This document shows positions 1 through 64,000 of a DNA stretch of 64,000 nt, piece after piece. Within the stretch, counting starts at the first letter, position 1. Each line of letters starts with the position of its first letter. This DNA is from Sebaldella termitidis ATCC 33386 (GTDB lineage: Bacteria > Fusobacteriota > Fusobacteriia > Fusobacteriales > Leptotrichiaceae). The notes under the pieces were generated by a model. It was given only the letters and a program-made list of their open reading frames with translations. It did not search any database and was not told where the DNA came from. The DNA lies in contig NC_013517.1 in NCBI RefSeq assembly GCF_000024405.1, positions 1-64,000 of the forward strand. The letters run 5' to 3'. The translations under genes were made by a program, and so were the position numbers.

Positions 1-360
1 TATTATGTCGTGTGGATTTGTTGAAATGAAGATTTTTTAAGGGGTTCGAGGTATTTTTTTAGCGTGGTGGAAATGTGGAATTTTTTGGAAAGCGAAATTA
101 TCAAATTTTTTTCAACATCAAAATAAGAAAAAAATTTCGTATGTGGGAAAAGTTTTTTTTATCAGTAATTTGAACTATCTTATGTATTGTGGAAAACTAC
201 GTGAAAATGTGGAAAATTCATTTTTGATTATGAATATTATATGCTTTTTGTGGAAAACTCTGTTGAAAAGTGAATATCTACCGCCCTTGCGGAATTTTTT
301 TATTTATGATATAGTTCAAATACTTAAAAATTATTTGTATTTAGAAGGAGTGCATTACAA
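1..360. other. Putative replication origin (oriC) with DnaA-box cluster
   Basis: Non-coding AT-rich stretch directly upstream of dnaA. It carries three exact copies of TGTGGAAAA at 188-196, 208-216 and 249-257, plus looser relatives at 11-19 (TGTGGATTT), 74-82 (TGTGGAATT) and 142-150 (TGTGGGAAA). All six read in the same direction and are the complement of TTTTCCACA, one base from the classic DnaA box TTATCCACA. Clusters next to dnaA are the usual bacterial oriC arrangement, and many chromosomes are numbered from this point, so base 1 may be the chromosome start. The unwinding element could be any of the T-rich runs near 50-120 or 290-330. The short ORF that can be read across 143-376 is not believable. 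Confidence 0.7.
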
Positions 361-1719
361 ATGGTTGATCCGATAGTTTTATGGGAGAAAATTATAAAAA
401 TTTTGAAATACCAGATTGATGAAGTGGAGTTTAATACATATATAAAACCTCTAAATGTACATGAGTATAAGGATAATACCCTTTATGTATGGGTGGAATC
501 CACGTTTATGAAAGAGAAAGTAGAGCAAAGGTACAAGCTGAATATGATGGAGATAATCAATGATATACTTATGATGGAAGCATCGCAGAGAATCAATATT
601 ATATTTGAACTGAAGCAGGCAGCAGAGGAAAAATTTGAAAATTATATATCAGTAATGGATACTCAAAAAAAACTGATAAATAATCTGAATCAGAGATACA
701 GATTTGAAAACTTCGTGGTAGGAAAAGGAAATGAACTGGCCAATGCAGCATGTATAGCAATATCGCAAAATCCGGGAATAGTGTATAATCCTTTATTAAT
801 ATACGGAGGTTCAGGACTGGGAAAGACGCATCTGATGCATGCGGTGGGAAATGCCATTTTGGATAAGGATCCTAATAAAAAAGTACTTTACTGTACTTCT
901 GAAAATTTTAATAATGAATTTATAAACTCGCTGAGAGCAGGTCAGTTTGCAAATGTACAGAATTTCAGGGATAAATTCAGAACACTGGATGTATTACTAA
1001 TTGATGATATACAATTTTTTGAAAAAGTATTCGGACAGGGGACAGGGAGCGTAGAGGAAGAATTCTTCCACACATTTAATACTCTTCAGGAACTGGGAAA
1101 ACAAATAATCATGTCAAGTGACAGACTTCCGAGGGAAATAAGAAATCTTTCCAAAAGAATAGAATCGAGATTTGACAGCGGACTGTCTGTAGATGTACAA
1201 AAGCCGGATTATGAAACAAGACTTGCAATACTGAAAAATATAGCAGATTCTAAAAGTGTAATAATATCAGATGAAGTTCTGGAATTCATATCAAGCTCTA
1301 TAAGCTCCAATATAAGAGAGCTGGAAGGAGCACTTACAAGAGTAATTGCTAGATCTACGCTTTTACGAAAGGCTATAACGCTGCAGCTGGTACAGGAGGA
1401 TCTTGCAGATCTTCTGAAAAAACAGCAGTCTAAAATAACTGCAAATAAGATAATTACCACAGTATCTGGATATTATTCAATTCCTCTTGATGAGATGAAA
1501 GGGAAGAAAAGACAGCAGGAAATAACGAATGCCAGACAAATAGCAATGTTTTTGCTCAAGGATCAGCTGGATCTGAATCTGACTACCATAGGGGGTCTGT
1601 TCGGAGGAAGAGATCACAGTACGGTAATAAGCAGTATAAGAAAGATAGAAACAAGAATGAAGGAAGAAATAGTATTTAAAAAAGAGATAGATAATATAAA
1701 GCAGAAAATAGTGGAGTAA
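361..1719 (+). CDS. dnaA: Chromosomal replication initiator protein DnaA
   Basis: This is the AAA+ ATPase that binds DnaA boxes, opens the origin and loads the helicase. The protein has 452 residues, normal for the family. An N-terminal domain I covers roughly residues 1-85. The AAA+ core has Walker A GGSGLGKT at 149-156 and Walker B around D215-D216. The C-terminal DNA-binding domain IV carries the signature GGRDHSTV at 415-422. The ATG at 361 is preceded by AGAAGGAG at 342-349. It is the first gene after the putative origin, and the DnaA-box cluster just upstream suggests autoregulation, as is usual for dnaA. The identity is secure. Confidence 0.98.
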   Translation: MVDPIVLWEKIIKILKYQIDEVEFNTYIKPLNVHEYKDNTLYVWVESTFMKEKVEQRYKLNMMEIINDILMMEASQRINIIFELKQAAEEKFENYISVMDTQKKLINNLNQRYRFENFVVGKGNELANAACIAISQNPGIVYNPLLIYGGSGLGKTHLMHAVGNAILDKDPNKKVLYCTSENFNNEFINSLRAGQFANVQNFRDKFRTLDVLLIDDIQFFEKVFGQGTGSVEEEFFHTFNTLQELGKQIIMSSDRLPREIRNLSKRIESRFDSGLSVDVQKPDYETRLAILKNIADSKSVIISDEVLEFISSSISSNIRELEGALTRVIARSTLLRKAITLQLVQEDLADLLKKQQSKITANKIITTVSGYYSIPLDEMKGKKRQQEITNARQIAMFLLKDQLDLNLTTIGGLFGGRDHSTVISSIRKIETRMKEEIVFKKEIDNIKQKIVE

Positions 1720-1804
1720 AATAAGCAATTCTGACCTTTAAGTAAGAAAGTATAGGTTTAAAAAATATAAAACAATCTCATTAAGATGAAAAGTGGGGAT
1801 AAAA

Positions 1805-2017
1805 ATGAAAGAAGTGGAAATAAAAACAGAATTTATAAAACTGGATCAGCTTTTGAAATGGGCAGGAATGGTCGGTGACGGCGGAGAAGCCAGATACCAC
1901 ATTCTGGAAGGAAATGTTCGTGTAAACGGTGAAACAGAAAAAAGACGCGGGAAAAAAATCTATGAAAATGATATAATAGAACTTGACGGAGAAAAAATAA
2001 AAATAGTAAGAGGTTAG
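1805..2017 (+). CDS. yaaA: S4-domain RNA-binding protein, YaaA type
   Basis: Small 70-residue protein made almost entirely of one S4 RNA-binding fold. It shows the typical LDQLLKWAG helix near residues 15-23, a basic loop, and the strand containing NVRVNGETEKRRGKK. Proteins of this type sit between dnaA (or dnaN) and recF in many Firmicutes and Fusobacteria; their exact role is not settled, though ribosome-related RNA binding is likely. I chose the ATG at 1805 because a G-rich ribosome binding site (GTGGGG) lies about 6 bases upstream; an in-frame GTG at 1793 overlaps that site. The stop is one base before recF, so translation is probably coupled. Confidence 0.85.
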   Translation: MKEVEIKTEFIKLDQLLKWAGMVGDGGEARYHILEGNVRVNGETEKRRGKKIYENDIIELDGEKIKIVRG

Positions 2018-2018
2018 T

Positions 2019-3107
2019 ATGAAACTTAAACAGTTAAGTTTGAATAACTTTAGGTGTCTGGAAAATAAAAAAATAGAATTTGATCCGGATTTTAATCTCA
2101 TATACGGTAAAAATGGACAGGGGAAAACATCACTGATTGAAGCTGTCTATTTTTTGGCCACCGGAAAAAGTTTCAGAACCAAAAAGGTAAAAGAGCTGAC
2201 TTCATATGATAAAATCAGAACTATTGTTTATGGAAGCTTTGAGTCAAAGCTGTCCGGAAAAACAATAGCAATTGATTTTAATAACGATAAAAAAGAATAT
2301 TATGTAGATAAAAATAAGACAAAATACATAGATTACGTAGGAATACTAAACGTGATTTCCTTTATACCGGAAGATATAGAAATAATAATAGGAAATCCGT
2401 CAGTACGCCGGGGTTTTTTTAATTATGAAATTTCCCAGACTAAAAATATATATTTAAAAACACTGGTTGATTTTGAAAAAATACTGAAAACGAGAAATAA
2501 GCTTATAAAAGAAAGAAAAACGAACAAGGAACTCTATCATATATATAATGAAAAATTCATAGAGGAAGGGTCAAAAATAATTCTGATGAGAAAAGAGTAC
2601 GTAAAAAATATATCCAGACTTTTGAATCTTAATTACAGAAAGCTTTTTGACGCTAATTCCGAACTAAGATTAAAATATGATTCTTTTATAGATAACATTG
2701 ATAAAATGACACTGGAAGAAATAAAGGAAAAATTCAGGGAAGAGACAGTAAAAAAGCATGACAGGGAAAAAAGATACGGCTATACTCTTGTAGGGCCGCA
2801 GAAGGAAGATTTTGTCTTTGAACTGAACGGTAAAAATGCCAAGGCTTTTTCATCTCAGGGTGAGAAAAAATCGATTATCTTTTCACTGAAAATAGCGGAA
2901 ATAGATATGCTGATAAAGGAAAAAAATGAAATTCCGGTATTTTTGATAGATGATATTTCTTCATATTTTGATGAAATCAGAAAAAACAGTATTTTAAACT
3001 ATTTTAAAAATAAAAATATACAGTGTTTTATTACTTCAACAGAAAAACTGGATATAGAAGGAAAAAAAATATATATAGATAAAGGGAGAATACTGTCAGA
3101 TGAATAA
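2019..3107 (+). CDS. recF: DNA replication and repair protein RecF
   Basis: SMC-like ATPase that loads RecA on gapped DNA with RecO and RecR. The protein is 362 residues, the family norm. Walker A (GKNGQGKTS) lies near residues 30-38. The ABC-type signature region (SSQGEKKS) and a Walker B segment ending in LIDDIS lie in the C-terminal quarter. It starts one base after the S4 gene stop and overlaps the following dciA-like gene by 8 bases, so these genes form one transcript. No dnaN lies between dnaA and recF here, so the beta clamp gene must be elsewhere. Confidence 0.97.
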   Translation: MKLKQLSLNNFRCLENKKIEFDPDFNLIYGKNGQGKTSLIEAVYFLATGKSFRTKKVKELTSYDKIRTIVYGSFESKLSGKTIAIDFNNDKKEYYVDKNKTKYIDYVGILNVISFIPEDIEIIIGNPSVRRGFFNYEISQTKNIYLKTLVDFEKILKTRNKLIKERKTNKELYHIYNEKFIEEGSKIILMRKEYVKNISRLLNLNYRKLFDANSELRLKYDSFIDNIDKMTLEEIKEKFREETVKKHDREKRYGYTLVGPQKEDFVFELNGKNAKAFSSQGEKKSIIFSLKIAEIDMLIKEKNEIPVFLIDDISSYFDEIRKNSILNYFKNKNIQCFITSTEKLDIEGKKIYIDKGRILSDE

Positions 3108-3960
3108 AAAGAAACTGAACAGAATAGGTGAGGTAAGCATAAGCAGAATTACCGAAAATGACAGATATATGATACACATTATAAGAAAAAATTGGAAAAA
3201 AATAGTCGGGGATGTTATAGCGGAATATTCTTTCCCATCTTTTTTTAGTAAGGGAAAGTTAACTGTAATTGTGGAAAATAACCTTATTATGAGTGAAATG
3301 AAGATGTACAGGGAAACTATACTGGAAAATGTAAACGAAGAGTTTCACGGTACTGCAGTAAGTGAAATTTATATAAAAGGCGGGAAGATACATAATAACA
3401 GGGATATTTATAATGAGCATAAAGAGACAGAGGAAACAGCAGAGATAACTGCCGAGGAAAAAGAGAAAATAGAGAGACTTTTTCCTGATGTTGAAAATAA
3501 TGAACTTGCAGAAAGAATAAAAAATATTGCATTAAATTCCAAAATTAATGAAAAAATACTTTTGAAAAAAGGATACATAGAATGTGAAAGATGCGGCGAT
3601 TTATTCTTAGGTGAAGAAGAAATGTGCATAAAGTGCAGAAATGAACTGGAAAATGAAAAAATGGGGAGAATAAAAAAGCTTATAGAAAAAAATCCTGTAA
3701 TAAGCTACAGAGAGACAGAAAGAGAAATAGAAGAACTGACAGAGGGGGAATTCTATAAAGCCAGAGATCAGCTGGCGGAAGATCTTACTTTGTTTGTATC
3801 GGAGCTTATAGAGCAGAATAACCTGAAAGAAGCAGGAGAAACTGCCGAAAAATATGCCTTATACAGAACAGGATCAAGTGAAGTATATATAATAAATAAA
3901 GTAAAAGAAGAGCTTTTGAACAGGCTTACCAAATTTTTGAAGCTGAGGGGAAGGATATAA
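3100..3960 (+). CDS. dciA: DciA-like (DUF721) protein with extra zinc-ribbon C-terminal region
   Basis: The first ~85 residues match the DUF721/DciA fold, including the IIRKNWKKIVGD segment and a beta-rich part around LTVIVENN. DciA proteins help load the replicative helicase in bacteria lacking DnaC/DnaI. At 286 residues this is much longer than a minimal DciA. The extra part is charged and contains a CERC...CIKC pair (two CxxC motifs about 13 residues apart) near residues 164-180, consistent with a small zinc ribbon, followed by a helical C-terminus. It overlaps recF by 8 bases and ends one base before the next start. The DUF721 assignment is fairly firm; the role of the extension is unknown. 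Confidence 0.75.
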   Translation: MNKKKLNRIGEVSISRITENDRYMIHIIRKNWKKIVGDVIAEYSFPSFFSKGKLTVIVENNLIMSEMKMYRETILENVNEEFHGTAVSEIYIKGGKIHNNRDIYNEHKETEETAEITAEEKEKIERLFPDVENNELAERIKNIALNSKINEKILLKKGYIECERCGDLFLGEEEMCIKCRNELENEKMGRIKKLIEKNPVISYRETEREIEELTEGEFYKARDQLAEDLTLFVSELIEQNNLKEAGETAEKYALYRTGSSEVYIINKVKEELLNRLTKFLKLRGRI

Positions 3961-3961
3961 T

Positions 3962-4213
3962 GTGTATATTTATATCGAAAATAATAATTTTATACCTCTG
4001 AAAGATATAATACTTATAATAGAACATTCTGATTTTGTGAAAGATAAAAAAAACAGAGACTATCTGAATAAATACAGAAAAAAAATAATCGATCTGAGCA
4101 GGAAAGAGCCTAGAACAATAATAATGACCAATGAATTCATATATATAAGCTCTTATACTAACAGAGCACTGAAGATGAGAGCAGAGGAAATGGAAAATCT
4201 GAAGAATCTGTAA
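3962..4213 (+). CDS. remB: RemB/YaaB-like DUF370 protein
   Basis: An 83-residue protein resembling the extracellular matrix regulatory protein RemB (YaaB, DUF370), found between recF and gyrB in many Firmicutes. The N-terminal strands MYIYIENNNFIPLKDII and the TNEFIYISSYTNRALKMRA segment fit the family. It starts with GTG, since the overlapping ATG at 3960 is out of frame and closes after about 13 codons. A GGAAGG site at suitable spacing supports the GTG. Function here is unknown; in Bacillus the related RemA is a DNA-binding regulator of matrix genes. Confidence 0.75.
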   Translation: MYIYIENNNFIPLKDIILIIEHSDFVKDKKNRDYLNKYRKKIIDLSRKEPRTIIMTNEFIYISSYTNRALKMRAEEMENLKNL

Positions 4214-4236
4214 GTGAATATACAGCCGGAGGAAAA

Positions 4237-4917
4237 ATGAGTGAAATTTTTGATGCCAAGAGTATTGCTGTTCTTGGAATTATGGAAGGAATAAGAAAAA
4301 AGCCCGAGATGTTTATCGGCTCTGTGTCAGCTGAAGGGCTCTGCAATCTGGTATGGGAAATAATTGATAACTGTGTAAACGAAGCTTTAGAGGGATTTTG
4401 CAATACTATAAAGGTAAGACTGCTTAAAAATAATATAATAGAAGTATCTGATAACGGAAGAGGACTGCCTGTGGATTTTTACGAAAAAGCCGGTAAATCA
4501 AAGCTTGAGGTTATCTTAACGGGAAAATATATAAGAGGAGAATTAACAGGCGGTATTTACAAGCTTTCACGGAAAAAGTATAAGGGAGGTCTTGTTTCAG
4601 TTAACGGATTATCTGAAACTCTGGAGGCTGTAGTAATAAAAGACGGCAAAGTATGGTATCAGAAATATCATAAAGGAGTGCCGTCAGGAGATATAAAAAA
4701 GACAGGGGAGAAATCTGAATATATTCACGGGACTGTGATAAGATTCAGAGCTGACAGGGAAATTTTCGGGGAATTGGAATATGACTATGAAATTTTGCTT
4801 GCAAAATTAAAGGAAATCCGGGGAATAAAAGTAATTTTATGTGATGAAAGAAATGAAGCTGCCGGAAAAACAGAAAGTTTTTATTTTAACGGGGAAATTA
4901 GAGAGTTTCTTAAATGA
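4237..4917 (+). CDS. Truncated GyrB paralogue (GHKL-like domain only, altered ATP lid)
   Basis: A 226-residue protein clearly homologous to the first ~235 residues of the GyrB encoded just downstream, ending before the transducer, TOPRIM and tail domains. It keeps the catalytic glutamate and Mg-binding asparagine equivalents (E41, N45) and the ATP-binding D72 in DNGRG. The glycine-rich lid is rewritten: GGLHGVG of GyrB is replaced at the same length by RKKYKGG (about residues 112-118). It has its own GGAGGAAAAATG start, the reading frame is intact, and spacing to remB is short, so it is probably co-transcribed with recF-dciA-remB. No typical gyrase activity is possible. It may bind GyrB or DNA, or be a decaying duplicate; the in-frame, length-preserving changes favour a retained protein. 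Confidence 0.85.
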   Translation: MSEIFDAKSIAVLGIMEGIRKKPEMFIGSVSAEGLCNLVWEIIDNCVNEALEGFCNTIKVRLLKNNIIEVSDNGRGLPVDFYEKAGKSKLEVILTGKYIRGELTGGIYKLSRKKYKGGLVSVNGLSETLEAVVIKDGKVWYQKYHKGVPSGDIKKTGEKSEYIHGTVIRFRADREIFGELEYDYEILLAKLKEIRGIKVILCDERNEAAGKTESFYFNGEIREFLK

Positions 4918-4995
4918 AAATCTGAAAAAATAAAGAGTTTAAATATATTTAAGTTTTTACATATAAATATATCTAAAGACTTTAAAATCAATGGA

Positions 4996-5024
4996 TTGAT
5001 AAAAAGTCGTAAACATGATAAAAT
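4996..5024 (+). promoter_or_regulatory. Sigma-70-type promoter of gyrB
   Basis: TTGATA at 4996-5001 and TAAAAT at 5019-5024, separated by 17 bases, lie in the gap after the truncated gyrB copy. Predicted transcription would begin about 25 bases before the gyrB ATG. gyrB-gyrA can thus be expressed apart from the recF-side genes. Confidence 0.65.
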
Positions 5025-5056
5025 ATAGAGTATGGAAATATAGAACGGAGGAAAAA

Positions 5057-6985
5057 ATGAGCGATAATTATAACGCGGAGAGTATAACGGTCCTTGAGGG
5101 ACTTGAGGCCGTTAGAAAAAGACCAGGAATGTACATTGGTTCCACATCGGCCAAGGGACTTCACCATTTAGTCTGGGAAGTAGTTGATAATAGTGTCGAT
5201 GAGGCTTTGGCAGGATTTTGCGACACTATAAAAGTAAGAGTACTGGAAGATAATATAATAGAGGTAATCGATAACGGGAGAGGTATCCCGGTAGAAATGC
5301 ACGAAAAAATGGGGAAGTCAACTCTTGAAGTAGTTTTAACAGTGCTGCATGCCGGAGGAAAATTTAATAATGATAACTATAAGGTTTCCGGAGGACTTCA
5401 CGGGGTAGGGGTTTCAGTAGTTAATGCCCTTTCTGAAACCCTTGAGGCCATCATAACAAAAGACGGGAAAGTATGGTATCAAAAATATCACAGAGGAGTA
5501 CCCGAAGAAGATATAAAGCAGATAGGCGAAGCGCCGGAAGATGCTCACGGAACTACAATAAGATTCAAAGCTGACGGTGAAATATTTGAAACGTTGGAAT
5601 ATGATTATGAAATTTTGCTTACAAGACTAAAGGAAATGGCTTATTTAAACAAAGGCTTAAGAATAATTCTAAGTGACGAGAGACAGAAAGATAAACCGAA
5701 AACAGACGATCTGCATTTCGAAGGGGGAATAAGAGACTTCCTTTCAGAGATAGCAGATGATGAAAGAGTGCTGGATGATATAATATACATGGATGATTCA
5801 GTGGAGCTGGACAACAAAAAAAGAGTAGAAGTGGAAATAGCCATGACATACACAATTTCACAAAGAGAAATGGTTTATTCATTCGTAAATAATATAAATA
5901 CTCATGAGGGAGGAACACATGTAAGCGGCTACAGAACAGCACTTACAAGAGTTCTTAACGAGATTTCCAAGCAGATGGGACTGGTAAAGGATAAGGACGG
6001 TTCTTTTCAGGGATCTGATGTAAGAGAAGGTCTGGTGGCTATCTTAAGCATAAAAATTCCAGAACCGCAGTTCGAAGGACAGACAAAAACAAAGCTCGGA
6101 AACAGTGAAATAACAGGTGTAGTATCCGGAATAGTGGGAAGCTCGCTTAAGATGTATCTGGAGGATCATCCTAAAGAAGCTTCAAACATAATAGAAAAGA
6201 TATTAATGTCGAAAAAGGCAAGAGAAGCTGCAAAAAAAGCAAGAGAGCTGGTACTAAGAAAGAGCTCGCTGGAAGTAGGCTCGCTTCCCGGAAAGCTGGC
6301 AGACTGTTCATCAAAAGATGCTTCAGAATGTGAAATATACATAGTCGAAGGAGATTCGGCAGGAGGTTCGGCAAAACAGGGAAGAGACAGAAGATTTCAG
6401 GCTATACTTCCTTTGAGAGGTAAAATATTAAACGTAGAAAAAGCAGGAATAGGAAGAGCTTTGGAAAATGCTGAAATAAGAGCAATGATTACTGCATTCG
6501 GAGCCGGATTCGGCGATGAAATGGATCTGGAAAAATTAAGATATCATAAGATAATAATCATGACTGATGCCGATGTGGACGGAGCACATATAAGAACACT
6601 GATGCTTACTTTCTTCTACAGACATCTGAGAGAGCTGATAAATGAGGGACACATATATATTGCACAGCCGCCGTTATATAAGGTACAGGCCGGAAAGCAG
6701 ATACAGTATGTATATTCGGATGAGCAGCTGCAGAGTGTTACTAAAGTAATGGATCAGGAAAACAAAAGATACGGTATACAGAGATATAAGGGTCTTGGAG
6801 AGATGAATCCCGAACAGCTGTGGGAAACAACAATGGATCCTGAAGTAAGAACTCTGCTGAAAGTATCACTGGAGGATGCCACATACGCAGATAAAATGTT
6901 TAATGTACTGATGGGAGATAAAGTAGAGCCTAGAAGACAATTTATAGAAGAACATGCACAGTATGTAAGAAACTTAGATATCTAA
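5057..6985 (+). CDS. gyrB: DNA gyrase subunit B
   Basis: ATPase subunit of gyrase, which introduces negative supercoils with GyrA. The protein has 642 residues, the normal size of the short bacterial GyrB. It shows the GHKL ATPase domain ([20 protein letters not shown]), the transducer, the TOPRIM domain with EGDSAGGSA and DADVDGAHI, and the tail ending in [10 protein letters not shown] start at the ATG at 5057 because CGGAGG lies 5-10 bases upstream; the frame stays open a further 42 bases upstream to 5015 but that segment overlaps the promoter. A 14-base gap leads to gyrA. Confidence 0.98.
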
Positions 6986-6999
6986 AGAAGAGGTGGACA

Positions 7000-9459
7000 A
7001 TGTCAATAAAAGAAACAGAAATTCTAGCGGAAAAGCCGATATATATAGAAGATGAGATAAAAGCGTCTTATCTGGATTATTCCATGAGTGTAATTGTAAG
7101 CCGGGCTCTTCCTGATGTAAGGGACGGTCTAAAGCCGGTCCACAGAAGGATTTTATTTGCAATGAACGAGCTTGGAATGACCTATGATAAGCCCTATAAA
7201 AAGTCAGCAAGAATCGTCGGGGAAGTTTTGGGTAAATATCACCCGCACGGAGATTCGGCAGTATACGGAGCAATGGTAAGACTGGCTCAGGAATTCAATA
7301 CCAGATACCTTTTGATAAACGGTCACGGAAACTACGGTTCAATTGACGGTGACGGAGCCGCGGCAATGAGATATACAGAAGCAAGAATGGCAAAAATATC
7401 AAACGAGCTGCTGGAAGATATAGATAAAAATACTATTGATTTCAGAAAGAACTTTGATGAAAGTCTGGATGAACCGACAGTACTTCCTGCAAAACTTCCG
7501 AATTTGCTTCTTAACGGAGCTACGGGAATAGCAGTAGGTATGGCTACGAATATACCTCCTCATAATGCAGGAGAAGTATGTGACGGAATAGTGGCAATGA
7601 TAGAAAATCCTGATATAACAATAGACGAACTGATAACATATATAACAGGACCTGATTTTCCTACAGGCGGAATTATAAACGGAAGAAGCGGAATAATAGA
7701 AGCTTATAAAACAGGAAGAGGAAAAGTAAGAGTAGCAGGAAAAATAAAAATAGAAGAAAGTAAAAACGGTAAGGAGTCAATTATAGTAAATGAGCTTCCT
7801 TATCAGGTAAATAAAGCAAGACTTATAGAAAGAATCGCAGAGTTAGTAAGAAATAAAAAGCTGACAGGAATATCCGATCTGAGAGATGAATCAGACAGAG
7901 ACGGAATAAGAGTAGTAATAGAACTGAAAAGAGGCGAAGAAAGTGAATTAATACTAAACAGCCTCTACAAATATACTGATCTGCAGAATACTTTCGGTAT
8001 AATATTTCTGGCTCTTGTTGATAATGCACCAAGAGTACTGAATCTGAAAGAAATACTTCAAAATTATCTGAAACACAGATATTCGGTAGTAACCAGAAGA
8101 ACTAAGTTTGAGCTGGATAAGGCCGAAAAAAGAGCGCATATATTGGAAGGGTTTAAAATAGCTCTGGATAATATAGACGAAGTAATAAAAATAATCAGAG
8201 GATCACAGGACGGAAATGAAGCCAAGGATAAATTAATGGCAGGTTTTGCTTTTTCCGAAGTTCAGGCAAAAGCAATTCTTGATATGAGATTACAAAGGCT
8301 GACAGGTCTGGAACGTGGAAAAATAGAAGAAGAGTATAAAGAATTAATGTTATTAATAGAAGAATTAAAAGCTATTTTAAGTGATCCGGATAAAATTTAT
8401 GCTATAATAAAAGAGGAAGTAAAGAAAATAAAAGAAGATTTTTCTGATCCTAGAAGAACTGAAATAAGAGACGCAAGGGTAGAAATAGGAATAGAGGATC
8501 TTATTAAGGATGAGGAAGTAGTAGTTACACTTACAGATAAAGGTTATGTAAAAAGAACTCCTATTGATGTGTACAGAGCACAAAAAAGAGGAGGAATCGG
8601 AGTAAGTGCTACAAATATCCTTGAGGACGATATAATAAAAGATATGTATATCGCTAAAAATCTGGATTCTTTACTGATTTTTACAACAAAAGGAAAAGTG
8701 CATGACATAAAAGTCTATGAAATACCTGAGGCAAGCAAGCAGGCAAGAGGAAGACTGATAAGCAATATTATAAAGCTTCAGGAAGACGAAATGGTCAGTA
8801 CAATAATAAAAGTAAGAGAATTTGAAAAGGATAAGGATATATTCTTTGTGACAAGAAAAGGAGTTGTCAAGAAAACGAATCTTGAGCTTTTTGCCAGCAT
8901 AAATAAAGCCGGTATAAAAGCTATAGGATTAAAAGATGACGACGAGCTGATTTTCGCAGGACTGACTTCCGGAACATTGAAAGATGAAATATTCCTTGCT
9001 ACAAGAGAAGGTTTTGCTATAAGATTCTCTGAAAATGATGTAAGAAGTATGGGAAGAACAGCATCAGGAGTTAAGGGTATAACATTAAGACCTGAGGATG
9101 TAATAGTTGCCGGTGCGATAATTTATGCTTCAGAAGATCTGAGCGGAAAAACAATACTTACTATCAGTGAAGAAGGATACGGAAAAAGAACAAAGCTGGA
9201 AGAATACAGATTACAGTCACGTGGAGGAAAAGGAATAACAAACTTAAAGAAAAATACTAAAACAGGTAAAATATCCGATGTAAAAATAGTAGATGACAGT
9301 TCTGAAATTATGCTGATAACTTCTGAAGGAACATTAATAAGAACACAGGTAAATTCTATATCTATAATAGGAAGAGCAACATCAGGAGTCAGAATAATGA
9401 AAGTAAGAGAAAATGAAAAAGTAGCATCAACAGTAAAAATAACACCAGAAATCGAATAA
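7000..9459 (+). CDS. gyrA: DNA gyrase subunit A
   Basis: The DNA breakage and reunion subunit of gyrase. The protein has 819 residues. The catalytic tyrosine is Y125 in the segment [10 protein letters not shown], and the quinolone-determining loop GDSAVYG covers D85-G90. The GyrA box, required for DNA wrapping, is QKRGGIG at 528-534, followed by beta-pinwheel repeats to the C-terminus. It directly follows gyrB with an AGAAGAGG ribosome site and must share its promoter. The residue equivalent to E. coli Asp87 is glycine (G90), which from memory is the usual state in Fusobacteria rather than an acquired resistance change. Confidence 0.98.
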
Positions 9460-9476
9460 TAGAAGGAGTGATTCTT

Positions 9477-10232
9477 ATGTTGAGAAAAGCATTGTTTATA
9501 GTAAGCAACGAGAATGAACTAAAGGCTATAAAAGAATTTTCGAGGGTATTTACTGAAAAATATAAAGATTTTGTTTTAGATGCCCTTTATGTAAAAGATA
9601 TTTTGAAATATGAAATATTTCCGTCTACTATAGAAGGAATAGGAATTGACATAGGAAGCACTTATATAATCGAAGAATGGAAAGAGCTGGAAGAAAATAA
9701 TTTCAAAACAATGAAAAGCCAGCTTAAAGATAGTTTCGCCAATATATTCGTGGAAGAAGGGGAAACTGTGGAGGTCTGTCTTGAAAAGCTGAAGGCCTAC
9801 GATATATTAATACTGCTTAAAGGTGAAAATATAGGACCTTATTTGAAGGAAATTTTACGTGTACACTATAAGCCGATGATTATTCTGCCTGAGGCAGAAA
9901 GCTATAAGCTGGATAAGGTTTTATTGCTTGATGACGGCGGATATAAAGCAAATCGTACTTTGTTTAATTATTATAATAATTTCGGGGAATCAAAAGTGGA
10001 TGTTTTAAGAGTAAATGTCGACGAAAAAGATGAACTGAAAGATAGATTCGGGGAAAACTATCATCTGATAGACAAAGAGGGAGATCCTTTGAAGATAATA
10101 CTTGCAGAAGCAGAAAACTATGATATGATTCTCATGGGAACTTTGAAATTTGCTGTGATGGTAGAAAAAATAACCGGAAAATTCGGTGTAAGAATTATAG
10201 AAAAAATAAAAAAACCTATTTTTATAGGATAA
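9477..10232 (+). CDS. Universal-stress-protein-like protein, tandem domains
   Basis: A 251-residue cytoplasmic protein. The C-terminal ~110 residues follow the UspA pattern: a strand-helix core (KVLLLDDGG...), a YDMILMG strand and a terminal PIFIG strand. The ATP-binding G-2x-G-9x-G-S/T motif after YDMILMG is degenerate. The N-terminal half, starting RKALFIVSNENE, is probably a second, more diverged Usp domain. The ATG at 9477 is preceded by GAAGGAG at 9463-9469; an upstream GTG at 9468 overlaps that site and is unlikely. It lies 17 bases after gyrA and ends just before a strong hairpin, so it is the last gene of the gyr transcript. Function unknown; Usp membership is inferred from pattern only. 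Confidence 0.55.
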   Translation: MLRKALFIVSNENELKAIKEFSRVFTEKYKDFVLDALYVKDILKYEIFPSTIEGIGIDIGSTYIIEEWKELEENNFKTMKSQLKDSFANIFVEEGETVEVCLEKLKAYDILILLKGENIGPYLKEILRVHYKPMIILPEAESYKLDKVLLLDDGGYKANRTLFNYYNNFGESKVDVLRVNVDEKDELKDRFGENYHLIDKEGDPLKIILAEAENYDMILMGTLKFAVMVEKITGKFGVRIIEKIKKPIFIG

Positions 10233-10240
10233 ATGAAGAA

Positions 10241-10267
10241 GAACCTGTCTAAAAAGACAGGTTCTTT
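10241..10267 (+). terminator. Rho-independent terminator after gyrBA-usp
   Basis: A perfect 10-bp stem GAACCTGTCT (10241-10250) / AGACAGGTTC (10255-10264) with an AAAA loop, followed by TTTC. The T-tract is short. Confidence 0.75.
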
Positions 10268-10335
10268 CTATGTAATCAGATGAAAATAAATAAGAAGACA
10301 ATTAGTTACTGTAATAGTATTTTTATTAAATTTTA

Positions 10336-10344
10336 TGATATAAT
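10336..10344 (+). promoter_or_regulatory. Extended -10 promoter candidate
   Basis: TGATATAAT at 10336-10344 is a perfect TATAAT with an upstream TG. No good -35 is seen 17 bases upstream. It would give a leader of about 150 bases before the gene at 10503. Confidence 0.4.
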
Positions 10345-10502
10345 GTCTTTTAGATAATCTGAGTAAATAAAATTTTAGTTTGTTTTTCAGTGAAAATCGA
10401 AAAAAATTATTTAAAGCTGCTGTAAAATCATAATTGGAAATAATGATAACACAAAAATTAAATATCTCTAGCATAAAATTTAATCAATAAAAGGAGAAAA
10501 AC

Positions 10503-11189
10503 ATGATATTTTACACAAATAAAGGAAAAAACTTACTGGAAATATTTTCAATTGCTTTTTTCAGCTGGTGTATAGGGTTCTTGATATTTTTTGCAGGCGG
10601 TTTATTTTTATTGAATCGTATGGGGTATCTGGAAACTTTTGATGACTATAATAATAAAGTTTCAGTGTATGTAGATGAGAGAATCGAGAAGAAGGATCTG
10701 CCAGATTTCAGAGCTCCGGGGTATAAACAAGCCAGAGCTGAATATGATAAATATTTAAGAGAAATTCCGGGGAAAAAAATGGCATTAAGTAATGAATATA
10801 AAAGAGAAAACCCAAGAAAAACGATTGAAGTATGGCATCAAATTCTCTTAATAGGTATTCTGCCATTGGTATTTACTTTATTAGTCAGTAAAAAATATAA
10901 CGGAAGTCTGATAAATAGCATAGAAATTTCTGGTGATACTGTTACTGTCGCTAAAAAGAACAAAAAAATAAAAAAATATGACATGAATAATTATTTTGTC
11001 CAATTGTTTACAACGACTGTGATTTCATGGAAGCATTTGTTTATTCCATATAAACTGTATCATGTAAATCTGCTGGATATAGCGGATAAAAAGAAATTAA
11101 AAGATACAATTTATTTATATAATTTCAACAGAAAAGATCTGGAAGAAATTTTGGAATTAATCGAAGGATATCAAAAAAGATATGTCTGA
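10503..11189 (+). CDS. Uncharacterised membrane protein, two transmembrane segments
   Basis: A 228-residue protein that I do not recognise. Hydrophobic segments lie near residues 14-38 (IAFFSWCIGFLIFFAGGLFLL) and 111-128 (ILLIGILPLVFTLLV), separated by a charged ~75-residue loop that is probably extracytoplasmic. The C-terminal ~100 residues are strand-rich and polar (SIEISGDTVTVAKKNKKIKKYDM) and end in a helix, recalling PH-like domains attached to small membrane proteins. The start has AAAAGGAG 7 bases upstream. It stands alone between a terminator and a phosphodiesterase gene. Confidence 0.7.
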   Translation: MIFYTNKGKNLLEIFSIAFFSWCIGFLIFFAGGLFLLNRMGYLETFDDYNNKVSVYVDERIEKKDLPDFRAPGYKQARAEYDKYLREIPGKKMALSNEYKRENPRKTIEVWHQILLIGILPLVFTLLVSKKYNGSLINSIEISGDTVTVAKKNKKIKKYDMNNYFVQLFTTTVISWKHLFIPYKLYHVNLLDIADKKKLKDTIYLYNFNRKDLEEILELIEGYQKRYV

Positions 11190-11221
11190 TTATTTTACAA
11201 GATACCTGTATCAGATTTTTT
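11185..11221 (+). terminator. Weak terminator candidate
   Basis: TCTGAT (11185-11190) pairs with ATCAGA (11210-11215), with a nested GATAC/GTATC pair inside, followed by six T bases. It overlaps the stop codon of the preceding gene. Confidence 0.4.
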
Positions 11222-11304
11222 AGAATAAAAAAAACAGCAGTCAGAGCAGCCTTCCATCTTTTATTGTTTCTTGTTAATTTAAAGCAAAAGAAAAAGATAA
11301 TAAT

Positions 11305-11332
11305 TTGTTTTTTTGACGTGTTATGGTAAAAT
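11305..11332 (+). promoter_or_regulatory. Promoter candidate for YfcE-type gene
   Basis: TTGTTT (11305-11310), 16 bases, TAAAAT (11327-11332), with a TGG extension just before the -10. A TTGACG at 11313 is too close to serve as -35. Confidence 0.4.
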
Positions 11333-11397
11333 TAGGGAAACAAGAAAGTATATTTAATAAAGTTATTTAATAATAAAACTCAGAAAGAAGAGGCGAA

Positions 11398-11862
11398 ATG
11401 AAAGTACTAATTTGTTCTGACAGTCATAAGAGGCTGGATATATTTCAGAAGGTAATAGACAGAGAATTACCTGAAGTAGTGATATTTGCAGGAGATCACA
11501 GCACAGATGCATTAGATATGTCTTATGTATACTCCGGTATAAAATTTTTTATAGTAAGAGGAAATACAGATTATTTTGACAGGGATACATCAGATGAACT
11601 GGTAATAGAGCTGGAAAAAGAAAAGATACTTTTGGTACACGGTCATTTGTTCGGAGTAAAGTCATATATGAGTGAACTGGAAAAAGAAGCAGAGTCAGAC
11701 GGTGTAAGCATGTGTATATTTGGTCATACCCATATTCCTTATTATAAGGAAAAGAATAAAATAAAATACATAAATCCAGGAGCAATGCAAAATGGAAATT
11801 ATGCAATATGGGAAGGAAAAAAGATAGAATTAAGGAATGTTGTAAATAAATATAAAAACTAG
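11398..11862 (+). CDS. YfcE/MJ0936-family metallophosphodiesterase
   Basis: A 154-residue calcineurin-fold phosphoesterase of the small YfcE/Vps29-like class. Metal ligands are visible in order: SDSH near the N-terminus, AGDH, GNTD (N of the GN motif), VHGH and GHTHIP near the C-terminus. Members hydrolyse phosphodiesters with Mn; physiological substrates are mostly unknown. A GAAGAGG site precedes the ATG. It has its own promoter candidate and is followed by a possible tiny basic gene and a large hairpin, suggesting a short transcript. Confidence 0.88.
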   Translation: MKVLICSDSHKRLDIFQKVIDRELPEVVIFAGDHSTDALDMSYVYSGIKFFIVRGNTDYFDRDTSDELVIELEKEKILLVHGHLFGVKSYMSELEKEAESDGVSMCIFGHTHIPYYKEKNKIKYINPGAMQNGNYAIWEGKKIELRNVVNKYKN

Positions 11863-11954
11863 CTGTTTCTTTTTGAGGCTGGCGGCTGAAGTATGGCTGT
11901 AATTATGTTTTTTATTATTAATGTGAATGTTTGTGATATGAAAGGAAGACAGTT

Positions 11955-12053
11955 ATGAGAAGAAAATCCTGGAATATTCTGAGAGCAGCTTTAGTGAAAA
12001 CTAAAAGAAACAGACGCAGAAATTTTAGATATAAACATTTTTCAAAAGATTAA
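11955..12053 (+). CDS. Possible 32-residue highly basic peptide
   Basis: An ORF too short for routine calling. It starts at the ATG at 11955 with AAAGGAAG about 8 bases upstream and encodes 32 residues, roughly 40% Arg and Lys, with a hydrophobic patch (WNILRAALV) near the start. It lies in the 337-base gap between the phosphodiesterase gene and the convergent DeoR gene, and a strong plus-strand terminator follows at 12116-12190, so the stretch is probably transcribed. The composition recalls ribosome-binding or nucleic-acid-binding peptides, but no homologue is recognised and it could be chance. Confidence 0.35.
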   Translation: MRRKSWNILRAALVKTKRNRRRNFRYKHFSKD

Positions 12054-12115
12054 CAGAGAAACTAGTAATATAATGTAAATCAGAATTATCAGAAATGATA
12101 TGAATATTTAAACAG

Positions 12116-12190
12116 AAACGAACCTGACAAAGTTTTTAAAGTAAATATCCGGTTTTTCGGAGTTACTTCAAATAACAGGTTCGTTTTTTG
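12116..12190 (+). terminator. Large two-tier terminator hairpin
   Basis: The outer stem AAACGAACCTG (12116-12126) / CAGGTTCGTTT (12176-12186) is perfect. An inner AAGTAA/TTACTT stem capped by TCCG-GTTTTT-CGGA sits within it. A run of T follows on the plus strand. It lies between convergent genes and may also stop transcription of the minus-strand DeoR gene. Confidence 0.8.
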
Positions 12191-12199
12191 ATATTTTTA

Positions 12200-12949
12200 C
12201 TATTGAATAACTGCAACTTTTTGTTTGGTATATAGTTTTGCTATATTTGGATTTACGTTTTCTGTAATTAGATAAGTTAATGTATCAGCAGGACAAATTA
12301 TCTGGTTGGAAACAGTCCCCAGCTTGTCAAGAGTAACTAATCCGATAATTTCAGTGGAAATAGATGCCATTTTTCTCTTTACAAGTGATTCTGATATCGT
12401 AGGTACACTTATTCCTATCTGATCATCAATATTATAAATTCCCATAATATAAGTATCTGCCCTTACATTACTCAGATATTCCACTGTATCAATTCCAAGA
12501 TTAACCATTGATTGTTTATAAAGGGTTCCCCCTATCATAAGTACCTCTATCTGTTCATGATATGCGAGAGCCATGGCAATCGGAGGACTGTTGGTTATGA
12601 CTGTTGCCTTGAAATTAATGGGAAGAGAATTAACCAAATGCAAATTTGTAGTTCCTCCGTCAATTAATATAACAGTATTTTCCTGAATATATGGAAGAGC
12701 TTTTCTTGCTAAATTTTCTTTAAGATTATTAGAAATTTTTAGTCTTTTTTCAAAATCTGTTACCGGAGGACCAATTCTAAGGGCACCGCTGTGTACTCTT
12801 CTGACAAGTTTTTTCTGATCCAGCTCTTTAAGATCTCTTCTTATAGTGTCTTCTGAAACTTGAAAAAGCTGGCTCAGGTCACTTGCAATTACTTTTTGTT
12901 TTTCATCCAGCAGTTCCAGTATTTTTTGCTGTCTCTCCTCTTTTAACAT
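12200..12949 (-). CDS. DeoR-family transcriptional regulator
   Basis: A 249-residue sugar-phosphate-responsive repressor of the DeoR/GlpR family. The N-terminal winged helix contains RRDLKELDQKKLVRRVHSGAL, typical of the family signature. The C-terminal sensor domain shows DGGTTNLHLV and a VITNSPPIAMALA segment. An extended -10 (TGCTACAAT, at 12983-12991 on the complement) lies just upstream. No sugar gene is adjacent on its strand: its neighbours are the basic small ORF and, divergently, the autotransporter. Its target is unknown. The start ATG has GGAAG upstream. Confidence 0.92.
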   Translation of the reverse strand: MLKEERQQKILELLDEKQKVIASDLSQLFQVSEDTIRRDLKELDQKKLVRRVHSGALRIGPPVTDFEKRLKISNNLKENLARKALPYIQENTVILIDGGTTNLHLVNSLPINFKATVITNSPPIAMALAYHEQIEVLMIGGTLYKQSMVNLGIDTVEYLSNVRADTYIMGIYNIDDQIGISVPTISESLVKRKMASISTEIIGLVTLDKLGTVSNQIICPADTLTYLITENVNPNIAKLYTKQKVAVIQ

Positions 12950-13167
12950 ATAAAACTTCCTTTCTTAACCAATAATAGTTTAATTGTAGCATAAACATGC
13001 ACGAAAAGAAATGATTTTCTATTAAAAAATGCGTAAAAATACTTTTTTATGCTGTTTTAAATTTGGTAATATAACAAAAATTGATATCTTATAAATAATA
13101 GTATACAATCTTTTCTAAAACACATGTTTTAAAAAGTTATAATTTTATAATAATTAATCATTCATTG

Positions 13168-13196
13168 TTGACAAATATAAACAGATATATTAAAAT
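13168..13196 (+). promoter_or_regulatory. Strong sigma-70-type promoter of the autotransporter
   Basis: TTGACA (13168-13173), 17-base spacer, TAAAAT (13191-13196). Transcription would begin about 75 bases before the autotransporter ATG. The 329-base divergent gap to the DeoR gene holds this promoter and the DeoR -10, and otherwise nothing recognisable. Confidence 0.75.
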
Positions 13197-13278
13197 AAAA
13201 GCTACTTTAAAGATTCTAGAAAGGAGATATAAAAAGAACATTTGTTTATTAAAATAAAAAAAATTATTTAGGAGAATT

Positions 13279-16200
13279 ATGAGAAAAAATAAAAAATTAT
13301 TAGTAGGATTTTTAGCAGTAAATTCTATACTAAATGCGAGTACAGGCAGCAATGATAATGTGATTAAAAATGATAAGTTATTTAATAAAATGGTAAAAAA
13401 TATAGAATCAGGAAAATCTAATGATGAAAATTATAAATTAATTGAGAAAATTTTGAATAAAAGGAATGCAGAACTGAAGGATTTATATCTGCAGAATGAT
13501 TATGTGGTAAAACCTGAATATCTTGAATGGCAATGGTTTGCTACAGGATTTTATACAGAAAGAGGCCGTGGTGATAATACATCGGACAATGCACAGTATC
13601 GTTCGACAACAGAAGGATATTACAATGAAGACGGTGAATATATAGTAACAGAGGGAAAACCGTATATGCCTGTTCAGGGAGTAAAAACCATCAATCTGGG
13701 AATGAGCATTCCAGTTAAAGGGCTGAATTTAGGGGCAATTTCTATTAGTCCCGGAGAAGTAAAGCTTCCCAATATAGAAGAAGTAACTGTGAATATAACA
13801 GTACCAAGCACACCTACAGTGGGAAATGTAAATTTACCTGCATTTACACCAACAGCACCTGCTGTAAATACTCCTTCTATATTTACGCCGCCTGCACTGG
13901 ATAAAGTATCTACAGGATTTGCACAGGGAGATCCTGTGGGATTCAGACCTCAGATAAATGTCATATTGGGAAATTCAAGTGCAGCACCTATAAGCGGTAC
14001 AACGACAGTGACTTCACTGGGCACTTCACAGTTTTCCATAACAGGATCCGGTTTCACATGGAACGGATACAATGACAGTACAACAACATCCGGGACTGTC
14101 ACTACAGGAACATATTCAATGAATACAAACAGTTATCCTTATACATTTTTAAATGTTCTGGCAGGATCATCTACACTCAGCGGAAACTGGATATATCGGA
14201 ATCAGACTACAGGTGCTTCACCTAATACTGCCAGATTTGTCAGTGTAAACCATGCTTATGGTGCAAGACATCTGAATACGGAATTTCATCTTGCTGGAGA
14301 CACTTCTATATATGGAAGAAATGACGGTCATATGACAGTAGGTATAGAATATCAGGCATATGATGCTTTAAGCGCGAAGGCAATTATAGATTCCGGAACG
14401 ACTCTTACTCTTGAAAGCGGTAAAAATCTTTTTGGAATGACTTTAATGATAGAAAGCCCGTATTACAGGGATGATTTTACAAAAATACCTATAGATACAA
14501 CTTGTGCTTCAGGGATATGCAGACCAATGGAAAATCTTCCTATATATTCTACAGCGGAAAATAGAGGAAAAATAGTAATAAACAGTCAAGAAAGTATAGG
14601 AATTGATTTTGCAAAATATACAGTTCCCTCATCAGACGGATCTAATCCAATGGCTATTTATGTGAAGCCGGGAAATATTGAGATAAACGGAAGTTCAAAC
14701 TACGGGATAAGAGTCCCTAATATTTTTGACTACGGGAATCTGGGCGGAGCATATTCAAGAACAAGCCAGCTGGGTACAGTAGTATACAGCAGTAACGGGA
14801 AAGAACAAAATTACTTTAAAGAAACAATAATAGACGGCTCAGGCGGAATGGTAACTGTAGGCGGAAGCCAAAACGTGGGAATTTCTCTGTCAAAAAAGAT
14901 AACAGGATCTACCCAGGTAGCAGGCGTTCAGGGATTAACAGCTTCAGATTCTGCTGATCTTATTGGAAATATAAGAAATTTAAATATAACAGTAAATGGA
15001 ACTGAGGGAATAGGAATACTCAGAAATGCAAACTATGTGGAAAAAGATGATTCTACAGGTCTTCCGTTTGGAGATATAGTATTAAAAAATATAAATGTGG
15101 AAAGTCTGAGCTTTGGAACTGAAGCTGAAAAATCAGTACTTATCAGAAGTGACAGATCAAAGCTGATACTGGAAAAAGACCTTATTCTGACTTCGACACT
15201 TTCAGCGGGAAAATCGGATAATATAGTAATGCTTGCTAATAATTCAGCAACAGCAAACGCTTTAGATCCTTTGTATACTGCAAAAGCAGAAAATAGGGCA
15301 GAAATAAATATAGGAGCAGGACTGTATAAAACAACAGGACTTCTTTCTGCAAACGGAGGAGAAGCAACAAACAGCACTGCCGGTGAGATAATAGTAAATT
15401 CGGAAGAATCGCAGGGAATGGCAGTACTTGTTAATTCTAAGGGCTTTAACAGCGGAATTATAACTGTACTGGGGACAAAGTCCGTAGGTATAGCCAATAT
15501 GGGAGAATTTACCATGACAGCTGGGGAAATAGATGCTTCAGGTGATCAGTCCGTAGGAGTTTACGGGGCTGACAATAATAATAAAACAAATATAAACGGC
15601 GGTACAGTAAAGGTATCAAACAACGGAATAGGTTTTTTTGCCGGAGATAATGCTACAATTAATATAAGCGGGGCTTCCCTTGAAGCAAATGACAAAGGAC
15701 TTTTGTTTTATACATATAAAAATTCTTCTGCATTAACATCCTCAGGTCATATAAACATAACAGGAACGGTAAATGCCACGATAAATGCCGGAGGAACAGC
15801 TTTTTATCTGAAAGATGACCTTAGTCAGATAACTAACTTTATAAACAGTGTATTTACAGGAAGCGGTAAACTTAATCTGAATATGGCAAGCTCTGATTCA
15901 AGACTGTTTATTCTTGATTCACCGGCAAATGACATATATCTGAGCAGTTCTTCAAGCTCTGCAATAGAATCACTGATTCCGTCATCAAAGGTAAGCATCA
16001 CGGGAACAGGATATAAGCCTTATGCAGTATTTAAGGGAACTCTTGTGGTAGACCAGAATGTAAATCTTGACGATACAAACGATGCATATAACAGACTGGA
16101 TTTCATGTCATCAAAAACAATTATTAATCCGGGAATTATAATGTCAGGTACAGGAAATAATGTATCGGCAGTGGGACAGAGAAATTATACAGGAACAAGC

Positions 16201-19200
16201 GGAAGAAATGAAGTAATTGTTATAAATAACGGAACAATAAAACAAACTGGACAAAATGTAATAGGAATAGTAACAGACTATGGAAATATAACTAATGCAG
16301 GATTAATAAGCTCTACAGGTGATAATTCAATAGGAATATACGGAGCAAACGGAACAATAAGCAAAAATACCGGGAAAATAGAAATAGGAAATACCGGAAT
16401 AGGAATATACGGAGGAAATCTGCTTACAGCTTCTGCTCCGGGGTATGGCGATCAGAAAATAGAAATAGAAAATGACAGTGAAATAAAATCGGCGGGAGCA
16501 ACCGGGGGAATAGGAATATATGCAGATAATACAGCTCTGGCATTAGGAGATTCCACAGTAAAACTTGGTACAAATTCTGATATAAATATGGTATCGGCTG
16601 AAAACGGAGTGGGAGTATACGGTAAAACTACCACAGTCAGCGGCGGAGGTACAATATCTGTCGGGAAAAACGGAATAGGAATGCATCTTTTGGATAGTAC
16701 AGCCGGATTAAGTAATATAACTATGAATTTATCAGGTGATAATGCTGTAGGATATAATATTGCCGGAACAAGTACTTTTACAGGAAGCGGGGTTTTCAAC
16801 ACAAACGGAAATAATACAGTATTATTTAATATGCAGAAAACAGCGCCAAGTACTGCATATATAGACTTCTCAGGCTTTAGTGTAAGCGGAACCGGGAATT
16901 ATGTAGGCGGAAATATAGAAAATGCAGGTTTTTATTATAGTAATTCAGGAACAGTAAATGAAAAAAGTACAATAGCAGCCGGAAAAAATTCTGTAATATT
17001 ATTTGATGCAGGAACTAACATAAATGCATCAGGAAGCAGTAATGTAATAGGAATAGCCGACGGAACATACAATGGCGGAATGCCTTTTTCATTCGCAGGT
17101 ACGACAGCTGATAAAGAGCTTACAAACAGAGGAATAATATCAGCGGGTGATAAATCAGCAGTTCTTTATGCCAAAAATAATGCTGCAATGCTAAATGCCG
17201 GAACTGTTACTGTAGGAAAAGAGTCTGTAGGATTATATGGTGTAAGCGTTAATGATGTAGAAAACAAAGGAACAATTAATGTAGGAGAAAATTCAAAGGG
17301 AATCTACCTGAAAGACGGGGTACTTACAGGAGTATTGAATTCAGGAAAGATATTAAGCTCATCTGATACAGCAGTAGGGATAATTTCTGATTACAACGGC
17401 GGAAGTACGACTTTGATAAAAACAACTGATGAAATAAAACTAACAGGAGAAAATTCTGTAGGAATTTATACTACCGGAACCGGTATACAGAATGTAGAAA
17501 ATATAGGACTTATAGAAATAGGAGCTTCTTCTGACAGAAATAATCCAGGAATGGCAATTTATAATACAGGTATAGGAAATACAGTTTTGAATACTGGGAC
17601 AATTACAGCAGGAAATAATTCACTTGGAATTTACAGTAAAGGCGGAGCTGTAACTGAAAGCGGCAATCTTAATGTCGGAAACAGCGGTACGGGAATATAT
17701 TCAGACGGAGGAAGTGTAATAATTAACAATCTCGGTTCTATGAATATAGGAGCAAATGCAGCAGTAGGAGTATATGGAGCAAATAATGCAAATATTCAGA
17801 ATAACTTTGCCAATATAGGGATAGGAAACGGAAGCTACGGATTTATAGCTGAGAGCGGATCAAACGTTACCAATACAGCAGCTCAGATACTTGGGGAAAA
17901 CTCCGTTCTTGTTTACGGAAACGGAGCAGGAAATATTATAAATACAGCAAGCGGAAATATTAGTGCAGCAGGTTCGGGAAATATAGTGTTTTATACAACA
18001 GGCGGCGGAACGGTAATAAATGACGGAAATATAACAGCTGATATAGGGAAAAGCAATATAGGAATTTATAATAACGGAGGAAGCATAACCAATACAGGAA
18101 CTGTATCTGTCGGTGATACTGAACTTGCTTATGATTCATCAGGTAATGTGGATGTATTAAACAGCAGATATGCAGTGGGAATTTACGGAGAAGCATCAAA
18201 AGTAGAGAATCACGGAAACCTGAATATAGGAAATAATGCTGTAGGATTATATGTGAAGGATAACACTATAACAGCATTAAATTATGGGAATATATACGCA
18301 GGAACATCAGCAAGCCCTAAAAATGGAGCAATAGGAATCTTTTCAGAAGGCGGGGCAGGAGTAGAAAATCACGGAAATATTACTTTATATGGTAATGATG
18401 TAATAGGAATAGCCGGAAAAGGGTCTGCAAAAGTAACAAATCACGGAATAATAACAGTAGAGGGACAAGGGGCAACCGGAATTTACGGAACTCTTAATAC
18501 AGTAGTTGATAATCAGGGAACTATAAATGTATCCGGAACGGACAGTGTAGGAATAATAGCACCTAAAGGAAAGATACTGAATAACGGAACGATAAACTTT
18601 ATAAACGGTGCCAAGATGACAGCTATGGATAATGAATATGAAATACCTGAGCTAATCAATGCAGGGATAATAAAAGTAAACGGAAATTTTGAAAATGAAG
18701 GAATGAAAATATCGCTAAAGCCTGATTTGAACACACTACAGGAATCATCAGTAGCAGGAATAGATTTTGTAATGAACAGCGGAAGTATCTCAGCAGATAC
18801 ACTTACAATAACAGATACGGTAAAAATTCTTCCTGATTTTTCACAGGGAACAAATGCCAAGGTGTATAAACTGGAGAATGCTTTTATATCAAGCAATATA
18901 ATATCTGTGACAGGAAAACTTCCTGTGGTAAGTAATTCACTGACTTGGGAAGCAACACCTTCGGTAAATTCAGACGGAAATATAGATATCTATATGTCAA
19001 AGATAGATTATCATGATTTTACCGACGGACTGTGGTATGATGATTTTGGAAAAGCTCTTGATGAAAATTATTATGGATCAGCAGGAGATGCCGGAAAAAT
19101 CTATGACAAGCTGGATCTTATTGAAAACGAAAAAGATTTCAGGCATGTAATGGAAAGCCTTGCAGGGAATATTTATGCCAATATAAACCAGCGTGAGGAA

Positions 19201-20109
19201 GATATCGCAAGAAGCTTTGAAAATTCAATGACTTTAATGCAGAATTCCGATAATAACACAAAAGAAAATGTAAAGATAAATATAATTGCGGGGAAAGGAA
19301 GAACTAAAGAAGATACAGACGGGATTGTAAACTATGATTATACAACAACCGGAGTACTTGCCCTGCGTGAAGTAGAGAGAACTTACAAGCATACATTCGG
19401 ATATTCCCTTGGATATCTGCACACAGGATTTGAATTTAAAGATGGAAACAGCAGTGAGGAATGGGTAGATACTGTGCAGATGGGAGTTCACAATAAGTAT
19501 AAAGCAAACGGATGGAATCTGAGAAATGATCTTACAGGAAGAGTAAGTTTTCATAATATAGACAGAAATATAGACTGGCCTTCTCCTACAGGCAGATCAG
19601 AAATGAACGGAAGCTATGAGACATATAGTATAACAAGTGACAATATTTTCGGAAAAGAGCTTTCGGTAGGAAAAAATACAAGTATAGTACCATATGGAGC
19701 ATTGCGTGCAATGTATGTAACAAGACCTGATTTTAGCGAGAGCGGGGAAGAATCACTAAAAGTAGAAGGTAACGATGCATGGAGTGTAAAACCAAGAGCC
19801 GGAGTAGAATTGAAGACAGCAGTACCTTTATCTGATTCGGGATGGCAGCTGAAAGGAGCTCTTGACATAGCATATGAATATGAGCTTGCGGATCTGAATG
19901 AAAGAGAATATGCAAAATTATCAGCGGTAGAAAATAATTATCATAAATTATCAAAACCGGAAGATGAAAAGGGAACATTAAGAACAAGAGCATCAGTGGG
20001 AGTAGAAGTAAAAGACAGATATGGAATATTCCTGACTGGAGAATACGGAGTAGGAAATAACAGCGAGGATGATTATAGAGCAGGGTTAACATTAAAAGCA
20101 GTATTTTAA
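13279..20109 (+). CDS. Giant type V autotransporter adhesin-like protein
   Basis: A 2276-residue surface protein. Residues 1-22 form a basic then hydrophobic signal sequence. Residues ~25-165 are a non-repetitive region with WQWFATGFYTERGRGD, resembling the N-terminal domain typical of Fusobacteria autotransporters. A Pro/Thr-rich stretch follows (about 167-213, TPTVGNVNLPAFTPTAP). The passenger (~215-1900) consists of irregular beta-helix repeats of about 20-30 residues with recurrent SVGIYG, GIGIYG and NNGTI cores. A helical linker precedes a ~280-residue C-terminal beta-barrel (about 1996-2276), which ends in aromatic F as outer-membrane barrels do. Only two cysteines are obvious, near the middle of the first third. 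AGGAG precedes the ATG. It has its own promoter and terminator; the ligand is unknown. Confidence 0.92.
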   Translation: MRKNKKLLVGFLAVNSILNASTGSNDNVIKNDKLFNKMVKNIESGKSNDENYKLIEKILNKRNAELKDLYLQNDYVVKPEYLEWQWFATGFYTERGRGDNTSDNAQYRSTTEGYYNEDGEYIVTEGKPYMPVQGVKTINLGMSIPVKGLNLGAISISPGEVKLPNIEEVTVNITVPSTPTVGNVNLPAFTPTAPAVNTPSIFTPPALDKVSTGFAQGDPVGFRPQINVILGNSSAAPISGTTTVTSLGTSQFSITGSGFTWNGYNDSTTTSGTVTTGTYSMNTNSYPYTFLNVLAGSSTLSGNWIYRNQTTGASPNTARFVSVNHAYGARHLNTEFHLAGDTSIYGRNDGHMTVGIEYQAYDALSAKAIIDSGTTLTLESGKNLFGMTLMIESPYYRDDFTKIPIDTTCASGICRPMENLPIYSTAENRGKIVINSQESIGIDFAKYTVPSSDGSNPMAIYVKPGNIEINGSSNYGIRVPNIFDYGNLGGAYSRTSQLGTVVYSSNGKEQNYFKETIIDGSGGMVTVGGSQNVGISLSKKITGSTQVAGVQGLTASDSADLIGNIRNLNITVNGTEGIGILRNANYVEKDDSTGLPFGDIVLKNINVESLSFGTEAEKSVLIRSDRSKLILEKDLILTSTLSAGKSDNIVMLANNSATANALDPLYTAKAENRAEINIGAGLYKTTGLLSANGGEATNSTAGEIIVNSEESQGMAVLVNSKGFNSGIITVLGTKSVGIANMGEFTMTAGEIDASGDQSVGVYGADNNNKTNINGGTVKVSNNGIGFFAGDNATINISGASLEANDKGLLFYTYKNSSALTSSGHINITGTVNATINAGGTAFYLKDDLSQITNFINSVFTGSGKLNLNMASSDSRLFILDSPANDIYLSSSSSSAIESLIPSSKVSITGTGYKPYAVFKGTLVVDQNVNLDDTNDAYNRLDFMSSKTIINPGIIMSGTGNNVSAVGQRNYTGTSGRNEVIVINNGTIKQTGQNVIGIVTDYGNITNAGLISSTGDNSIGIYGANGTISKNTGKIEIGNTGIGIYGGNLLTASAPGYGDQKIEIENDSEIKSAGATGGIGIYADNTALALGDSTVKLGTNSDINMVSAENGVGVYGKTTTVSGGGTISVGKNGIGMHLLDSTAGLSNITMNLSGDNAVGYNIAGTSTFTGSGVFNTNGNNTVLFNMQKTAPSTAYIDFSGFSVSGTGNYVGGNIENAGFYYSNSGTVNEKSTIAAGKNSVILFDAGTNINASGSSNVIGIADGTYNGGMPFSFAGTTADKELTNRGIISAGDKSAVLYAKNNAAMLNAGTVTVGKESVGLYGVSVNDVENKGTINVGENSKGIYLKDGVLTGVLNSGKILSSSDTAVGIISDYNGGSTTLIKTTDEIKLTGENSVGIYTTGTGIQNVENIGLIEIGASSDRNNPGMAIYNTGIGNTVLNTGTITAGNNSLGIYSKGGAVTESGNLNVGNSGTGIYSDGGSVIINNLGSMNIGANAAVGVYGANNANIQNNFANIGIGNGSYGFIAESGSNVTNTAAQILGENSVLVYGNGAGNIINTASGNISAAGSGNIVFYTTGGGTVINDGNITADIGKSNIGIYNNGGSITNTGTVSVGDTELAYDSSGNVDVLNSRYAVGIYGEASKVENHGNLNIGNNAVGLYVKDNTITALNYGNIYAGTSASPKNGAIGIFSEGGAGVENHGNITLYGNDVIGIAGKGSAKVTNHGIITVEGQGATGIYGTLNTVVDNQGTINVSGTDSVGIIAPKGKILNNGTINFINGAKMTAMDNEYEIPELINAGIIKVNGNFENEGMKISLKPDLNTLQESSVAGIDFVMNSGSISADTLTITDTVKILPDFSQGTNAKVYKLENAFISSNIISVTGKLPVVSNSLTWEATPSVNSDGNIDIYMSKIDYHDFTDGLWYDDFGKALDENYYGSAGDAGKIYDKLDLIENEKDFRHVMESLAGNIYANINQREEDIARSFENSMTLMQNSDNNTKENVKINIIAGKGRTKEDTDGIVNYDYTTTGVLALREVERTYKHTFGYSLGYLHTGFEFKDGNSSEEWVDTVQMGVHNKYKANGWNLRNDLTGRVSFHNIDRNIDWPSPTGRSEMNGSYETYSITSDNIFGKELSVGKNTSIVPYGALRAMYVTRPDFSESGEESLKVEGNDAWSVKPRAGVELKTAVPLSDSGWQLKGALDIAYEYELADLNEREYAKLSAVENNYHKLSKPEDEKGTLRTRASVGVEVKDRYGIFLTGEYGVGNNSEDDYRAGLTLKAVF

Positions 20110-20114
20110 AATAA

Positions 20115-20168
20115 AAAACTACACTTTATGAATAATAGTTTTTAGTTATTCAAGGTGTAGTTTTTATT
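20115..20168 (+). terminator. Terminator of autotransporter gene
   Basis: AAAACTACAC (20115-20124) pairs with GTGTAGTTTT (20155-20164), with an inner TGAATAA/TTATTCA pair (20129-20135/20146-20152). A T-run follows. Confidence 0.85.
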
Positions 20169-20222
20169 ATATTAATTAAGAGCTGCTGTAACTGTGTAAA
20201 TAAATCAGCAGGCAGAAAAAAA

Positions 20223-20249
20223 TTGACTGAAAGAAAAATAAAATATAAT
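20223..20249 (+). promoter_or_regulatory. Promoter candidate of Spy-like gene
   Basis: TTGACT (20223-20228) and TATAAT (20244-20249) with a slightly short 15-base spacer, about 80 bases before the ATG. Confidence 0.5.
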
Positions 20250-20327
20250 TCAAAGTATGAGAAAAGGGGAAACTAAGTATGAAGAACTAAAATTTATTAT
20301 ATATAAAATATCAGGAGGAATACCAGA

Positions 20328-20906
20328 ATGAAAAAAGGATTAATTATATTAACATTGATATCATTGTTATCAGCAGGAGCTCTTGCACAGGGAGAAGAGT
20401 CATATTTTTACGGCGGGCGTCAAGAAAATGTCATGAAAAAGAATCTTGAAAAAAATCTAAATTTAACACAGGATCAAAAAGACAAGCTAAAAGTACTTAG
20501 AGAGGAAACAAAGGATAAGATAAAGGCTTTGAGCAGCGAGGATCAGACAAGAGAAGAATTTATCCAAAGTCTTCAGTCAATTAAAGATGATCAAAAATCA
20601 GAATTAAACGAAATTTTGACTCCGGCACAGCAAAAAATGGTAGAGTCAAAAGAAGCAGCAGTGCAGAAAAGAAGAGAAGATTTTGAGAAAAAGCTAAATC
20701 TTACAGATGAACAAAAATCAAAAATCAGCTCAATAAGAGAAGAATACTATCAAAAAATGAGAGCCCTGGATACAGAAGAATTAACAGAAGCACAGCATAA
20801 AAAAGAAATGGCAAAATTAGTAAAGGAAGAAATTCAGGCAAGAGATCAAGTGTTAACTGCACAGCAAAAAACTTTTTTAAAAAGTGAAAGAAATAAAATG
20901 AAATAA
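20328..20906 (+). CDS. Spy/CpxP-like LTXXQ periplasmic protein
   Basis: A 192-residue exported, almost wholly helical, highly charged protein. A signal peptide ends near ALAQ (residue 21). LTxxQ-type motifs occur at 46-50 (LTQDQ), 97-101 (LTPAQ), 125-129 (LTDEQ) and near 177 (LTAQQ), the hallmark of the Spy/CpxP family, in which two such motifs per ~100 residues are usual. The doubling suggests two fused Spy-like units. Spy is an ATP-independent periplasmic chaperone. Being next to a giant autotransporter suggests, as inference, help in keeping the exported passenger or barrel from aggregating. CAGGAGG precedes the start. Confidence 0.75.
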   Translation: MKKGLIILTLISLLSAGALAQGEESYFYGGRQENVMKKNLEKNLNLTQDQKDKLKVLREETKDKIKALSSEDQTREEFIQSLQSIKDDQKSELNEILTPAQQKMVESKEAAVQKRREDFEKKLNLTDEQKSKISSIREEYYQKMRALDTEELTEAQHKKEMAKLVKEEIQARDQVLTAQQKTFLKSERNKMK

Positions 20907-20922
20907 TACGGATATTAAATTA

Positions 20923-20951
20923 TTGATTTTTTATTTATAATAAGGTAAAAT
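20923..20951 (+). promoter_or_regulatory. Promoter of small exported protein gene
   Basis: TTGATT (20923-20928), 17 bases, TAAAAT (20946-20951), about 30 bases before the ATG at 20984. Confidence 0.6.
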
Positions 20952-20983
20952 GTAAAAATCAATATAAAGGAGATTATATCTGT

Positions 20984-21382
20984 ATGAGAAAAACAATTAT
21001 ATTACTTTTAGCATTAATGAGTTTCTTTAGTTTTTCAAAAAATTATGAAAAAGCCGAAGATAAAAAAGAGGGAGTATCGTCGATTTATCTGATATTAAAA
21101 GAAGGAAAAGGTAATTCTTATGATTTCTTTTTTGAATATGTGATAGATACCGGATCTTTACTGCCAAAATTACGTCAGGCTGCGGGAACGGCATATAAAA
21201 ACGGGAATAAATATGTATGTAAGGACTTACGCGGAGAGCAGATAACTTTTGATATTCGCAAGGATCAGGTTGTTATATCAGGGTCTGATTATCTGGAAGG
21301 TGTTTATAATTATTTGTCTGAATCTGCAAAAGAAGATTATGAAACTGTAGAGTGGGCATTGGAAGAGGAAAAAGGCTATTAA
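20984..21382 (+). CDS. Small exported protein of unknown function
   Basis: A 132-residue protein with a clear signal peptide (about residues 1-18, ending SFSK). The mature part is mixed alpha/beta with no recognised domain and no lipobox cysteine; a single cysteine occurs in KYVCKDLRG. AAAGGAG lies 11 bases before the ATG. It has its own promoter and a terminator shared with the convergent phosphoesterase. Probably periplasmic; function cannot be assigned. Confidence 0.7.
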   Translation: MRKTIILLLALMSFFSFSKNYEKAEDKKEGVSSIYLILKEGKGNSYDFFFEYVIDTGSLLPKLRQAAGTAYKNGNKYVCKDLRGEQITFDIRKDQVVISGSDYLEGVYNYLSESAKEDYETVEWALEEEKGY

Positions 21383-21395
21383 AAATTTAATATAG

Positions 21396-21442
21396 AAAAA
21401 ACAGCAAAAATAAGGGACTGAATTTATTTACTGCTGTTTTTT
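21396..21442. terminator. Bidirectional terminator overlapping a stop codon
   Basis: AAAAAACAGCA (21396-21406) pairs with TGCTGTTTTTT (21432-21442), giving a U-tract on either strand. Its right arm lies inside the last codons of the minus-strand phosphoesterase, whose stop codon is 21428-21430. Confidence 0.75.
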
Positions 21443-21961
21443 TATTATAGTTTCTATACTTACCGGAAAAAAGTTATTAACATCGACACCGACATTAAAA
21501 GCTTTATTTTCAAGAACAGAAAGACGTTTATTCTGTCCGGGATCTTTGCCGGAATTATGAACATGGCCGTAAAGATGTACAGAATCCTTGAAGAATCCGT
21601 CCCATTCAAGAATCGGATAATGAAAAAGAACAAATTTCATCTTTTTATAATTCAGTACAAAATAGTCCTTTACCCATTCAAAAGCACTCATATCAAAGTT
21701 TTCATCATTTAAAAATTTATCGTGATTGCCTCTTATCAAATACTTTTTTCCCTTCAGGGTATTTAGTATGGCATTAGCCTGACTGCCTGTCCCTTTGAAA
21801 AGAAAATCCCCGAGAATATAAATCTCATCCAGCTCTGTAATATAGGAATTCCAGTTTCTGATAAGGACTTTATTCATTTCATCAACATTTTTAAAAGGTC
21901 TGTCACACAGATTAATAATATTTGAATGAAAAAAATGGGTATCTGCTGTAAAATAGATCAT
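21428..21961 (-). CDS. Calcineurin-like metallophosphoesterase
   Basis: A 177-residue metallophosphoesterase. The metal-binding motifs read TADTHFFHSNI (D and H near the N-terminus), LGDFLFKG, RGNHD and, near the C-terminus, LFHYP and GHVHNSG. This set matches a compact family often annotated only as metallophosphatase; substrates are unknown. GGAGGAAAAAT precedes the ATG. It is a single-gene unit convergent with the small exported protein gene. The enzyme is cytoplasmic, with no signal peptide. Confidence 0.85.
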   Translation of the reverse strand: MIYFTADTHFFHSNIINLCDRPFKNVDEMNKVLIRNWNSYITELDEIYILGDFLFKGTGSQANAILNTLKGKKYLIRGNHDKFLNDENFDMSAFEWVKDYFVLNYKKMKFVLFHYPILEWDGFFKDSVHLYGHVHNSGKDPGQNKRLSVLENKAFNVGVDVNNFFPVSIETIIKKQQ

Positions 21962-22048
21962 ATTTTTCCTCCTTTCAGTCTAAATTTAAAGATGTCACAC
22001 ATTATATCATAAGTTTTATTTTTTTCAAAAATTTAATTACAAAAGATA

Positions 22049-22088
22049 AAAAGAGATAATAACTATATGAGTTAATTATCTCTTTTAT
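22049..22088 (-). terminator. Terminator of the abgT-amidohydrolase operon
   Basis: Near-perfect hairpin AAGAGATAAT-AACT / AGTT-ATTATCTCTT with a 5-base loop. On the minus strand it is followed by a T-rich run. Confidence 0.75.
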
Positions 22089-22106
22089 ATATTTTATAAA
22101 ATAAAA

Positions 22107-23291
22107 TTATTTTGAATTTTCAAGAAAATCCAGCGCTGCCTGTGTAAGAATTTCCGAGGAAGTAACAGTATTTTTACTGTGGAATGCAAATTTCGGGTGA
22201 TGATGTACAGGCGGATTTTCCATATCTTCAGCTACGCCGAGAAAGATAAACGCAGAAGGCACTTCCTGTGTAAAATAGGCAAAGTCTTCTCCACCCATTA
22301 CAGGCTTTGCCATAATGTCCACATTTTCATTTCCAAGAATCTTTCCGGCAGCAGATATAAGAGTCTCTGTAGATTTCGCATCATTAACCAGACACGGGAA
22401 GCCGAAATGATAGTCAAATTCATATGCTCCGTTATAGATATCAGTTATTCCTTTTATTGTTTGTTCCATAAGTTCCGGCATTTTTCTTCTTACCTCTTCA
22501 TTAAGGGTTCTTACAGTACCTGTTATTTCTACTTCATTCGGAATAACATTCTGTGCACTTCCTCCGTGAATAGAACAGCAAGAGATAACTGCAGGCTCAA
22601 GAGGGTCTACTTTTCTGCTGACTATAGTCTGCAGGGACAAAATGACCTCAGCAGCCATAACAACAGGGTCAATGAGCATATTTGGCATAGAAGCATGTCC
22701 GCCTTTACCTATAAGCTTGATTCTTATATTATCGGGTGCAGCCATCATGGGACCTTTCATTGTTAGTGCTTTTCCTTCGGGATAAGGTCCCCATACGTGA
22801 AGTCCGAATGCAGCATCTACTTTTGGATTTTCAAGTATTCCCGCATCAATCATGGGCTTTGCCCCGCCTTGATTTTCTTCGGCAGGCTGAAAAGCAAATT
22901 TGATATTCCCTGTTATTTCATCCTTTAATTCATTAAGAATAAGTGCAGCCCCGAGAAGTCCGGCAGCATGGCTGTCATGACCGCAGGCATGCATAACACC
23001 TTTTACTTTAGATTTATACGGGACATCAGATTCTTCCTCAATAGGAAGAGCGTCCATATCTCCTCTCAGAAGAACAGTTTTCCCTTCCTTTTTTCCTCTG
23101 ACTATAGCTAAAATCCCGGTAACAGCAATGTCCTTCTGATATTCAATACCATGCTCCTCAAGGATTTCTATAATTTTTTTTGTTGTTTCGAATTCCTGAA
23201 ATTCTATACCAGGATTGGCATGAAAATATTCCCTTGCTCCCATAATTACAGAAGAATATTTTTCTGCCAGTTTTTTTATACGATCTGTCAT
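22107..23291 (-). CDS. M20-family amidohydrolase (N-acyl amino acid / aminobenzoyl-glutamate type)
   Basis: A 394-residue zinc-dependent amidohydrolase of the M20D (hippurate hydrolase/AbgB-like) group. It shows the first metal loop RGDMDALP, HACGHD at 101-106 with the ligand cysteine typical of this subgroup, catalytic glutamates at 138-139 in AEENQGG, H165 in LHVWG, the lid-domain GGHAS, and GGEDFAYF near the C-terminus. It lies 91 bases downstream of an AbgT transporter gene, so the likely job is cleaving an imported acyl-amino acid such as an aminobenzoyl-glutamate or an N-acyl amino acid. AGAAAGGTG precedes the ATG. Confidence 0.93.
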   Translation of the reverse strand: MTDRIKKLAEKYSSVIMGAREYFHANPGIEFQEFETTKKIIEILEEHGIEYQKDIAVTGILAIVRGKKEGKTVLLRGDMDALPIEEESDVPYKSKVKGVMHACGHDSHAAGLLGAALILNELKDEITGNIKFAFQPAEENQGGAKPMIDAGILENPKVDAAFGLHVWGPYPEGKALTMKGPMMAAPDNIRIKLIGKGGHASMPNMLIDPVVMAAEVILSLQTIVSRKVDPLEPAVISCCSIHGGSAQNVIPNEVEITGTVRTLNEEVRRKMPELMEQTIKGITDIYNGAYEFDYHFGFPCLVNDAKSTETLISAAGKILGNENVDIMAKPVMGGEDFAYFTQEVPSAFIFLGVAEDMENPPVHHHPKFAFHSKNTVTSSEILTQAALDFLENSK

Positions 23292-23382
23292 AATTTTTCA
23301 CCTTTCTCTAAAAATAAAAGTTTTGATATTTCGGCTGGACTGTTCTAATATTGCCGATTTATTGAATAAATAAGCTAAAATA

Positions 23383-24918
23383 TTAAAAACTGTAATGTAT
23401 TCCTGCATCAGGTCCAAGCGGTATATTAAATATTATAAATAAAATCAGCAATAATGTCCAGACAATACCAAAAAATAAAGAATATGGAATCATGTTGGAT
23501 ATTAATGTTCCCAGTCCTGCCTTCTTGTCATATTTCCTTGCAACGGCAAGTAATATAGGAAAATAAGGAAATAAAGGACTTAACGGGTTAGTAACCGAAT
23601 CACCTATTCTGTAGGCCATTTGTATTAATGCCGGATTATATCCCAAAAGCATGAACATAGGTACAAAAATAGGTGCCATTATTGCCCATTTAGCTGAAGC
23701 ACTTCCTATAAATAAATTAATTACAGAAGATAATATAATAAATAAAATCATAAGCGGAATACCTGAAATACCAAGATTTTTTAATCCTTCAGCACCTTTT
23801 ATGGAAAAAATAGATGCAAGATTGCTTTCATTGAAAAAAGCTAAAAACTGGGCTGAAGCAAAAGCCAGTACAATATAAAGCCCCATATCCGACATAGATT
23901 GCCCCATAAGGTGGACCAGATCCTTATCTGTTCTGATTTTTTTGACTATAATACCATAGACAACCCCTGGTATAAAAAATGCAAGTGTAACCAATAAAAC
24001 AATACTTTTCATTAAAATCGAACTGGAAGAAGTAAGGCTTCCCGTTTCCGGATCTCTGAAAAATGCATTATCACCTATACATAACAGAATAACAATCACG
24101 GAAAAGATTCCAAGACTTATAAGGGAATACTTCAACGCCTTTTTTCTTGTATCTTCATCAAGAGCATCTTTTATCTTTTCATCATGATAATCATATTCTA
24201 CACCCTCAAATCTCGGGGCAATAATTTTTTCAGTAACAAAAACTCCTGTAATAACAAGAACAAAGGTAGAAACGAATAAAAAATAAAAATTCATTGCAAC
24301 AGTTCCTGTGTAGTTTTTATCAAGAATTTGTGCTGCAGGTATTGTAAAAGTAGCTGCAAGTACATCAGAAATACTGATAAATATATTTGCTGCAAAGCCT
24401 GCCGCTACACCGGCATAAGCTGCAAGCATACCTACAAGGGGATGTCTTTTCAGACTGATAAAAATAATTGCTGCAAGAGGAGGTAAAATAATAAAGCCGG
24501 CATCTCCTGCTGCATTAGCCAGAATACCTATAAAAAGTATACACGCTGTAACTAATGGTTTTGGTATTTTTACTGTGGTTACTTTTAGTAATTCTTCCAT
24601 GAAACCTGTTTTTTCAGCAACTCCCGCACCAAACATAGTTACCAGAACCACGCCGAGCGGAGGAAAGCCCTGAAAATTCGAAATTATACTGGTAAAAATT
24701 TTTTGAAAACCAGTTTTGGTAAGTAAATCCACTGCCAGAAGAGTTTCTCCTGATTTTGGATGTATTGCAGAAATGCCTGTAGTTGCTACAAATTTTGATA
24801 TAATTATCACTAAAATACAAAGGATAAATGATAATGTAACAGGGTCGGGCATTTTGTTTCCAACATTCTCAAAAAAATTTAAAAATCTTTCGAAAAAGTT
24901 TAATTTTTTTGTCTTCAT
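23383..24918 (-). CDS. abgT: AbgT-family transporter
   Basis: A 511-residue inner-membrane transporter with roughly twelve or more hydrophobic segments. The N-terminus FFERFLNFFENVGNKMPDPVTLSF is characteristic of the AbgT family (p-aminobenzoyl-glutamate uptake; some members export sulfonamides). Family motifs GDAGFIILPPLAA and GDSVTNPLSPLFPYFP are present. The gene is followed by an M20 amidohydrolase, matching the abgT-abgAB idea of uptake then hydrolysis, although only one hydrolase subunit gene is present. GGAG precedes the ATG. Confidence 0.92.
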   Translation of the reverse strand: MKTKKLNFFERFLNFFENVGNKMPDPVTLSFILCILVIIISKFVATTGISAIHPKSGETLLAVDLLTKTGFQKIFTSIISNFQGFPPLGVVLVTMFGAGVAEKTGFMEELLKVTTVKIPKPLVTACILFIGILANAAGDAGFIILPPLAAIIFISLKRHPLVGMLAAYAGVAAGFAANIFISISDVLAATFTIPAAQILDKNYTGTVAMNFYFLFVSTFVLVITGVFVTEKIIAPRFEGVEYDYHDEKIKDALDEDTRKKALKYSLISLGIFSVIVILLCIGDNAFFRDPETGSLTSSSSILMKSIVLLVTLAFFIPGVVYGIIVKKIRTDKDLVHLMGQSMSDMGLYIVLAFASAQFLAFFNESNLASIFSIKGAEGLKNLGISGIPLMILFIILSSVINLFIGSASAKWAIMAPIFVPMFMLLGYNPALIQMAYRIGDSVTNPLSPLFPYFPILLAVARKYDKKAGLGTLISNMIPYSLFFGIVWTLLLILFIIFNIPLGPDAGIHYSF

Positions 24919-25040
24919 AATTTCTCCATTCTATAAAATATCATAATAAACTATATCATTTTTTAATTGATTTTATAAATATAAATTTTTTATATAATTA
25001 TATATGGGTCTAAATATATAATTTTTATTTATAATTAAAT

Positions 25041-25081
25041 TAAAAAAATACAGCTGATAAATTGTAATATTCAGCCGTATT
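25041..25081 (-). terminator. Terminator of lysS
   Basis: AATAC-A-GCTGA (about 25047-25057) pairs with TCAGC-C-GTATT (25071-25081) with one mismatch. On the minus strand it is followed by a run of seven T bases. Confidence 0.75.
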
Positions 25082-25101
25082 CTATATAGATATTTAAAAA
25101 T

Positions 25102-26586
25102 TTATAATTCAAAATCTTCCTTTTTCAGTGCCGGAAATAAAAGTACATCTCTTATAGAAAAAGAATCAGTAAGCAGCATAGTAAGTCTGTCGATTCCTAT
25201 TCCAAGACCACCTGCAGGCGGCATACCGTATTCCAGAGCTCTTATATAATCCAGATCTGTTTCATGAGCCTCGTCATCCCCGGCTTCTTTCATTTTTTCC
25301 TGAGCATCAAATCTTTCTTTTTGTTCTACAGGGTCATTTAATTCGGAAAATGCATTGGCATGCTCTCTTCCATATATAAACATTTCAAATCTGTCTACGA
25401 AATCAACAGAATCTTTTTTATTTTTTGAAAGAGGAGAAATCTCTTTAGGATATTCTGTAATAAAAGTAGGATTCATAAGCGTAGCTTCTACTTTTTCTTC
25501 AAACAGAAGATTTAAAAGACCGTATTTAGTATAGGCTTTGTCTTTTTCCAAAGGAATATTCATTGATTTTACCAGATTCAGAGCTTCTTCATCGCTGTTT
25601 ATGCTGTCAAGATCAAATCCTGTGGCATCTTTTACGGCATCTTTCATTTTTATACGCTTCCAAGGTCTTGTAAAGTCTATTTCAGTGTCCTGATAAGTAA
25701 GCTTTGTAGTCCCGAATAATTCCTCCACAAGTGAAGAAACCAGCTCTTCAGTAAGATTCATTATATCCTCAAAATCAGCGTAAGCCTGATATAATTCCAG
25801 CATTGTAAATTCTGGATTATGCTTGATAGAAGTACCTTCGTTTCTAAAGCTTCTGTTTATTTCAAAAACTTTTTCAAATCCACCGACCAGCAGTCTTTTT
25901 AAATATAGTTCAGGAGCTATTCTCAAAAAGAAATCCATATCCAGTGCATTATGATGCGTAATAAAAGGCTTTGCATTGGCACCGCCGGCAATAGGGTGAA
26001 GCATAGGAGTTTCTACTTCCAGAAATCCTTTATTTTCAAGAAAATTTCTTATGAATCTAAGTATCTTGAATCTTGTAATAAAAGTTTCTTTTACGTCATT
26101 ATTCATAACAAGATCAACATATCTCTGTCTGTATCTTGTTTCTACATCAGTCAGACCATGGAATTTTTCCGGAAGCGGTCTTATATTTTTAGATAAAACT
26201 TCAAATGAACTTGCTCTTAATGTAAGCTCTCCTGTCTGTGTTCTAAAAAGGGTACCTTCAATCCCGATAAAATCACCGACACCGAGTTTTTTATAAATCT
26301 CGTAGTTTTCCTCACCGACAGTATCTTTTTTTACGTAGTACTGGATTTTTCCCGAAAGATCCTGAATGTGTCCGAAACCGTTTTTCCCCATTCTTCTGAA
26401 AGCAACAATTCTTCCGGCAGTTTTAAAAGTCTTATCAGAAGTCTCATCAAACTTTAAAATATCTTCTATGTCGTCTTTTTTGTCAAACTTTCTCCCGTAA
26501 GGTTCAATACCAAGGGCTTTCAGCTCTTCTACTTTTTTCAGTTTTTCTCCGATAATTGATTTTTCATTGATTTGTTGTTCACTCAT
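25102..26586 (-). CDS. lysS: Lysyl-tRNA synthetase, class II
   Basis: Charges tRNA-Lys with lysine. The protein has 494 residues, the usual bacterial length. An N-terminal OB-fold anticodon-binding domain includes GRIVAFRRMGKNGFGHIQD. The class II core has motif 2 (FEINRSFRNEG) and the adjacent HNPEFTMLELY, and motif 3 GIGIDRLTML near the C-terminus. It is the last gene of a minus-strand cluster starting at tmk, with a 70-base gap before it and a clear terminator after. GAGAGGATATAATT lies before the ATG. Confidence 0.98.
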   Translation of the reverse strand: MSEQQINEKSIIGEKLKKVEELKALGIEPYGRKFDKKDDIEDILKFDETSDKTFKTAGRIVAFRRMGKNGFGHIQDLSGKIQYYVKKDTVGEENYEIYKKLGVGDFIGIEGTLFRTQTGELTLRASSFEVLSKNIRPLPEKFHGLTDVETRYRQRYVDLVMNNDVKETFITRFKILRFIRNFLENKGFLEVETPMLHPIAGGANAKPFITHHNALDMDFFLRIAPELYLKRLLVGGFEKVFEINRSFRNEGTSIKHNPEFTMLELYQAYADFEDIMNLTEELVSSLVEELFGTTKLTYQDTEIDFTRPWKRIKMKDAVKDATGFDLDSINSDEEALNLVKSMNIPLEKDKAYTKYGLLNLLFEEKVEATLMNPTFITEYPKEISPLSKNKKDSVDFVDRFEMFIYGREHANAFSELNDPVEQKERFDAQEKMKEAGDDEAHETDLDYIRALEYGMPPAGGLGIGIDRLTMLLTDSFSIRDVLLFPALKKEDFEL

Positions 26587-26656
26587 AATAATTATATCCT
26601 CTCTTTCAGTACTTTAGCTGATACGGATATTCATATTATTTAACAAATCTCCGTGA

Positions 26657-27025
26657 TCAGGGTTCCAGTTCTATTATTTTCAGTTTTATGGTATTTATGA
26701 CTTCATTTTCGTCTATAACATCGTATATAAGATAAATATTTTTTTCTGAAATATCTAAAAAATTTGTATTTAAAAAAAGATTCTTTTTAAATTCCTTAGT
26801 TAAGTATAAAAAATTTGTCATTTCTTTTGGCTTAAAAATCTGTTTTGTATTTATCTGGCCTTTTCTGTATATTTCTATATGATTTTCATAAAGAAATATT
26901 TTTGATTCTCCGTGATCATCGGAATAAGAGTATATTATTCCGTTATCTAAAAGGGTTTTCTGGGAGATAAAAGATTTTTCATATTTATTACCAAATTGGT
27001 CTTCACTTTTTATAAGCAGATACAT
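26657..27025 (-). CDS. DUF1934-like small beta-barrel protein
   Basis: A 122-residue, strand-rich cytoplasmic protein. The order of strands (IYSYSDDHGESKIFLYENHIEIYRKGQI, then a T-N-FL segment and a final KIIELEP strand) recalls the DUF1934/YwiB lipocalin-like family, which is often near tRNA synthetase genes. No active-site motif is seen. The start is five bases after the upstream stop with no good ribosome site, so translational coupling is likely. The family call is tentative. Confidence 0.55.
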   Translation of the reverse strand: MYLLIKSEDQFGNKYEKSFISQKTLLDNGIIYSYSDDHGESKIFLYENHIEIYRKGQINTKQIFKPKEMTNFLYLTKEFKKNLFLNTNFLDISEKNIYLIYDVIDENEVINTIKLKIIELEP

Positions 27026-27030
27026 AATTT

Positions 27031-27423
27031 TTAGTCTAAAAGATTTTCTATGAAATCTTCAAGATCTTCCTCACTTTCATCAAGGTCATCAACCTCATGA
27101 ATATCGTCCGGCTCGGATTCGTCATACTCAAGATCTTCTTTAGTCGGCTTGTCATATTCCTCGAATTCTTCATTCCAAAACATATAATCCTTATCTGCGC
27201 CGTAATAATCTTCTTCCCAGATATTAAGTATATCTTCTTCCTCATCTTCAGCTAATACTATAATTTCGTCATCGTTAGAATCACATAAAAATGCTCTTTT
27301 TGTTCCTTCTTCATTCTCTGCAATAATGTATTCTTTGCCTTTTATAGTCAGATTAGCGATGCAGTTAAAATACTCGTTTACATCATCTATCATAACTTCA
27401 AAATCTTCACCAACAGAAAACAT
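27031..27423 (-). CDS. Acidic DUF1292-like protein
   Basis: A 130-residue protein. The first ~70 residues (FEVMIDDVNEYFNCIANLTI, EYIIAENEEGTKRAFLC, DDEIIVLAEDEEED) fit the DUF1292 pattern of a small beta sheet. The rest is an extremely Asp/Glu-rich tail with no basic counterpart, likely disordered. DUF1292 genes commonly accompany housekeeping RNA-processing genes; function unknown. CTGGAGGG precedes the ATG. It lies between rlmH and the DUF1934-like gene in the same direction. Confidence 0.65.
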   Translation of the reverse strand: MFSVGEDFEVMIDDVNEYFNCIANLTIKGKEYIIAENEEGTKRAFLCDSNDDEIIVLAEDEEEDILNIWEEDYYGADKDYMFWNEEFEEYDKPTKEDLEYDESEPDDIHEVDDLDESEEDLEDFIENLLD

Positions 27424-27445
27424 AAAAAAAATCCCTCCAGTTTGT

Positions 27446-27913
27446 TTATTTATGGTATTTAATATTGTTATTAATGGAAATCCATCTGTATATCTGTTCT
27501 ATCAGGATTAACCTCATTAATTGGTGAGGAAAAGTCAATTTTGAAAATGAAAGCCTAAAGTCGGCTGCGTTCCTTACATCATTATTTACTCCGTTAGAGC
27601 CCCCGATTATAAAATTTACTTTACTGTTAAAATTAGAAATTTCCATTATTTTCTGCGCCATTGCAGGAGATGAAACAGCAATACCGTCTAAATCCAGCAA
27701 AATATTATAATAATTCTTACCCTCTATGGATTCCAGTATTCTTTTTGATTCGGTATTAACAGCGCTTTCTATTCCGCGATTCTCACTTTCCTCTTGAAGT
27801 TCTATAATACTAAAATTAGAAAATTTTTGCAACCTTTTCTTGAATTCAAGTATTCCGTCTTTTATATAACTGTCTTTAATTTTCCCGACAGCAGTTACAT
27901 TAATCTTTAGCAT
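27446..27913 (-). CDS. rlmH: 23S rRNA pseudouridine-1915 N3-methyltransferase RlmH
   Basis: A SPOUT-fold methyltransferase that modifies Psi1915 in helix 69 of 23S rRNA in assembled 70S ribosomes, using SAM. The protein is 155 residues, the normal size. Signature pieces are the N-terminal INVTAVGKIK, the knot-forming FIIGGSNGV, and FSKLTFPHQLMRLILIEQIYR, with a C-terminal YHK where YHR is usual. It is 66 bases downstream of mutL in the same direction. Confidence 0.95.
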   Translation of the reverse strand: MLKINVTAVGKIKDSYIKDGILEFKKRLQKFSNFSIIELQEESENRGIESAVNTESKRILESIEGKNYYNILLDLDGIAVSSPAMAQKIMEISNFNSKVNFIIGGSNGVNNDVRNAADFRLSFSKLTFPHQLMRLILIEQIYRWISINNNIKYHK

Positions 27914-27979
27914 ATTTTTACCACATTGTCAAAAGAAAAATATATTTTTTTATAAAATAATATATTTTTAATTTTTTAA

Positions 27980-29845
27980 TTATCCTTTCCTACCAAACAT
28001 TTTATCCAGATCATCTTTTGGAATATTTATAATAATGGGTCTTCCGTGAGGGCATGTATATTTCCCTATTTCATGAAGTCTTCTTATGAAAGAGCTTATT
28101 TCATCAGGGTCTAATTTCTGTCCGGCTTTTATGGCACCCTTACACGACATGGAAATAATGATTCTTTCTCTGAGATCTTTTACTTCTATATCATTTTTCA
28201 AATCTGCAAGCAGATCCATAAATACATTCTTTATACTGTCTCTGAAATCAAAAGCAGGTACTGATCTTAGGATAATTTCATTTTCTCCGAATTCATCCAC
28301 ATCAAATCCAAAATCACGGAAAACTTCTATATTTTCCATAACAAGATTTTTATCAGGGGAAGTAAGTTCGATCTTCTGCGGTATAATCAGATTTTGAAAA
28401 TCAAGCTTTTTACTGTAAAATTTTTCTTTAAGTTCTTCATAAAGAATTCTTTCATGTATAATATGCTGGTCATAAATTTCTAATTGATTTTTATTTTCTA
28501 CTAAAATATACATATTAAAAATCTGACCGATTATTTTATAATCTTCCGGTTTTTTTATATTTTCTTCAGAAGATTTCTGTATACTTTCAGATACATTATT
28601 TTCCTTACTTTCTTCTTTATAAGAAGGGTAATCTGTTTTTATATTTTCTCTTATAAAATCAGAGTCTTCCGGCTCTGTTATAAGAGTTTCTATTGCCTTT
28701 TTCGGTCTTTCATCTATAATTCTTGTTTCTACATCTCTGTTATCCAAAGTTTCAAGACTAAAAAACTGTTTATTTTCACCCTTTAAAGTTTCATCAGAAA
28801 AAAGATTCTCTATTTTTTCAGGCTCTGCGGCACTTATATTTACATTTTGTTTCAGCAGATCAATATTGGGCTGCCATTCCCGTCTTTCCTCAAGATAGAA
28901 ATAATCATCCATAGCACTTTTTATTTGTGTGTAAATAATTTTATCATTTGAAAATTTTACAATTTTTTTTGACGGATGAACATTTACATCTATTTCTTTG
29001 GGATCTGTATTAAGAAAAATAACTGCAAAAGGATATTTCCCCTTCATCAGCTTTGTATAATAACCATCAAGAACAGCCCTTTCTATTGTATTTGATTTTA
29101 CATATCTTTTATTAACATAGGTAAAAATATAATCCTTTGAGCTTCGGAGAATTTCAACAGAACCAAGATAGCCGTGTTCAAATTTTTTCAGATTTTTCAG
29201 AACATTTTTTCCAAAAAGCTCCAGAATGGTATTTTCTATTCCTTTACCGCTAGTTTTTATGCTAGGCTTATCATCAAAAATCAGTGTAAAAGCAGTATCA
29301 TAATTGACAAGTGCTTCTTTTAAGACAATATCCCTTATCTTATTATACTCGGTACTTTCTTTTCTCAGAAATTTTTTTCTTGCCGGTGTATTATAGAATA
29401 GATCCCTGATTTCTATTTCTGTTCCGTTATTCCTTGAAATTTCCTCTACATTTCTTATAGAGCCGGCATAAGCTGTTAATTTATAGCCGACATTTGATTC
29501 TTTTGTTTTCGTGGAAATTGTCATCTTGGAAACAGATGAAATAGAAGCAAGGGCTTCTCCTCGAAATCCATATGTCATAAGATTAAAAATATCATCTTTG
29601 GTTGATATTTTTGATGTAGCGTGTCTTTCTATGGAAAGCATCATATCATTCTTTTCCATACCTGATCCGTTATCCGAGATTTTCACATCTTTACCGCCGT
29701 TAAAAACTTCTATTTTTACAGAATCAGCACCTGCATCCAAAGAGTTTTCCAAAAGCTCTTTTATCATAGAAGCAGGATTTTCCACTACTTCGCCTGCTGC
29801 TATAATATTAGATACACTTTCATCGAGAATTTTTATTTTATTCAT
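27980..29845 (-). CDS. mutL: DNA mismatch repair protein MutL
   Basis: Mismatch-repair ATPase linking MutS to strand incision. The protein has 621 residues. The N-terminal GHKL domain has E30 and N34 in KELLENSLDAG, D58 in DNGSGM, and the GFRGEALASI lid. The C-terminal dimerisation domain has the endonuclease-type DQHxxxE...E motif as DQHIIHERILYEE (Ile replaces the usual Ala), plus CPHGRP and a terminal FGR. These indicate an endonuclease-proficient MutL, as expected where mutH is absent. The start overlaps the end of the tmk-like gene by 8 bases. Confidence 0.96.
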   Translation of the reverse strand: MNKIKILDESVSNIIAAGEVVENPASMIKELLENSLDAGADSVKIEVFNGGKDVKISDNGSGMEKNDMMLSIERHATSKISTKDDIFNLMTYGFRGEALASISSVSKMTISTKTKESNVGYKLTAYAGSIRNVEEISRNNGTEIEIRDLFYNTPARKKFLRKESTEYNKIRDIVLKEALVNYDTAFTLIFDDKPSIKTSGKGIENTILELFGKNVLKNLKKFEHGYLGSVEILRSSKDYIFTYVNKRYVKSNTIERAVLDGYYTKLMKGKYPFAVIFLNTDPKEIDVNVHPSKKIVKFSNDKIIYTQIKSAMDDYFYLEERREWQPNIDLLKQNVNISAAEPEKIENLFSDETLKGENKQFFSLETLDNRDVETRIIDERPKKAIETLITEPEDSDFIRENIKTDYPSYKEESKENNVSESIQKSSEENIKKPEDYKIIGQIFNMYILVENKNQLEIYDQHIIHERILYEELKEKFYSKKLDFQNLIIPQKIELTSPDKNLVMENIEVFRDFGFDVDEFGENEIILRSVPAFDFRDSIKNVFMDLLADLKNDIEVKDLRERIIISMSCKGAIKAGQKLDPDEISSFIRRLHEIGKYTCPHGRPIIINIPKDDLDKMFGRKG

Positions 29846-30521
29846 ATAGAACTCCCTTTTCAGATAATTTTTTTATAATATCCTCATTTATCTCTTCTAT
29901 ATTTTTTAAAACACCGTCTGTTTCACATGAAACAATTGTCCAGCCGTATTGCTTTGCAAGATTTAATGCGTTGTAGTATGAATTTTTCAGATATTCGCTG
30001 TTTGTTTCGTGAATATCTTTTTTTTCTTCACCAGTAATTTTATTTTTTCTGTCACTCATTAATTTTTGACTGAGCTCAGGAGAAACATCCAGAAAAATGA
30101 CAATATCGGGAGTCGGAAGACCGAGCTTATTCCACTCCAGATCAATCAGCCATTTAAGAAATATCTGCTTATCTTCTTCGTTTTCTATTTTTGAGGCCTG
30201 ATGAACCATATTTGAAGTGGTATATCTGTCACTTAAGACAATTCCGCTGTTATTATAAAATTTTTCCCAGTCCTGCTTATATGATGCATATCTGTCAACT
30301 GCAAAAAATGTAGACGCAGCAAAGCTGTTAACATCATTTACATCTTTGCCGAATTCACCTGAAAGATACATTTTCAGAGGTTCAGATGCAGGACTTTCAT
30401 AGTTTGGAAAAGATATCTTTTTTATATTAAAATTTCTTTCTTTTAGTTTTTTATATAATAAATTGGTTTGTGTTTCTTTTCCGCTTCCGTCGCTTCCCTC
30501 TATTATTATTAGTTTTCCCAT
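29838..30521 (-). CDS. tmk: Thymidylate kinase (dTMP kinase)
   Basis: Phosphorylates dTMP to dTDP. The protein has 227 residues. The P-loop reads GSDGSGKETQ, with Glu after the lysine instead of the usual Thr/Ser, a form I associate with a second type of Tmk in anaerobes. Other family pieces are SFPNYESP, FFAVDRYASYK, LSDRYTTSNMVHQASK and the D-V-S of IVIFLDVSPE. AAAGGAG precedes the ATG. It heads the cluster running into mutL, with which it overlaps by 8 bases. Confidence 0.88.
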   Translation of the reverse strand: MGKLIIIEGSDGSGKETQTNLLYKKLKERNFNIKKISFPNYESPASEPLKMYLSGEFGKDVNDVNSFAASTFFAVDRYASYKQDWEKFYNNSGIVLSDRYTTSNMVHQASKIENEEDKQIFLKWLIDLEWNKLGLPTPDIVIFLDVSPELSQKLMSDRKNKITGEEKKDIHETNSEYLKNSYYNALNLAKQYGWTIVSCETDGVLKNIEEINEDIIKKLSEKGVLYE

Positions 30522-30590
30522 ATAGGTATCTCCTTTTATTTTGTAAGTTTTTAAATTAATAAATACATTTTAGCATACCTTAAAAAAGGT

Positions 30591-30622
30591 AAAAAGTCAA
30601 AAACAGAAAATTTTGACTTTTT
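30591..30622 (-). terminator. Terminator of TPR protein gene
   Basis: AAAAAGTCAAAA (30591-30602) / TTTTGACTTTTT (30611-30622), a 12-bp stem with an 8-base loop. It can act on either strand. A second small inverted repeat TACCTT/AAGGTA (30576-30581/30586-30591) adjoins it on the tmk side. Confidence 0.7.
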
Positions 30623-30632
30623 TTGGGGAAAT

Positions 30633-33161
30633 TTAACTATCTAGCCTTTCAGTTACAGAGTTTTCAAGAAGTTCGAGCATATAATCCGCATTTTTATTTC
30701 CCAGATTTTTAGCTTTCTGGAAATATTTTCTGGCAGTTTCAATGTCATTTTTATTCATAAAAATGTTTCCTAATCGTATAAATGCATCGCCAGATCCTAA
30801 AGCTGCTGCTTTTTCATAGTAGGTAATAGCTAGATTCATCTTATTTTGGTCTTCATAAAGAAGACCAAGATTAAACATAGCATTAATATCGCCATTTTCA
30901 ATAGCAGATTTATAAAAGATAACTGCCTGATCATATTTTTTTTGAACATAAAACAAAACTCCCAATTCATTAAGTGCTTCCTCATTTCCGACACTTACTG
31001 CGACTTTAAAATACTTTTCTGCGAGATCATATTTTTCTTGATTTTTATAAATACGCCCCAAATTTTTAGAAGCATAAAAATCGTCTTTTTCAACAGCGAG
31101 CAGATAATATTTTTCTGCCAGTTCTAATTTTTCTTCATTTTCATAAAGAAGTCCTAAACTGTTTATAGCATCATCATCTTTACAGTCAATAGCTATTTTG
31201 AAATATTTTTCCGCAAGATCATATTTATTCTGCCGTTCATAAAAATTAGCTAAATTTCCGGGTGCATAAGCATCATTTTTTTCAACAGCAAGCAAATAAT
31301 ATTTTTCTGCCAGTTCTGGTTTGTTATTATTATTATATAAAATTCCCAGGTCATTATAAGCATCAAAATTTTTTCTTTCAATAGACATTTTGAGATATTT
31401 TTCTGCTGAAGCAAATTTATTTTGTCCTGCATAAAGAGTTCCCAAATTTCTGGGAGCATAAAAATCATCTTTTTCAATAGCCATTTTATAGTATTTTTCT
31501 GATAATTCATTTTTTTTCCAGTTTTCATAAAGCAGACCCAGATCATTTAGAGCATCGGTATTATCTCTTTCAATAGCCATTTTATAATATTTTTCTGATA
31601 ATTCATATTTATTTTGATTTTTATATAAAGAAGCGAGATTTCTCATAGCATCATTATTGTTATAATCAATAGAGAGTAAATAATACTTTTCAGCCAATTC
31701 CGGGCGGTCGTTATTTTCATAAAGAATACCTAAAGTATTAATAGTATCATTATCTCCTTTTTCTATGGCAATTTTATAATATTTTTCTGCCGGTTCAAAC
31801 TTATTTTGTGTTTCATAGAAATCCCCCAGATGTCTTGGTGCATAAAAATTTCCATTTTCAACAGCGAGTAAATAATATTTTTCAGCTAAATCCGGTTTAT
31901 CCCATTCTTCGTAAAGAATAGCGAGGCTGCCATAAGCATAAGTGTAATTTTTTTCAATAGCAGTTTTATAATATTTTTCAGCTAAATCTAGTTTGCCCTG
32001 ATCTTTATAAAGAGAAGCCAGCTCGCTAGCAGCATATTCATTATCCTGTTCAATAGCCAGCAGATAATATTTCTCGGCAAGATTAAGTTTTTTGTCTGAC
32101 TCATACAGAAGAGCTAAAGAATAAGTGGCTTCATTATTTTTTCTCTCAGAACCAATTTTATAATATTTTTCAGCCAGATCTTTTTTACCCTGCTTTATGT
32201 AAAGATCTCCTAGATCATTTGGAGCAGATGAATTACCTTTATCACTGCTTAGTTTATAATATTTTTCAGCCAGATCCTGTTTATTTTCTCTTTTATAAAG
32301 AGAAGCAAGATTATAAAAAGAAGCGGCGCTGTCTTTTCCAGCGGAATTTTTATAAAAATTTTCGATTTTATCCTGTCTGCCCAGTTTTGCATATAGAGCA
32401 ACCAAACGTTCTGAGGAATAGTCACTGCCTTTTTCAGTACCTGCAAGGTAGTATTTTTCAGCCAGATCATATTTATTTTGCAAAGCGTAAACATCGCCAA
32501 GAGCATGAAATGATAGAAGATCACCTTTTTCAGTAAGAGCTTTGAACTGCACCTCGGCTAGATCGTATCTTTGCTGTTTTAGATATAAATGTCCCAGTAA
32601 TCTTGCAGCGACAACATCACCTGTGTTACTTCCAAGCAAAAAATACTTCTCACTTTGAACGAGATCATTTTTCTTTTGAAATAAAAAACCCAGATTAACA
32701 TAAGCATCAAAATTTTTTCTGTCTGCAGCAATTTTATAATACTTCTCAGCAAGATTTAATTTGTTTTGTTCTTCATAAATGAGTCCTAAAAATCTTGGAG
32801 CAAGAAAATCACCAGTTTCTGTAGATAATAGAAAGTATTTTTCAGCCAGATCAGTTTTTTTATATTTTATATAAAAACCACCAATATTATTATAAATACT
32901 TCCAATTTCTAAATCAGCAGCAATTTTAAAATATTTTTCAGATAAATTGAAATCGTTATATATATCATCATAAATAAGTCCAAGATAGTATGCTGCCCAG
33001 AGAGAATTTTCCTCATCATAAGCTTTTTGAAGATAGATTTTTGCATTTTCATAATCTTTAATACTAATATATTCCAGTCCGGTTTCATAATTATTTTTTC
33101 CAAAAATAACATTACAAAAAAATAAAATAAAAATAACAACCAATAAATTTTTTCTTTTCAT
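30633..33161 (-). CDS. Exported TPR/Sel1-like repeat protein with ~24 repeats
   Basis: An 842-residue protein. A signal peptide (KRKNLLVVIFILFFCNVIFG) is followed by a solenoid of repeats spaced almost exactly 32 residues, each with the core LAEKYYKxA...LGxLYxxxxK. About 24 units fill the rest. The periodicity is shorter than canonical TPR (34) or Sel1 (36), but the residue pattern is TPR-like. The start is the ATG at 33161, because GGAGGG lies 5-10 bases upstream and within codons of a longer reading from 33179. Such proteins act as periplasmic scaffolds; the partner is unknown. A second protein of this type lies at 54836-56347. Confidence 0.85.
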   Translation of the reverse strand: MKRKNLLVVIFILFFCNVIFGKNNYETGLEYISIKDYENAKIYLQKAYDEENSLWAAYYLGLIYDDIYNDFNLSEKYFKIAADLEIGSIYNNIGGFYIKYKKTDLAEKYFLLSTETGDFLAPRFLGLIYEEQNKLNLAEKYYKIAADRKNFDAYVNLGFLFQKKNDLVQSEKYFLLGSNTGDVVAARLLGHLYLKQQRYDLAEVQFKALTEKGDLLSFHALGDVYALQNKYDLAEKYYLAGTEKGSDYSSERLVALYAKLGRQDKIENFYKNSAGKDSAASFYNLASLYKRENKQDLAEKYYKLSSDKGNSSAPNDLGDLYIKQGKKDLAEKYYKIGSERKNNEATYSLALLYESDKKLNLAEKYYLLAIEQDNEYAASELASLYKDQGKLDLAEKYYKTAIEKNYTYAYGSLAILYEEWDKPDLAEKYYLLAVENGNFYAPRHLGDFYETQNKFEPAEKYYKIAIEKGDNDTINTLGILYENNDRPELAEKYYLLSIDYNNNDAMRNLASLYKNQNKYELSEKYYKMAIERDNTDALNDLGLLYENWKKNELSEKYYKMAIEKDDFYAPRNLGTLYAGQNKFASAEKYLKMSIERKNFDAYNDLGILYNNNNKPELAEKYYLLAVEKNDAYAPGNLANFYERQNKYDLAEKYFKIAIDCKDDDAINSLGLLYENEEKLELAEKYYLLAVEKDDFYASKNLGRIYKNQEKYDLAEKYFKVAVSVGNEEALNELGVLFYVQKKYDQAVIFYKSAIENGDINAMFNLGLLYEDQNKMNLAITYYEKAAALGSGDAFIRLGNIFMNKNDIETARKYFQKAKNLGNKNADYMLELLENSVTERLDS

Positions 33162-33230
33162 AAACCCTCCAAAATACAAATTTTTATGTAATAAGTATAC
33201 TGTAGGTTAATTAAAAAGTCAAAAAATATT

Positions 33231-33266
33231 AAGGACAGCCAGATTAAATTAACTCTGACCGTCCTT
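33231..33266 (-). terminator. Terminator of the dehydrogenase-complex operon
   Basis: Thirteen-pair stem (AAGGACAGCCAGA / TCTGACCGTCCTT, with G-U pairs), followed on the minus strand by a T-rich run. It lies just after the E3 gene. Confidence 0.8.
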
Positions 33267-33306
33267 CTTTTTATATATTAAAGGGCAAAAAGCATATTAA
33301 AATATT

Positions 33307-34998
33307 TTACATTTTTTTCTTCGGCAGATGAAGAGCCTTTCCAAGACAGTCAGCACATGCCTCCAGTATTGCTTCCGAGAATGTAGGGTGTGCATAGATC
33401 AGCTCTGAAGCTTCCTCTATTGTTATCTCCATTTCCATCAAGATTACTCCTGCACTTATCATCTCCGTCGCCTTACTCCCTATTACATGTACTCCCAGTA
33501 TCTCTCCGTAATTATCATCACAGATTACCTTTACAAATCCTTCTTCCTCACTTGAAGCTATCGCTCTCCCGTTGGCTCCAAAGTTAAATCTTCCTGTTCT
33601 TATCTTTCCGTATTTCTTTAACGCTTCTTCTTCTGTCAGTCCCACTGATGCTATCTCTGGAAGAGTATACACACATTTCGGCGTATTATCCAGTCTTACC
33701 TCTTCTCTTCCTCCCAGTGCATTTCCTGCTGCCGTTTCTCCCATCTTAAAGGCTGAATGGGCTAACATCGATAATCCATTTATATCTCCTGCTGCATAAA
33801 CTCCCGCTATACTTGTTTCCATATATTCATTTACTATAAGCCTTCCTCTGTCCTGCTTTATTTCCAATCCATCCACACAGCTTAGGTCTGCCTCTCTTCC
33901 TATTGAGAAAAGTACATAGTCGCTGCTTAAGCTCTCTCCGCTCTTTAATACTGTCTCTATCTCTTTTCCCTTATCCTTAAATCCTGTTACCTGTTTATCT
34001 GTCAGAAGCTTTATCCCTTTTTTCTTAAATATCTTTTCCAGCTCCTGTGATATCTCCTTATCATTGAAAGGTAAAAGGTTTGACATTGCTTCCACTATTG
34101 TTACTTCTGTTCCGTATCCTCTGAATATCTCCGCAAACTCACAGCCTATTACTCCTCCTCCGACTATAACCAGTCTTTCAGGTACTTTATTAAGGTCTAG
34201 TATCGTTGTACTTGTCAGTATCTTATCACTGTCTATTCCGGGTATATTCAGATATCTTGTTTTTGATCCTCCTGCAAGGATTATCTTCTTACCTTTCAGT
34301 ACCTGTCCGTCTTCCAGTGTTACTTTCTTTCCTTCTCCAAGCTTTCCTGCTGTACTGTATACATCTACGCCGTAGCTTCTCAGCAAGCCTCCCACTCCCT
34401 GTGAAAGCTTCTTTGTTACCTTATTCTTAAATTCCACTGCCTTTGTCAGATCTGATATATTCTTTGTTACCTTTATATCCAGTCCTCTTGACTCTGCTTT
34501 TTCTGCTTCTTCCAATATTTCTATATTCTTTATATATGTTTTGGTAGGAATACAGCCTCTGTTCAGACATGTTCCTCCAAGCTCTCTTTTTTCTACTAAA
34601 GCTGTTTTGGCTCCAAGCTGGGATGCCTTGTTGGCTGATATATATCCTGCCGGTCCTCCGCCTATTACTATTACATCATATTCTTTTTCATCTGATGTCT
34701 TTGTTTCGGTCTTTACTTCCTCTTTCTTTTCTGCTTCTTTTACTTCGCTTACACTTTCTCCTTTTTCTCCAATATAGCCTATTACTGTAAATACCGGCAG
34801 TACTTCATTCTCAAATCTTACTTTCTTTAGAAGATAACCCGAGCTCTCGGCTTCTACCTCCATATTTACTTTATCTGTCAGTATTTCGACTATTGGTTCC
34901 CCTTCTTTTATGGCTTCTCCTTCTTCCTTCAGCCACTTTATTATAGTTCCTTCTTCCATTGACATTCCTGCTTTAGGCATTATTATTTCTACTGACAT
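33307..34998 (-). CDS. lpdA: Dihydrolipoyl dehydrogenase (E3) with N-terminal lipoyl domain
   Basis: The E3 flavoenzyme that reoxidises dihydrolipoamide using NAD. The protein has 563 residues: a lipoyl domain at 1-85 with the lipoylation site K43 in TDKVNME, an Ala/Lys/Glu linker, then the FAD/NAD oxidoreductase. FAD binding is GGGPAG at 113-118, the redox disulfide is C144-C149 in GGTCLNRGC, a second GGGVIG binds NAD, and the catalytic HPTFSE lies near the C-terminus. The lipoyl domain is nearly identical to that of the adjacent E2. It is the last gene of the complex, 19 bases after E2. Confidence 0.96.
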   Translation of the reverse strand: MSVEIIMPKAGMSMEEGTIIKWLKEEGEAIKEGEPIVEILTDKVNMEVEAESSGYLLKKVRFENEVLPVFTVIGYIGEKGESVSEVKEAEKKEEVKTETKTSDEKEYDVIVIGGGPAGYISANKASQLGAKTALVEKRELGGTCLNRGCIPTKTYIKNIEILEEAEKAESRGLDIKVTKNISDLTKAVEFKNKVTKKLSQGVGGLLRSYGVDVYSTAGKLGEGKKVTLEDGQVLKGKKIILAGGSKTRYLNIPGIDSDKILTSTTILDLNKVPERLVIVGGGVIGCEFAEIFRGYGTEVTIVEAMSNLLPFNDKEISQELEKIFKKKGIKLLTDKQVTGFKDKGKEIETVLKSGESLSSDYVLFSIGREADLSCVDGLEIKQDRGRLIVNEYMETSIAGVYAAGDINGLSMLAHSAFKMGETAAGNALGGREEVRLDNTPKCVYTLPEIASVGLTEEEALKKYGKIRTGRFNFGANGRAIASSEEEGFVKVICDDNYGEILGVHVIGSKATEMISAGVILMEMEITIEEASELIYAHPTFSEAILEACADCLGKALHLPKKKM

Positions 34999-35017
34999 AT
35001 TATTCCTTTCTATCCTA

Positions 35018-36346
35018 TTATATTAACAGACTATAAGGGTCTTCTATTAATTTCTTTACATACTGCATAAACTCTGCTCCAAGTGCTCCGTCTATTACTC
35101 TGTGATCAAATGTTGCACTAAGGTAAATTACTTTCTTTACTGATATTTTTCCTGCTTTTGCCACAGGCTTTTCTTCTATTGTTCCTACTCCTATTATACA
35201 GCTGTTTGGCTGGTTTATTATCGGATTAAAGTAATGAACTCCATACATTCCAAGATTGCTTAATGTTATTGTACTTCCGCTCTGTTCTGCTGCTCCCAGT
35301 TTTCCTTCTCTTGCTTTTTTGATCAGATCTTTTCCTTCTGTAAGTATATTTCTTATTCCTTTATCTTCTGTATTCTTTACTACAGGCACCATTAATACCC
35401 CGTTCCCTGATACTGCAAAGCCTACATTTATCTCTTTATGACAAAGGATTCCTTTATCTGTTAATGATACATTTATATCCGGGTATTTTCTTACTCCTCT
35501 GCTTACTGCCAGAATAAGAAGATCATTTATTGTCAGCTTTTCTCCTGTTTCATCCATCAGCGGTGCGGCTATTTTATCTTTCAGTTTTAGTAATTTATTT
35601 ACTCCTACTTCTATATTAAGTGTAAATGTCGGTGCTGAGAACTGACTTTCTGTCATTCTGTCCCCTATTACTTTTCTTATTCCTGAATATGGTTTCAGCT
35701 CTGCTTCTTTTGATATTATTTCCGGAGCTGCATTAAGAACAAGATCTCTTTTGAATATCTTTCCTTTTGCTCCTGTTCCGCTTATACCGTCCAGGTCTAT
35801 TCCTTCCTGTCCTGCTATTTTTCTTGCAAGAGGAGTAGCCTTTACTGTACTTCCTGCTGCGAAGCTTTCCACATCTGCAAGCTGGACTCTTCCTTTCGGT
35901 CCTGAGCCTGGTATATCCCCGAGGTTCAGATTATTATCTCTTGCTTTCTTTCTTGCTGCTGGTGTTGCCCTGTTTAGTTTATCTGACTGCATAAGAGATT
36001 TATTAAAGAAGACAGAGTTTTCTTCTGTTTCCTTTTTGTCAGGTTTCTTTTCATCCTTGATTACTTCCGCTGTTTTGGCTTTTTCTTCTCTTTCACTTAC
36101 GGTTTCACCTTTCTCACCTATATATCCTATTACTGTAAATACCGGCAGCACTTCATCTTCAAATCTTACTTTTTTTATCAGAAAACCTGAGCTTTCAGCC
36201 TCTACTTCCATATTAACCTTATCTGTTAATATTTCTACTATAGGCTCCCCTTCTTTTATTTCATCTCCTTCACTTTTCAGCCATTTTACTATTGTTCCTT
36301 CTTCCATTGACATTCCTGCCTTTGGCATTATTATCTCTACTGACAT
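35018..36346 (-). CDS. Dihydrolipoamide acyltransferase (E2) of a 2-oxoacid/acetoin dehydrogenase complex
   Basis: The core enzyme that carries the acyl group on lipoate and passes it to CoA. The protein has 442 residues: a lipoyl domain (1-85, K43), two peripheral subunit-binding-like segments (ATPAARKKARDNNL and ATPLARKIAGQEG), and a catalytic domain ending with the DHRVIDG active site. The gene order E1alpha, E1beta, E2, E3 is shared by pyruvate and acetoin complexes, so the substrate is not fixed by sequence. AAGGAGG precedes the ATG, and the gap from E1beta is 39 bases. Confidence 0.93.
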   Translation of the reverse strand: MSVEIIMPKAGMSMEEGTIVKWLKSEGDEIKEGEPIVEILTDKVNMEVEAESSGFLIKKVRFEDEVLPVFTVIGYIGEKGETVSEREEKAKTAEVIKDEKKPDKKETEENSVFFNKSLMQSDKLNRATPAARKKARDNNLNLGDIPGSGPKGRVQLADVESFAAGSTVKATPLARKIAGQEGIDLDGISGTGAKGKIFKRDLVLNAAPEIISKEAELKPYSGIRKVIGDRMTESQFSAPTFTLNIEVGVNKLLKLKDKIAAPLMDETGEKLTINDLLILAVSRGVRKYPDINVSLTDKGILCHKEINVGFAVSGNGVLMVPVVKNTEDKGIRNILTEGKDLIKKAREGKLGAAEQSGSTITLSNLGMYGVHYFNPIINQPNSCIIGVGTIEEKPVAKAGKISVKKVIYLSATFDHRVIDGALGAEFMQYVKKLIEDPYSLLI

Positions 36347-36385
36347 GTTTCCTCCTTCTTAGAAAGTTCTAAAAGCGGTTTTCTT

Positions 36386-37369
36386 TTATTTTCTGTTCAT
36401 TGCCTTATATATTGCTTCTGTTATATCTTCCTTACTTGGTACTACATAGGCTTCCAGCTTAGGGTTATATGGTATAGGTGTATTTTTTCCCGAAAGTCTT
36501 ATTATCTCTGAATCAAGATAATCAAATGCTTCGCTTTCCACTACTTCTGATACTATTTCCCCTGCATAGCTTCCTCTTTTTACCGCTTCATTAACTACTA
36601 TAAGTCTTCCTGTTTTGATTACAGAATTCTTTATTGTTTCTATATCAAGAGGTACAAGTGTTCTCGGATCAATTACTTCTACATCTATTCCGTCTTTTGC
36701 TGCTTCTTCTGCTGCTTCAAGAACTCTCGGAAGCATTCTTCCATATGTAACTACAGTAACATCTTTACCGGTTCTTTTTATATCAGCAACACCTAAAGGG
36801 ATAGTATATTCTTCCTCAGGTACTTCGCCTTTTGTTCTGTACAGAAGCTTCTGTTCCACGAAGATAACAGGATTATTATCTCTGATAGAACTTTTTAGAA
36901 GACCTTTTACATCATAAGGTGTAGAAGGTGCAACAACTTTCAGTCCCGGAATATGACAGAACCATGCTTCCAGACTTTGTGAATGCTGGGCGGCAGCTCC
37001 TGTACCTGATCCTGCAGGACATCTTAATACAAAGGGAACCTGTGCTTTACCGCCGAACATATATCTCATTTTAGCTGCCTGGTTAACAATGGCATCCATA
37101 GCAATAGTAGAAAAGTCCATAAACATAAGTTCTGCTATTGGTCTCATACCTGTAACTGCCGATCCAGCAGCAGCACCGGCAATAACTGCTTCAGATATCG
37201 GAGTATCTCTTACTCTCTCTTCACCGAATTCATCTATCATTCCTACAGATACACCAAAGGCTCCGCCGTATATACCTACATCTTCCCCTAACAGATATAC
37301 ATTTTCATCCCTTCTCATTTCTTCCGACATAGCTTCTCTGATTGCTTCTGCATATGTTATTTCTCTCAT
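36386..37369 (-). CDS. Dehydrogenase E1 component, beta subunit
   Basis: A 327-residue transketolase-like beta subunit of a thiamine diphosphate-dependent E1, for pyruvate or acetoin. Family features are [13 protein letters not shown] at the start, [14 protein letters not shown], the conserved [22 protein letters not shown] segment, and a C-terminal domain with [11 protein letters not shown]. It pairs with E1alpha upstream across a 142-base gap that contains an imperfect inverted repeat (AACAC...GTGTT), so its level may be tuned separately. AGGAGG precedes the ATG. Confidence 0.93.
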
Positions 37370-37511
37370 TTTTTTCCTCCTAGTGTTTTGTCTAACTTAA
37401 TTTCAAAAAACATAGACCTCTTAATGTCAAAACACTTGTGCCCCAAGCTGACTCTCATATTTTAAAATACAGATAAGGCAGGGTGCTTGTGTTCTTGCTT
37501 ACTTTTTATGC

Positions 37512-38474
37512 TTAATCAGCATATACATCAGTCAATGCTGTTTCCAATTCAGGATCAGGTGAATTATTAGCAAATTCCACTGCCTTTTCTATATCTGCCT
37601 TAGCCTGTTCCTCTATTGCAGTTAATTCCGCTTCTTTAAATATTTTTTCGCTTACAAGATACTTTTTCATTCTTTCTATAGGGTCCTTTGATTTCCAGTC
37701 CTCTATTTCTTCCTTTGTTCTGTATACATTGGCATCACTCTTTGAGTGACCGAGCCATCTGTAAGTTTTGCTTTCCACAAGTACAGGTCCGTTTCCTTCC
37801 CTTACATACTTAAATATTTCAAGCATTTTATCATAAAGTCCCACAGCATCATTTCCGTCAACTATATGTCCGGGAATACCGTAGCTTGATGCTCTGTCTG
37901 CGATATTCGTAATATTCATGTGTCTTTCCATTGACATAGACATACCGTAAAGATTGTTTTCGCAATAAAAGATAACAGGAAGCTTCCATATCGATGCCAG
38001 ATTAAGAGCCTCATGAAAACTGCCTTCATTAGCAGCACCATCCCCAAAAAAGCAAAGTACAATTTTTCCTGTTTTTTTCATTTGCTGTGTTAATGCAGCA
38101 CCTACCGAGAGACCATGTCCTCCACCCACTACACCGTTAGCTCCGAGATTTCCAGAATCAATATCGGCAATGTGCATAGAACCGCCTTTACCTTTACAGT
38201 AACCCGTAGCCTTACCAAGAAGCTCGGCCATCATTTTATTAAGGTCTACTCCTTTACCTATTACCTGACTGTGTCCTCTGTGTGTAGAAGTAATTAAGTC
38301 GCCGTCTTCAAGTGCCATGCAGGGAGCTACTCCCGAGGCTTCCTCACCCATAGAAAGGTGTGTAGTTCCGTGAACCATTCCTCTTGAAAAGAACCATGAT
38401 ACTTTTTGTTCAAAGGCTCTTGCCTCATTCATTCTTTTGTACATTTCTCTATAGATATCTTTTTTTTCTGACAT
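37512..38474 (-). CDS. Dehydrogenase E1 component, alpha subunit
   Basis: A 320-residue thiamine diphosphate-dependent alpha subunit. The cofactor motif GDGAANEG...N is clear (about residues 144-178), as are the RGHSQVIGKG loop and the HSKSDANVYR phosphorylation-loop region. The opening GMVHGTTHLSMGEEA resembles both pyruvate and acetoin dehydrogenase alpha subunits; no acetoin accessory genes (acoR, acoX) are present, so the substrate stays open. It starts only 16 bases after the small membrane protein gene, which places the whole complex in the same transcriptional direction as the PTS locus. Confidence 0.92.
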   Translation of the reverse strand: MSEKKDIYREMYKRMNEARAFEQKVSWFFSRGMVHGTTHLSMGEEASGVAPCMALEDGDLITSTHRGHSQVIGKGVDLNKMMAELLGKATGYCKGKGGSMHIADIDSGNLGANGVVGGGHGLSVGAALTQQMKKTGKIVLCFFGDGAANEGSFHEALNLASIWKLPVIFYCENNLYGMSMSMERHMNITNIADRASSYGIPGHIVDGNDAVGLYDKMLEIFKYVREGNGPVLVESKTYRWLGHSKSDANVYRTKEEIEDWKSKDPIERMKKYLVSEKIFKEAELTAIEEQAKADIEKAVEFANNSPDPELETALTDVYAD

Positions 38475-38490
38475 TTTTTTATCTCCTTTT

Positions 38491-38964
38491 CTATCGATTT
38501 TCTTTCACTCTTCTGCTTCTATGGTTATATTTCAGCTGGTTAGGACAGATAAGTCTTTCCAGTTCCATAATATTCAGATATAAATTCTCGCTGTTCTCGT
38601 AAGACTTGGTATCCAGCCAGTATCTTCCCTTGAGCAGACTGTACTTATTTATTCGCAGATAAAGTCTTTTATTTGCAAGTTCTTTTGTCATCATATATTT
38701 CAAATCCTTTATTTCATAAACATCTTCCTTGTGATATCCCCTTAGAACGAGTTTATGACTGTCCAGCTCTATTTCCAGGGGCTTTACTCCTGCGATATAA
38801 ATATTAAACAGTTCGTAGCATGAAGCCAGAATAATAAAGGTATATATATTTATATTGAAATTAAAAATATTTTTTATAACTGCATAAATCAGCAGAAAAA
38901 CTATAAATATTGAGGTAAGTGTAACAGTAATAAAATATTTTTTCTTATTATATTTATATGTCAT
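38491..38964 (-). CDS. Small membrane protein with C-terminal PH-like domain
   Basis: A 157-residue protein with two hydrophobic segments (about residues 12-32 and 40-60), followed by a polar strand-rich part (LEIELDSHKLVLRGYHKEDVYEI) like the bacterial PH-like domains found in small membrane proteins. I start at the ATG at 38964 because GGAGGA sits 5-10 bases upstream; a longer start at 38979 would put that site inside the gene. It lies 18 bases after the IIB-like gene and 16 before E1alpha. Function unknown. Confidence 0.65.
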   Translation of the reverse strand: MTYKYNKKKYFITVTLTSIFIVFLLIYAVIKNIFNFNINIYTFIILASCYELFNIYIAGVKPLEIELDSHKLVLRGYHKEDVYEIKDLKYMMTKELANKRLYLRINKYSLLKGRYWLDTKSYENSENLYLNIMELERLICPNQLKYNHRSRRVKENR

Positions 38965-38982
38965 TTTTCCTCCAGACAATTT

Positions 38983-39255
38983 TTATAGGTGGCTCAGGAT
39001 TTCATCACAGGTTTTATCCATTCCCATTTTTGTGATAAAGGCTGTTCCCATTATGATAGGAATATCTGTTTTGATATCACTGGGTCCGATTACTACCAAG
39101 ACATCGGGATTTTCTTCCTCCAGCTTCATTTCATATATGTTTACTCCTTTTACCTCACACTCTACATTTTTATTTGCACAATAGTTCTTAATTGTTTCTA
39201 CTGCAAATTTCATTTTGTTTACTGAAGTTCCTGTTGCTACAAGTATTTTTTTCAT
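38983..39255 (-). CDS. PTS IIB-like protein lacking the active-site cysteine
   Basis: A 90-residue protein matching the galactitol-type IIB fold: the N-terminal strand KKILVATGTS, a helix, VLVVIGPSDI, and a closing helix. In true IIB enzymes the first strand ends in ACGTG, whose Cys carries the phosphate. Here the codon is ACA, giving T8 (VATGTS). It cannot be phosphorylated in the normal way. The frame is intact, with AAGGAGG before the ATG. It lies between an SDR gene and a membrane protein gene. A regulatory or scaffold role is possible; loss of function is the alternative. Confidence 0.8.
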   Translation of the reverse strand: MKKILVATGTSVNKMKFAVETIKNYCANKNVECEVKGVNIYEMKLEEENPDVLVVIGPSDIKTDIPIIMGTAFITKMGMDKTCDEILSHL

Positions 39256-39364
39256 GAATTCCTCCTTAGATTATAATTGTGATAAATTACTAAACGAGAC
39301 AAAAGTATTTCAGCGGGTGTTTTTTAACAGAAAGGTACTGATCTGCCAAAATACTGTTTTTTTA

Positions 39365-40123
39365 TTACTGATATGTTCGGCCGCCATCCATTAGTATGAT
39401 CTGACCGTGAATATATGTAGATTTCTCACTCGCGAGAAAACAAGCAAGATTGCCGATATCTTCAGGATATCCGATTCTTCTTATAGGAATCTGTTCGATT
39501 AATTCCTGTTTTGATTTTTCATCAGGATAAAGCTGGTCCAGAATGTGAGATGCAATAACTCTCGGCGCAATGGCATTTACATTTATTCCTGCTTTTCCGT
39601 ATTCCTTTGCCAAGGCTCTCATAAGACCGTGCTGTCCTGATTTTGATGCTGTATAGTGTACACCGCCGCCTCCGCCTGTAAAAGCTGATCCTGAACTGAT
39701 AAAGATAATACTTTTCCGGTCGTTTTCCTTTTTATCCAGCATAGAATCAATAAAAGCTTTTATAGTATAGAAAGAGCCTGACAGATTAATATCGATTACT
39801 TTTTTCCATTCTTCGTCAGAAACTTCTTTGAATGAATGCTTAAAGCTTATACCTGCATTTACAACCAAAACATCGGTATTTCCAAGTTCGCTGCTTATTT
39901 TTTTCTGTGCTTCTGCGAGAGATTCAGGGTTGGTAACGTCACTGTTTATATACAGACCTTTTACATTATGACTTTTTATTTCATTGAGAGTTTTTTCTCC
40001 TTCTGTATCATTGAGGTCTAAAATAGCTACATTAGCTCCTTCCTTTGCCATGCAGAGAGCGATTCCCTTTCCTATTCCGTTGGCACCGCCTGTTATTACA
40101 CAGACTTTATCTTTTAATAACAT
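39365..40123 (-). CDS. Short-chain dehydrogenase/reductase
   Basis: A 252-residue classical SDR. The NAD(P)-binding motif is TGGANGIGKG near residues 11-20, NAG lies in VVNAGIS, and the catalytic SSGS...YTASK (Ser, Tyr, Lys) is in order. Asp at the end of the second strand (ILDLND) favours NAD over NADP. The location among polyol-type PTS genes suggests oxidation of a polyol phosphate or a related sugar alcohol, as in sorbitol-6-phosphate dehydrogenases. AGGAGG precedes the ATG. A 109-base gap separates it from the IIB-like gene downstream. Confidence 0.9.
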   Translation of the reverse strand: MLLKDKVCVITGGANGIGKGIALCMAKEGANVAILDLNDTEGEKTLNEIKSHNVKGLYINSDVTNPESLAEAQKKISSELGNTDVLVVNAGISFKHSFKEVSDEEWKKVIDINLSGSFYTIKAFIDSMLDKKENDRKSIIFISSGSAFTGGGGGVHYTASKSGQHGLMRALAKEYGKAGINVNAIAPRVIASHILDQLYPDEKSKQELIEQIPIRRIGYPEDIGNLACFLASEKSTYIHGQIILMDGGRTYQ

Positions 40124-40320
40124 TTGTCCTCCTACAATATACTTTTTCTATCTATAAAAAATGTTTGTTTTCAAATTTAATTTTTTTATCTGCAATCAGA
40201 GATAAATATATACTTTAATTTACTCTTCCCTTTATAAAATCTGCATTACCTCTTTTACAAAGAGAAGAAAAGAAAGGATTGCTGAAAAGGAAATATTAGT
40301 TACTCTGACTGCAGGATATT

Positions 40321-40372
40321 GATTTTAGGTCTTGACCCGTAAAATCTGGCAAAACCTAAATCTCTTTTTTTC
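40321..40372 (+). terminator. Orphan plus-strand terminator-like hairpin
   Basis: GATTTTAGGTCTTG (40321-40334) pairs with CAAAACCTAAATC (40350-40362) with one bulge and one mismatch, followed by TCTCTTTTTTTC on the plus strand. No plus-strand gene lies upstream, so it may end an unannotated RNA. Confidence 0.4.
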
Positions 40373-40403
40373 TTTTATACGACTTTGGATAAAAGATTTT
40401 ATT

Positions 40404-40461
40404 AAAACAGGAAACCGGAGTTCCTCTGAATTGATACCGGAAGATTTCCGGCTCCTGTTTT
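40404..40461 (-). terminator. Terminator after PTS IIB gene
   Basis: AAAACAGGA (40404-40412) / TCCTGTTTT (40453-40461) enclose a second hairpin CCGGAA-GAT-TTCCGG. On the minus strand the T-run follows. Confidence 0.7.
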
Positions 40462-40486
40462 CAGCCCTGCAATATATTCAGTTTTG

Positions 40487-40771
40487 TTACTTATTCAGGA
40501 TTTCTATGATCTTATCAAGATCTTTGTCAACACCTATTCCTGTCAGGAATGAAACTGCTACAATAACAGGAATATCTTTTTTGCTTGTGTAAGCAGTAGT
40601 AGTAACTATCAAATCTACATTATCAGTTTTGTAAGGTAGCTCAGCAACTTTACACTGCTGAATATCTACATCTACACCTCTTTCCTTTAATAAAGTACTC
40701 ATCTTATTAACGACAACCGTTGAAGTGGCAATTCCTGTTCCGCATGCCACCATAATTTTCTTTTTGCCCAT
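40487..40771 (-). CDS. PTS galactitol-type IIB enzyme
   Basis: A 94-residue cytoplasmic phosphocarrier. The active-site cysteine is C10 in VACGTGIATS, which takes phosphate from IIA and gives it to the sugar bound to IIC. Overall it resembles GatB. It follows the second IIC gene by 21 bases and precedes a terminator, so it is the end of the core PTS transcript. AGGAGG precedes the ATG. Confidence 0.93.
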   Translation of the reverse strand: MGKKKIMVACGTGIATSTVVVNKMSTLLKERGVDVDIQQCKVAELPYKTDNVDLIVTTTAYTSKKDIPVIVAVSFLTGIGVDKDLDKIIEILNK

Positions 40772-40792
40772 ATTTCTTCCTCCTTAAAAATA

Positions 40793-42157
40793 TTATTCTG
40801 TTTCATTTTCATATTGTTTCTTTATGTCATTTCTCGTCCAGTACCACATTCCTGCGTAAGCAACGAGAGCAACAATACCTGCTATAAACATAGGGGTATT
40901 TTTATAATCAATGAGCTTCAAAATAATCCACAGAGTAATGTGACAGCTCATATCAATACCTGAAATCATAGTAGCTCCTGCCGGGAACTCAAATCCTACC
41001 GCATGTCCCATTTGAGTAGTAAGCGGTCCAAGGTTCGTAGCCATGAAAAATACCATACACAAAGTAATTATAGAGTTTATAAGTCCTCTGAAGATATCTC
41101 CCCTTGAAGCTGCCACTGCCCAGATAACAGTAAAAGGTAATACTGCAAGATCCGCAAATGGAAGCATTCTGTTATATGGAAGTATTACTGAGAGAAATAT
41201 AGTAATAGGAACCATAAGCAATGCAACAGTCATATTAGACGGATTACCAATTACCACTGCGGCATCCAGTCCGATATATACATCTTTTCCGGGAAATCTT
41301 TTAGAAATAAAATCCTTGGCACCTTCTGATATTGGTGTAAGACCTTCCATAAGAAGTGCAACCATTTTTGGCATCAGTACCATTACTGCACCCATCTGGA
41401 TTCCCAGAGACAGAATGTCTGTAACAGTATATCTTCCCAGGATTCCTAAAAGTACTCCTAAAATAATTCCCAAAATTAACGGCTCTCCAAATATTCCTAT
41501 TTTTTCTTTCAGCTTTTCTCCGTCAAGATTTATTTTGTTTATTCCGGGTATTTTATCCTCTACTTTATTTAGAGCATACATAATAGGTGCGAAATTGACT
41601 GTTTCCCCGTGCGGGAGTGATATACCCGGCAGTCCGAAGTGATGTTCTACCGCGGGAGCTGTCCAGTCTGCGAGTTTAAATATAATAGTAGCATTTATCA
41701 AGGTAAGAACAATTGCTAAAATTAAACTGTTAGTGGCATAATAAACCATTGCACCCGGAAATATCAAGTGCCAGTAGTTCCATAAGTCGACGTCCATAGT
41801 TTTAGTAATATTAAAATATAAAAGTATCATGTTAAGTATAAAAATAATTGGTATTAACAGTGCTGCAATTGGTGTAGCAAATGTTATTGCAGCTCCGATA
41901 GGCCATCCTACATCGATAATGTCAAAATTAAGTCCCAGTGATGTAACCAGTGCCTCAGCGGCTTTACCAAGTGATGATGTTAAAAGACCTATTACAAGGT
42001 TTACACCTACGAATCCAACACCGACAGTAACTCCGGCTCTAAAAGATTTTGCCAGTCCCTGTCCCAGAATTAATCCGAAAATAGTAAGAATGATAGGAAG
42101 CATAGTGGAAGGACCAAGTCCTAGAATAAAATCAACCAAACTTTGAATAATTCCCAT
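40793..42157 (-). CDS. PTS galactitol-type IIC permease (second copy)
   Basis: A 454-residue membrane permease of the GatC family, with about ten or more hydrophobic segments. The conserved LGLNFDIIDVGWP, HHFGLPGISLPHG and PFADLAVLPF segments are present, as is the GLDAAVVIGNPS region. It is the partner of the IIB gene 21 bases downstream. It is homologous along its whole length to the other IIC (42838-44199), so two permeases share one locus and probably one IIA. AAAGGAGAG precedes the ATG. Confidence 0.93.
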   Translation of the reverse strand: MGIIQSLVDFILGLGPSTMLPIILTIFGLILGQGLAKSFRAGVTVGVGFVGVNLVIGLLTSSLGKAAEALVTSLGLNFDIIDVGWPIGAAITFATPIAALLIPIIFILNMILLYFNITKTMDVDLWNYWHLIFPGAMVYYATNSLILAIVLTLINATIIFKLADWTAPAVEHHFGLPGISLPHGETVNFAPIMYALNKVEDKIPGINKINLDGEKLKEKIGIFGEPLILGIILGVLLGILGRYTVTDILSLGIQMGAVMVLMPKMVALLMEGLTPISEGAKDFISKRFPGKDVYIGLDAAVVIGNPSNMTVALLMVPITIFLSVILPYNRMLPFADLAVLPFTVIWAVAASRGDIFRGLINSIITLCMVFFMATNLGPLTTQMGHAVGFEFPAGATMISGIDMSCHITLWIILKLIDYKNTPMFIAGIVALVAYAGMWYWTRNDIKKQYENETE

Positions 42158-42176
42158 ATTTCTCTCCTTTTACAAT

Positions 42177-42821
42177 TTATTTTTGGCCATAAACGTTTTT
42201 AAACAATTCATTGGCTCTTTTTATCTCTTCTTCGGGAAGCTCTTCCGGCTTACCTATTGTTCTGGTTAGATAGTAGACTTTTGCTGAATCTTCAAGCATA
42301 ACTGCCGCAGTCAGTGCATGTGATACATTTTCACCATATGTGAAAACACCGTGGCTTTCCAGTAAAACTGCCTTTTGATCTCCTATTTTTTCAATGATGT
42401 GTTCCCCGAGCTCGTCAGAACCTACAGGAGCATACTTTGAAAGAGGAACTTTTCCTCCTACTTCATTTGCCATAGTAGTGGAAATAACAGGAATGTCTTC
42501 TTTTAATACTGCAAAACAGCTTGCAAATGTAGAGTGTGTATGTATAATTCCGTTAATATCTTTTTTAGCTCTGTATATCTGCAGGTGTGTTTTTAAGTCT
42601 GAGCTGGGTTTTCTTTTTCCTTCTATAATGTTTCCGTCAAGATCTGTTACTGTGATATCATCAGGAGTAAGAGTATCATACTCCATTCCGCTCGGAGTCA
42701 TAACAATATATCCTGTTTCCAAATCCCGGCCGCTTACATTTCCGCCGGTAAGAGTTATTAATTTATACTCTTTTAGTTTTTTTCCTGCATCAATTACTTC
42801 CAGTTTCAATTTTTCCAGCAT
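42177..42821 (-). CDS. Class II aldolase/epimerase, AraD-like
   Basis: A 214-residue zinc enzyme of the class II aldolase/adducin family. Metal ligands are H94, H96 and H157 (IIHTHS, ESHG). The phosphate-binding GGNVSGRD and PSG pieces are typical. The catalytic position reads PSSD (D75) as in L-ribulose-5-phosphate 4-epimerases; true aldolases have PSSE. The epimerase Asp near residue 120 is not kept (NEVGG). So epimerase or aldolase activity is open. It sits between the two IIC genes and should act on the imported phosphorylated sugar. Confidence 0.85.
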   Translation of the reverse strand: MLEKLKLEVIDAGKKLKEYKLITLTGGNVSGRDLETGYIVMTPSGMEYDTLTPDDITVTDLDGNIIEGKRKPSSDLKTHLQIYRAKKDINGIIHTHSTFASCFAVLKEDIPVISTTMANEVGGKVPLSKYAPVGSDELGEHIIEKIGDQKAVLLESHGVFTYGENVSHALTAAVMLEDSAKVYYLTRTIGKPEELPEEEIKRANELFKNVYGQK

Positions 42822-42837
42822 ATCTCCTCCTCACTTT

Positions 42838-44199
42838 TTATTCTTCTGTATTCTCTGCAGATGCGTCCTTACGGTTTTCTTTTATAATTCTCTGTCTGTT
42901 ATAAACAGCCATTCCTATTGCTATAACAGCAAGTATTGACACACCGATAAAAGGAATGCTCATTAATCTTGTAAACAGCCAGCTTAAAGGATTTGCCCCG
43001 TCACAGATACTTGAAATCATAGTTGCACCCGGAGGCATTGTGAAGTTAGCGTCTATAGCCATCTGTGTATGAAGCGGAGCCAGATTTGTAGCTATAAGAA
43101 GTCCGACAGCCATATTTATAAATCCTATTATAAATGTTCTGAATACGTTTCCTTTAGTGATAGGTATAAGCATAACCAGAGAAAATGGTATAACAGCCAG
43201 ATCGGCAAAAGGAAGAACTCTGTTTCCAGGCAGTATAGCTGCAAGTATAATTGTAATAGGTACTAATACAAGAGATACTGAAAGTGTAGTAGGGTGTCCG
43301 ATTCCAACTGCAGAATCAAGTCCGATATATATTTTTCCTCTGTTTTTGAATCTTTTGCTTACGAATTCCTGTGCGGAATCAGATATAGGTATTAATCCCT
43401 CCATAAGCATCGCAGCCATTTTAGGTATAAGTACAAGTACACCTCCAAGTGTGATACCTAATACAAGGATGCCTTTCAGGTTATATCCTGCGGCAATTCC
43501 GATTACAATTCCTATAACTGTACCGATAATAAGCGGTTCACCAAATACTCCGAATCTTTTTTGAAGAGTTTCAGTATCAATTTCTATTTTGTTTATTCCA
43601 GGAATAAGATCCAAAATTTTATTTACTACCAATGCTCCCGGAACAAAGGCTCCTGAAAATCCGTGAGGCAGTGAAATACCCGGAAGACCGATATATTTTT
43701 CTATTCCCGGTGCAGTAAGATCGGCTATTACCATTATGATTATCATATTTAGAACAGCAGCTATAATTCCGTACATAATACTTCCTGTAGCTCCTGTAAC
43801 AAGTGCACCTGTAAATGCAAAGTGCCAAAAATCCCAAATATCTATATCCAGAGTTTGTGTAGTGTTAGTAAGGAGCATAACGATATTTACTACAAGTCCG
43901 ATAGGAATAATAAGGGCTCCTACTCTTGAAGCAAATGCAATCGCAGCTGCAGCGGGCCATCCTACATCTATAACAGTAAGATTAAGACCAAGTCTGGTAA
44001 CCATTTCCTGCGCTGCAGGACCAAGGCTTCCGCCCAATAAACCAATAACTAAATTCAAACCAATAAATCCTACACCGACAGTTAATCCGGCTCTTAAAGC
44101 TTTTCCAAATTTTGCTCCCAGAATGAGACCGAATATTGTGATAATAATCGGCATCATTACCTGAGGACCAAGATCAACGATATAGTTCAAAATTCCCAT
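42838..44199 (-). CDS. PTS galactitol-type IIC permease (first copy)
   Basis: A 453-residue GatC-family membrane permease. It shares LGLNLTVIDVGWP, IGLPGISLPHG, PFADLAVIPF and GLDSAVGIGHP with the second IIC, consistent with an old duplication. A charged C-terminus (NRQRIIKENRKDASAE) extends into the cytoplasm. The gene is preceded by a 238-base leader after the IIA gene and followed 16 bases later by the AraD-like gene. Substrate cannot be told from sequence. Confidence 0.92.
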   Translation of the reverse strand: MGILNYIVDLGPQVMMPIIITIFGLILGAKFGKALRAGLTVGVGFIGLNLVIGLLGGSLGPAAQEMVTRLGLNLTVIDVGWPAAAAIAFASRVGALIIPIGLVVNIVMLLTNTTQTLDIDIWDFWHFAFTGALVTGATGSIMYGIIAAVLNMIIIMVIADLTAPGIEKYIGLPGISLPHGFSGAFVPGALVVNKILDLIPGINKIEIDTETLQKRFGVFGEPLIIGTVIGIVIGIAAGYNLKGILVLGITLGGVLVLIPKMAAMLMEGLIPISDSAQEFVSKRFKNRGKIYIGLDSAVGIGHPTTLSVSLVLVPITIILAAILPGNRVLPFADLAVIPFSLVMLIPITKGNVFRTFIIGFINMAVGLLIATNLAPLHTQMAIDANFTMPPGATMISSICDGANPLSWLFTRLMSIPFIGVSILAVIAIGMAVYNRQRIIKENRKDASAENTEE

Positions 44200-44348
44200 T
44201 TTGTAAACCTCCTAATTTTATATTTTGAAAAGATATATAAAGTGTTATTGATATAAAAGCAATACTAATGTTTACATATATTTTCAGTATTTTACCCGGT
44301 AAAAGTTCCGGTAAAAAATGAAATACCAATGTTTTAAGGATAAAAATG

Positions 44349-44395
44349 CAGTATTCTGTTTTGCTGCATATCCCGTTTTTCCCGGCAGAATGCTG
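44349..44395 (-). promoter_or_regulatory. Hairpin in leader between PTS IIA and IIC
   Basis: CAGTATTCTG (44349-44358) pairs with CAGAATGCTG (44386-44395) with one mismatch. Two CCGGTAAAA repeats lie nearby (about 44297 and 44311). No clear T-run follows on the minus strand, so an attenuator or operator is as likely as a terminator. Confidence 0.4.
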
Positions 44396-44437
44396 AAAAG
44401 TTCACTCTGTTCCGCAAGGGATAAATAGTATATTATG

Positions 44438-44890
44438 CTAGCTTTCTAGGTGTTTTTTTACTATTTTTATAAGATTGTCTTTATCAGAAGCAAGCATTTT
44501 ATAAAATTCTTCTTTGTCTCCAAAAAAACTTATTAATTTAGTAAGAACATCAATTTTGTCCTCTTTTTCACCGAAAGCAATTACACAGACTACCTCTACA
44601 GGAGTATCTTTGCTGTGATCTTCGGCACATTTGAAATCAACCTTCTTTTTTAGCGTGGCTATGGACAGAGTAGATTTTACAACATGTTCTACCTCGGTAT
44701 GCGGCATGGCAATACTGTATTCACCAAAATCCAGTCCTGTGGGGTAAGCAGCTTCTCTTTCCAGAAGGCCGTCATAAAAGCTGGATTTTACATAGCCGTT
44801 TTTTTCAAGGTTATCTGATAAAAATCTTAATACTTCATTAGAGTTTTCGCATTCAAGATTTGAAAAAATTAAGTTATCATCAATTATCAT
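44438..44890 (-). CDS. PTS fructose/galactitol-type IIA protein
   Basis: A 150-residue phosphotransferase IIA. The phosphorylated histidine is H64 in SIAMPHTEVEH, the family signature. It accepts phosphate from HPr and passes it to IIB. It begins four bases after the end of the regulator gene and so is translated from the same mRNA. It is the only free IIA in the locus and presumably serves both permeases. Confidence 0.93.
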   Translation of the reverse strand: MIIDDNLIFSNLECENSNEVLRFLSDNLEKNGYVKSSFYDGLLEREAAYPTGLDFGEYSIAMPHTEVEHVVKSTLSIATLKKKVDFKCAEDHSKDTPVEVVCVIAFGEKEDKIDVLTKLISFFGDKEEFYKMLASDKDNLIKIVKKHLES

Positions 44891-44894
44891 AGTT

Positions 44895-47006
44895 TTATAT
44901 CTTCCTTTCTATGTATTTTTTTATAGTTTTATGTATTTCCGCCTGATTATTTTTTCTTTCTAGCTCTGAAAAGAATTCGTCATTTTCTGCAAGTGTTACC
45001 AAATCATTTAATGTCTCTGATATTTCTTCTTTTGAAAGACATGATAATCCAAATATATACATTAACTTTTTATTATCCGGAAAAGTGACAGGATAATTTA
45101 ATTTCAGGAAAGAAACTCCGGTTTTAAATACATCATTGTTATTTTCTGCGTGAAGCAGCATAAGTCTTTGGTTAAGCACCATAAAGGTACCGCATTCGTC
45201 TACCAGATTTTTCATACTTTGTATATAGCTTTCCTCTATACAGCCGTCCTCCAGCAGGATATTTCCTATAATCTTTACTACATTCCGCCAGTTTGTTTCT
45301 TTTTCCTTAATGACAATATTTTCTTTATTCAGATAATCCAAAAGATTTTTATTTCTCCTTTCTATAATTTTTTCTTTTCTATTGTCATATATTTGGCCGC
45401 TGAATTTTTGTGTGAGAATATCTCCTATTTTTTCAAGGTCGTCATTCTCGAATTCTTTTTCTATAACCTCCAGTATTTCTGTTACTCCGATTGTTCGTTT
45501 TTTTCTTTTAAACCCTTTATTTTCAAGAAGAATTTTATCTTTTTCAGAGAGAATCACGTTTACCTGAATTACTTCTTTTTCCACTTTTACAGTTTCAGGT
45601 ATTTTTACAGTACTGATTATAAAATCAATATTTTTTAGATTGTAATCTTTTAGTCTGTAATATGGAATAAGATCGACAACATTTATATCAAAGGTATCCA
45701 AAAGCTCCTGAGCCAGAAGGCTTGAGCTCGCATAACCGCTTCCGCAGACAAAGAGAACATTACTGAATTCATTCACTTTTTCCTTTATTCTGTCAATGGC
45801 AAGCTTGAAGTGAACTGTAAACAGAGCGACTTCATCATCTTTTATTTTATGTCCTATGTATTTTTCCACATCAATAAGGGCATTTTTTACCGTAAAAAAA
45901 AGTTCCTGACAGTTTTCAAGTATTTCTTCAAAGCCTATATTGGGAAGGTAAATATCATTTTTTATACGGTAGATAGTAGGTTTTATGTGATTAAGAAGAC
46001 CCTCGAACAGCAGTTTGTCTTTTGAAATGTCAACACTGCAGTTTTTGCTCACCTCACCGATAAGCTTTCTTACGAGAATTTCCACTTCAATCCAGTTTTC
46101 ATAAAATGTATAACTGTAATTATAGGTATGACTCCCCAGAAAATACTCCGCCAGTTTCAGTATTTCTTCTTCGTTAAAATGAACATCATATTTTTTCTCT
46201 AAAATATCAATATTTTCTGTGAGTATTTTATATTCTTTTGTCCTTATTATATATGTGTTATAAAAATCGCTTTGTGTGATGATATTATTTTGGTTTATTC
46301 TTAGGATGGCTATGGAGAAATATATGATAAGCAATTCGAAGACTTCATTAGAGGTGTTTTCTACAAGTTTACTCTCGATATCTTTTAAATAATTTTTTAA
46401 AAAATTCTGGTCAATTTGTTTTATATAATTATTTAAAATGTCTTTTATCTGGTAATCTATAAATAAGTTCATCTTATTTGCAGTGTTCTCAAAATTAAAT
46501 AGCTTATCCATGAATATTTTTATCATTTCTTTTCTTAGTGCTATTTCTGATGAATCTATGTAGAAACCTTTTATGTTGTTATACCTGAAACTGAGATCTT
46601 TGCTTTTTAGAAAGTCTTTTAATTTTTTTATGTCACTTTTTATTGTGAGCTCACTTACCTGGAATAATGAGGCCAGATTTATGATATTTAGTTTCCGGGA
46701 TGTATTAAAGAGTATATAAATATAGATATATTCCACTCTTTCTATATCTAAATATTTATAATCCCTGGATTCAATTTTTTTTAAAAAATTACTTAAAGAA
46801 AATTTTTCATGCTGATATAGAATCCCCTTGGAGTTTTTATCTATAACAGGGAAATCATATTTTTTCAGATAATAGTTTAGATTTTCTATACTGTATCTTA
46901 TAGTACGGAGACTCACTCCGAAGTCTTCGGCAAGATATTCCATGTCTATATTATCTGAATTGGTAAGTATATTCAAAATTTCGATTTCCCTCTTAGTAAG
47001 AGCCAT
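44895..47006 (-). CDS. PRD-containing transcriptional activator (MtlR/LicR type)
   Basis: A 703-residue regulator controlled by PTS phosphorylation. Domains in order: an N-terminal winged helix (about 1-65, including SLRTIRYSIENL), a second helix-turn-helix (near residues 100-145), two PRD domains (about 170-390), a GatB-like IIB domain with its cysteine in VCGSGYASS, and a C-terminal IIA-like domain with a His in MLLHAE. This architecture acts at promoters rather than as an RNA antiterminator. It heads the PTS operon, and a TATAAT-like -10 lies upstream on the minus strand (47158-47163). GAAGGAGG precedes the ATG. Confidence 0.9.
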   Translation of the reverse strand: MALTKREIEILNILTNSDNIDMEYLAEDFGVSLRTIRYSIENLNYYLKKYDFPVIDKNSKGILYQHEKFSLSNFLKKIESRDYKYLDIERVEYIYIYILFNTSRKLNIINLASLFQVSELTIKSDIKKLKDFLKSKDLSFRYNNIKGFYIDSSEIALRKEMIKIFMDKLFNFENTANKMNLFIDYQIKDILNNYIKQIDQNFLKNYLKDIESKLVENTSNEVFELLIIYFSIAILRINQNNIITQSDFYNTYIIRTKEYKILTENIDILEKKYDVHFNEEEILKLAEYFLGSHTYNYSYTFYENWIEVEILVRKLIGEVSKNCSVDISKDKLLFEGLLNHIKPTIYRIKNDIYLPNIGFEEILENCQELFFTVKNALIDVEKYIGHKIKDDEVALFTVHFKLAIDRIKEKVNEFSNVLFVCGSGYASSSLLAQELLDTFDINVVDLIPYYRLKDYNLKNIDFIISTVKIPETVKVEKEVIQVNVILSEKDKILLENKGFKRKKRTIGVTEILEVIEKEFENDDLEKIGDILTQKFSGQIYDNRKEKIIERRNKNLLDYLNKENIVIKEKETNWRNVVKIIGNILLEDGCIEESYIQSMKNLVDECGTFMVLNQRLMLLHAENNNDVFKTGVSFLKLNYPVTFPDNKKLMYIFGLSCLSKEEISETLNDLVTLAENDEFFSELERKNNQAEIHKTIKKYIERKI

Positions 47007-47512
47007 ATTGTCTCACCTCCTTCTTCTGTACTGCAGAGTGTTAAAATCCGACATCGTTAATTAATTAATGAACTGGACACGCTAACCTCTTCAATAGAAA
47101 TGTACCACGAAAGTATAAATAGGCAAGGCTAATTATTTACCACAATTTATGAAAAATATTATACTTTATTTTAAAAAGTACGAATTATAGGCATTTTGAA
47201 TGTTTTTCAAAAAGTTAATTTATTTTATTTTTTGCTCTTTTAATGGTTATTTTAGACCAGTGATAAGAATATTGCTTTTATTGACTTTAAAACTTTAAAA
47301 TTTTTAATAAAAAAAGTTAGCAAAAATGATAAAACAAAAAAATTTTATTATGAAGATCAGTAAAACAGGGATAGAGAAATTAAAAGTCAAAAACTATACT
47401 GGCATAAAATTTTGCAAAATTCTTGACCAAAAGAAAAAATGTACTATAATAGAAATGAGCAAAAAAGAGTAATTTCGATCAAAATCAGGCAACAAAAGGA
47501 GGGATTTACAGA
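47007..47512. other. Divergent promoter region between two sugar operons
   Basis: This 506-base AT-rich gap separates the PTS/PRD operon (minus) from the DeoR-aldolase-dehydrogenase operon (plus). It holds a TATAAT on the minus strand (47158-47163), the plus-strand promoter at 47423-47450, and a TTAATTAATTAA palindrome near 47059-47070. No ORF is believable. Confidence 0.6.
47423..47450 (+). promoter_or_regulatory. Promoter of deoR-aldolase-dehydrogenase operon
   Basis: TTGACC (47423-47428), 16 bases, perfect TATAAT (47445-47450), about 60 bases before the DeoR-type gene. Confidence 0.75.
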
Positions 47513-48256
47513 ATGAAAGAAAAAAGAATAGACAGAATACTTCAGATGATAAAACTAAATAATGCAGTGGGTACAGGAGAACTTGCCAAGACATTAAATG
47601 TAGCGGAAAGTACAGTAAGGCGGGATCTTAACCAGCTTGAAAAAATAGGGCTGTTAAAAAAAGTCCATGGCGGAGCAGTAAAGCTTGAGAATCAGGTTAT
47701 ATTTGAAATGTCCTATTCAGAAAGAGAAGAGCTTAACTTAAAGCTGAAAGAACAGGTTGCCAAAAAAGCAGCAGGATACATAAATGACAATGATACAATT
47801 TTCATCGGACCGGGAACTACAACAGAGATGGTTCTAAAATATATAAAAACTAAAAATAATACAATTATCACCAATTCATTAAGTGCTTTTTCAAAATATT
47901 CCTCACTTCCGTATAAACTGATAATTGCTCCCGGTTATCTAAGAACAGAAACCAGTGCAGTAATAGGAACCTTTACAAATAATTTTCTAAAAAAAATAAA
48001 TGTGGATATAGCCTTTTCAGGTGCAAACTGTATTAATGACAGCCAGCTTATGTCTTCAAATGAGGAAGAGGGGACAGCACAGGAAATAATACTTAATAAT
48101 GCCAAAAAAAGATTCCTGCTTGTAGACAGCACAAAGTTTGAAACAAAATCATTTTTTACGTTCTATTCTGCGGAAAATCTTGATGCAATAATAACAGATA
48201 ACGAAATAAACAGCAAAATAAAAAATAAGTATAAAAAATTTTGTAAAGTATTATAA
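47513..48256 (+). CDS. DeoR-family transcriptional regulator
   Basis: A 247-residue DeoR/GlpR-type repressor. The winged helix has TLNVAESTVRRDLNQLEKIGLLKKVHGGA. The sensor domain has GPGTTTEMVLKY and the conserved VDSTKFE near the C-terminus, a sugar-phosphate-binding pattern. It is the first gene of an operon with a class II aldolase and a zinc dehydrogenase, so it most likely regulates these and itself. AAAAGGAGG precedes the ATG. Confidence 0.93.
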   Translation: MKEKRIDRILQMIKLNNAVGTGELAKTLNVAESTVRRDLNQLEKIGLLKKVHGGAVKLENQVIFEMSYSEREELNLKLKEQVAKKAAGYINDNDTIFIGPGTTTEMVLKYIKTKNNTIITNSLSAFSKYSSLPYKLIIAPGYLRTETSAVIGTFTNNFLKKINVDIAFSGANCINDSQLMSSNEEEGTAQEIILNNAKKRFLLVDSTKFETKSFFTFYSAENLDAIITDNEINSKIKNKYKKFCKVL

Positions 48257-48274
48257 ATTAAAGGAGATGATGTT

Positions 48275-48913
48275 ATGCTGATGGAAAATGAGAGAAAGCT
48301 CATTGTGGAATATGGAAAGCTCTTGGTAACAAAAGGACTTACTACTGGAACAGGAGGAAATATAAGTATTTTTGATAAGGAAAAAAAATATTTTGCAATA
48401 AGTCCGAGCGGAATAGATTATTTTGAAACAGAGCCTGAAGATGTGGTAATTATGGATTTGGACGGAAAAGTAGTGGAGGGGGAAAGAAAGCCTTCCAGTG
48501 AATGGATGATGCATTTGATTTTTTATAAAAAAAGAGATGATGTAGAAGCTGTGGTTCACACTCATTCGAGATTTTCTTCGACTATCTCATGCATGAGATG
48601 GGATATCCCTGCACTTCATTATTATGTGGCATTTGCAGGAAAAACAATTCCTTGTGCAAAATATGCATCATACGGTACACAGGAGCTTGCCGATAATGCT
48701 TTTGAGGGAATGGGAGAAGGAAAGGCGGCGCTTCTTGCCAATCATGGATTAATAACAATAGGACGCAGTGTAAAGGAAGCTTTTCTTGTGGCTGAAATGA
48801 GCGAGGAGATGGCGGAGTATTATTACAGAACAAAATCAATAGGAGAACCAGTTTTGCTGGATGAAGAAGAGATGGAAAGTATGCTTCTGAGATTCAAATC
48901 TTATGGACAATAA
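48275..48913 (+). CDS. Class II aldolase, L-fuculose-phosphate aldolase-like
   Basis: A 212-residue zinc aldolase of the FucA type. Metal ligands H95, H97 (VVHTHS) and H157 (ANHG) and the catalytic E76 in KPSSEW are all present; Glu at this place fits an aldolase rather than an epimerase. TGGNIS and SPSG form the phosphate site. It would split a ketose 1-phosphate to dihydroxyacetone phosphate and an aldehyde. An aldehyde product fits the zinc dehydrogenase gene 12 bases downstream. AAAGGAG precedes the ATG. The sugar is not known. Confidence 0.9.
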   Translation: MLMENERKLIVEYGKLLVTKGLTTGTGGNISIFDKEKKYFAISPSGIDYFETEPEDVVIMDLDGKVVEGERKPSSEWMMHLIFYKKRDDVEAVVHTHSRFSSTISCMRWDIPALHYYVAFAGKTIPCAKYASYGTQELADNAFEGMGEGKAALLANHGLITIGRSVKEAFLVAEMSEEMAEYYYRTKSIGEPVLLDEEEMESMLLRFKSYGQ

Positions 48914-48925
48914 AGGAGGAAAATT

Positions 48926-49951
48926 ATGAAAATAGCGTATTTTTACGGCCCCGAAGATGTAAGGATAGAAGAAACAGCTATACCGGAACCGGGTTATGGT
49001 GAAGTGGTAATAAAAAATAAAGTAGCATTAACATGCGGAACAGACCTGAAAACATATCTGAGAGGTCATCCGCTCTGGATTCCGCCGGCAGTTTTCGGAC
49101 ACGAAGCATCAGGAGTGGTATATAAGGTAGGAGAAGGAGTAGAAAAATTTAAGGTAGGAGACAGGGTAGTAGCACATAATTCTGCACCTTGTCATGAGTG
49201 TATTTACTGTAAGACACATCAGTATTCTATGTGCGAAAATAATCTTTTTAATTCAGGAGCTTTTGCAGAATATCAAAAAATTCCTGAAAGAATAGTAAGA
49301 CAGAATATGTTCAAGCTCCCTGATACACTGGATTTTAAGAGTGCAGCTCTTACAGAGCCGTTTTCATGTGCGGTTTACGGTGTGGATGAATCAAATATAA
49401 AACAGGGGGACTATGTTGTAATAAACGGGGTAGGACCAATCGGGCTTATGTTTGTAAAGCTTGTGTATCTAAAAGGTGCACATATAATTGTTACAGATGC
49501 AAGCGATAAGAGACTGGAACTGGCAAAAAAATTGGGAGCAAAAGATATTATAAATATAAATGAAGTTTCTGATGTAGTAAAAGCTGTAAAGGACTGTACA
49601 CCGCAGAGCAGAGGTGTAGATGTGGCAATAGAAGCAACAGGGCTTCCGAGAGTATGGGAAAATACTATTCTTATGGCAAGAAAAGGCGGTTTGGTAAATT
49701 TATTCGGAGGAACGAAAAAGGGAGAAACATTCACTATAGACTGCCAGCTTTTTCATTATTCACAGCTGACAATAAAGGGTGTTTTTCATACTACTCCCTA
49801 TCATGTGGAAAGAGCCTTCAGACTCATTTGTGAAGGTGTAATAAGTGCAGATGACTTTGTAAATAATGAATATGATATAGATCATCTGGTAGATGCATTG
49901 GAGTCACACAGAACAGGAAATGTAATAAAAAATGCAATTATTTTCGAATAA
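48926..49951 (+). CDS. Zinc-dependent medium-chain alcohol dehydrogenase
   Basis: A 341-residue medium-chain dehydrogenase. The catalytic zinc site is C37 and H59-E60 (GHEASG); the structural zinc site is the C89-C92-C95-C103 set. The nucleotide-binding GVGPIGLM follows. Close in style to sorbitol/threonine/galactitol dehydrogenases and NAD-linked. It is the last gene of the operon and may oxidise the imported polyol or reduce the aldehyde from the aldolase. AAGGAGG precedes the ATG. Confidence 0.92.
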   Translation: MKIAYFYGPEDVRIEETAIPEPGYGEVVIKNKVALTCGTDLKTYLRGHPLWIPPAVFGHEASGVVYKVGEGVEKFKVGDRVVAHNSAPCHECIYCKTHQYSMCENNLFNSGAFAEYQKIPERIVRQNMFKLPDTLDFKSAALTEPFSCAVYGVDESNIKQGDYVVINGVGPIGLMFVKLVYLKGAHIIVTDASDKRLELAKKLGAKDIININEVSDVVKAVKDCTPQSRGVDVAIEATGLPRVWENTILMARKGGLVNLFGGTKKGETFTIDCQLFHYSQLTIKGVFHTTPYHVERAFRLICEGVISADDFVNNEYDIDHLVDALESHRTGNVIKNAIIFE

Positions 49952-50331
49952 TGGAAATTAACAAAATAAAACTGTATTATGCAGAATAATCCTGTGTACT
50001 GTATCATTTTAACTAAAGATTGGCAGAATATTATACAGGTATAAAAATATTTATTATGTTTTTAGTAAATTTTTTAAAAACTTAGAAATTTTTTTAAATT
50101 ATTCTGTTTTAATACAGTTTTTTTAATTCTGTCAAAGTATTGAAAAATAAGTGTTTTTTTGCAAAACAAATTTGAGTTTGCAGATGAAAAAAATATTTCA
50201 AATATTTATAATTAATTAAATAATTGTTTTAATAAAGACGATGTAAATTGATATAAAAAATAAAATTGACATAATGAGAATATTTTAGTAACATAAAGGT
50301 ATATAAAATATAAATTTTTAATGGAGGAGAT
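49952..50331. other. AT-rich intergenic region
   Basis: A 380-base gap with no believable ORF. The only structure is a weak CTGT/ACAG hairpin followed by T (50104-50124), which may end the dehydrogenase operon, and the promoter of the next gene. Confidence 0.55.
50266..50294 (+). promoter_or_regulatory. Promoter of lipoprotein gene
   Basis: TTGACA (50266-50271), 17 bases, TAACAT (50289-50294), about 40 bases before the ATG. Confidence 0.65.
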
Positions 50332-50982
50332 ATGAAAAGATATTTATTAGCTATTATGTTAATTTTAGGATTAGTAATTTCTTGCGGCGGATCGAAAGAC
50401 ATTACATTACCTAATAAAAATGTGAAAATAGAGGGAGATGTTCTGACATTCAAAGGAAAGCCCTTTACAGGAAATATAAAGATGAATCTTGCAGATAAAA
50501 TGGACGGATATGCAGGAGCGATGAGCTTCAAGGACGGACATCTTGACGGTTTAACAGATCTTAAAAATGATAAAGAAAACCAACAGGTAAAGTTTACAGT
50601 AGTAGACGGAAAATTTGACGGGGAACTTATCATGAAAGATGCTAAACAAAGAACTGACATTGTACTTGATATTAAAAACGGAGCTATTGTAAAATATTTG
50701 GCAGATGTTCAGGGAGCATACAAGTATGACCTTAGTTTTGTGGATAATCTTGCAAACGGAACAATGGAAGCTCAAGGACAGAAATTCGAATTTAAAGACG
50801 GTATAGCAAAAGGACCGCAAGGACAGGAATTAAAATTAACTCTGGATCCTGAATCAGGAGATCTGACAATGGAAGCGATGGTTAACGGAAAAGTTGCTGG
50901 AAAACAGACAATACCTAATGTTTTAACACCGCAGTATCTGGAAACATTTATATTCAGAGCAGTTACTATGACAAACAGATAA
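50332..50982 (+). CDS. Lipoprotein of unknown function, tandem paralogue A
   Basis: A 216-residue exported protein. The signal sequence ends in a lipobox LVISC with C18, so it should be lipid-anchored. The mature part is a chain of short beta strands with recurring turns (FKGKPFTGNI, KNGA, VNGK), reminiscent of MORN-like or beta-meander proteins, and it ends in a LTPQYLETF helix. No active site is recognised. The adjacent gene encodes a close paralogue lacking the lipobox. GGAGGAG precedes the ATG. Confidence 0.8.
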   Translation: MKRYLLAIMLILGLVISCGGSKDITLPNKNVKIEGDVLTFKGKPFTGNIKMNLADKMDGYAGAMSFKDGHLDGLTDLKNDKENQQVKFTVVDGKFDGELIMKDAKQRTDIVLDIKNGAIVKYLADVQGAYKYDLSFVDNLANGTMEAQGQKFEFKDGIAKGPQGQELKLTLDPESGDLTMEAMVNGKVAGKQTIPNVLTPQYLETFIFRAVTMTNR

Positions 50983-51003
50983 TAAACAATCTGAAAATAG
51001 AAT

Positions 51004-51043
51004 AACAGTATACAGACAATAACAGTCAGTATACTGTTTTTTT
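51004..51043 (+). terminator. Terminator between the paralogues
   Basis: AACAGTATAC (51004-51013) / GTATACTGTT (51029-51038), a perfect 10-bp stem followed by seven T bases. Confidence 0.85.
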
Positions 51044-51055
51044 GTTAAAATAAGT

Positions 51056-51085
51056 TTGACAGAGCAAGAAAATACATGCTAGTAT
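51056..51085 (+). promoter_or_regulatory. Promoter of second paralogue
   Basis: TTGACA (51056-51061), 18 bases, TAGTAT (51080-51085), about 38 bases before the ATG. It lies directly after the terminator, so the two paralogues are separately expressed. Confidence 0.6.
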
Positions 51086-51122
51086 GATTATGTATATTAT
51101 ATAAAATTTGAATGGAGGAAAT

Positions 51123-51767
51123 ATGAAAAAATTTTTATTAGCAGTTATTTTTGTCTTTGGTTTTGCAGTTTCTTTTAGTATTGATATTACACTTCCGAAT
51201 AAAGATGTAAAGATAGTAAAGGAAGTATTATTATACAAAGGAAGTCCGTTTACAGGTAATATTATAATGAATACGGAGGATCAGAAGGACGGATATATCG
51301 GCGGAATAAGTCTGAAAAACGGACATTTGGATGGTTTGAGCGAGCTTAAAAATGACAGACAGGGTCAGCATATGAGATTTACAGTAGTCGGAGGAAAATT
51401 TGACGGAGAGCTTATAATGAATGATCCCAGTCAGAATACCTATATTATGCTCGATATTAATAAAGGCGCTATTGTAAAATATCTTGCAGACATTCAGGGA
51501 GTATATAAGTATGACCTTAATTTCGTAAATAATCTTGCGAATGGTTCAATGGAAGCACAGGGTCAGATATTTACATTTAAAAATGGGATAGCAAAGGGTC
51601 CGCAGGGTCAGGAATTGAAGCTGACACTGAATCCGGCTACCGGAGACTTGGAAATGGAAGCGTTTGTTAACGGGAAAGCAGCCGGAAAACAGACAATACC
51701 TAATGTTTTGACACCACAGTATTTAGAATCGTTTTTATTTCAGTCAATTACAGATACAAACAATTAA
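51123..51767 (+). CDS. Exported protein of unknown function, tandem paralogue B (no lipobox)
   Basis: A 214-residue paralogue of the lipoprotein just upstream, similar along its whole length. The position equivalent to the lipobox cysteine is F18 (AVSFSID), so it should be released to the periplasm or kept by the signal anchor rather than lipidated. The C-terminal half is the better conserved part, including AKGPQGQELKLTL and KQTIPNVLTPQYLE. I start at the ATG at 51123, with GGAGGAA upstream; a start at 51108 would overlap that site. Function unknown. Confidence 0.8.
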   Translation: MKKFLLAVIFVFGFAVSFSIDITLPNKDVKIVKEVLLYKGSPFTGNIIMNTEDQKDGYIGGISLKNGHLDGLSELKNDRQGQHMRFTVVGGKFDGELIMNDPSQNTYIMLDINKGAIVKYLADIQGVYKYDLNFVNNLANGSMEAQGQIFTFKNGIAKGPQGQELKLTLNPATGDLEMEAFVNGKAAGKQTIPNVLTPQYLESFLFQSITDTNN

Positions 51768-51808
51768 ATAAATAAAAAAATCCATATAAAAAACGGAAGG
51801 AGGACAAT

Positions 51809-52177
51809 ATGATAAAAAGAATGCCTACAAACTGCGGAGATAAGACTTGTCCGTCATGTGTAATAGCAGGAGATTTTATTTTTCTGGCTCATCATGCGGG
51901 GGGAAATAATGAAAAAGGCGTAGAGGAACAGATGAAATCGTGTCTGGAAAGTATGAAAAAAACTCTTGAATCTGCCGGTGCAAAAATGAATGACATGGTT
52001 CAGATAAATCTGCATCTGAGATTTATAGAGGACTTTGACAAAGCAAGAAAAGTATTTAATGAATATTTTGATGAGGAAAATTTTCCTGCAAGAATGACAA
52101 CAACTACAGATTTCATGGATAAAGGCTGTCTGTGTATGTTAGATGGGACAGCTTACAAGCCGGGAGCCGGAAAATAA
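51809..52177 (+). CDS. RidA/YjgF-family protein
   Basis: A 122-residue member of the RidA (YjgF/YER057c/UK114) superfamily, whose best-studied members deaminate reactive enamines. The typical SLESMKKTLESAGAKMNDMVQ and FPARMTTTT segments are present; the Arg in ARM matches the catalytic arginine of RidA. The Glu usually near the C-terminus is not seen (MLDGTAY). It is unusually cysteine-rich at the start (CGDKTCPSC), suggesting a RidA subfamily other than the classic deaminase. GGAAGGAGG precedes the ATG. Confidence 0.82.
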   Translation: MIKRMPTNCGDKTCPSCVIAGDFIFLAHHAGGNNEKGVEEQMKSCLESMKKTLESAGAKMNDMVQINLHLRFIEDFDKARKVFNEYFDEENFPARMTTTTDFMDKGCLCMLDGTAYKPGAGK

Positions 52178-52214
52178 ATGAAAAAATTAAATATAAAACA
52201 GGAGGTTAATGATA

Positions 52215-52607
52215 ATGGCAAAACTTATAGTAAAAAGAGAGAAGAGCTTTCTTAGCTCTGCAAGAAAATTTAAAGTAATTCTGGATGGAGAGATTATAGG
52301 CTATGTTGGTAACGGAGAGGAAGCAGGATTTGATGCAGCGGAAGGGGAACATATAATCCAGGTCGGAATAAGCATGATAAACGGAATCAGTAGAAAATTA
52401 AAAATAAATATTACTCAGGATGAAGCATTGATGGTAGTAAAGCCAAATCCGGTTATGTGGGTAATTTTAATTCTTGCGGTGATCGTGGGAGCAAATCTCG
52501 GAATAGGTCTTTCAAGAGGATATTTTTCTCTTCCGCTTCTTATAGTTTTGATCATTTTGATGGGAGTAAGTACGGTTTTTGCAGTTGGTTTGAAGCAGGT
52601 AAAATGA
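52215..52607 (+). CDS. Small protein with C-terminal membrane hairpin
   Basis: A 130-residue protein. The first ~75 residues are polar and strand-rich (AKLIVKREKSFLSSARKFKVILDGE), followed by two adjacent hydrophobic segments (about 78-98 and 103-125). The soluble part looks like a PEGA- or carboxypeptidase-like beta domain. I start at the ATG at 52215, nine bases after GGAGG; an in-frame ATG at 52209 is only three bases from it. Function unknown. Confidence 0.65.
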   Translation: MAKLIVKREKSFLSSARKFKVILDGEIIGYVGNGEEAGFDAAEGEHIIQVGISMINGISRKLKINITQDEALMVVKPNPVMWVILILAVIVGANLGIGLSRGYFSLPLLIVLIILMGVSTVFAVGLKQVK

Positions 52608-52616
52608 TAATAAAAG

Positions 52617-52661
52617 AAAAAAACAGAACACACTTCAAATTACAGCTGTTCTGTTTTTTTA
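52617..52661 (+). terminator. Terminator
   Basis: AAACAGAACA (52621-52630) / TGTTCTGTTT (52647-52656), flanked by complementary A and T runs. It can act on both strands between convergent genes. Confidence 0.8.
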
Positions 52662-52674
52662 TTGTAAAAATTTT

Positions 52675-53064
52675 CTACTCTGAAGATTCTGAAAAAACAA
52701 GAATAAATCCGTCAGGGTCTTTTATGGCAAATTCATCGGCGCCATAAAAAGTCTTGTGCATTTCATGTGAAACATCCATATGAGAACAAATTTTATTATA
52801 GAATTCCTGAATATCAGAAATTTTTATATAAAAAGTAAGAGCTCCTCCTGAATTTTGTGAATTTAACTCAGGATATTCCTGCTTTATACTTTCTTCTTTT
52901 TGAAACATTACAAAAAAACCGTCTTTTTCTACCATTCCCCAATCAGGCTCCCCGCTCTCAGGTACAGTCTGTACAAGGGAAAAACCAAGAATATTACAGT
53001 AGAATTCAATACTTTTGTTTACGTTTTTTACCATTAAATTTGGTGAAAATGATGCTATTTTCAT
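52675..53064 (-). CDS. VOC-superfamily (glyoxalase/bleomycin-resistance-like) protein
   Basis: A 129-residue VOC-fold protein of two beta-alpha-beta-beta-beta units: NLMVKNVNKSIEFYCNILGF at the start and ALTFYIKISDIQEFYNKI plus AIKDPDGFILVFSE in the second half. The closing DPDGF...V is typical, and metal ligands are incomplete. The substrate is unknown. GGGAGG precedes the ATG. It lies downstream of an AraC-type regulator on the same strand. Confidence 0.82.
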   Translation of the reverse strand: MKIASFSPNLMVKNVNKSIEFYCNILGFSLVQTVPESGEPDWGMVEKDGFFVMFQKEESIKQEYPELNSQNSGGALTFYIKISDIQEFYNKICSHMDVSHEMHKTFYGADEFAIKDPDGFILVFSESSE

Positions 53065-53140
53065 ATATTTACCTCCCGAAAAAACTTATATATTACAAAT
53101 CATATCATAATAAAAATAAAAATAATTGTAAAAAAGCGAA

Positions 53141-53905
53141 CTATTTCCAGTTTTTTGGAGAAGAACCCGTATACCTTATAAAATCTTTTATCATATGGGA
53201 GGAATCATAATAACCGTTATTTACAGCAATTTCTGTAAGGCTTTTATCCGAGCTGAGGATTTCTTTTTTAGTTTTTATAAATCTTTCTATATTAATAAAT
53301 TCTTTCATATTAATGCCAATCTCTTTTTTAAACTTTATTTCCAGATACCTTTGTGAAATACCTATAATTTTGTGTAATTCATTAACAGAAGGATTTTCGG
53401 AATTATAAATATTTTGAAGAGCAGAAGATACATCCAGATCAATATCATTACTGCGGGAATTTAGGTGTTCAATAAAAATTTTTTCAAAAAATCCAATAAT
53501 ATCCTTATATTCTGCCAGTAAAAAAATATTTCTGAATTTTTGATGACAGGAATCAGAAATAACTGAATTCAGATCAATAATATCATTCTTTATATTATGA
53601 AATCCAAAGTTCAAAAAACGGTTAAGACCAAGGGGCTTGAACCGTACACCAAAAAGTCTGCTGTCCTTTTCCATAGAATGACTCTTAAAGCTCGTCATCA
53701 TGCCTGTAATTATAATGTCGTTATTATTGACTATACTTTTGGAATTACTTTTTGAGTGAAAGCAATTACCAAAATTAAAAATAATATCCATTGAGCAATC
53801 AGGAAGAACCTGAGATTCGCCGTATATGGAAGAGTTGTCCAAAAACCAGTAAGAATCAATTATATGTCCTAAATTTTTTCCTGGGAGAAATTCTTTATAA
53901 TTCAT
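53141..53905 (-). CDS. AraC-family transcriptional regulator
   Basis: A 254-residue regulator. The C-terminal ~100 residues hold the two helix-turn-helix units of AraC/XylS: VNELHKIIGISQRYLEIKFKKEIG and SLTEIAVNNGYYDSSHMIKDFIRYTGSSP. The N-terminal part (LPDCSMDIIFNFG) matches the DUF6597-like sensor of AraC proteins close to those controlling VOC genes. The VOC gene 76 bases downstream is a plausible target. GAAGGA precedes the ATG. Confidence 0.88.
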   Translation of the reverse strand: MNYKEFLPGKNLGHIIDSYWFLDNSSIYGESQVLPDCSMDIIFNFGNCFHSKSNSKSIVNNNDIIITGMMTSFKSHSMEKDSRLFGVRFKPLGLNRFLNFGFHNIKNDIIDLNSVISDSCHQKFRNIFLLAEYKDIIGFFEKIFIEHLNSRSNDIDLDVSSALQNIYNSENPSVNELHKIIGISQRYLEIKFKKEIGINMKEFINIERFIKTKKEILSSDKSLTEIAVNNGYYDSSHMIKDFIRYTGSSPKNWK

Positions 53906-53954
53906 ATTTTTTCCTTCTTTTCAAATATTAACTAAAACTAAACAGAATATGGTA

Positions 53955-54710
53955 CTAGACTGTCCATATGCTTGAACTTAATATAACAGGCAGCTTTTCG
54001 TACCAGCCTCTCTTTTCACCGGATTTTTCCAGAATAAGAAAAGGAACTATTGTATTCGAATAATCTTTGAAATAATCTTTCGGGGCGGCATTTATAAGAC
54101 TTCCTGCCCAAATATAAGAGTCACTTGTTCCGGCTATGGATTCCGGAACATCAAGAATGTGGTTTCCTGTAGCTGCTTTGCTTTCCAGAGCTTTCAGCTT
54201 TTTATAAAAAGCTTTCTCCTCAGGAGTCTCTGTAATTCCGCCCATAATTTTCTGAAGTTTTTCATCCATAGATCTGTAATAATTTATATCCAGCCTTTTT
54301 GCATTATCAGCTGTATAAAAAAAAGCAGAGGGAATGGAAAAGCTGTCATTCAGATAACGTTCATTTGCAGTTACCATTACAGCAAGGGAAAGCTTTCCTC
54401 CAGTAATTCTTTCCTGATACTTTTTCTTTATATTTTTTCCGAAAATTTTCATCAAAATAAAGCCGAATACTGCAATTCCAAAAGAAATAAAGGCCGCTTT
54501 AAATAATGACTCTGAATTTTCTGTAGTTATTGCATTCCAGAGAAGAAAACAGCCGAAAAAGAAGCCAAAAATCATAAGCAGGATGGAAATAATCCCGACA
54601 GGGGTTTTATTAAATCCTGAATGATTTTTTAGTTCAGCTTTCCAGCTGTTGTTTTTATCCATATTTAGAATTTTTTTGTAATATTTTTCCATAAATAATT
54701 GGTTTTTCAT
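53955..54710 (-). CDS. Uncharacterised membrane protein
   Basis: A 251-residue protein with two hydrophobic segments near residues 43-92 (IISILLMIFGFFFGCFLLWNA and AAFISFGIAVFGFILM), followed by a basic stretch and a ~150-residue domain lacking known motifs (ERYLNDSFSIPSAFFYTAD). I use the ATG at 54710 with AAAGGTGA upstream rather than the one at 54746, which would put that site inside the gene. It lies next to a long inverted repeat. Function unknown. Confidence 0.6.
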   Translation of the reverse strand: MKNQLFMEKYYKKILNMDKNNSWKAELKNHSGFNKTPVGIISILLMIFGFFFGCFLLWNAITTENSESLFKAAFISFGIAVFGFILMKIFGKNIKKKYQERITGGKLSLAVMVTANERYLNDSFSIPSAFFYTADNAKRLDINYYRSMDEKLQKIMGGITETPEEKAFYKKLKALESKAATGNHILDVPESIAGTSDSYIWAGSLINAAPKDYFKDYSNTIVPFLILEKSGEKRGWYEKLPVILSSSIWTV

Positions 54711-54736
54711 TATTTCACCTTTCAAAATTAAAATAA

Positions 54737-54822
54737 ACTGCTTCAAAATGAATATATAAAGCGGTAAAACTATGCATAAGCTACCACACTGATATATTAG
54801 AAAACTTTCATTTTGAAACAGT
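54737..54822. repeat. Long imperfect inverted repeat
   Basis: ACTGCTTCAAAATGAA (54737-54752) pairs with TTCATTTTGAAACAGT (54807-54822), 15 of 16 positions, around a 54-base centre that itself has a GGTA/TACC pair and ATATA/TATAT flanks. It sits in the gap between the second TPR gene and the membrane protein gene. It may be a terminator on the minus strand, where T-rich sequence follows, or a small mobile or regulatory repeat. Confidence 0.65.
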
Positions 54823-54835
54823 AAAAAATTATTTA

Positions 54836-56347
54836 TTACATGCTGTCCAGCATTAATTTTGCATCTTTGTCCCCATTTGCAGAGGCTTGTTTTAAATATT
54901 TTACAGCTGTGTCTTTTTTCCCCTGATCATAATATAAGATTCCAAGGTGATAAAGTGCACCGTTATTTTTTCCCTTTTCCAGAGCAGTCAAAAGATATTT
55001 TTCTGTATTTTCCTTATCACCAAGCTGTCCGTAAATAATTCCCAGATCCAGAGCCGCACTGTAATAACCATTATCCACTGCGTTTTTCAAATATTTTACG
55101 GCCATATCTTTATTTCCCTGCTCATAATAGAGCAGTCCGAGATTGTTCATAGCTTTTAACGAAACATCGTTATTCCCCGGAGCGAGTTCTATGGCTTTCA
55201 AATAATTTTTCTCGGCTTCGGTTTTATTTTTCCCCATATCATATGAAAGTGCAAGATTATAGTACAGCTCAGGGTTTCTAGAATTTTGTGCAAGGTTTTC
55301 GAGATATTTCTGAGCCTGTTCATAATTTTCCTGAGACTGGTAAAGCATAGCAATATTATAGACCGCATTTTTCTCACCAAGTGAAAGAGCTTCATTATAA
55401 TACTGCTCGGCAAGTTTGTAATTCTTCTGTCGTTCATAGATATTTCCAATAAGATTTGCTGTTTTTCCTGTTTTATTTTTGCTGTAAAGCTGCAGGAAGT
55501 ATTTTTGTGCATCATTATATTTATTCTGTGACATATATAAAAGTCCAAGATTATACATAGCGTCAGTATCACCGGCTTTTTCCGCTGCCTGTTTATAATA
55601 TTTTTCTGCATTTTGATAATTTCCTGAGATATCATTCAGAAGTCCTAGTTTATAAAGTATTTTCGGATCATAATTTCTGTTATAGGTTTTTTCATAATAT
55701 TTTAGGGAATCATTTATTTTGTTTTGCTTTTCATATAAAATAGCCAGATTATACATGGCATTTATATTACTGTTATTAACATCGGCAGCTTTTTTATAAT
55801 AATATTCTGCAGAATCAAAATTACCTGCATCATCATAAAGAAGCCCCAGATTATATGCAGCATCGATGTCACCTTTATCTGCTGCCATTTTGAAATATTT
55901 TATCGCATCATTTTTTTTGCTGCTGCTGTTATAAAGAACTGCCAGATTATACATAGCGTCTATATTATTGTCTTTAGTAACAGACTGAAGATAGTATCTT
56001 TCCGAGAGATCTTTTTTATTAAGCTTTGAATATACATATCCCAGCTTATAAGCAGCCTTTGAAAGACCGGCATCATAAGCCATTTTAAAATATTTCTCAG
56101 CCTCTGTATAATTATTTTTATCCTCATATAAAATTCCCAGATTATACATAGCATCAACATCACTTTTTAATTTCAGCGAAGCTTTGTAGTATTGTTCAGC
56201 CTGATCAAGCTGACCGTTCTTTTGATATTTTAGAGCAGTATTAAACAGCTCTTCTGCTGATTCTTCGGAAAAAGCAGCAGTAAAAAGTAAAGATAAAACT
56301 ATAAGTATTCTTATAGTAAAAAAATTCCGATATATTTTATTTTTCAT
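54836..56347 (-). CDS. Exported TPR repeat protein
   Basis: A 503-residue protein. A signal peptide (about 1-27, ending AAFS) leads into a run of 32-34-residue TPR-like units with the core AMYNLGxLYxxxxxYxxAxKYF, about 13-14 in all. It is a relative of the larger protein at 30633-33161. It begins 15 bases after dxr in the same direction, so it is likely co-expressed with the uppS-cdsA-dxr genes. A role in envelope assembly would fit, but is inference. GGTGA precedes the ATG. Confidence 0.85.
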   Translation of the reverse strand: MKNKIYRNFFTIRILIVLSLLFTAAFSEESAEELFNTALKYQKNGQLDQAEQYYKASLKLKSDVDAMYNLGILYEDKNNYTEAEKYFKMAYDAGLSKAAYKLGYVYSKLNKKDLSERYYLQSVTKDNNIDAMYNLAVLYNSSSKKNDAIKYFKMAADKGDIDAAYNLGLLYDDAGNFDSAEYYYKKAADVNNSNINAMYNLAILYEKQNKINDSLKYYEKTYNRNYDPKILYKLGLLNDISGNYQNAEKYYKQAAEKAGDTDAMYNLGLLYMSQNKYNDAQKYFLQLYSKNKTGKTANLIGNIYERQKNYKLAEQYYNEALSLGEKNAVYNIAMLYQSQENYEQAQKYLENLAQNSRNPELYYNLALSYDMGKNKTEAEKNYLKAIELAPGNNDVSLKAMNNLGLLYYEQGNKDMAVKYLKNAVDNGYYSAALDLGIIYGQLGDKENTEKYLLTALEKGKNNGALYHLGILYYDQGKKDTAVKYLKQASANGDKDAKLMLDSM

Positions 56348-56362
56348 AGAAAATCACCACTA

Positions 56363-57511
56363 TTATTCATATAAATTATAAATTTTATTTTTTATTTCTC
56401 TGTCTACATCCATAATAACATCAAGATCCAGAGATTTAACCGATTTATGTGTATTTAGTTCATCTTCTATAATTTTGTAGATATCAGTATAATTGATTTT
56501 TCTGTTCATAAACAGGTCTACAGCAGCTTCGTTTGCGGCATTATATACAATAGGATAAGATTCTCCCTGTTTTCCCGCATCATATGCCAGCTTAAGACCT
56601 TTGAAAACTTCAAAATCGGCTTTTTCAAAAGTAATATTATTGAACTTCATAAAATCAAAGTTCCCAAGCAGTTTGTTCTCCACTCTTTCGGGATAGGTAA
56701 AGGCGTAAAGAATAGGAGTTTTCATGTCAGGCTCTCCCATCTGTGCAATAACGGATTTATCCCTGAATTCTACCATAGAATGGATAATACTCTGCGGATG
56801 TATTATAACATCAATTTTATCATAATCAACCAAAAAAAGATGATGGGCTTCTATTACTTCCAGTCCCTTATTAACAAGAGTGGAAGAATCAATAGTAATC
56901 TTGGCACCCATGCTCCAGTTTGGATGTTTTAACGCCTGTTCCAGAGTGACATTTTCAAGGAATTTTTTATCGGCACCTCTGAATGGTCCTCCTGAAGCAG
57001 TAAGAATAATTCTTTCTATTTCATTATGGCTGCCTGCTTTTAATGACTGAAAAACAGCACTGTGTTCACTGTCCACGGGAATAATTTCCGAGTTATATTT
57101 TTTTAGAAGATCACGTATAAGATAACCTCCTGCAACCATAGTTTCTTTATTTGCCAGAGCTATTCTTTTTTCTTTTTTTATAGCTTCCACAGTAGCCGGA
57201 AGTCCTATGGATCCGCTTACCGCAGTTAATAAAATATCAGTTTCATCAAGCTGTCCTATATTTTTCAATCCTTCACAACCCATAAAAATCTCTATATTCG
57301 GAAATTCTCTTTTTATACTGTCATATCCTTCCTGTGTTCCCACAGATACATATTTTGGTTTGAATTCCCTGATGTTTTCTGCCAGTGCCTGCCAGTTTTT
57401 GTCCGCTGAAAGAGCAGTAATATTAAATTTGTCACGATTTTCACGTATTATTGAAAGGGCATTTTTACCAATGCTTCCAGTAGCCCCCAGTATTGAAATG
57501 TTTGTTTGCAT
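56363..57511 (-). CDS. dxr: 1-deoxy-D-xylulose-5-phosphate reductoisomerase
   Basis: Second enzyme of the MEP isoprenoid pathway, making 2-C-methyl-D-erythritol 4-phosphate with NADPH. The protein has 382 residues. Nucleotide binding is GATGSIGKNAL near the start. The catalytic segment SAVFQSL, the ASGGPFR loop and the WSMGAKITIDSSTLVNKGLE region are all present. It starts 8 bases after cdsA. Conserved linkage uppS-cdsA-dxr is common in bacteria. Confidence 0.97.
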   Translation of the reverse strand: MQTNISILGATGSIGKNALSIIRENRDKFNITALSADKNWQALAENIREFKPKYVSVGTQEGYDSIKREFPNIEIFMGCEGLKNIGQLDETDILLTAVSGSIGLPATVEAIKKEKRIALANKETMVAGGYLIRDLLKKYNSEIIPVDSEHSAVFQSLKAGSHNEIERIILTASGGPFRGADKKFLENVTLEQALKHPNWSMGAKITIDSSTLVNKGLEVIEAHHLFLVDYDKIDVIIHPQSIIHSMVEFRDKSVIAQMGEPDMKTPILYAFTYPERVENKLLGNFDFMKFNNITFEKADFEVFKGLKLAYDAGKQGESYPIVYNAANEAAVDLFMNRKINYTDIYKIIEDELNTHKSVKSLDLDVIMDVDREIKNKIYNLYE

Positions 57512-57519
57512 GTCTTCCC

Positions 57520-58440
57520 CTAACTAATAAAATATTTTACGAAATAATATACTACAGGGAGCACAAACAGGGCACTGTCAAAACGGTCAAGAAAACCGCC
57601 GTGTCCCAGAAGTAAAGTCCCAGAATCTTTTATTTCAAATTCTCTTTTTATTTTCGACTCCACCAGATCACCCAGCTCTGCAAAAAAGGCTATTATTAAT
57701 GCCAGAAGAAGAGCCTCGGTTTTAGTGAAGGAAATATTGCTGTGTACGCTGCATTCACTGAAAATATGTATGTTTTTACAAAAAAATTCAGCAAAAAAAG
57801 AAAAAATAACATCAAACTTTAAAGCGACAATAAAAGCTCCTATAAAGCCTCCGATAGCCCCTTCAAAAGATTTTTTCGGACTTATCTCAGGTGCGAGCCT
57901 TCTTTTTATAATTTTACCGCCAATGGAAATTCCTACCAGATATGCAGCTATATCGCAGGTCCAGATAAGAATAAACGTCATGAGGACAAGAGCCCTGCCG
58001 TTTGAAAATTCACTTTTTATCAGTAAAATATATGAAAAAAAGTATGAAATATAAATGATACCGAATAAAGTATAAGAAATCTCCGCCATAGCACCATTTA
58101 TTTTTACTTTTAAAATCTGCCTTGTGGCAATAAGCATAAGTGCAAAGACAACAAAACCGCCTATATCAAATCTTGCGATAATATCTCCGCTAAATCCCAT
58201 AAAATTATAAGAAAATAAAACCTTATCCTTCATATACACAAGAACAGGCAGAAGTAAGGATAAAAACAATCCTATTCTGCTTGCCACTTCAAATCCTTTA
58301 TCTTTCAGCATTTTATAAAATTCATATACAGACATGCCTATAATGACCTCAGTAAAAATCAAAAATGTAAAATCGCCTTTAAGAAAGATCAGAATAAGCA
58401 ATGGGACAAAAATAACAATAACCAAAGCTCTACTTAGCAT
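57520..58440 (-). CDS. cdsA: Phosphatidate cytidylyltransferase
   Basis: Makes CDP-diacylglycerol from phosphatidic acid and CTP at the inner membrane. The protein has 306 residues with about seven or eight hydrophobic segments. The family signature lies in the C-terminal third: S-PKKSFEGAIGG and LLGHGGFLDRFDSA, with Leu where many have Pro before GHGG. It overlaps the uppS end by 11 bases, and GGAGGAG provides its ribosome site within uppS. Confidence 0.95.
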   Translation of the reverse strand: MLSRALVIVIFVPLLILIFLKGDFTFLIFTEVIIGMSVYEFYKMLKDKGFEVASRIGLFLSLLLPVLVYMKDKVLFSYNFMGFSGDIIARFDIGGFVVFALMLIATRQILKVKINGAMAEISYTLFGIIYISYFFSYILLIKSEFSNGRALVLMTFILIWTCDIAAYLVGISIGGKIIKRRLAPEISPKKSFEGAIGGFIGAFIVALKFDVIFSFFAEFFCKNIHIFSECSVHSNISFTKTEALLLALIIAFFAELGDLVESKIKREFEIKDSGTLLLGHGGFLDRFDSALFVLPVVYYFVKYFIS

Positions 58441-59125
58441 CTACTCCTCCAAAACGTCTTTCTCTATTATTAAACCATTCAATGGCTTTTTCATATTCAT
58501 TTTTATCAAAATCAGGCCAGTAAGTATTGGTAATATAAAATTCAGAGTATGCGATTTCCCATAAAAGAAAATTGCTTATTCTGAATTCCCCGCTGGTTCT
58601 GATAACCAATTCAGGATCGGGAATATCAGGCTGATAAAGATAATTTTGAAATTCATCTTCGGTAATGGAAGTTCTGCCTTCTGCCAAAAGCTTGTTAATA
58701 CCGTCTGTGATCTCTTTTCTGCCGCCGTAGTTAAAGGCAATGTTAAAAGTAAGGGTATTACAGTCAGAAAGATAATCCTCTGTTTCTTTTATTTTTTTTA
58801 ACAGTTTTTTGCTGACACCTTCTTCTGTACCGGATACAACTAGTCTTATATCCTGTTCTTTCAGTTCATCCTTTTTGTTATCCAGATATTTTGAAAAAAG
58901 ATTCATAAGTGCAGAGACCTCGGTCTTGGGTCTTTTCCAGTTTTCAGTGGAAAAAGCATAAACAGTAAGATACTTTACACCAAATGAAACACTTTGTCTT
59001 AAAACAAACTCCAGAGTATCAGCTCCTCTTTTATGACCTTCCACTCTGGCAAGTCCTCGTGATTTGGCCCATCTTCCATTTCCATCCATAATAATTGCAA
59101 TATGTTCGGGTATTTTTCTATCCAT
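58430..59125 (-). CDS. uppS: Undecaprenyl diphosphate synthase (cis-prenyltransferase)
   Basis: Builds the undecaprenyl carrier for cell-wall synthesis from farnesyl and isopentenyl diphosphates. The protein has 231 residues. Signature IMDGNGRWA (catalytic Asp) lies near the start, and GGRKEI and RTSGEFRISNFLLW lie later. I start at the ATG at 59125, with GAAAGG upstream; the TTG at 59140 would place that site inside the gene. It heads the uppS-cdsA-dxr-TPR operon. Confidence 0.96.
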   Translation of the reverse strand: MDRKIPEHIAIIMDGNGRWAKSRGLARVEGHKRGADTLEFVLRQSVSFGVKYLTVYAFSTENWKRPKTEVSALMNLFSKYLDNKKDELKEQDIRLVVSGTEEGVSKKLLKKIKETEDYLSDCNTLTFNIAFNYGGRKEITDGINKLLAEGRTSITEDEFQNYLYQPDIPDPELVIRTSGEFRISNFLLWEIAYSEFYITNTYWPDFDKNEYEKAIEWFNNRERRFGGVDAK

Positions 59126-59152
59126 AAAAAAACCTTTCAAGTCGTTATTTCC

Positions 59153-59161
59153 TATTTTACC
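59153..59161 (-). promoter_or_regulatory. Extended -10 candidate of uppS operon
   Basis: On the minus strand TGGTAAAAT, an extended -10, lies about 27 bases before the uppS ATG. No clear -35 is present. The same TGGTAAAAT occurs before the YfcE-type gene at 11324-11332. Confidence 0.4.
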
Positions 59162-59214
59162 ATATATACAGAGTTTTTTCTAATTTAATTTGTAAAAAAT
59201 AAAAATGAGAAAAG

Positions 59215-59247
59215 CCGGAGTCAAAAGATATTTTTTAATAACTCCGG
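59215..59247 (-). terminator. Terminator of DUF1904 gene
   Basis: CCGGAGT (59215-59221) / ACTCCGG (59241-59247), followed on the minus strand by CTTTTCTCATTTTT. Confidence 0.6.
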
Positions 59248-59289
59248 TCAGTGCAGTCTCTTAGTTAATCAAAAATAAAAAGAGATTCA

Positions 59290-59616
59290 TTAAAAATGAA
59301 CCCCGTCTTCATAATACATATTTTCTATCAAAGGATTAAATACAATAGTAACTATTTTATCCGTTATTTTTTTCCATCTTTCGGTAAACAGAGCAGCAAT
59401 CTTGTCTCTAGCCTCAGAATCCCTGTCAAACCATAAAACCTCAATAAAAACAAGGCCGTCATCTTCTTTGCCGTCAAAAAAGAAAGTAGTTTCCACATAT
59501 TCAAATGTAAACCAGTCAGCAGGACATTCTGCAATAATTCCTAATTCATCTGCAAGACCTGCAGTAAAATCTCTGACTTTTTCTTTTTCTGCTCCTCTAA
59601 CTCTTATGTGTGGCAT
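59290..59616 (-). CDS. DUF1904 family protein (tautomerase-like)
   Basis: A 108-residue protein starting MPHIRVRGA. Pro2 directly after the initiator, a helix, then FEYVETTFFF and IEVLWFDRDSEARDKIA fit DUF1904, a family related to the tautomerase/MIF fold in which a terminal proline is the catalytic base. No substrate can be named. AAAGGAG precedes the ATG. It is a single-gene unit. Confidence 0.8.
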   Translation of the reverse strand: MPHIRVRGAEKEKVRDFTAGLADELGIIAECPADWFTFEYVETTFFFDGKEDDGLVFIEVLWFDRDSEARDKIAALFTERWKKITDKIVTIVFNPLIENMYYEDGVHF

Positions 59617-59786
59617 GTTTTTTACTCCTTTTGTTTTTATTTGAATTTTATCATGCTACAGGGTTTAAATCAATAGGCAAAAAGGATTATTTTATGCACG
59701 GAATTTAGATTTTTTGGGTAAAACACAATATATCCAGAATATGGAAAGTGTCACATACAAGATATAGTATTTTAGAAAGAAAAAAA

Positions 59787-60812
59787 TTATATCTGTCCCA
59801 AAAACATCTGAACCCAAAAGGAAACAACTACTACAAGCAACGATATAATAAAGCCGTGAAGCATAGGCTTAAAGCCTGAATGCGAGACTTCGGCAAAGTT
59901 AGTTCTGAGTCCGATAGCACCAAGAGCCATTACCATAAGATATTTACTGATCTGTGATATTACAGAGCTTACATTTTCAGGAACTATACCTGTACTTTTT
60001 ATTCCGACCATAACTAAAAATAACAGAATAAAAAACGGAAAAATATTCTTTAATGAAATATTTTCTTTCTTTTTTTTCTCTGATTCTGAAACAGACTTTC
60101 TAGATTCTACATGTCTGTTTATAAGAGAAAATATTAATACTGCAGGAATAATGGAAAGAGTACGGGTAAGCTTTACAATAACCGCAAAACCGCCGGCAGC
60201 ATCAGAAAAGGCATATCCGGCTGCAACAACAGACGAGGTGTCATTTACTGCAGTTCCAGCCCACAGTCCGTATCCGATATCTGACATTCCAAAGTATCTC
60301 CCTGCAATGGGAAATAAAATAACCATAAAAATATCAAAAATAAATGTAGCTGAAATAGCATAAGCAATATCCTTTATATCTGCATCTATGGCAGGAGCAA
60401 TGGCAGCTATGGCTGACCCGCCGCAGATTCCCGTTCCTGCGGAAATAAGTCCTGAAAGTTTCCAGTTCATGCCAAAAATCTTTCCAAGAAGCCATCCGCC
60501 GCCAAAAGCAGTAAATAATGTAAAAACCATAACAATAAGAGAATATTTTCCTACCTGCAGTACCTGTGAAAAGCTGAGAGTAAGCCCCATTAATATAATA
60601 GAAAATCTTAATATTTGTTTTGAAACAAAGTTTATTCCGGGCTTAAAAAAACCGAATTCCGATATATACGGATTTAGAATCATCCCCGCAAGCAGGGCAA
60701 AAACACTTCCGCTTATAAGATGGTAGGGAATAAAGCTGCTCAGAAGTATGCCGATATATGCAAGTATAAAAGTCAGTACTATACCTGAAGTATATTTTTT
60801 TATTGATTTCAT
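59787..60812 (-). CDS. YeiH/UPF0324 family putative sulfate exporter
   Basis: A 341-residue membrane protein with about ten hydrophobic segments. GTGICGGSAIAAIAPAI and WAGTAVNDTSSVVAAGYA are the clear family motifs. Members are often divergent from a LysR regulator of the CysL/YeiE type and are annotated as sulfate exporters without firm proof. That arrangement is present here, with the LysR gene at 61085. AAGGAG precedes the ATG. Confidence 0.9.
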   Translation of the reverse strand: MKSIKKYTSGIVLTFILAYIGILLSSFIPYHLISGSVFALLAGMILNPYISEFGFFKPGINFVSKQILRFSIILMGLTLSFSQVLQVGKYSLIVMVFTLFTAFGGGWLLGKIFGMNWKLSGLISAGTGICGGSAIAAIAPAIDADIKDIAYAISATFIFDIFMVILFPIAGRYFGMSDIGYGLWAGTAVNDTSSVVAAGYAFSDAAGGFAVIVKLTRTLSIIPAVLIFSLINRHVESRKSVSESEKKKKENISLKNIFPFFILLFLVMVGIKSTGIVPENVSSVISQISKYLMVMALGAIGLRTNFAEVSHSGFKPMLHGFIISLLVVVVSFWVQMFLGQI

Positions 60813-60921
60813 TTTTTCGTCTCCTTGTATGTTTAGTGTTGTCTTCTGTTAATTTTTGCCAGACAGAAACAGTTAGTTTTATTGTCTGCACAGCTGATTA
60901 TAAATCAGATATTATAATGTA

Positions 60922-60999
60922 GATTTTCTAAATATAGAGAAAATCCGCCCCCGGTACTGTGAAGAGCTGATGTACTGGAATTTACCAGCCGAGGGGGAC
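60922..60999 (+). ncRNA. GC-rich structured element, possible cobalamin-riboswitch-like RNA
   Basis: In the 272-base gap before the LysR gene. GATTTTCT (60922-60929) / AGAAAATC (60938-60945) is followed by a run of C (60948-60952) that can pair with a run of G (60993-60997), enclosing GTAC/GTAC and CTGG/CCAG stems. The CCCCC-ACTGTGAAG order recalls the core of B12 riboswitches (a C-rich stretch then ACUGU), but the upstream part and the clear CCACUG...GGGAAGG are absent. A TATAAT lies at 60913-60918. Treat as an unassigned structured RNA. Confidence 0.35.
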
Positions 61000-61084
61000 A
61001 TTATTGATAATAACATTTTTTTATGATAAGATAAAATTATAAATTATTATAAATATATAAATTAATATTATAAAAGGAGAAAAT

Positions 61085-61978
61085 ATGCTGGATTTTAGAC
61101 ATGAAACATTTCTTGCACTATGCAGGATAAAAAATTATACCAAAACAGCAGAGTTTTTACATATGACACAGCCGGCAGTGACACAGCACATAAAATTTTT
61201 GGAAAACTATTATAATGTAAAGCTTTTTAATTATGAAAGAAAAAATCTTTCTCTTACACGGGAAGGTGAGCTTCTGTATGATTATGCAACGACTATGAGT
61301 GCAGATAATAAGAGAATTAAAGATATTCTTGCCGAAAAAGATACGGAAAGTATTTCATTATCCTTTGGTACGACACTTACCGTGGGGGAGTATGTAATGC
61401 CGGGTATATTGGAAAACATGCTGGAGAAGTACCCCGGAATCCGTATTACAATGTCCGTTAATAATACTAAAGTTTTATTGGAAAAATTAAAAAGCGGAGA
61501 GATAAATTTTGTGATTCTTGAAGGTTCCTTTGAAAAAACAAAATACGATTCTGTGTTGTTCTCCAAAGAGGAATTTATAGCAGTCTGTTCACCTGATTCC
61601 GAGCTGAAGAATAAGCAGGTTACGCTTAAAGAAATATTGGAGGAGAGAATAATACTGCGTGAAAACGGGTCGGGAACACGGGATATTTTTGAGCATATAT
61701 TGTACAGACATAATCTTAGTATCGAAAGCTTTAAAAGAAAATGTGAAGCAGGGAATATAAGTGTAATAAAGGAGTTGGTAAAAAAGAATTTCGGGATAAC
61801 TTTTTTATATAAAGCTGCTGTGGAAAAAGAGCTTGCCGAAAACCAGCTGGGCAGAATAAATATAGCCGGATTTTCTGAGAAATACGAATTTAATTTTGTA
61901 TTTTTAAAGGATAGTATTTACAAAAAGGATTATTTGGTGTGGTATAATCTTATGAAAAGTTTTGGGGGAAAAAATTAA
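61085..61978 (+). CDS. LysR-family transcriptional regulator
   Basis: A 297-residue regulator. The N-terminal helix-turn-helix is textbook: NYTKTAEFLHMTQPAVTQHIKFLE, then LTREGELLYDYA. The C-terminal effector domain has two periplasmic-binding-like lobes (SFGTTLTVGEYVMP, ILRENGSGTRDIF). The divergent YeiH gene is the likely target, as in many genomes. AAAAGGAG precedes the ATG. Effector unknown. Confidence 0.93.
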   Translation: MLDFRHETFLALCRIKNYTKTAEFLHMTQPAVTQHIKFLENYYNVKLFNYERKNLSLTREGELLYDYATTMSADNKRIKDILAEKDTESISLSFGTTLTVGEYVMPGILENMLEKYPGIRITMSVNNTKVLLEKLKSGEINFVILEGSFEKTKYDSVLFSKEEFIAVCSPDSELKNKQVTLKEILEERIILRENGSGTRDIFEHILYRHNLSIESFKRKCEAGNISVIKELVKKNFGITFLYKAAVEKELAENQLGRINIAGFSEKYEFNFVFLKDSIYKKDYLVWYNLMKSFGGKN

Positions 61979-62003
61979 ATAAAATTATTTTCATAAAATT
62001 TTA

Positions 62004-62032
62004 TTGACAAAAAGCAATGAATTTGATAAGAT
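62004..62032 (+). promoter_or_regulatory. Strong promoter before Com-like gene
   Basis: TTGACA (62004-62009), 17 bases, TAAGAT (62027-62032). It gives a leader of about 105 bases before the small zinc-finger gene. Confidence 0.7.
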
Positions 62033-62144
62033 ATTTTTGAGAATAAAAAAATTTATTGCATATTTTAAATTTTAAGACTGTGTTTTTGATAAAAAGCAAT
62101 AAAAATTTTAAGGAAATGATTATATTTAAAAAGTGGGGATGATA

Positions 62145-62285
62145 ATGATAAAAACTAAAATGAGATGTAAAGCCTGCGGGAAATTATACATGGAAATAAA
62201 AGTGGAAGGAAAAGCAATATGTGATTTTAAATGTAAAAGATGTAAAACACAGAATGTACAGGTAATTACAGAAAAATTCAATTGA
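62145..62285 (+). CDS. Com-like zinc-finger protein, 46 residues
   Basis: A small basic protein with four paired cysteines, C8-xx-C11 and C30-xx-C33, plus C26. The pattern MRCKACGKLY...FKCKRCKTQN is like Com of phage Mu, a zinc-finger RNA-binding activator of mom translation, and its prophage relatives. GTGGGGATGATA before the ATG is a fair ribosome site. It is flanked by its own promoter and a strong terminator, so it is a separate transcript. A phage origin is likely; no mom-like gene is visible in the window. Confidence 0.7.
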   Translation: MIKTKMRCKACGKLYMEIKVEGKAICDFKCKRCKTQNVQVITEKFN

Positions 62286-62301
62286 ATAAAATCAGCATCC
62301 C

Positions 62302-62346
62302 AAGCGGATCTTTTGTATAGAAATATACATTAGATCCGCTTTTTAT
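62302..62346 (+). terminator. Terminator of Com-like gene
   Basis: AAGCGGATC (62302-62310) / GATCCGCTT (62333-62341) with an inner TGTATA/TATACA stem (62314-62319/62324-62329), followed by TTTTA. Confidence 0.85.
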
Positions 62347-62397
62347 TTAAATTTTTCAGCAGTAAAGATAAAAATTAAAAATTGACAGGAGTAATAA

Positions 62398-62814
62398 ATG
62401 AAAAAGCAATATAAAGAGTATAAAGTAATTGATAAAGATTTATCTGGATTTTTACTCTATGATGAAAAAATATCTGATAGTTTTTATGAGATTGAGATAG
62501 AAGCTATTGAAGATATATGTGATTTGAAAATCAGTGATTTGAAAAAAATTGTGTGTGAAAAAATAGAGGACGGGAACTTCATTGATTTTATAGAAAGGTT
62601 ATGCAGAAACAGACTTTTGAGTATTGTTCCCATGCTTGTATTAGATAAGAGAGAGTTTTTTGTTTACGATTTATTTTATAAAGAGAAAGAAACTCAAAGT
62701 GAAATAGGAAAAAAATTAGGAATAACACGACAATCTGTAAATAAAATAGTAAAAAAAATAAATATGAAGTTTGAGAATGCAAGCGGCAATATAATAGAAC
62801 ATTATTATAAATAA
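62398..62814 (+). CDS. Phage-type HTH protein with sigma-region-4-like C-terminus
   Basis: A 138-residue acidic protein. The last ~45 residues (REFFVYDLFYKEKETQSEIGKKLGITRQSVNKIVKKI) are a region-4-like helix-turn-helix as in sigma factors and phage late regulators; the first ~90 residues are not recognised. CAGGAG lies 6 bases before the ATG. It follows the Com-like gene and precedes the long partial ORF. A role in regulating the downstream module is a reasonable guess. Confidence 0.65.
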   Translation: MKKQYKEYKVIDKDLSGFLLYDEKISDSFYEIEIEAIEDICDLKISDLKKIVCEKIEDGNFIDFIERLCRNRLLSIVPMLVLDKREFFVYDLFYKEKETQSEIGKKLGITRQSVNKIVKKINMKFENASGNIIEHYYK

Positions 62815-62918
62815 GGGAGTATATAACAAAGTAAAGTTTTTTGTTGACAGAATTCTATATTATAAACAGAAAGAAAAAAATAGATTTTATCTATTAAAAA
62901 TATTATTAAGGAGGAAAA

Positions 62919-64000
62919 ATGGGAGTAATAAAAGACAGTATAAACAAAGGATTTACAGTTGGTGATGTAACAACAACAGATTTTGATGATGAAGCTAAAA
63001 TAAAAGTAAAAGAATATTACGAGTTGGATAAGCTTGAAAGAAAAAAAATGTTGGAATTAGCTGGAAATGTTGATTTAGAGCTTGCTAAAAGAGATATAAA
63101 AATAGGAATATTGGAAGAAAAAATTGAAAATGTTGGTGAAAATAATGGAGGTTCTTCGGAAACTGAAATGAAAACCTATTACCCGCCATCAGAGAATAGT
63201 TATTATTTATTGTACAGGAAGTTAATAACTAAAGCAGAGCTTGATGAAAAATGCAAATTAACAATGGATAAATATAATAATATGTCAATCTATGAAAAAA
63301 GTAATTTTGATTATACTTTAGGTGACCAGTTTGGATATGAGCTGCCTGTAACACTAGAAAAAATAGAAAAATTTATAAATGGAAAACCAATAGGTGAAGC
63401 GCAAAAAAATCTGATGTATATATGTAAAAATTTTGCAGAATGTATAGATCTAAATACAGATTTAAATCTAGAGTTTTATAAAACGAGCTTTAGTAATGAA
63501 TATATAAATGAAAGCTGGTCATATTATAAATTATTTCTTCCAAAACTAAAAATTTATATAAGTACTGGCGGTGAACTTATATTCTCCGAAAATGAAGCTT
63601 TTGGAGTATGGAAAGTTTCAGATAAAAAAGGAGGCATAGTTTATGAGGGTTCTTCAGGATGTCCTGTTATTATTGGATACATTGCATTTGAAAATGGAGA
63701 TTATGAAATAACAATAAGTCTTAATTCAAATTATAAAAGCCATTATTTGTTGAAGACAAATGTTGAAGCAGAAGAGATAAGTTCTTTACCAAATATGCGT
63801 AAAAATCTTAAACTGCAAACAGAAATCATTTCCACATCAATCTCTTACAATTCAGTATGGGGTTATACTCCAATAAATATAGGACGTTATTTGTCATCAA
63901 TACCGCTTGAAAAGATTCAGGCTTTTAGTATAGATAATACTGTCGGAACACAGGTGAATGAAGTGAATATAAGACTTTGCTTAAAAGAAGATATAACAAT
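62919..64000 (+). CDS. Long unrecognised ORF, truncated by the window end
   Basis: An open frame of at least 360 codons without a stop, starting at the ATG at 62919 with AAGGAGG 5 bases upstream. The first ~75 residues look helical and may form a coiled coil (VDLELAKRDIKIGILEEKIENVG). The rest has many aromatic and Asn residues and short beta strands. The composition and coiled-coil start fit a phage tail-fibre or virion-associated protein, but I recognise no domain. The 3' end lies outside the window. Confidence 0.75.
   Translation, partial: MGVIKDSINKGFTVGDVTTTDFDDEAKIKVKEYYELDKLERKKMLELAGNVDLELAKRDIKIGILEEKIENVGENNGGSSETEMKTYYPPSENSYYLLYRKLITKAELDEKCKLTMDKYNNMSIYEKSNFDYTLGDQFGYELPVTLEKIEKFINGKPIGEAQKNLMYICKNFAECIDLNTDLNLEFYKTSFSNEYINESWSYYKLFLPKLKIYISTGGELIFSENEAFGVWKVSDKKGGIVYEGSSGCPVIIGYIAFENGDYEITISLNSNYKSHYLLKTNVEAEEISSLPNMRKNLKLQTEIISTSISYNSVWGYTPINIGRYLSSIPLEKIQAFSIDNTVGTQVNEVNIRLCLKEDIT

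Follow-up and report, generated by a model that had tools for sequence, protein, structure and literature searches.

The window analysed here is the first 64,000 nucleotides of the 4,418,842-bp chromosome of Sebaldella termitidis ATCC 33386, in which the genes run in the order dnaA, S4, recF, dciA (Pfam DciA), a RemB-like gene, a short paralogue of gyrB, gyrB itself and gyrA. The features on which the argument rests are as follows.

3962 to 4213, forward strand: RemA/RemB-like gene, 83 aa, upstream of the paralogue (a weak match, E = 2e-4, below the gathering cut-off)
4227 to 4231, forward strand: Shine-Dalgarno sequence GGAGG of the gyrB-N paralogue, read from the sequence and resembling the GGAGG of gyrB at 5046-5050
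4237 to 4917, forward strand: gyrB-N paralogue, 226 aa, a stand-alone GyrB 24-kDa (GHKL) domain (ORF, BLASTP, Pfam, ortholog in a second species, omega 0.13, predicted GHKL fold)
4357 to 4371, forward strand: codons 41-45 (E I I D N) of the paralogue, retaining the equivalents of the catalytic Glu and the Mg-binding Asn (alignment)
4450 to 4464, forward strand: codons 72-76 (D N G R G) of the paralogue, the retained adenine-pocket motif (alignment)
4513 to 4605, forward strand: rewritten ATP lid ILTGKYIRGELTGGIYKLSRKKYKGGLVSVN, codons 93-123 of the paralogue (alignments of the ortholog and of GyrB)
4996 to 5024, forward strand: candidate gyrB promoter TTGATA-17-TAAAAT in the gap separating paralogue and gyrB, its second hexamer preceded by TG (consensus scan)
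5057 to 6985, forward strand: gyrB, full length, 642 aa, with a canonical lid; parent or sister copy of the paralogue (ORF, BLASTP/Pfam)
7000 to 9459, forward strand: gyrA, encoding the only PF00521 protein of the genome (profile search)

The RemB-like gene stops 23 bases ahead of the paralogue, which makes co-transcription of the two likely. The candidate gyrB promoter comes from a consensus scan that overall did not exceed shuffle expectation; a similar sequence can be read in the three other Sebaldella genomes (G001, G002 and G003). Profile searches of the S. termitidis genome found a single place for PF00204 and a single place for PF00521, and no topoisomerase IV, so that gyrase is the sole type IIA topoisomerase of this organism. 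The 83-aa RemA/RemB-like gene is retained in all four Sebaldella genomes, lying between dciA and either gyrB or the paralogue. Elsewhere in the window, positions 13279-20109 hold a very large ORF (2276 aa) that contains repetitive stretches of low complexity and whose C-terminal part resembles an autotransporter beta-barrel.

An earlier sequence-only reading described an intact 226-residue copy of the GyrB N-terminal region with its own GGAGG start, and this description stands: the frame opens with ATG, contains no internal stop and aligns by BLASTP with residues 1-229 of the adjacent GyrB over 229 columns at 57-58% identity (E = 5e-90), four residues ('AYLN' of GyrB) being missing after residue 194. 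Pfam assigns it HATPase_c (33.1 bits, cut-off 26.4) and no other domain, finding none of the transducer (PF00204), TOPRIM (PF01751) or C-terminal (PF00986) domains, and its TIGR01059 score of 197 bits against a cut-off of 882 places it outside the GyrB subunits. As had been proposed, similarity to gyrB ends near the stop codon, the 97 bases that follow matching gyrB no better than shuffles do; derivation by truncation of a longer duplicate was rejected on this ground. The codon usage of the paralogue differs from that of highly expressed genes. Net charge moves from -13 in the GyrB N-domain to +2 and 0 in the paralogues of S. termitidis and the second species, and that of the lid from +1 to +6 and +4, a shift that, judged from sequence, would be compatible with nucleic-acid binding.

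The ATP lid of Escherichia coli GyrB comprises residues 99-120, its glycine-rich loop embracing the gamma-phosphate (PMC4159350). In the paralogue the rewriting spans residues 93-121, most of this lid, and includes K102E. The equal-length exchange of GGLHGVG (GyrB 112-118) for RKKYKGG noticed earlier is borne out by the alignment, and the rewriting extends beyond those seven residues. In both orthologs GGLHGVG has become [RP]KKY[KR]GG within a lid region reading Y[IF]RGELT[GD]GIYKLS[RP]KKY[KR]GG (overall LTGKYxRGELTxGIYKLSxKKYxGG), so the glycine-rich lid (G2 motif) is gone. The equivalent of E. coli K103 is Glu and that of H38 is Asn (N37); H38 and E42 are catalytic residues of E. coli GyrB. 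Set against 30 Fusobacteriota GyrB N-domains, the two paralogues share the same new residue at 30 well-conserved positions, 14 of which fall within residues 93-123 (p = 6e-5). Conserved clamp positions are lost in 13 cases out of 15, compared with 54 out of 128 elsewhere (p = 0.002).

The nucleotide pocket, by comparison, keeps 10 of 12 conserved positions, which is only suggestive (p = 0.07) and refers to a residue set based on GyrB structures. E41, N45, E49, D72, G74, R75, G76, Y108, K109 and T166 are retained in both orthologs, among them the E41, N45 and D72 already singled out in the sequence-only reading; E41 is the equivalent of the catalytic Glu of GyrB and N45 that of the Mg-binding Asn. 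Of the features of active GHKL ATPases the paralogue has this Glu and this Asn, and lacks the glycine lid that grips the gamma-phosphate. With the clamp lost and the lysine of the transducer QTK loop missing, the conserved residues suggest that ATP hydrolysis by the paralogue is very unlikely. The N-terminal arm, which in GyrB swaps between the protomers of the ATP-bound dimer, keeps only 3 of 15 positions as in GyrB, and this speaks mildly against canonical ATP-driven mixed dimers.

An AlphaFold2 model of the paralogue built from a six-row alignment has a mean pLDDT of 77.5, the core lying mostly between 80 and 94, with low confidence for lid residues 100-115 and the first 13 residues; a control on the GyrB N-domain was poor (pLDDT 61). 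The top Foldseek match is the 24K fragment of Staphylococcus aureus GyrB with novobiocin (TM by target 0.94). The model and its matches support a predicted GHKL fold, though not a lid conformation, and together with the Pfam result they place the paralogue in the GHKL (HATPase_c) superfamily even though the G2 motif is absent. A GHKL domain lacking an intact lid can still fold and bind pocket ligands, as is indicated by several PDB entries of S. aureus GyrB (e.g. 5cph) whose constructs have no lid in the alignment.

In the second Sebaldella species (G001) an ortholog lies between the RemB-like gene and gyrB, next to the gyrB-gyrA pair as in S. termitidis, likewise of 226 aa, sharing the four-residue deletion and the EFLK C-terminal end and 65% identical to the S. 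termitidis protein. The closest relative of S. termitidis is G002, at a gyrB synonymous distance of 0.26 as against 0.64 to G001, and in this metagenome-assembled genome (MAG; JAITVW010000167.1) only about 56 bp of the 3' end of the paralogue are left (score 80; shuffles 21.6 +/- 3.2). This relic, at L033 3749-3804 (…SFCFNGEIKEFLK*), directly follows the RemB-like gene. A 3' remnant beside an intact 5' flank indicates loss by one internal deletion, for which the GCC(GGA) found at both deletion ends in S. termitidis suggests a short repeat as the site, and shows the paralogue to be old and deleted in G002. The GyrB N-domain of G002 is 98.7% identical to that of S. termitidis, with no evident change compensating for the loss. 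In a further Sebaldella MAG (G003) the site holds 189 bp with no similarity to the paralogue. The loss and the absence, each read from one MAG contig, imply that the paralogue is dispensable in those lineages.

Among 98 Fusobacteriota genomes searched, the other 96 lack a second copy (two of them gave no match at all), and a wider family was accordingly discarded. The contig-search matches inspected are GyrB with a canonical lid, plasmid matches are mostly annotated as gyrB or parE or carry no annotation, and viral matches are 30-35% identical. In one genome of another family of the same order, the only GyrB N-domain match, G074:C1:3104750-3105391, lies in a 227-aa open frame; gyrB is interrupted there, either by a frameshift or by an error in the sequencing. 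Synonymous sites between paralogue and gyrB are saturated. The paralogue groups with Sebaldella GyrB in the tree (97/88, to be read with caution for long branches), and since the G002 relic also speaks for vertical descent, a horizontal origin was rejected as the simplest reading.

Selection was measured with a branch codon model (our own GY94 implementation, F3x4, 226 codons, six sequences, fixed tree), on two branches since two intact orthologs are known. The paralogue tips have an omega of 0.134, and omega = 1 is rejected for them jointly (2dlnL 74.5, p = 6e-18) and for each tip alone (p = 2e-5 and 0.006); gyrB under the same model has an omega of 0.024. On the paralogue stem omega is 0.25 and a value of 1 is not rejected (p = 0.19), so that a relaxed or adaptive stem with constraint afterwards fits. 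Directly compared, the paralogue pair shows dN 0.25 and dS 1.02 (bootstrap omega 0.16-0.37), and in simulations of neutral drift no more than 1 run in 500 kept the frame open. The lid window, residues 93-123, is 84% identical between the orthologs (26/31) against 65% overall, ranking first or second among 196 windows, whereas its nucleotide identity of 75% lies near the gene average of 72%; that the altered lid should be the best-conserved window is what repurposing, and not decay, predicts. The dN/dS and lid-conservation comparison proposed with the sequence-only reading, run here on the G001 pair, therefore comes down on the side of a functional copy and against the slowly decaying duplicate that had been offered beside it. 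Absence from close relatives and stops in other strains, named in advance as findings that would count against function, apply in part: the gene is deleted in G002 and lacking in G003, but its G001 frame is open and constrained. Neither intact ortholog shows the frame disruption or omega near 1 that marks a pseudogene, and the G002 copy is a deletion relic. We regard it as highly probable that the paralogue is a selected protein.

These observations could be accounted for if gyrB underwent a partial tandem duplication within the Sebaldella lineage, giving a stand-alone ATPase (24-kDa GHKL) domain that was later repurposed. With a predicted GHKL fold and a conserved adenine/Mg pocket, but deprived of the lid glycines, the Lys103 and His38 equivalents and the transducer QTK lysine, the product would be a pseudo-ATPase with a basic lid under selection, probably made from the recF-dciA-remB operon if the genes are co-transcribed. 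Judged by its origin, permanent adjacency to gyrB and fold, its most obvious candidate target is gyrase, and a link to that enzyme is plausible; the protein might, for example, compete for or cap a GyrB surface without hydrolysing ATP. A selected, hydrolysis-dead GyrB ATPase-domain protein acting on gyrase is the reading we favour, at somewhat short of an even chance. The fuller proposal, of a lineage-specific pseudo-ATPase from partial gyrB duplication whose selected basic lid serves to regulate the sole type IIA topoisomerase from the adjacent gene, is put forward more tentatively still.

A functional but gyrase-independent role, in which the basic-lid GHKL fold would bind another ligand or nucleic acid or sense adenine nucleotide, is nearly as likely given the diverged N-terminal arm and the easy loss in G002, where GyrB stayed nearly unchanged, and we give it a substantial though minority chance. 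The charge shift of both domain and lid, and an adenine pocket conserved alongside a new conserved lid, would suit such a role; the position directly upstream of gyrB in both species and GyrB as nearest homologue tell against it. Much less probable is a decoy soaking up aminocoumarin-type GyrB inhibitors, for whose binding the lid is not needed: the equivalents of the drug-binding residues D73, R76, G77 and T165 of E. coli are kept and the best structural matches are complexes of GyrB 24K with novobiocin, some of these from constructs lacking lid sequence, but the strong conservation of the new lid would go unexplained, the drug-site residue P78 is T in G001, and stoichiometric decoys need high expression, which the codon usage does not indicate. 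An inert, slowly decaying gyrB duplicate might be suspected from an omega above that of gyrB and from the deletion in G002 and absence from G003, yet it is very improbable with neutrality rejected on the tips, the frame open at a synonymous distance of about 1 and the altered segment conserved best. Equally improbable is selection on DNA or translation, with the gene acting as a spacer or leader in the expression of gyrB. Its position, with remB on one side and the gyrB promoter on the other, would allow this, but the reading conflicts with conservation at the amino-acid level, the lid included, and with the candidate gyrB promoter being kept in G002 and G003, both without the paralogue.

Should the favoured gyrase-directed reading be right, an essential topoisomerase would have yielded its own regulator by partial duplication. 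One genus offers the dated states of this gene, intact in S. termitidis and G001, deleted with a relic in G002 and absent in G003, and with them a natural experiment on the capabilities of a GHKL domain whose ATP lid has been replaced.

Fragments derived from GyrB are familiar, as are GHKL domains that lack ATPase activity; this Sebaldella protein is not described in the titles and abstracts of the open-access literature searched, and PADLOC gave no match for it among anti-phage defence systems. Small gyrase-acting proteins, host-encoded or mobile, include YacG, MfpA/Qnr, ParE toxins and FicT, of which MfpA contacts the ATPase region of GyrB (reviewed in PMC10886550); in the parts of that review covered here none of the inhibitors and modulators was found to derive from GyrB itself, and for the Sebaldella protein an action on gyrase is a proposal. 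Another comparison is with GYRB3 of Arabidopsis thaliana, a shortened GyrB relative that exists beside functional GyrB copies and is reported not to be a gyrase subunit (PMC2845627); it and the Sebaldella paralogue are both shortened GyrB relatives, of separate origin. A further comparison is with the GyrB 24-kDa domain itself, with which the paralogue shares 57-58% identity, the predicted fold and the N-box/G1 residues E41, N45, D72, G74, R75, G76 and T166, while differing in standing alone, without transducer (QTK loop), TOPRIM or GyrA contact, in lacking the lid glycines and the K103 and H38 equivalents, and in its four-residue deletion and near-neutral charge.

What the first reader, a model, noticed from the sequence alone, without database searches (positions are those of the whole stretch)
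38983..39255. PTS IIB-like protein with active-site Cys replaced by Thr in the same locus as a normal IIB
The strand that reads ACGTG in the true IIB (C10) here reads ATGTS (T8), so no phosphocysteine can form. The rest of the fold is intact. Having a dead IIB beside a live one suggests a sensor, competitor or scaffold rather than a redundant enzyme.
Basis: partly seen in the sequence, partly recalled or inferred. Interest (0 to 1): 0.7.

Follow-up and report, generated by a model that had tools for sequence, protein, structure and literature searches.

The report
Ancient Cys-less PTS IIB-like protein family
A small protein that looks like a sugar-transport phosphate carrier but lacks the phosphate-carrying cysteine is not a broken copy: it belongs to an old, rare, unnamed family, found in fusobacteria, clostridia and bacilli next to sugar-alcohol breakdown genes, whose former active site has been rebuilt for another, still untested job.

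Summary
Confirmed, on the minus strand: window 39255-38983 encodes a 90-residue, standalone GAT-type IIB-like protein with Thr8 where IIBs carry the phospho-Cys. It is intact, under purifying selection, and predicted with high confidence to keep the IIB fold. The Cys is not an isolated swap: Cys8, Thr14, Ser15 and Gly76, each invariant in 32 Cys-bearing relatives, are all lost. New residues are fixed around the same site (Ser11, Lys/Arg14, Asn39, Tyr/Phe41, Gly57). Thr8 itself is not conserved; orthologues have Thr, Ala or Gly, never Cys. These proteins form one clade spanning Fusobacteriota, Clostridia and Bacilli, rare and unmodelled in Pfam or NCBIfam. Members sit in polyol PTS/dehydrogenase/aldolase clusters, often beside a thiamine-dependent PDH-like complex or transketolase. 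A second Sebaldella copy sits beside a glucitol PTS, whose IIB is unrelated, which argues against a decoy for its own IIB. In one relative the neighbouring dehydrogenase has decayed and the second IIC is gone, yet this gene is intact. Best explanation: a repurposed IIB fold acting as a pathway-specific accessory, probably binding a phosphorylated intermediate, not a phosphocarrier. The exact mechanism is inferred.

The parts
38983..39255 (-). Cys-less GAT-type IIB-like protein ('IIB*'), 90 aa
39214..39237 (-). Remodelled active-site loop A7-T8-G9-T10-S11-V12-N13-K14 (Cys-IIBs: A-C-G-x-G-x-A-T, followed by S15)
   Evidence: coordinates read
38491..38964 (-). Small protein of about 157 aa, hydrophobic N-terminal part, no Pfam or NCBIfam match; likely ATG start at 38964 (the ORF list starts at TTG 38979). 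A relative sits beside the Cys-IIB in the Brevibacillus cluster; a homologue of that relative does so in clostridial clusters
   Evidence: start
37512..38474 (-). PDH-like E1 alpha (thiamine diphosphate enzyme)
   Evidence: TIGR03182, 356 bits, under its cut-off
36386..37369 (-). PDH-like E1 beta
35018..36346 (-). E2 lipoyl acyltransferase-like
33307..34998 (-). Dihydrolipoyl dehydrogenase (E3) with N-terminal lipoyl domain
39365..40123 (-). SDR dehydrogenase; only a decayed remnant in the relative L040
40124..40486 (-). Highly structured intergenic RNA, including a long inverted repeat just after the live IIB (terminator-like)
   Evidence: z -6.6; no Rfam match
40487..40771 (-). Canonical GAT-type IIB with active-site Cys
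40793..42157 (-). EIIC-GAT, second copy (absent in relative L040)
42177..42821 (-). Class II aldolase / ribulose-5-phosphate epimerase family
42838..44199 (-). EIIC-GAT, first copy
44438..44890 (-). PTS EIIA_2-type IIA
44895..47006 (-). PRD activator (HTH, PRDs, Cys-containing IIB-like domain, IIA-like domain)

Best explanation
The protein belongs to an ancient family of standalone IIB-fold proteins (here called IIB*) that gave up phosphotransfer early and took on a dedicated accessory role in polyol-phosphate catabolic modules. SHOWN by sequence: no phospho-acceptor Cys; one clade on one side of a branch; co-ordinated loss of the other invariant IIB loop residues; fixation of a new residue set (S11, K/R14, N39, Y/F41, G57); purifying selection between orthologues; recurrent siting in polyol PTS clusters. 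INFERRED: the retained but rebuilt loop at the strand ends binds a phosphorylated metabolite, for example the polyol-P or ketose-P made by the cluster, with K/R14 contacting the phosphate. The ligand-bound protein then acts on a cluster partner, as a sensor or adaptor, or less likely as a small enzyme, rather than carrying phosphate or blocking the live IIB.
For: One clade against 32 Cys-IIBs: 100/100 support; still one side of a branch (87/97) with the active-site loop columns removed. C8, T14, S15 and G76 are 32/32 in Cys-IIBs and 0/12 in IIB*, while S11, N39 and G57 are 12/12 and K/R14 12/12 in IIB* and rare or absent in Cys-IIBs. Six of 7 group-specific positions lie in the loops at the strand ends (Fisher p 0.005, loop limits chosen by me). 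dN/dS about 0.03-0.09. The decoy reading is weakened by the Srl context. The relative L040 keeps IIB* intact although its SDR is a remnant and IIC2 is missing. In the window genome the two PDH modules are 98-99.8% identical at nucleotide level while the two IIB* just outside the block share only 42% of residues, so IIB* follows the uptake/pathway half and not the shared complex.
Against: No ligand, partner or phenotype was tested. K/R14 binding a phosphate is deduced from position, not from a structure with ligand. Two clostridial copies lie outside any PTS cluster, one of them decaying, so an accessory role tied to a cluster is not universal. The set is small: about 10 independent loci, 12 sequences in the conservation test.
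Confidence: 0.5

Rival explanations
1. Decoy or competitor: a non-phosphorylatable IIB that docks on IIA, IIC or the PRD activator of the neighbouring GAT PTS and throttles it, or sets the activator's state.
For: Most clustered loci hold a Cys-IIB as well as IIB*. Cys-less EIIB-Gat domains exist in PRD regulators: type I Mga has Ala in place of Cys, and the Mga EIIB-Gat domain is needed for oligomerisation (PMC11537053). MgaSpn and AtxA are among the structural matches.
Against: A second copy sits with an Srl glucitol PTS that has no GAT-type IIB. Four residues invariant in 32 Cys-IIBs, in the loops around the acceptor, are lost. One Clostridium copy has no PTS gene in the 16 kb around it.
Confidence: 0.2
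2. Accessory or specificity subunit of the thiamine-dependent enzyme next door (PDH-like complex, transketolase), helping it to accept a sugar phosphate.
For: IIB* lies directly before, or one small gene before, E1 alpha in the two Sebaldella locus types and a Clostridiales MAG; after a split transketolase in G481; and in a cluster that ends in E1 alpha in G133.
Against: No thiamine enzyme is near it in B. daliensis, G543 or G698. PDH modules 98-99.8% identical accompany IIB* proteins only 42% identical.
Confidence: 0.15
3. Small enzyme: the rebuilt site (S11, K/R14, N39, Y/F41) catalyses a sugar-phosphate reaction such as isomerisation or mutarotation.
For: Group-specific conserved polar residues around one site.
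Against: No catalytic residue set recognisable by homology; K14 is Arg in one member; no enzyme family match.
Confidence: 0.1
4. Relic on the way to loss, without function.
For: A Clostridium copy (G645) lies outside any PTS cluster and looks decayed: no start codon in frame, G9 to Val and G57 to Arg.
Against: Low dN/dS, 12/12 conserved new residues, spread over three bacterial groups, intact where its neighbours decayed.
Confidence: 0.05

Closest known systems
GAT-family PTS IIB (GatB; PDB 1tvm, 5gqs)
   Same: Fold and length; 27% identity; best structural and sequence match
   Different: No Cys; T14, S15 and G76 replaced; below the Pfam and NCBIfam cut-offs
Cys-less EIIB-Gat domains of PRD virulence regulators (Mga, AtxA)
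   Same: GAT-like IIB fold without the conserved Cys (PMC11537053, type I Mga); structural matches 5way and 4r6i
   Different: Those are domains fused to PRDs and DNA-binding domains; this is a free 90-residue protein in catabolic clusters with its own conserved residue set
EIIB-Gat domains of MtlR, ManR and LicR-type activators
   Same: Fold; the PRD activator in this window has such a domain, with Cys
   Different: Phosphorylatable Cys; fused

Membership tests
PTS enzyme IIB, GAT family (functional phosphocarrier) | IIB fold | tested here: met
   Model pLDDT 93.1; 5gqs TM 0.85, Z 12.0, rmsd 2.0 over 89 residues
PTS enzyme IIB, GAT family (functional phosphocarrier) | Active-site Cys at the end of strand 1 | tested here: not met
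   Thr8 here; T, A or G in all members, Cys 32/32 in Cys-IIBs
PTS enzyme IIB, GAT family (functional phosphocarrier) | Invariant Thr-Ser after the loop and Gly of the FLTG motif | tested here: not met
   K14, M15, K76
PTS enzyme IIB, GAT family (functional phosphocarrier) | Scores above curated family cut-offs | tested here: not met
   Pfam PTS_IIB 14.3 against 23.6 bits; NCBIfam GatB 36.4 against 95 bits
PTS enzyme IIB, GAT family (functional phosphocarrier) | Accepts phosphate from IIA and passes it to sugar on IIC | not testable with these tools
   Needs a phosphotransfer assay
Cys-less EIIB-Gat regulator domain (Mga/AtxA type) | Fused to PRDs and a DNA-binding domain | tested here: not met
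   Standalone ORF of 90 aa with its own start and stop
IIB* clade (defined here) | Groups apart from Cys-IIBs as one side of a branch | tested here: met
   100/100 with all columns, 87/97 without the loop columns
IIB* clade (defined here) | S11, K/R14, N39, Y/F41, P50, G57 present | tested here: met

The most novel reading that the evidence does not exclude
IIB* proteins are a new class of metabolite-binding adaptors made from a PTS subunit: each carries the specificity of one polyol pathway and plugs it into a shared lipoyl/thiamine ketolase complex, so that one complex (here two almost identical gene copies) can serve different imported polyols.
Probability: 0.1. Interest if true: 0.75.

Novelty: new variant of a known kind. 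Interest (0 to 1): 0.5.

Why it matters
PTS IIB proteins are defined by their phosphocysteine. A standalone lineage that lost it before spreading or diverging across three bacterial groups, yet kept and rebuilt the site, shows a PTS subunit turned into something else outside the known regulator fusions. It is likely to be auto-annotated as 'PTS IIB', so phosphorelay reconstructions of such genomes may count a dead subunit as a live one. It also flags undescribed polyol pathways that join PTS uptake to a PDH-like or transketolase step.

Tried and rejected
Thr8 as an alternative phospho-acceptor: rejected as a family trait, because Ala and Gly members exist. Partner of the duplicated IIC: rejected, because L040 and several clustered loci have one IIC and keep IIB*. 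Partner of the SDR: not required, because L040 has only an SDR remnant. Strict thiamine-enzyme subunit: not general. Plasmid tblastn returned only matches of about 36% identity or less, annotated as ordinary IIB where annotated; I did not read their active sites. Two phylum-level searches turned out to cover the same Bacillota sample, so one was wasted. Rfam scan of 38900-44500: nothing. Paper searches for a Cys-less standalone IIB found nothing in the open-access library. The Sebaldella protein at G000:C1:3948521 (AGGLTQDKF) falls near the Gly-type members but on a very long branch, so I left it out of the conservation test.

Full report
Observation. The finding's coordinates are right but the gene is on the minus strand (39255-38983). 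It encodes 90 residues, MKKILVATGTSVNKMKFAVETIKNYCANKNVECEVKGVNIYEMKLEEENPDVLVVIGPSDIKTDIPIIMGTAFITKMGMDKTCDEILSHL, with AAGGAGG ahead of the ATG. phmmer against the PDB finds GatB proteins 5gqs (3e-6) and 1tvm (1.5e-4), whose active Cys aligns with Thr8. The canonical IIB of the locus (40771-40487) and the IIB-like domain of the PRD activator both keep Cys. The window lies in a 4,418,842-base chromosome. From memory I take this to be Sebaldella termitidis ATCC 33386; no tool names the genome, though a 94%-identical relative is titled 'Fusobacteriales bacterium'.

Is it real and kept? Two other Sebaldella-group genomes have the orthologue, 98% and 94% identical, both Thr8. Codon differences are mostly silent (14-19 silent, 2-6 changing), dN/dS about 0.03-0.09, similar to the live IIB. 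In the relative L040 the SDR between IIB and IIB* survives only as a remnant and the second IIC is missing, yet IIB* is intact. L040 is a metagenome assembly, so this needs a second genome.

Family. A scan of GTDB genomes with the protein gave four relatives: one from a Fusobacteriales MAG, and three at 54-57%, Clostridium lacusfryxellense (L041), Brevibacillus daliensis (L042) and a Clostridiales MAG (L043), all ATGTS. Profile searches added Ala8 members (two genomes of the order of B. daliensis), Gly8 members (G481, G521, G543), one more Thr8 member (G698) and a decayed one (G645). Sebaldella has a paralogue with Ala8, and a third Sebaldella species has ATGVS in the same context. The clade is rare: with profile A1 at E 1e-10, a sample of 398 Bacillota held G101 (the centre itself), G481 and G521, all other hits being Cys-IIBs. 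With profile A2 at E 1e-14 the counts were 3 of 225, 1 of 295 and 2 of 398 genomes, centres included.

Phylogeny. In a maximum-likelihood tree of 46 proteins all 14 Cys-less proteins lie on one side of a 100/100 branch. Without the active-site loop columns they still do, at 87/97. Within the clade Thr, Ala and Gly interchange, so loss of Cys is shared while Thr is not. The tree is unrooted and has few columns.

The rebuilt site. Comparing 12 IIB* with 32 Cys-IIBs: C8, T14, S15 and G76 are invariant in Cys-IIBs and absent from IIB*. S11, N39, P50 and G57 are invariant, K/R14 and Y/F41 fixed as classes, in IIB* and rare or absent in Cys-IIBs. Six of seven group-specific positions fall in the loops at the strand ends that surround the former phospho-Cys (Fisher p 0.005; I drew the loop limits, so treat this as descriptive). 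This is a changed site, not a decayed one.

Structure. AlphaFold2 on an 8-sequence alignment gives pLDDT 93.1, pTM 0.83. Best matches are GAT IIBs: 5gqs TM 0.85, Z 12.0; then IIB cellobiose, mannitol and the Mga and AtxA IIB-like domains. The many receiver-domain and flavodoxin matches reflect a common alpha/beta fold.

Neighbours. (1) Window and its orthologues: PRD, IIA, IIC, aldolase, IIC, IIB, SDR, IIB*, small protein, E1 alpha, E1 beta, E2, E3 (L040 lacks IIC2 and an intact SDR). (2) Sebaldella Srl locus: DRL oxidoreductase, SrlA, SrlE, SrlB, IIB*, E1 alpha, E1 beta, E2, E3, and a gene resembling lipoate ligase (the last named by eye). (3) Clostridiales MAG: IIA, aldolase, IIB*, E1 alpha, E1 beta, E2, E3. 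(4) B. daliensis: GpsA-like, RpiB-like, PRD, IIA, IIC, IIB, small protein, SDR, SDR, IIB*. (5) G133: PRD, IIA, IIC, ADH, SDR, SDR, FGGY kinase, IIB*, GpsA-like, PRD, HPr-like, E1 alpha at the contig edge. (6) G481: IIA, IIC, IIB, small protein, ADH, SDR, RpiB, GpsA-like, HAD, split transketolase, IIB*, FGGY kinase, phosphohexomutase, aldolase; G543 similar without the transketolase. (7) G698: PRD, IIA, IIB, ADH, IIC, IIB*, GpsA-like, aldolase, SDR, ADH. (8) C. lacusfryxellense and G645: no PTS gene in the DNA held (G645's contig is under 5 kb). Genes not scored by a family search were named by eye from their sequence.

What the contexts say. The Srl locus matters most: its own IIB (SrlE, scored by NF049924) is of another family, so an IIB* there is hard to explain as a decoy for the local IIB. 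The thiamine enzyme is a frequent but not constant neighbour. In the window genome the two PDH modules match at 98-99.8% over about 5.2 kb, stopping just short of IIB*, and the two IIB* share 42%. I read this as IIB* belonging to the uptake/pathway half. It is one genome's history and could also reflect where a gene conversion tract happened to end.

Mechanism. My best reading is a repurposed IIB fold that binds a phosphorylated intermediate at the rebuilt loop and acts as sensor or adaptor for its pathway. Shown: the sequence facts above. Inferred: ligand, partner and output. The decoy, complex-subunit and small-enzyme rivals stay open at lower weight.

Comparison with the known. Cys-less EIIB-Gat domains are known in PRD regulators: type I Mga has Ala in place of the Cys and the domain is needed for oligomerisation (PMC11537053). 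I found no description of a free-standing Cys-less IIB family in the open-access library, which lacks most subscription journals. In scans of the family members, Pfam gave no match above its cut-off for PTS_IIB (14.3 against 23.6 bits for the window protein), and NCBIfam scored the window protein 36.4 against a cut-off of 95 for GatB.

Noticed in passing
window 33313-38489 and G000:C1 about 4006645-4011927 (L044 4646-9928): The PDH-like module (E1 alpha to E3) exists twice in the genome at 98-99.8% nucleotide identity (E1 beta and E2 100%), each copy next to a different PTS: recent duplication or gene conversion.
   Followed up: partly
L044 10052-14064 (G000:C1 about 4012051-4016063): Glucitol-type PTS, the genome's only DRL (DXR-II-type) oxidoreductase, IIB* and the PDH-like module together. 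Possible catabolism of 2-C-methylerythritol via 1-deoxyxylulose-5-P to acetyl-CoA and glyceraldehyde-3-P; speculation. PMC3847144 lists one DXR-II for S. termitidis; mutant E. coli PDH can make DXP (PMC3424233).
   Followed up: partly
window 38491-38964; L082 11361-11849; L088 10692-11159: A small protein without Pfam match recurs in these clusters (22-38% identity); one member has a weak, sub-cut-off bacterial PH-domain hit.
   Followed up: partly
window 40124-40486: Intergenic RNA between IIB and SDR folds far better than shuffles (z -6.6), with a long inverted repeat; repeat kept in L040; no Rfam match.
   Followed up: partly
G000:C1:3948521-3948787 (L045 9501-9821): Another Cys-less IIB-like protein (AGGLTQDKF) in a separate PTS cluster that also has a Cys-IIB; long branch, placement unsure.
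   Followed up: partly
L090 4260-4610 (G645): Decayed IIB* copy in a Clostridium-order genome: no in-frame start, G9 to Val, G57 to Arg.
   Followed up: no
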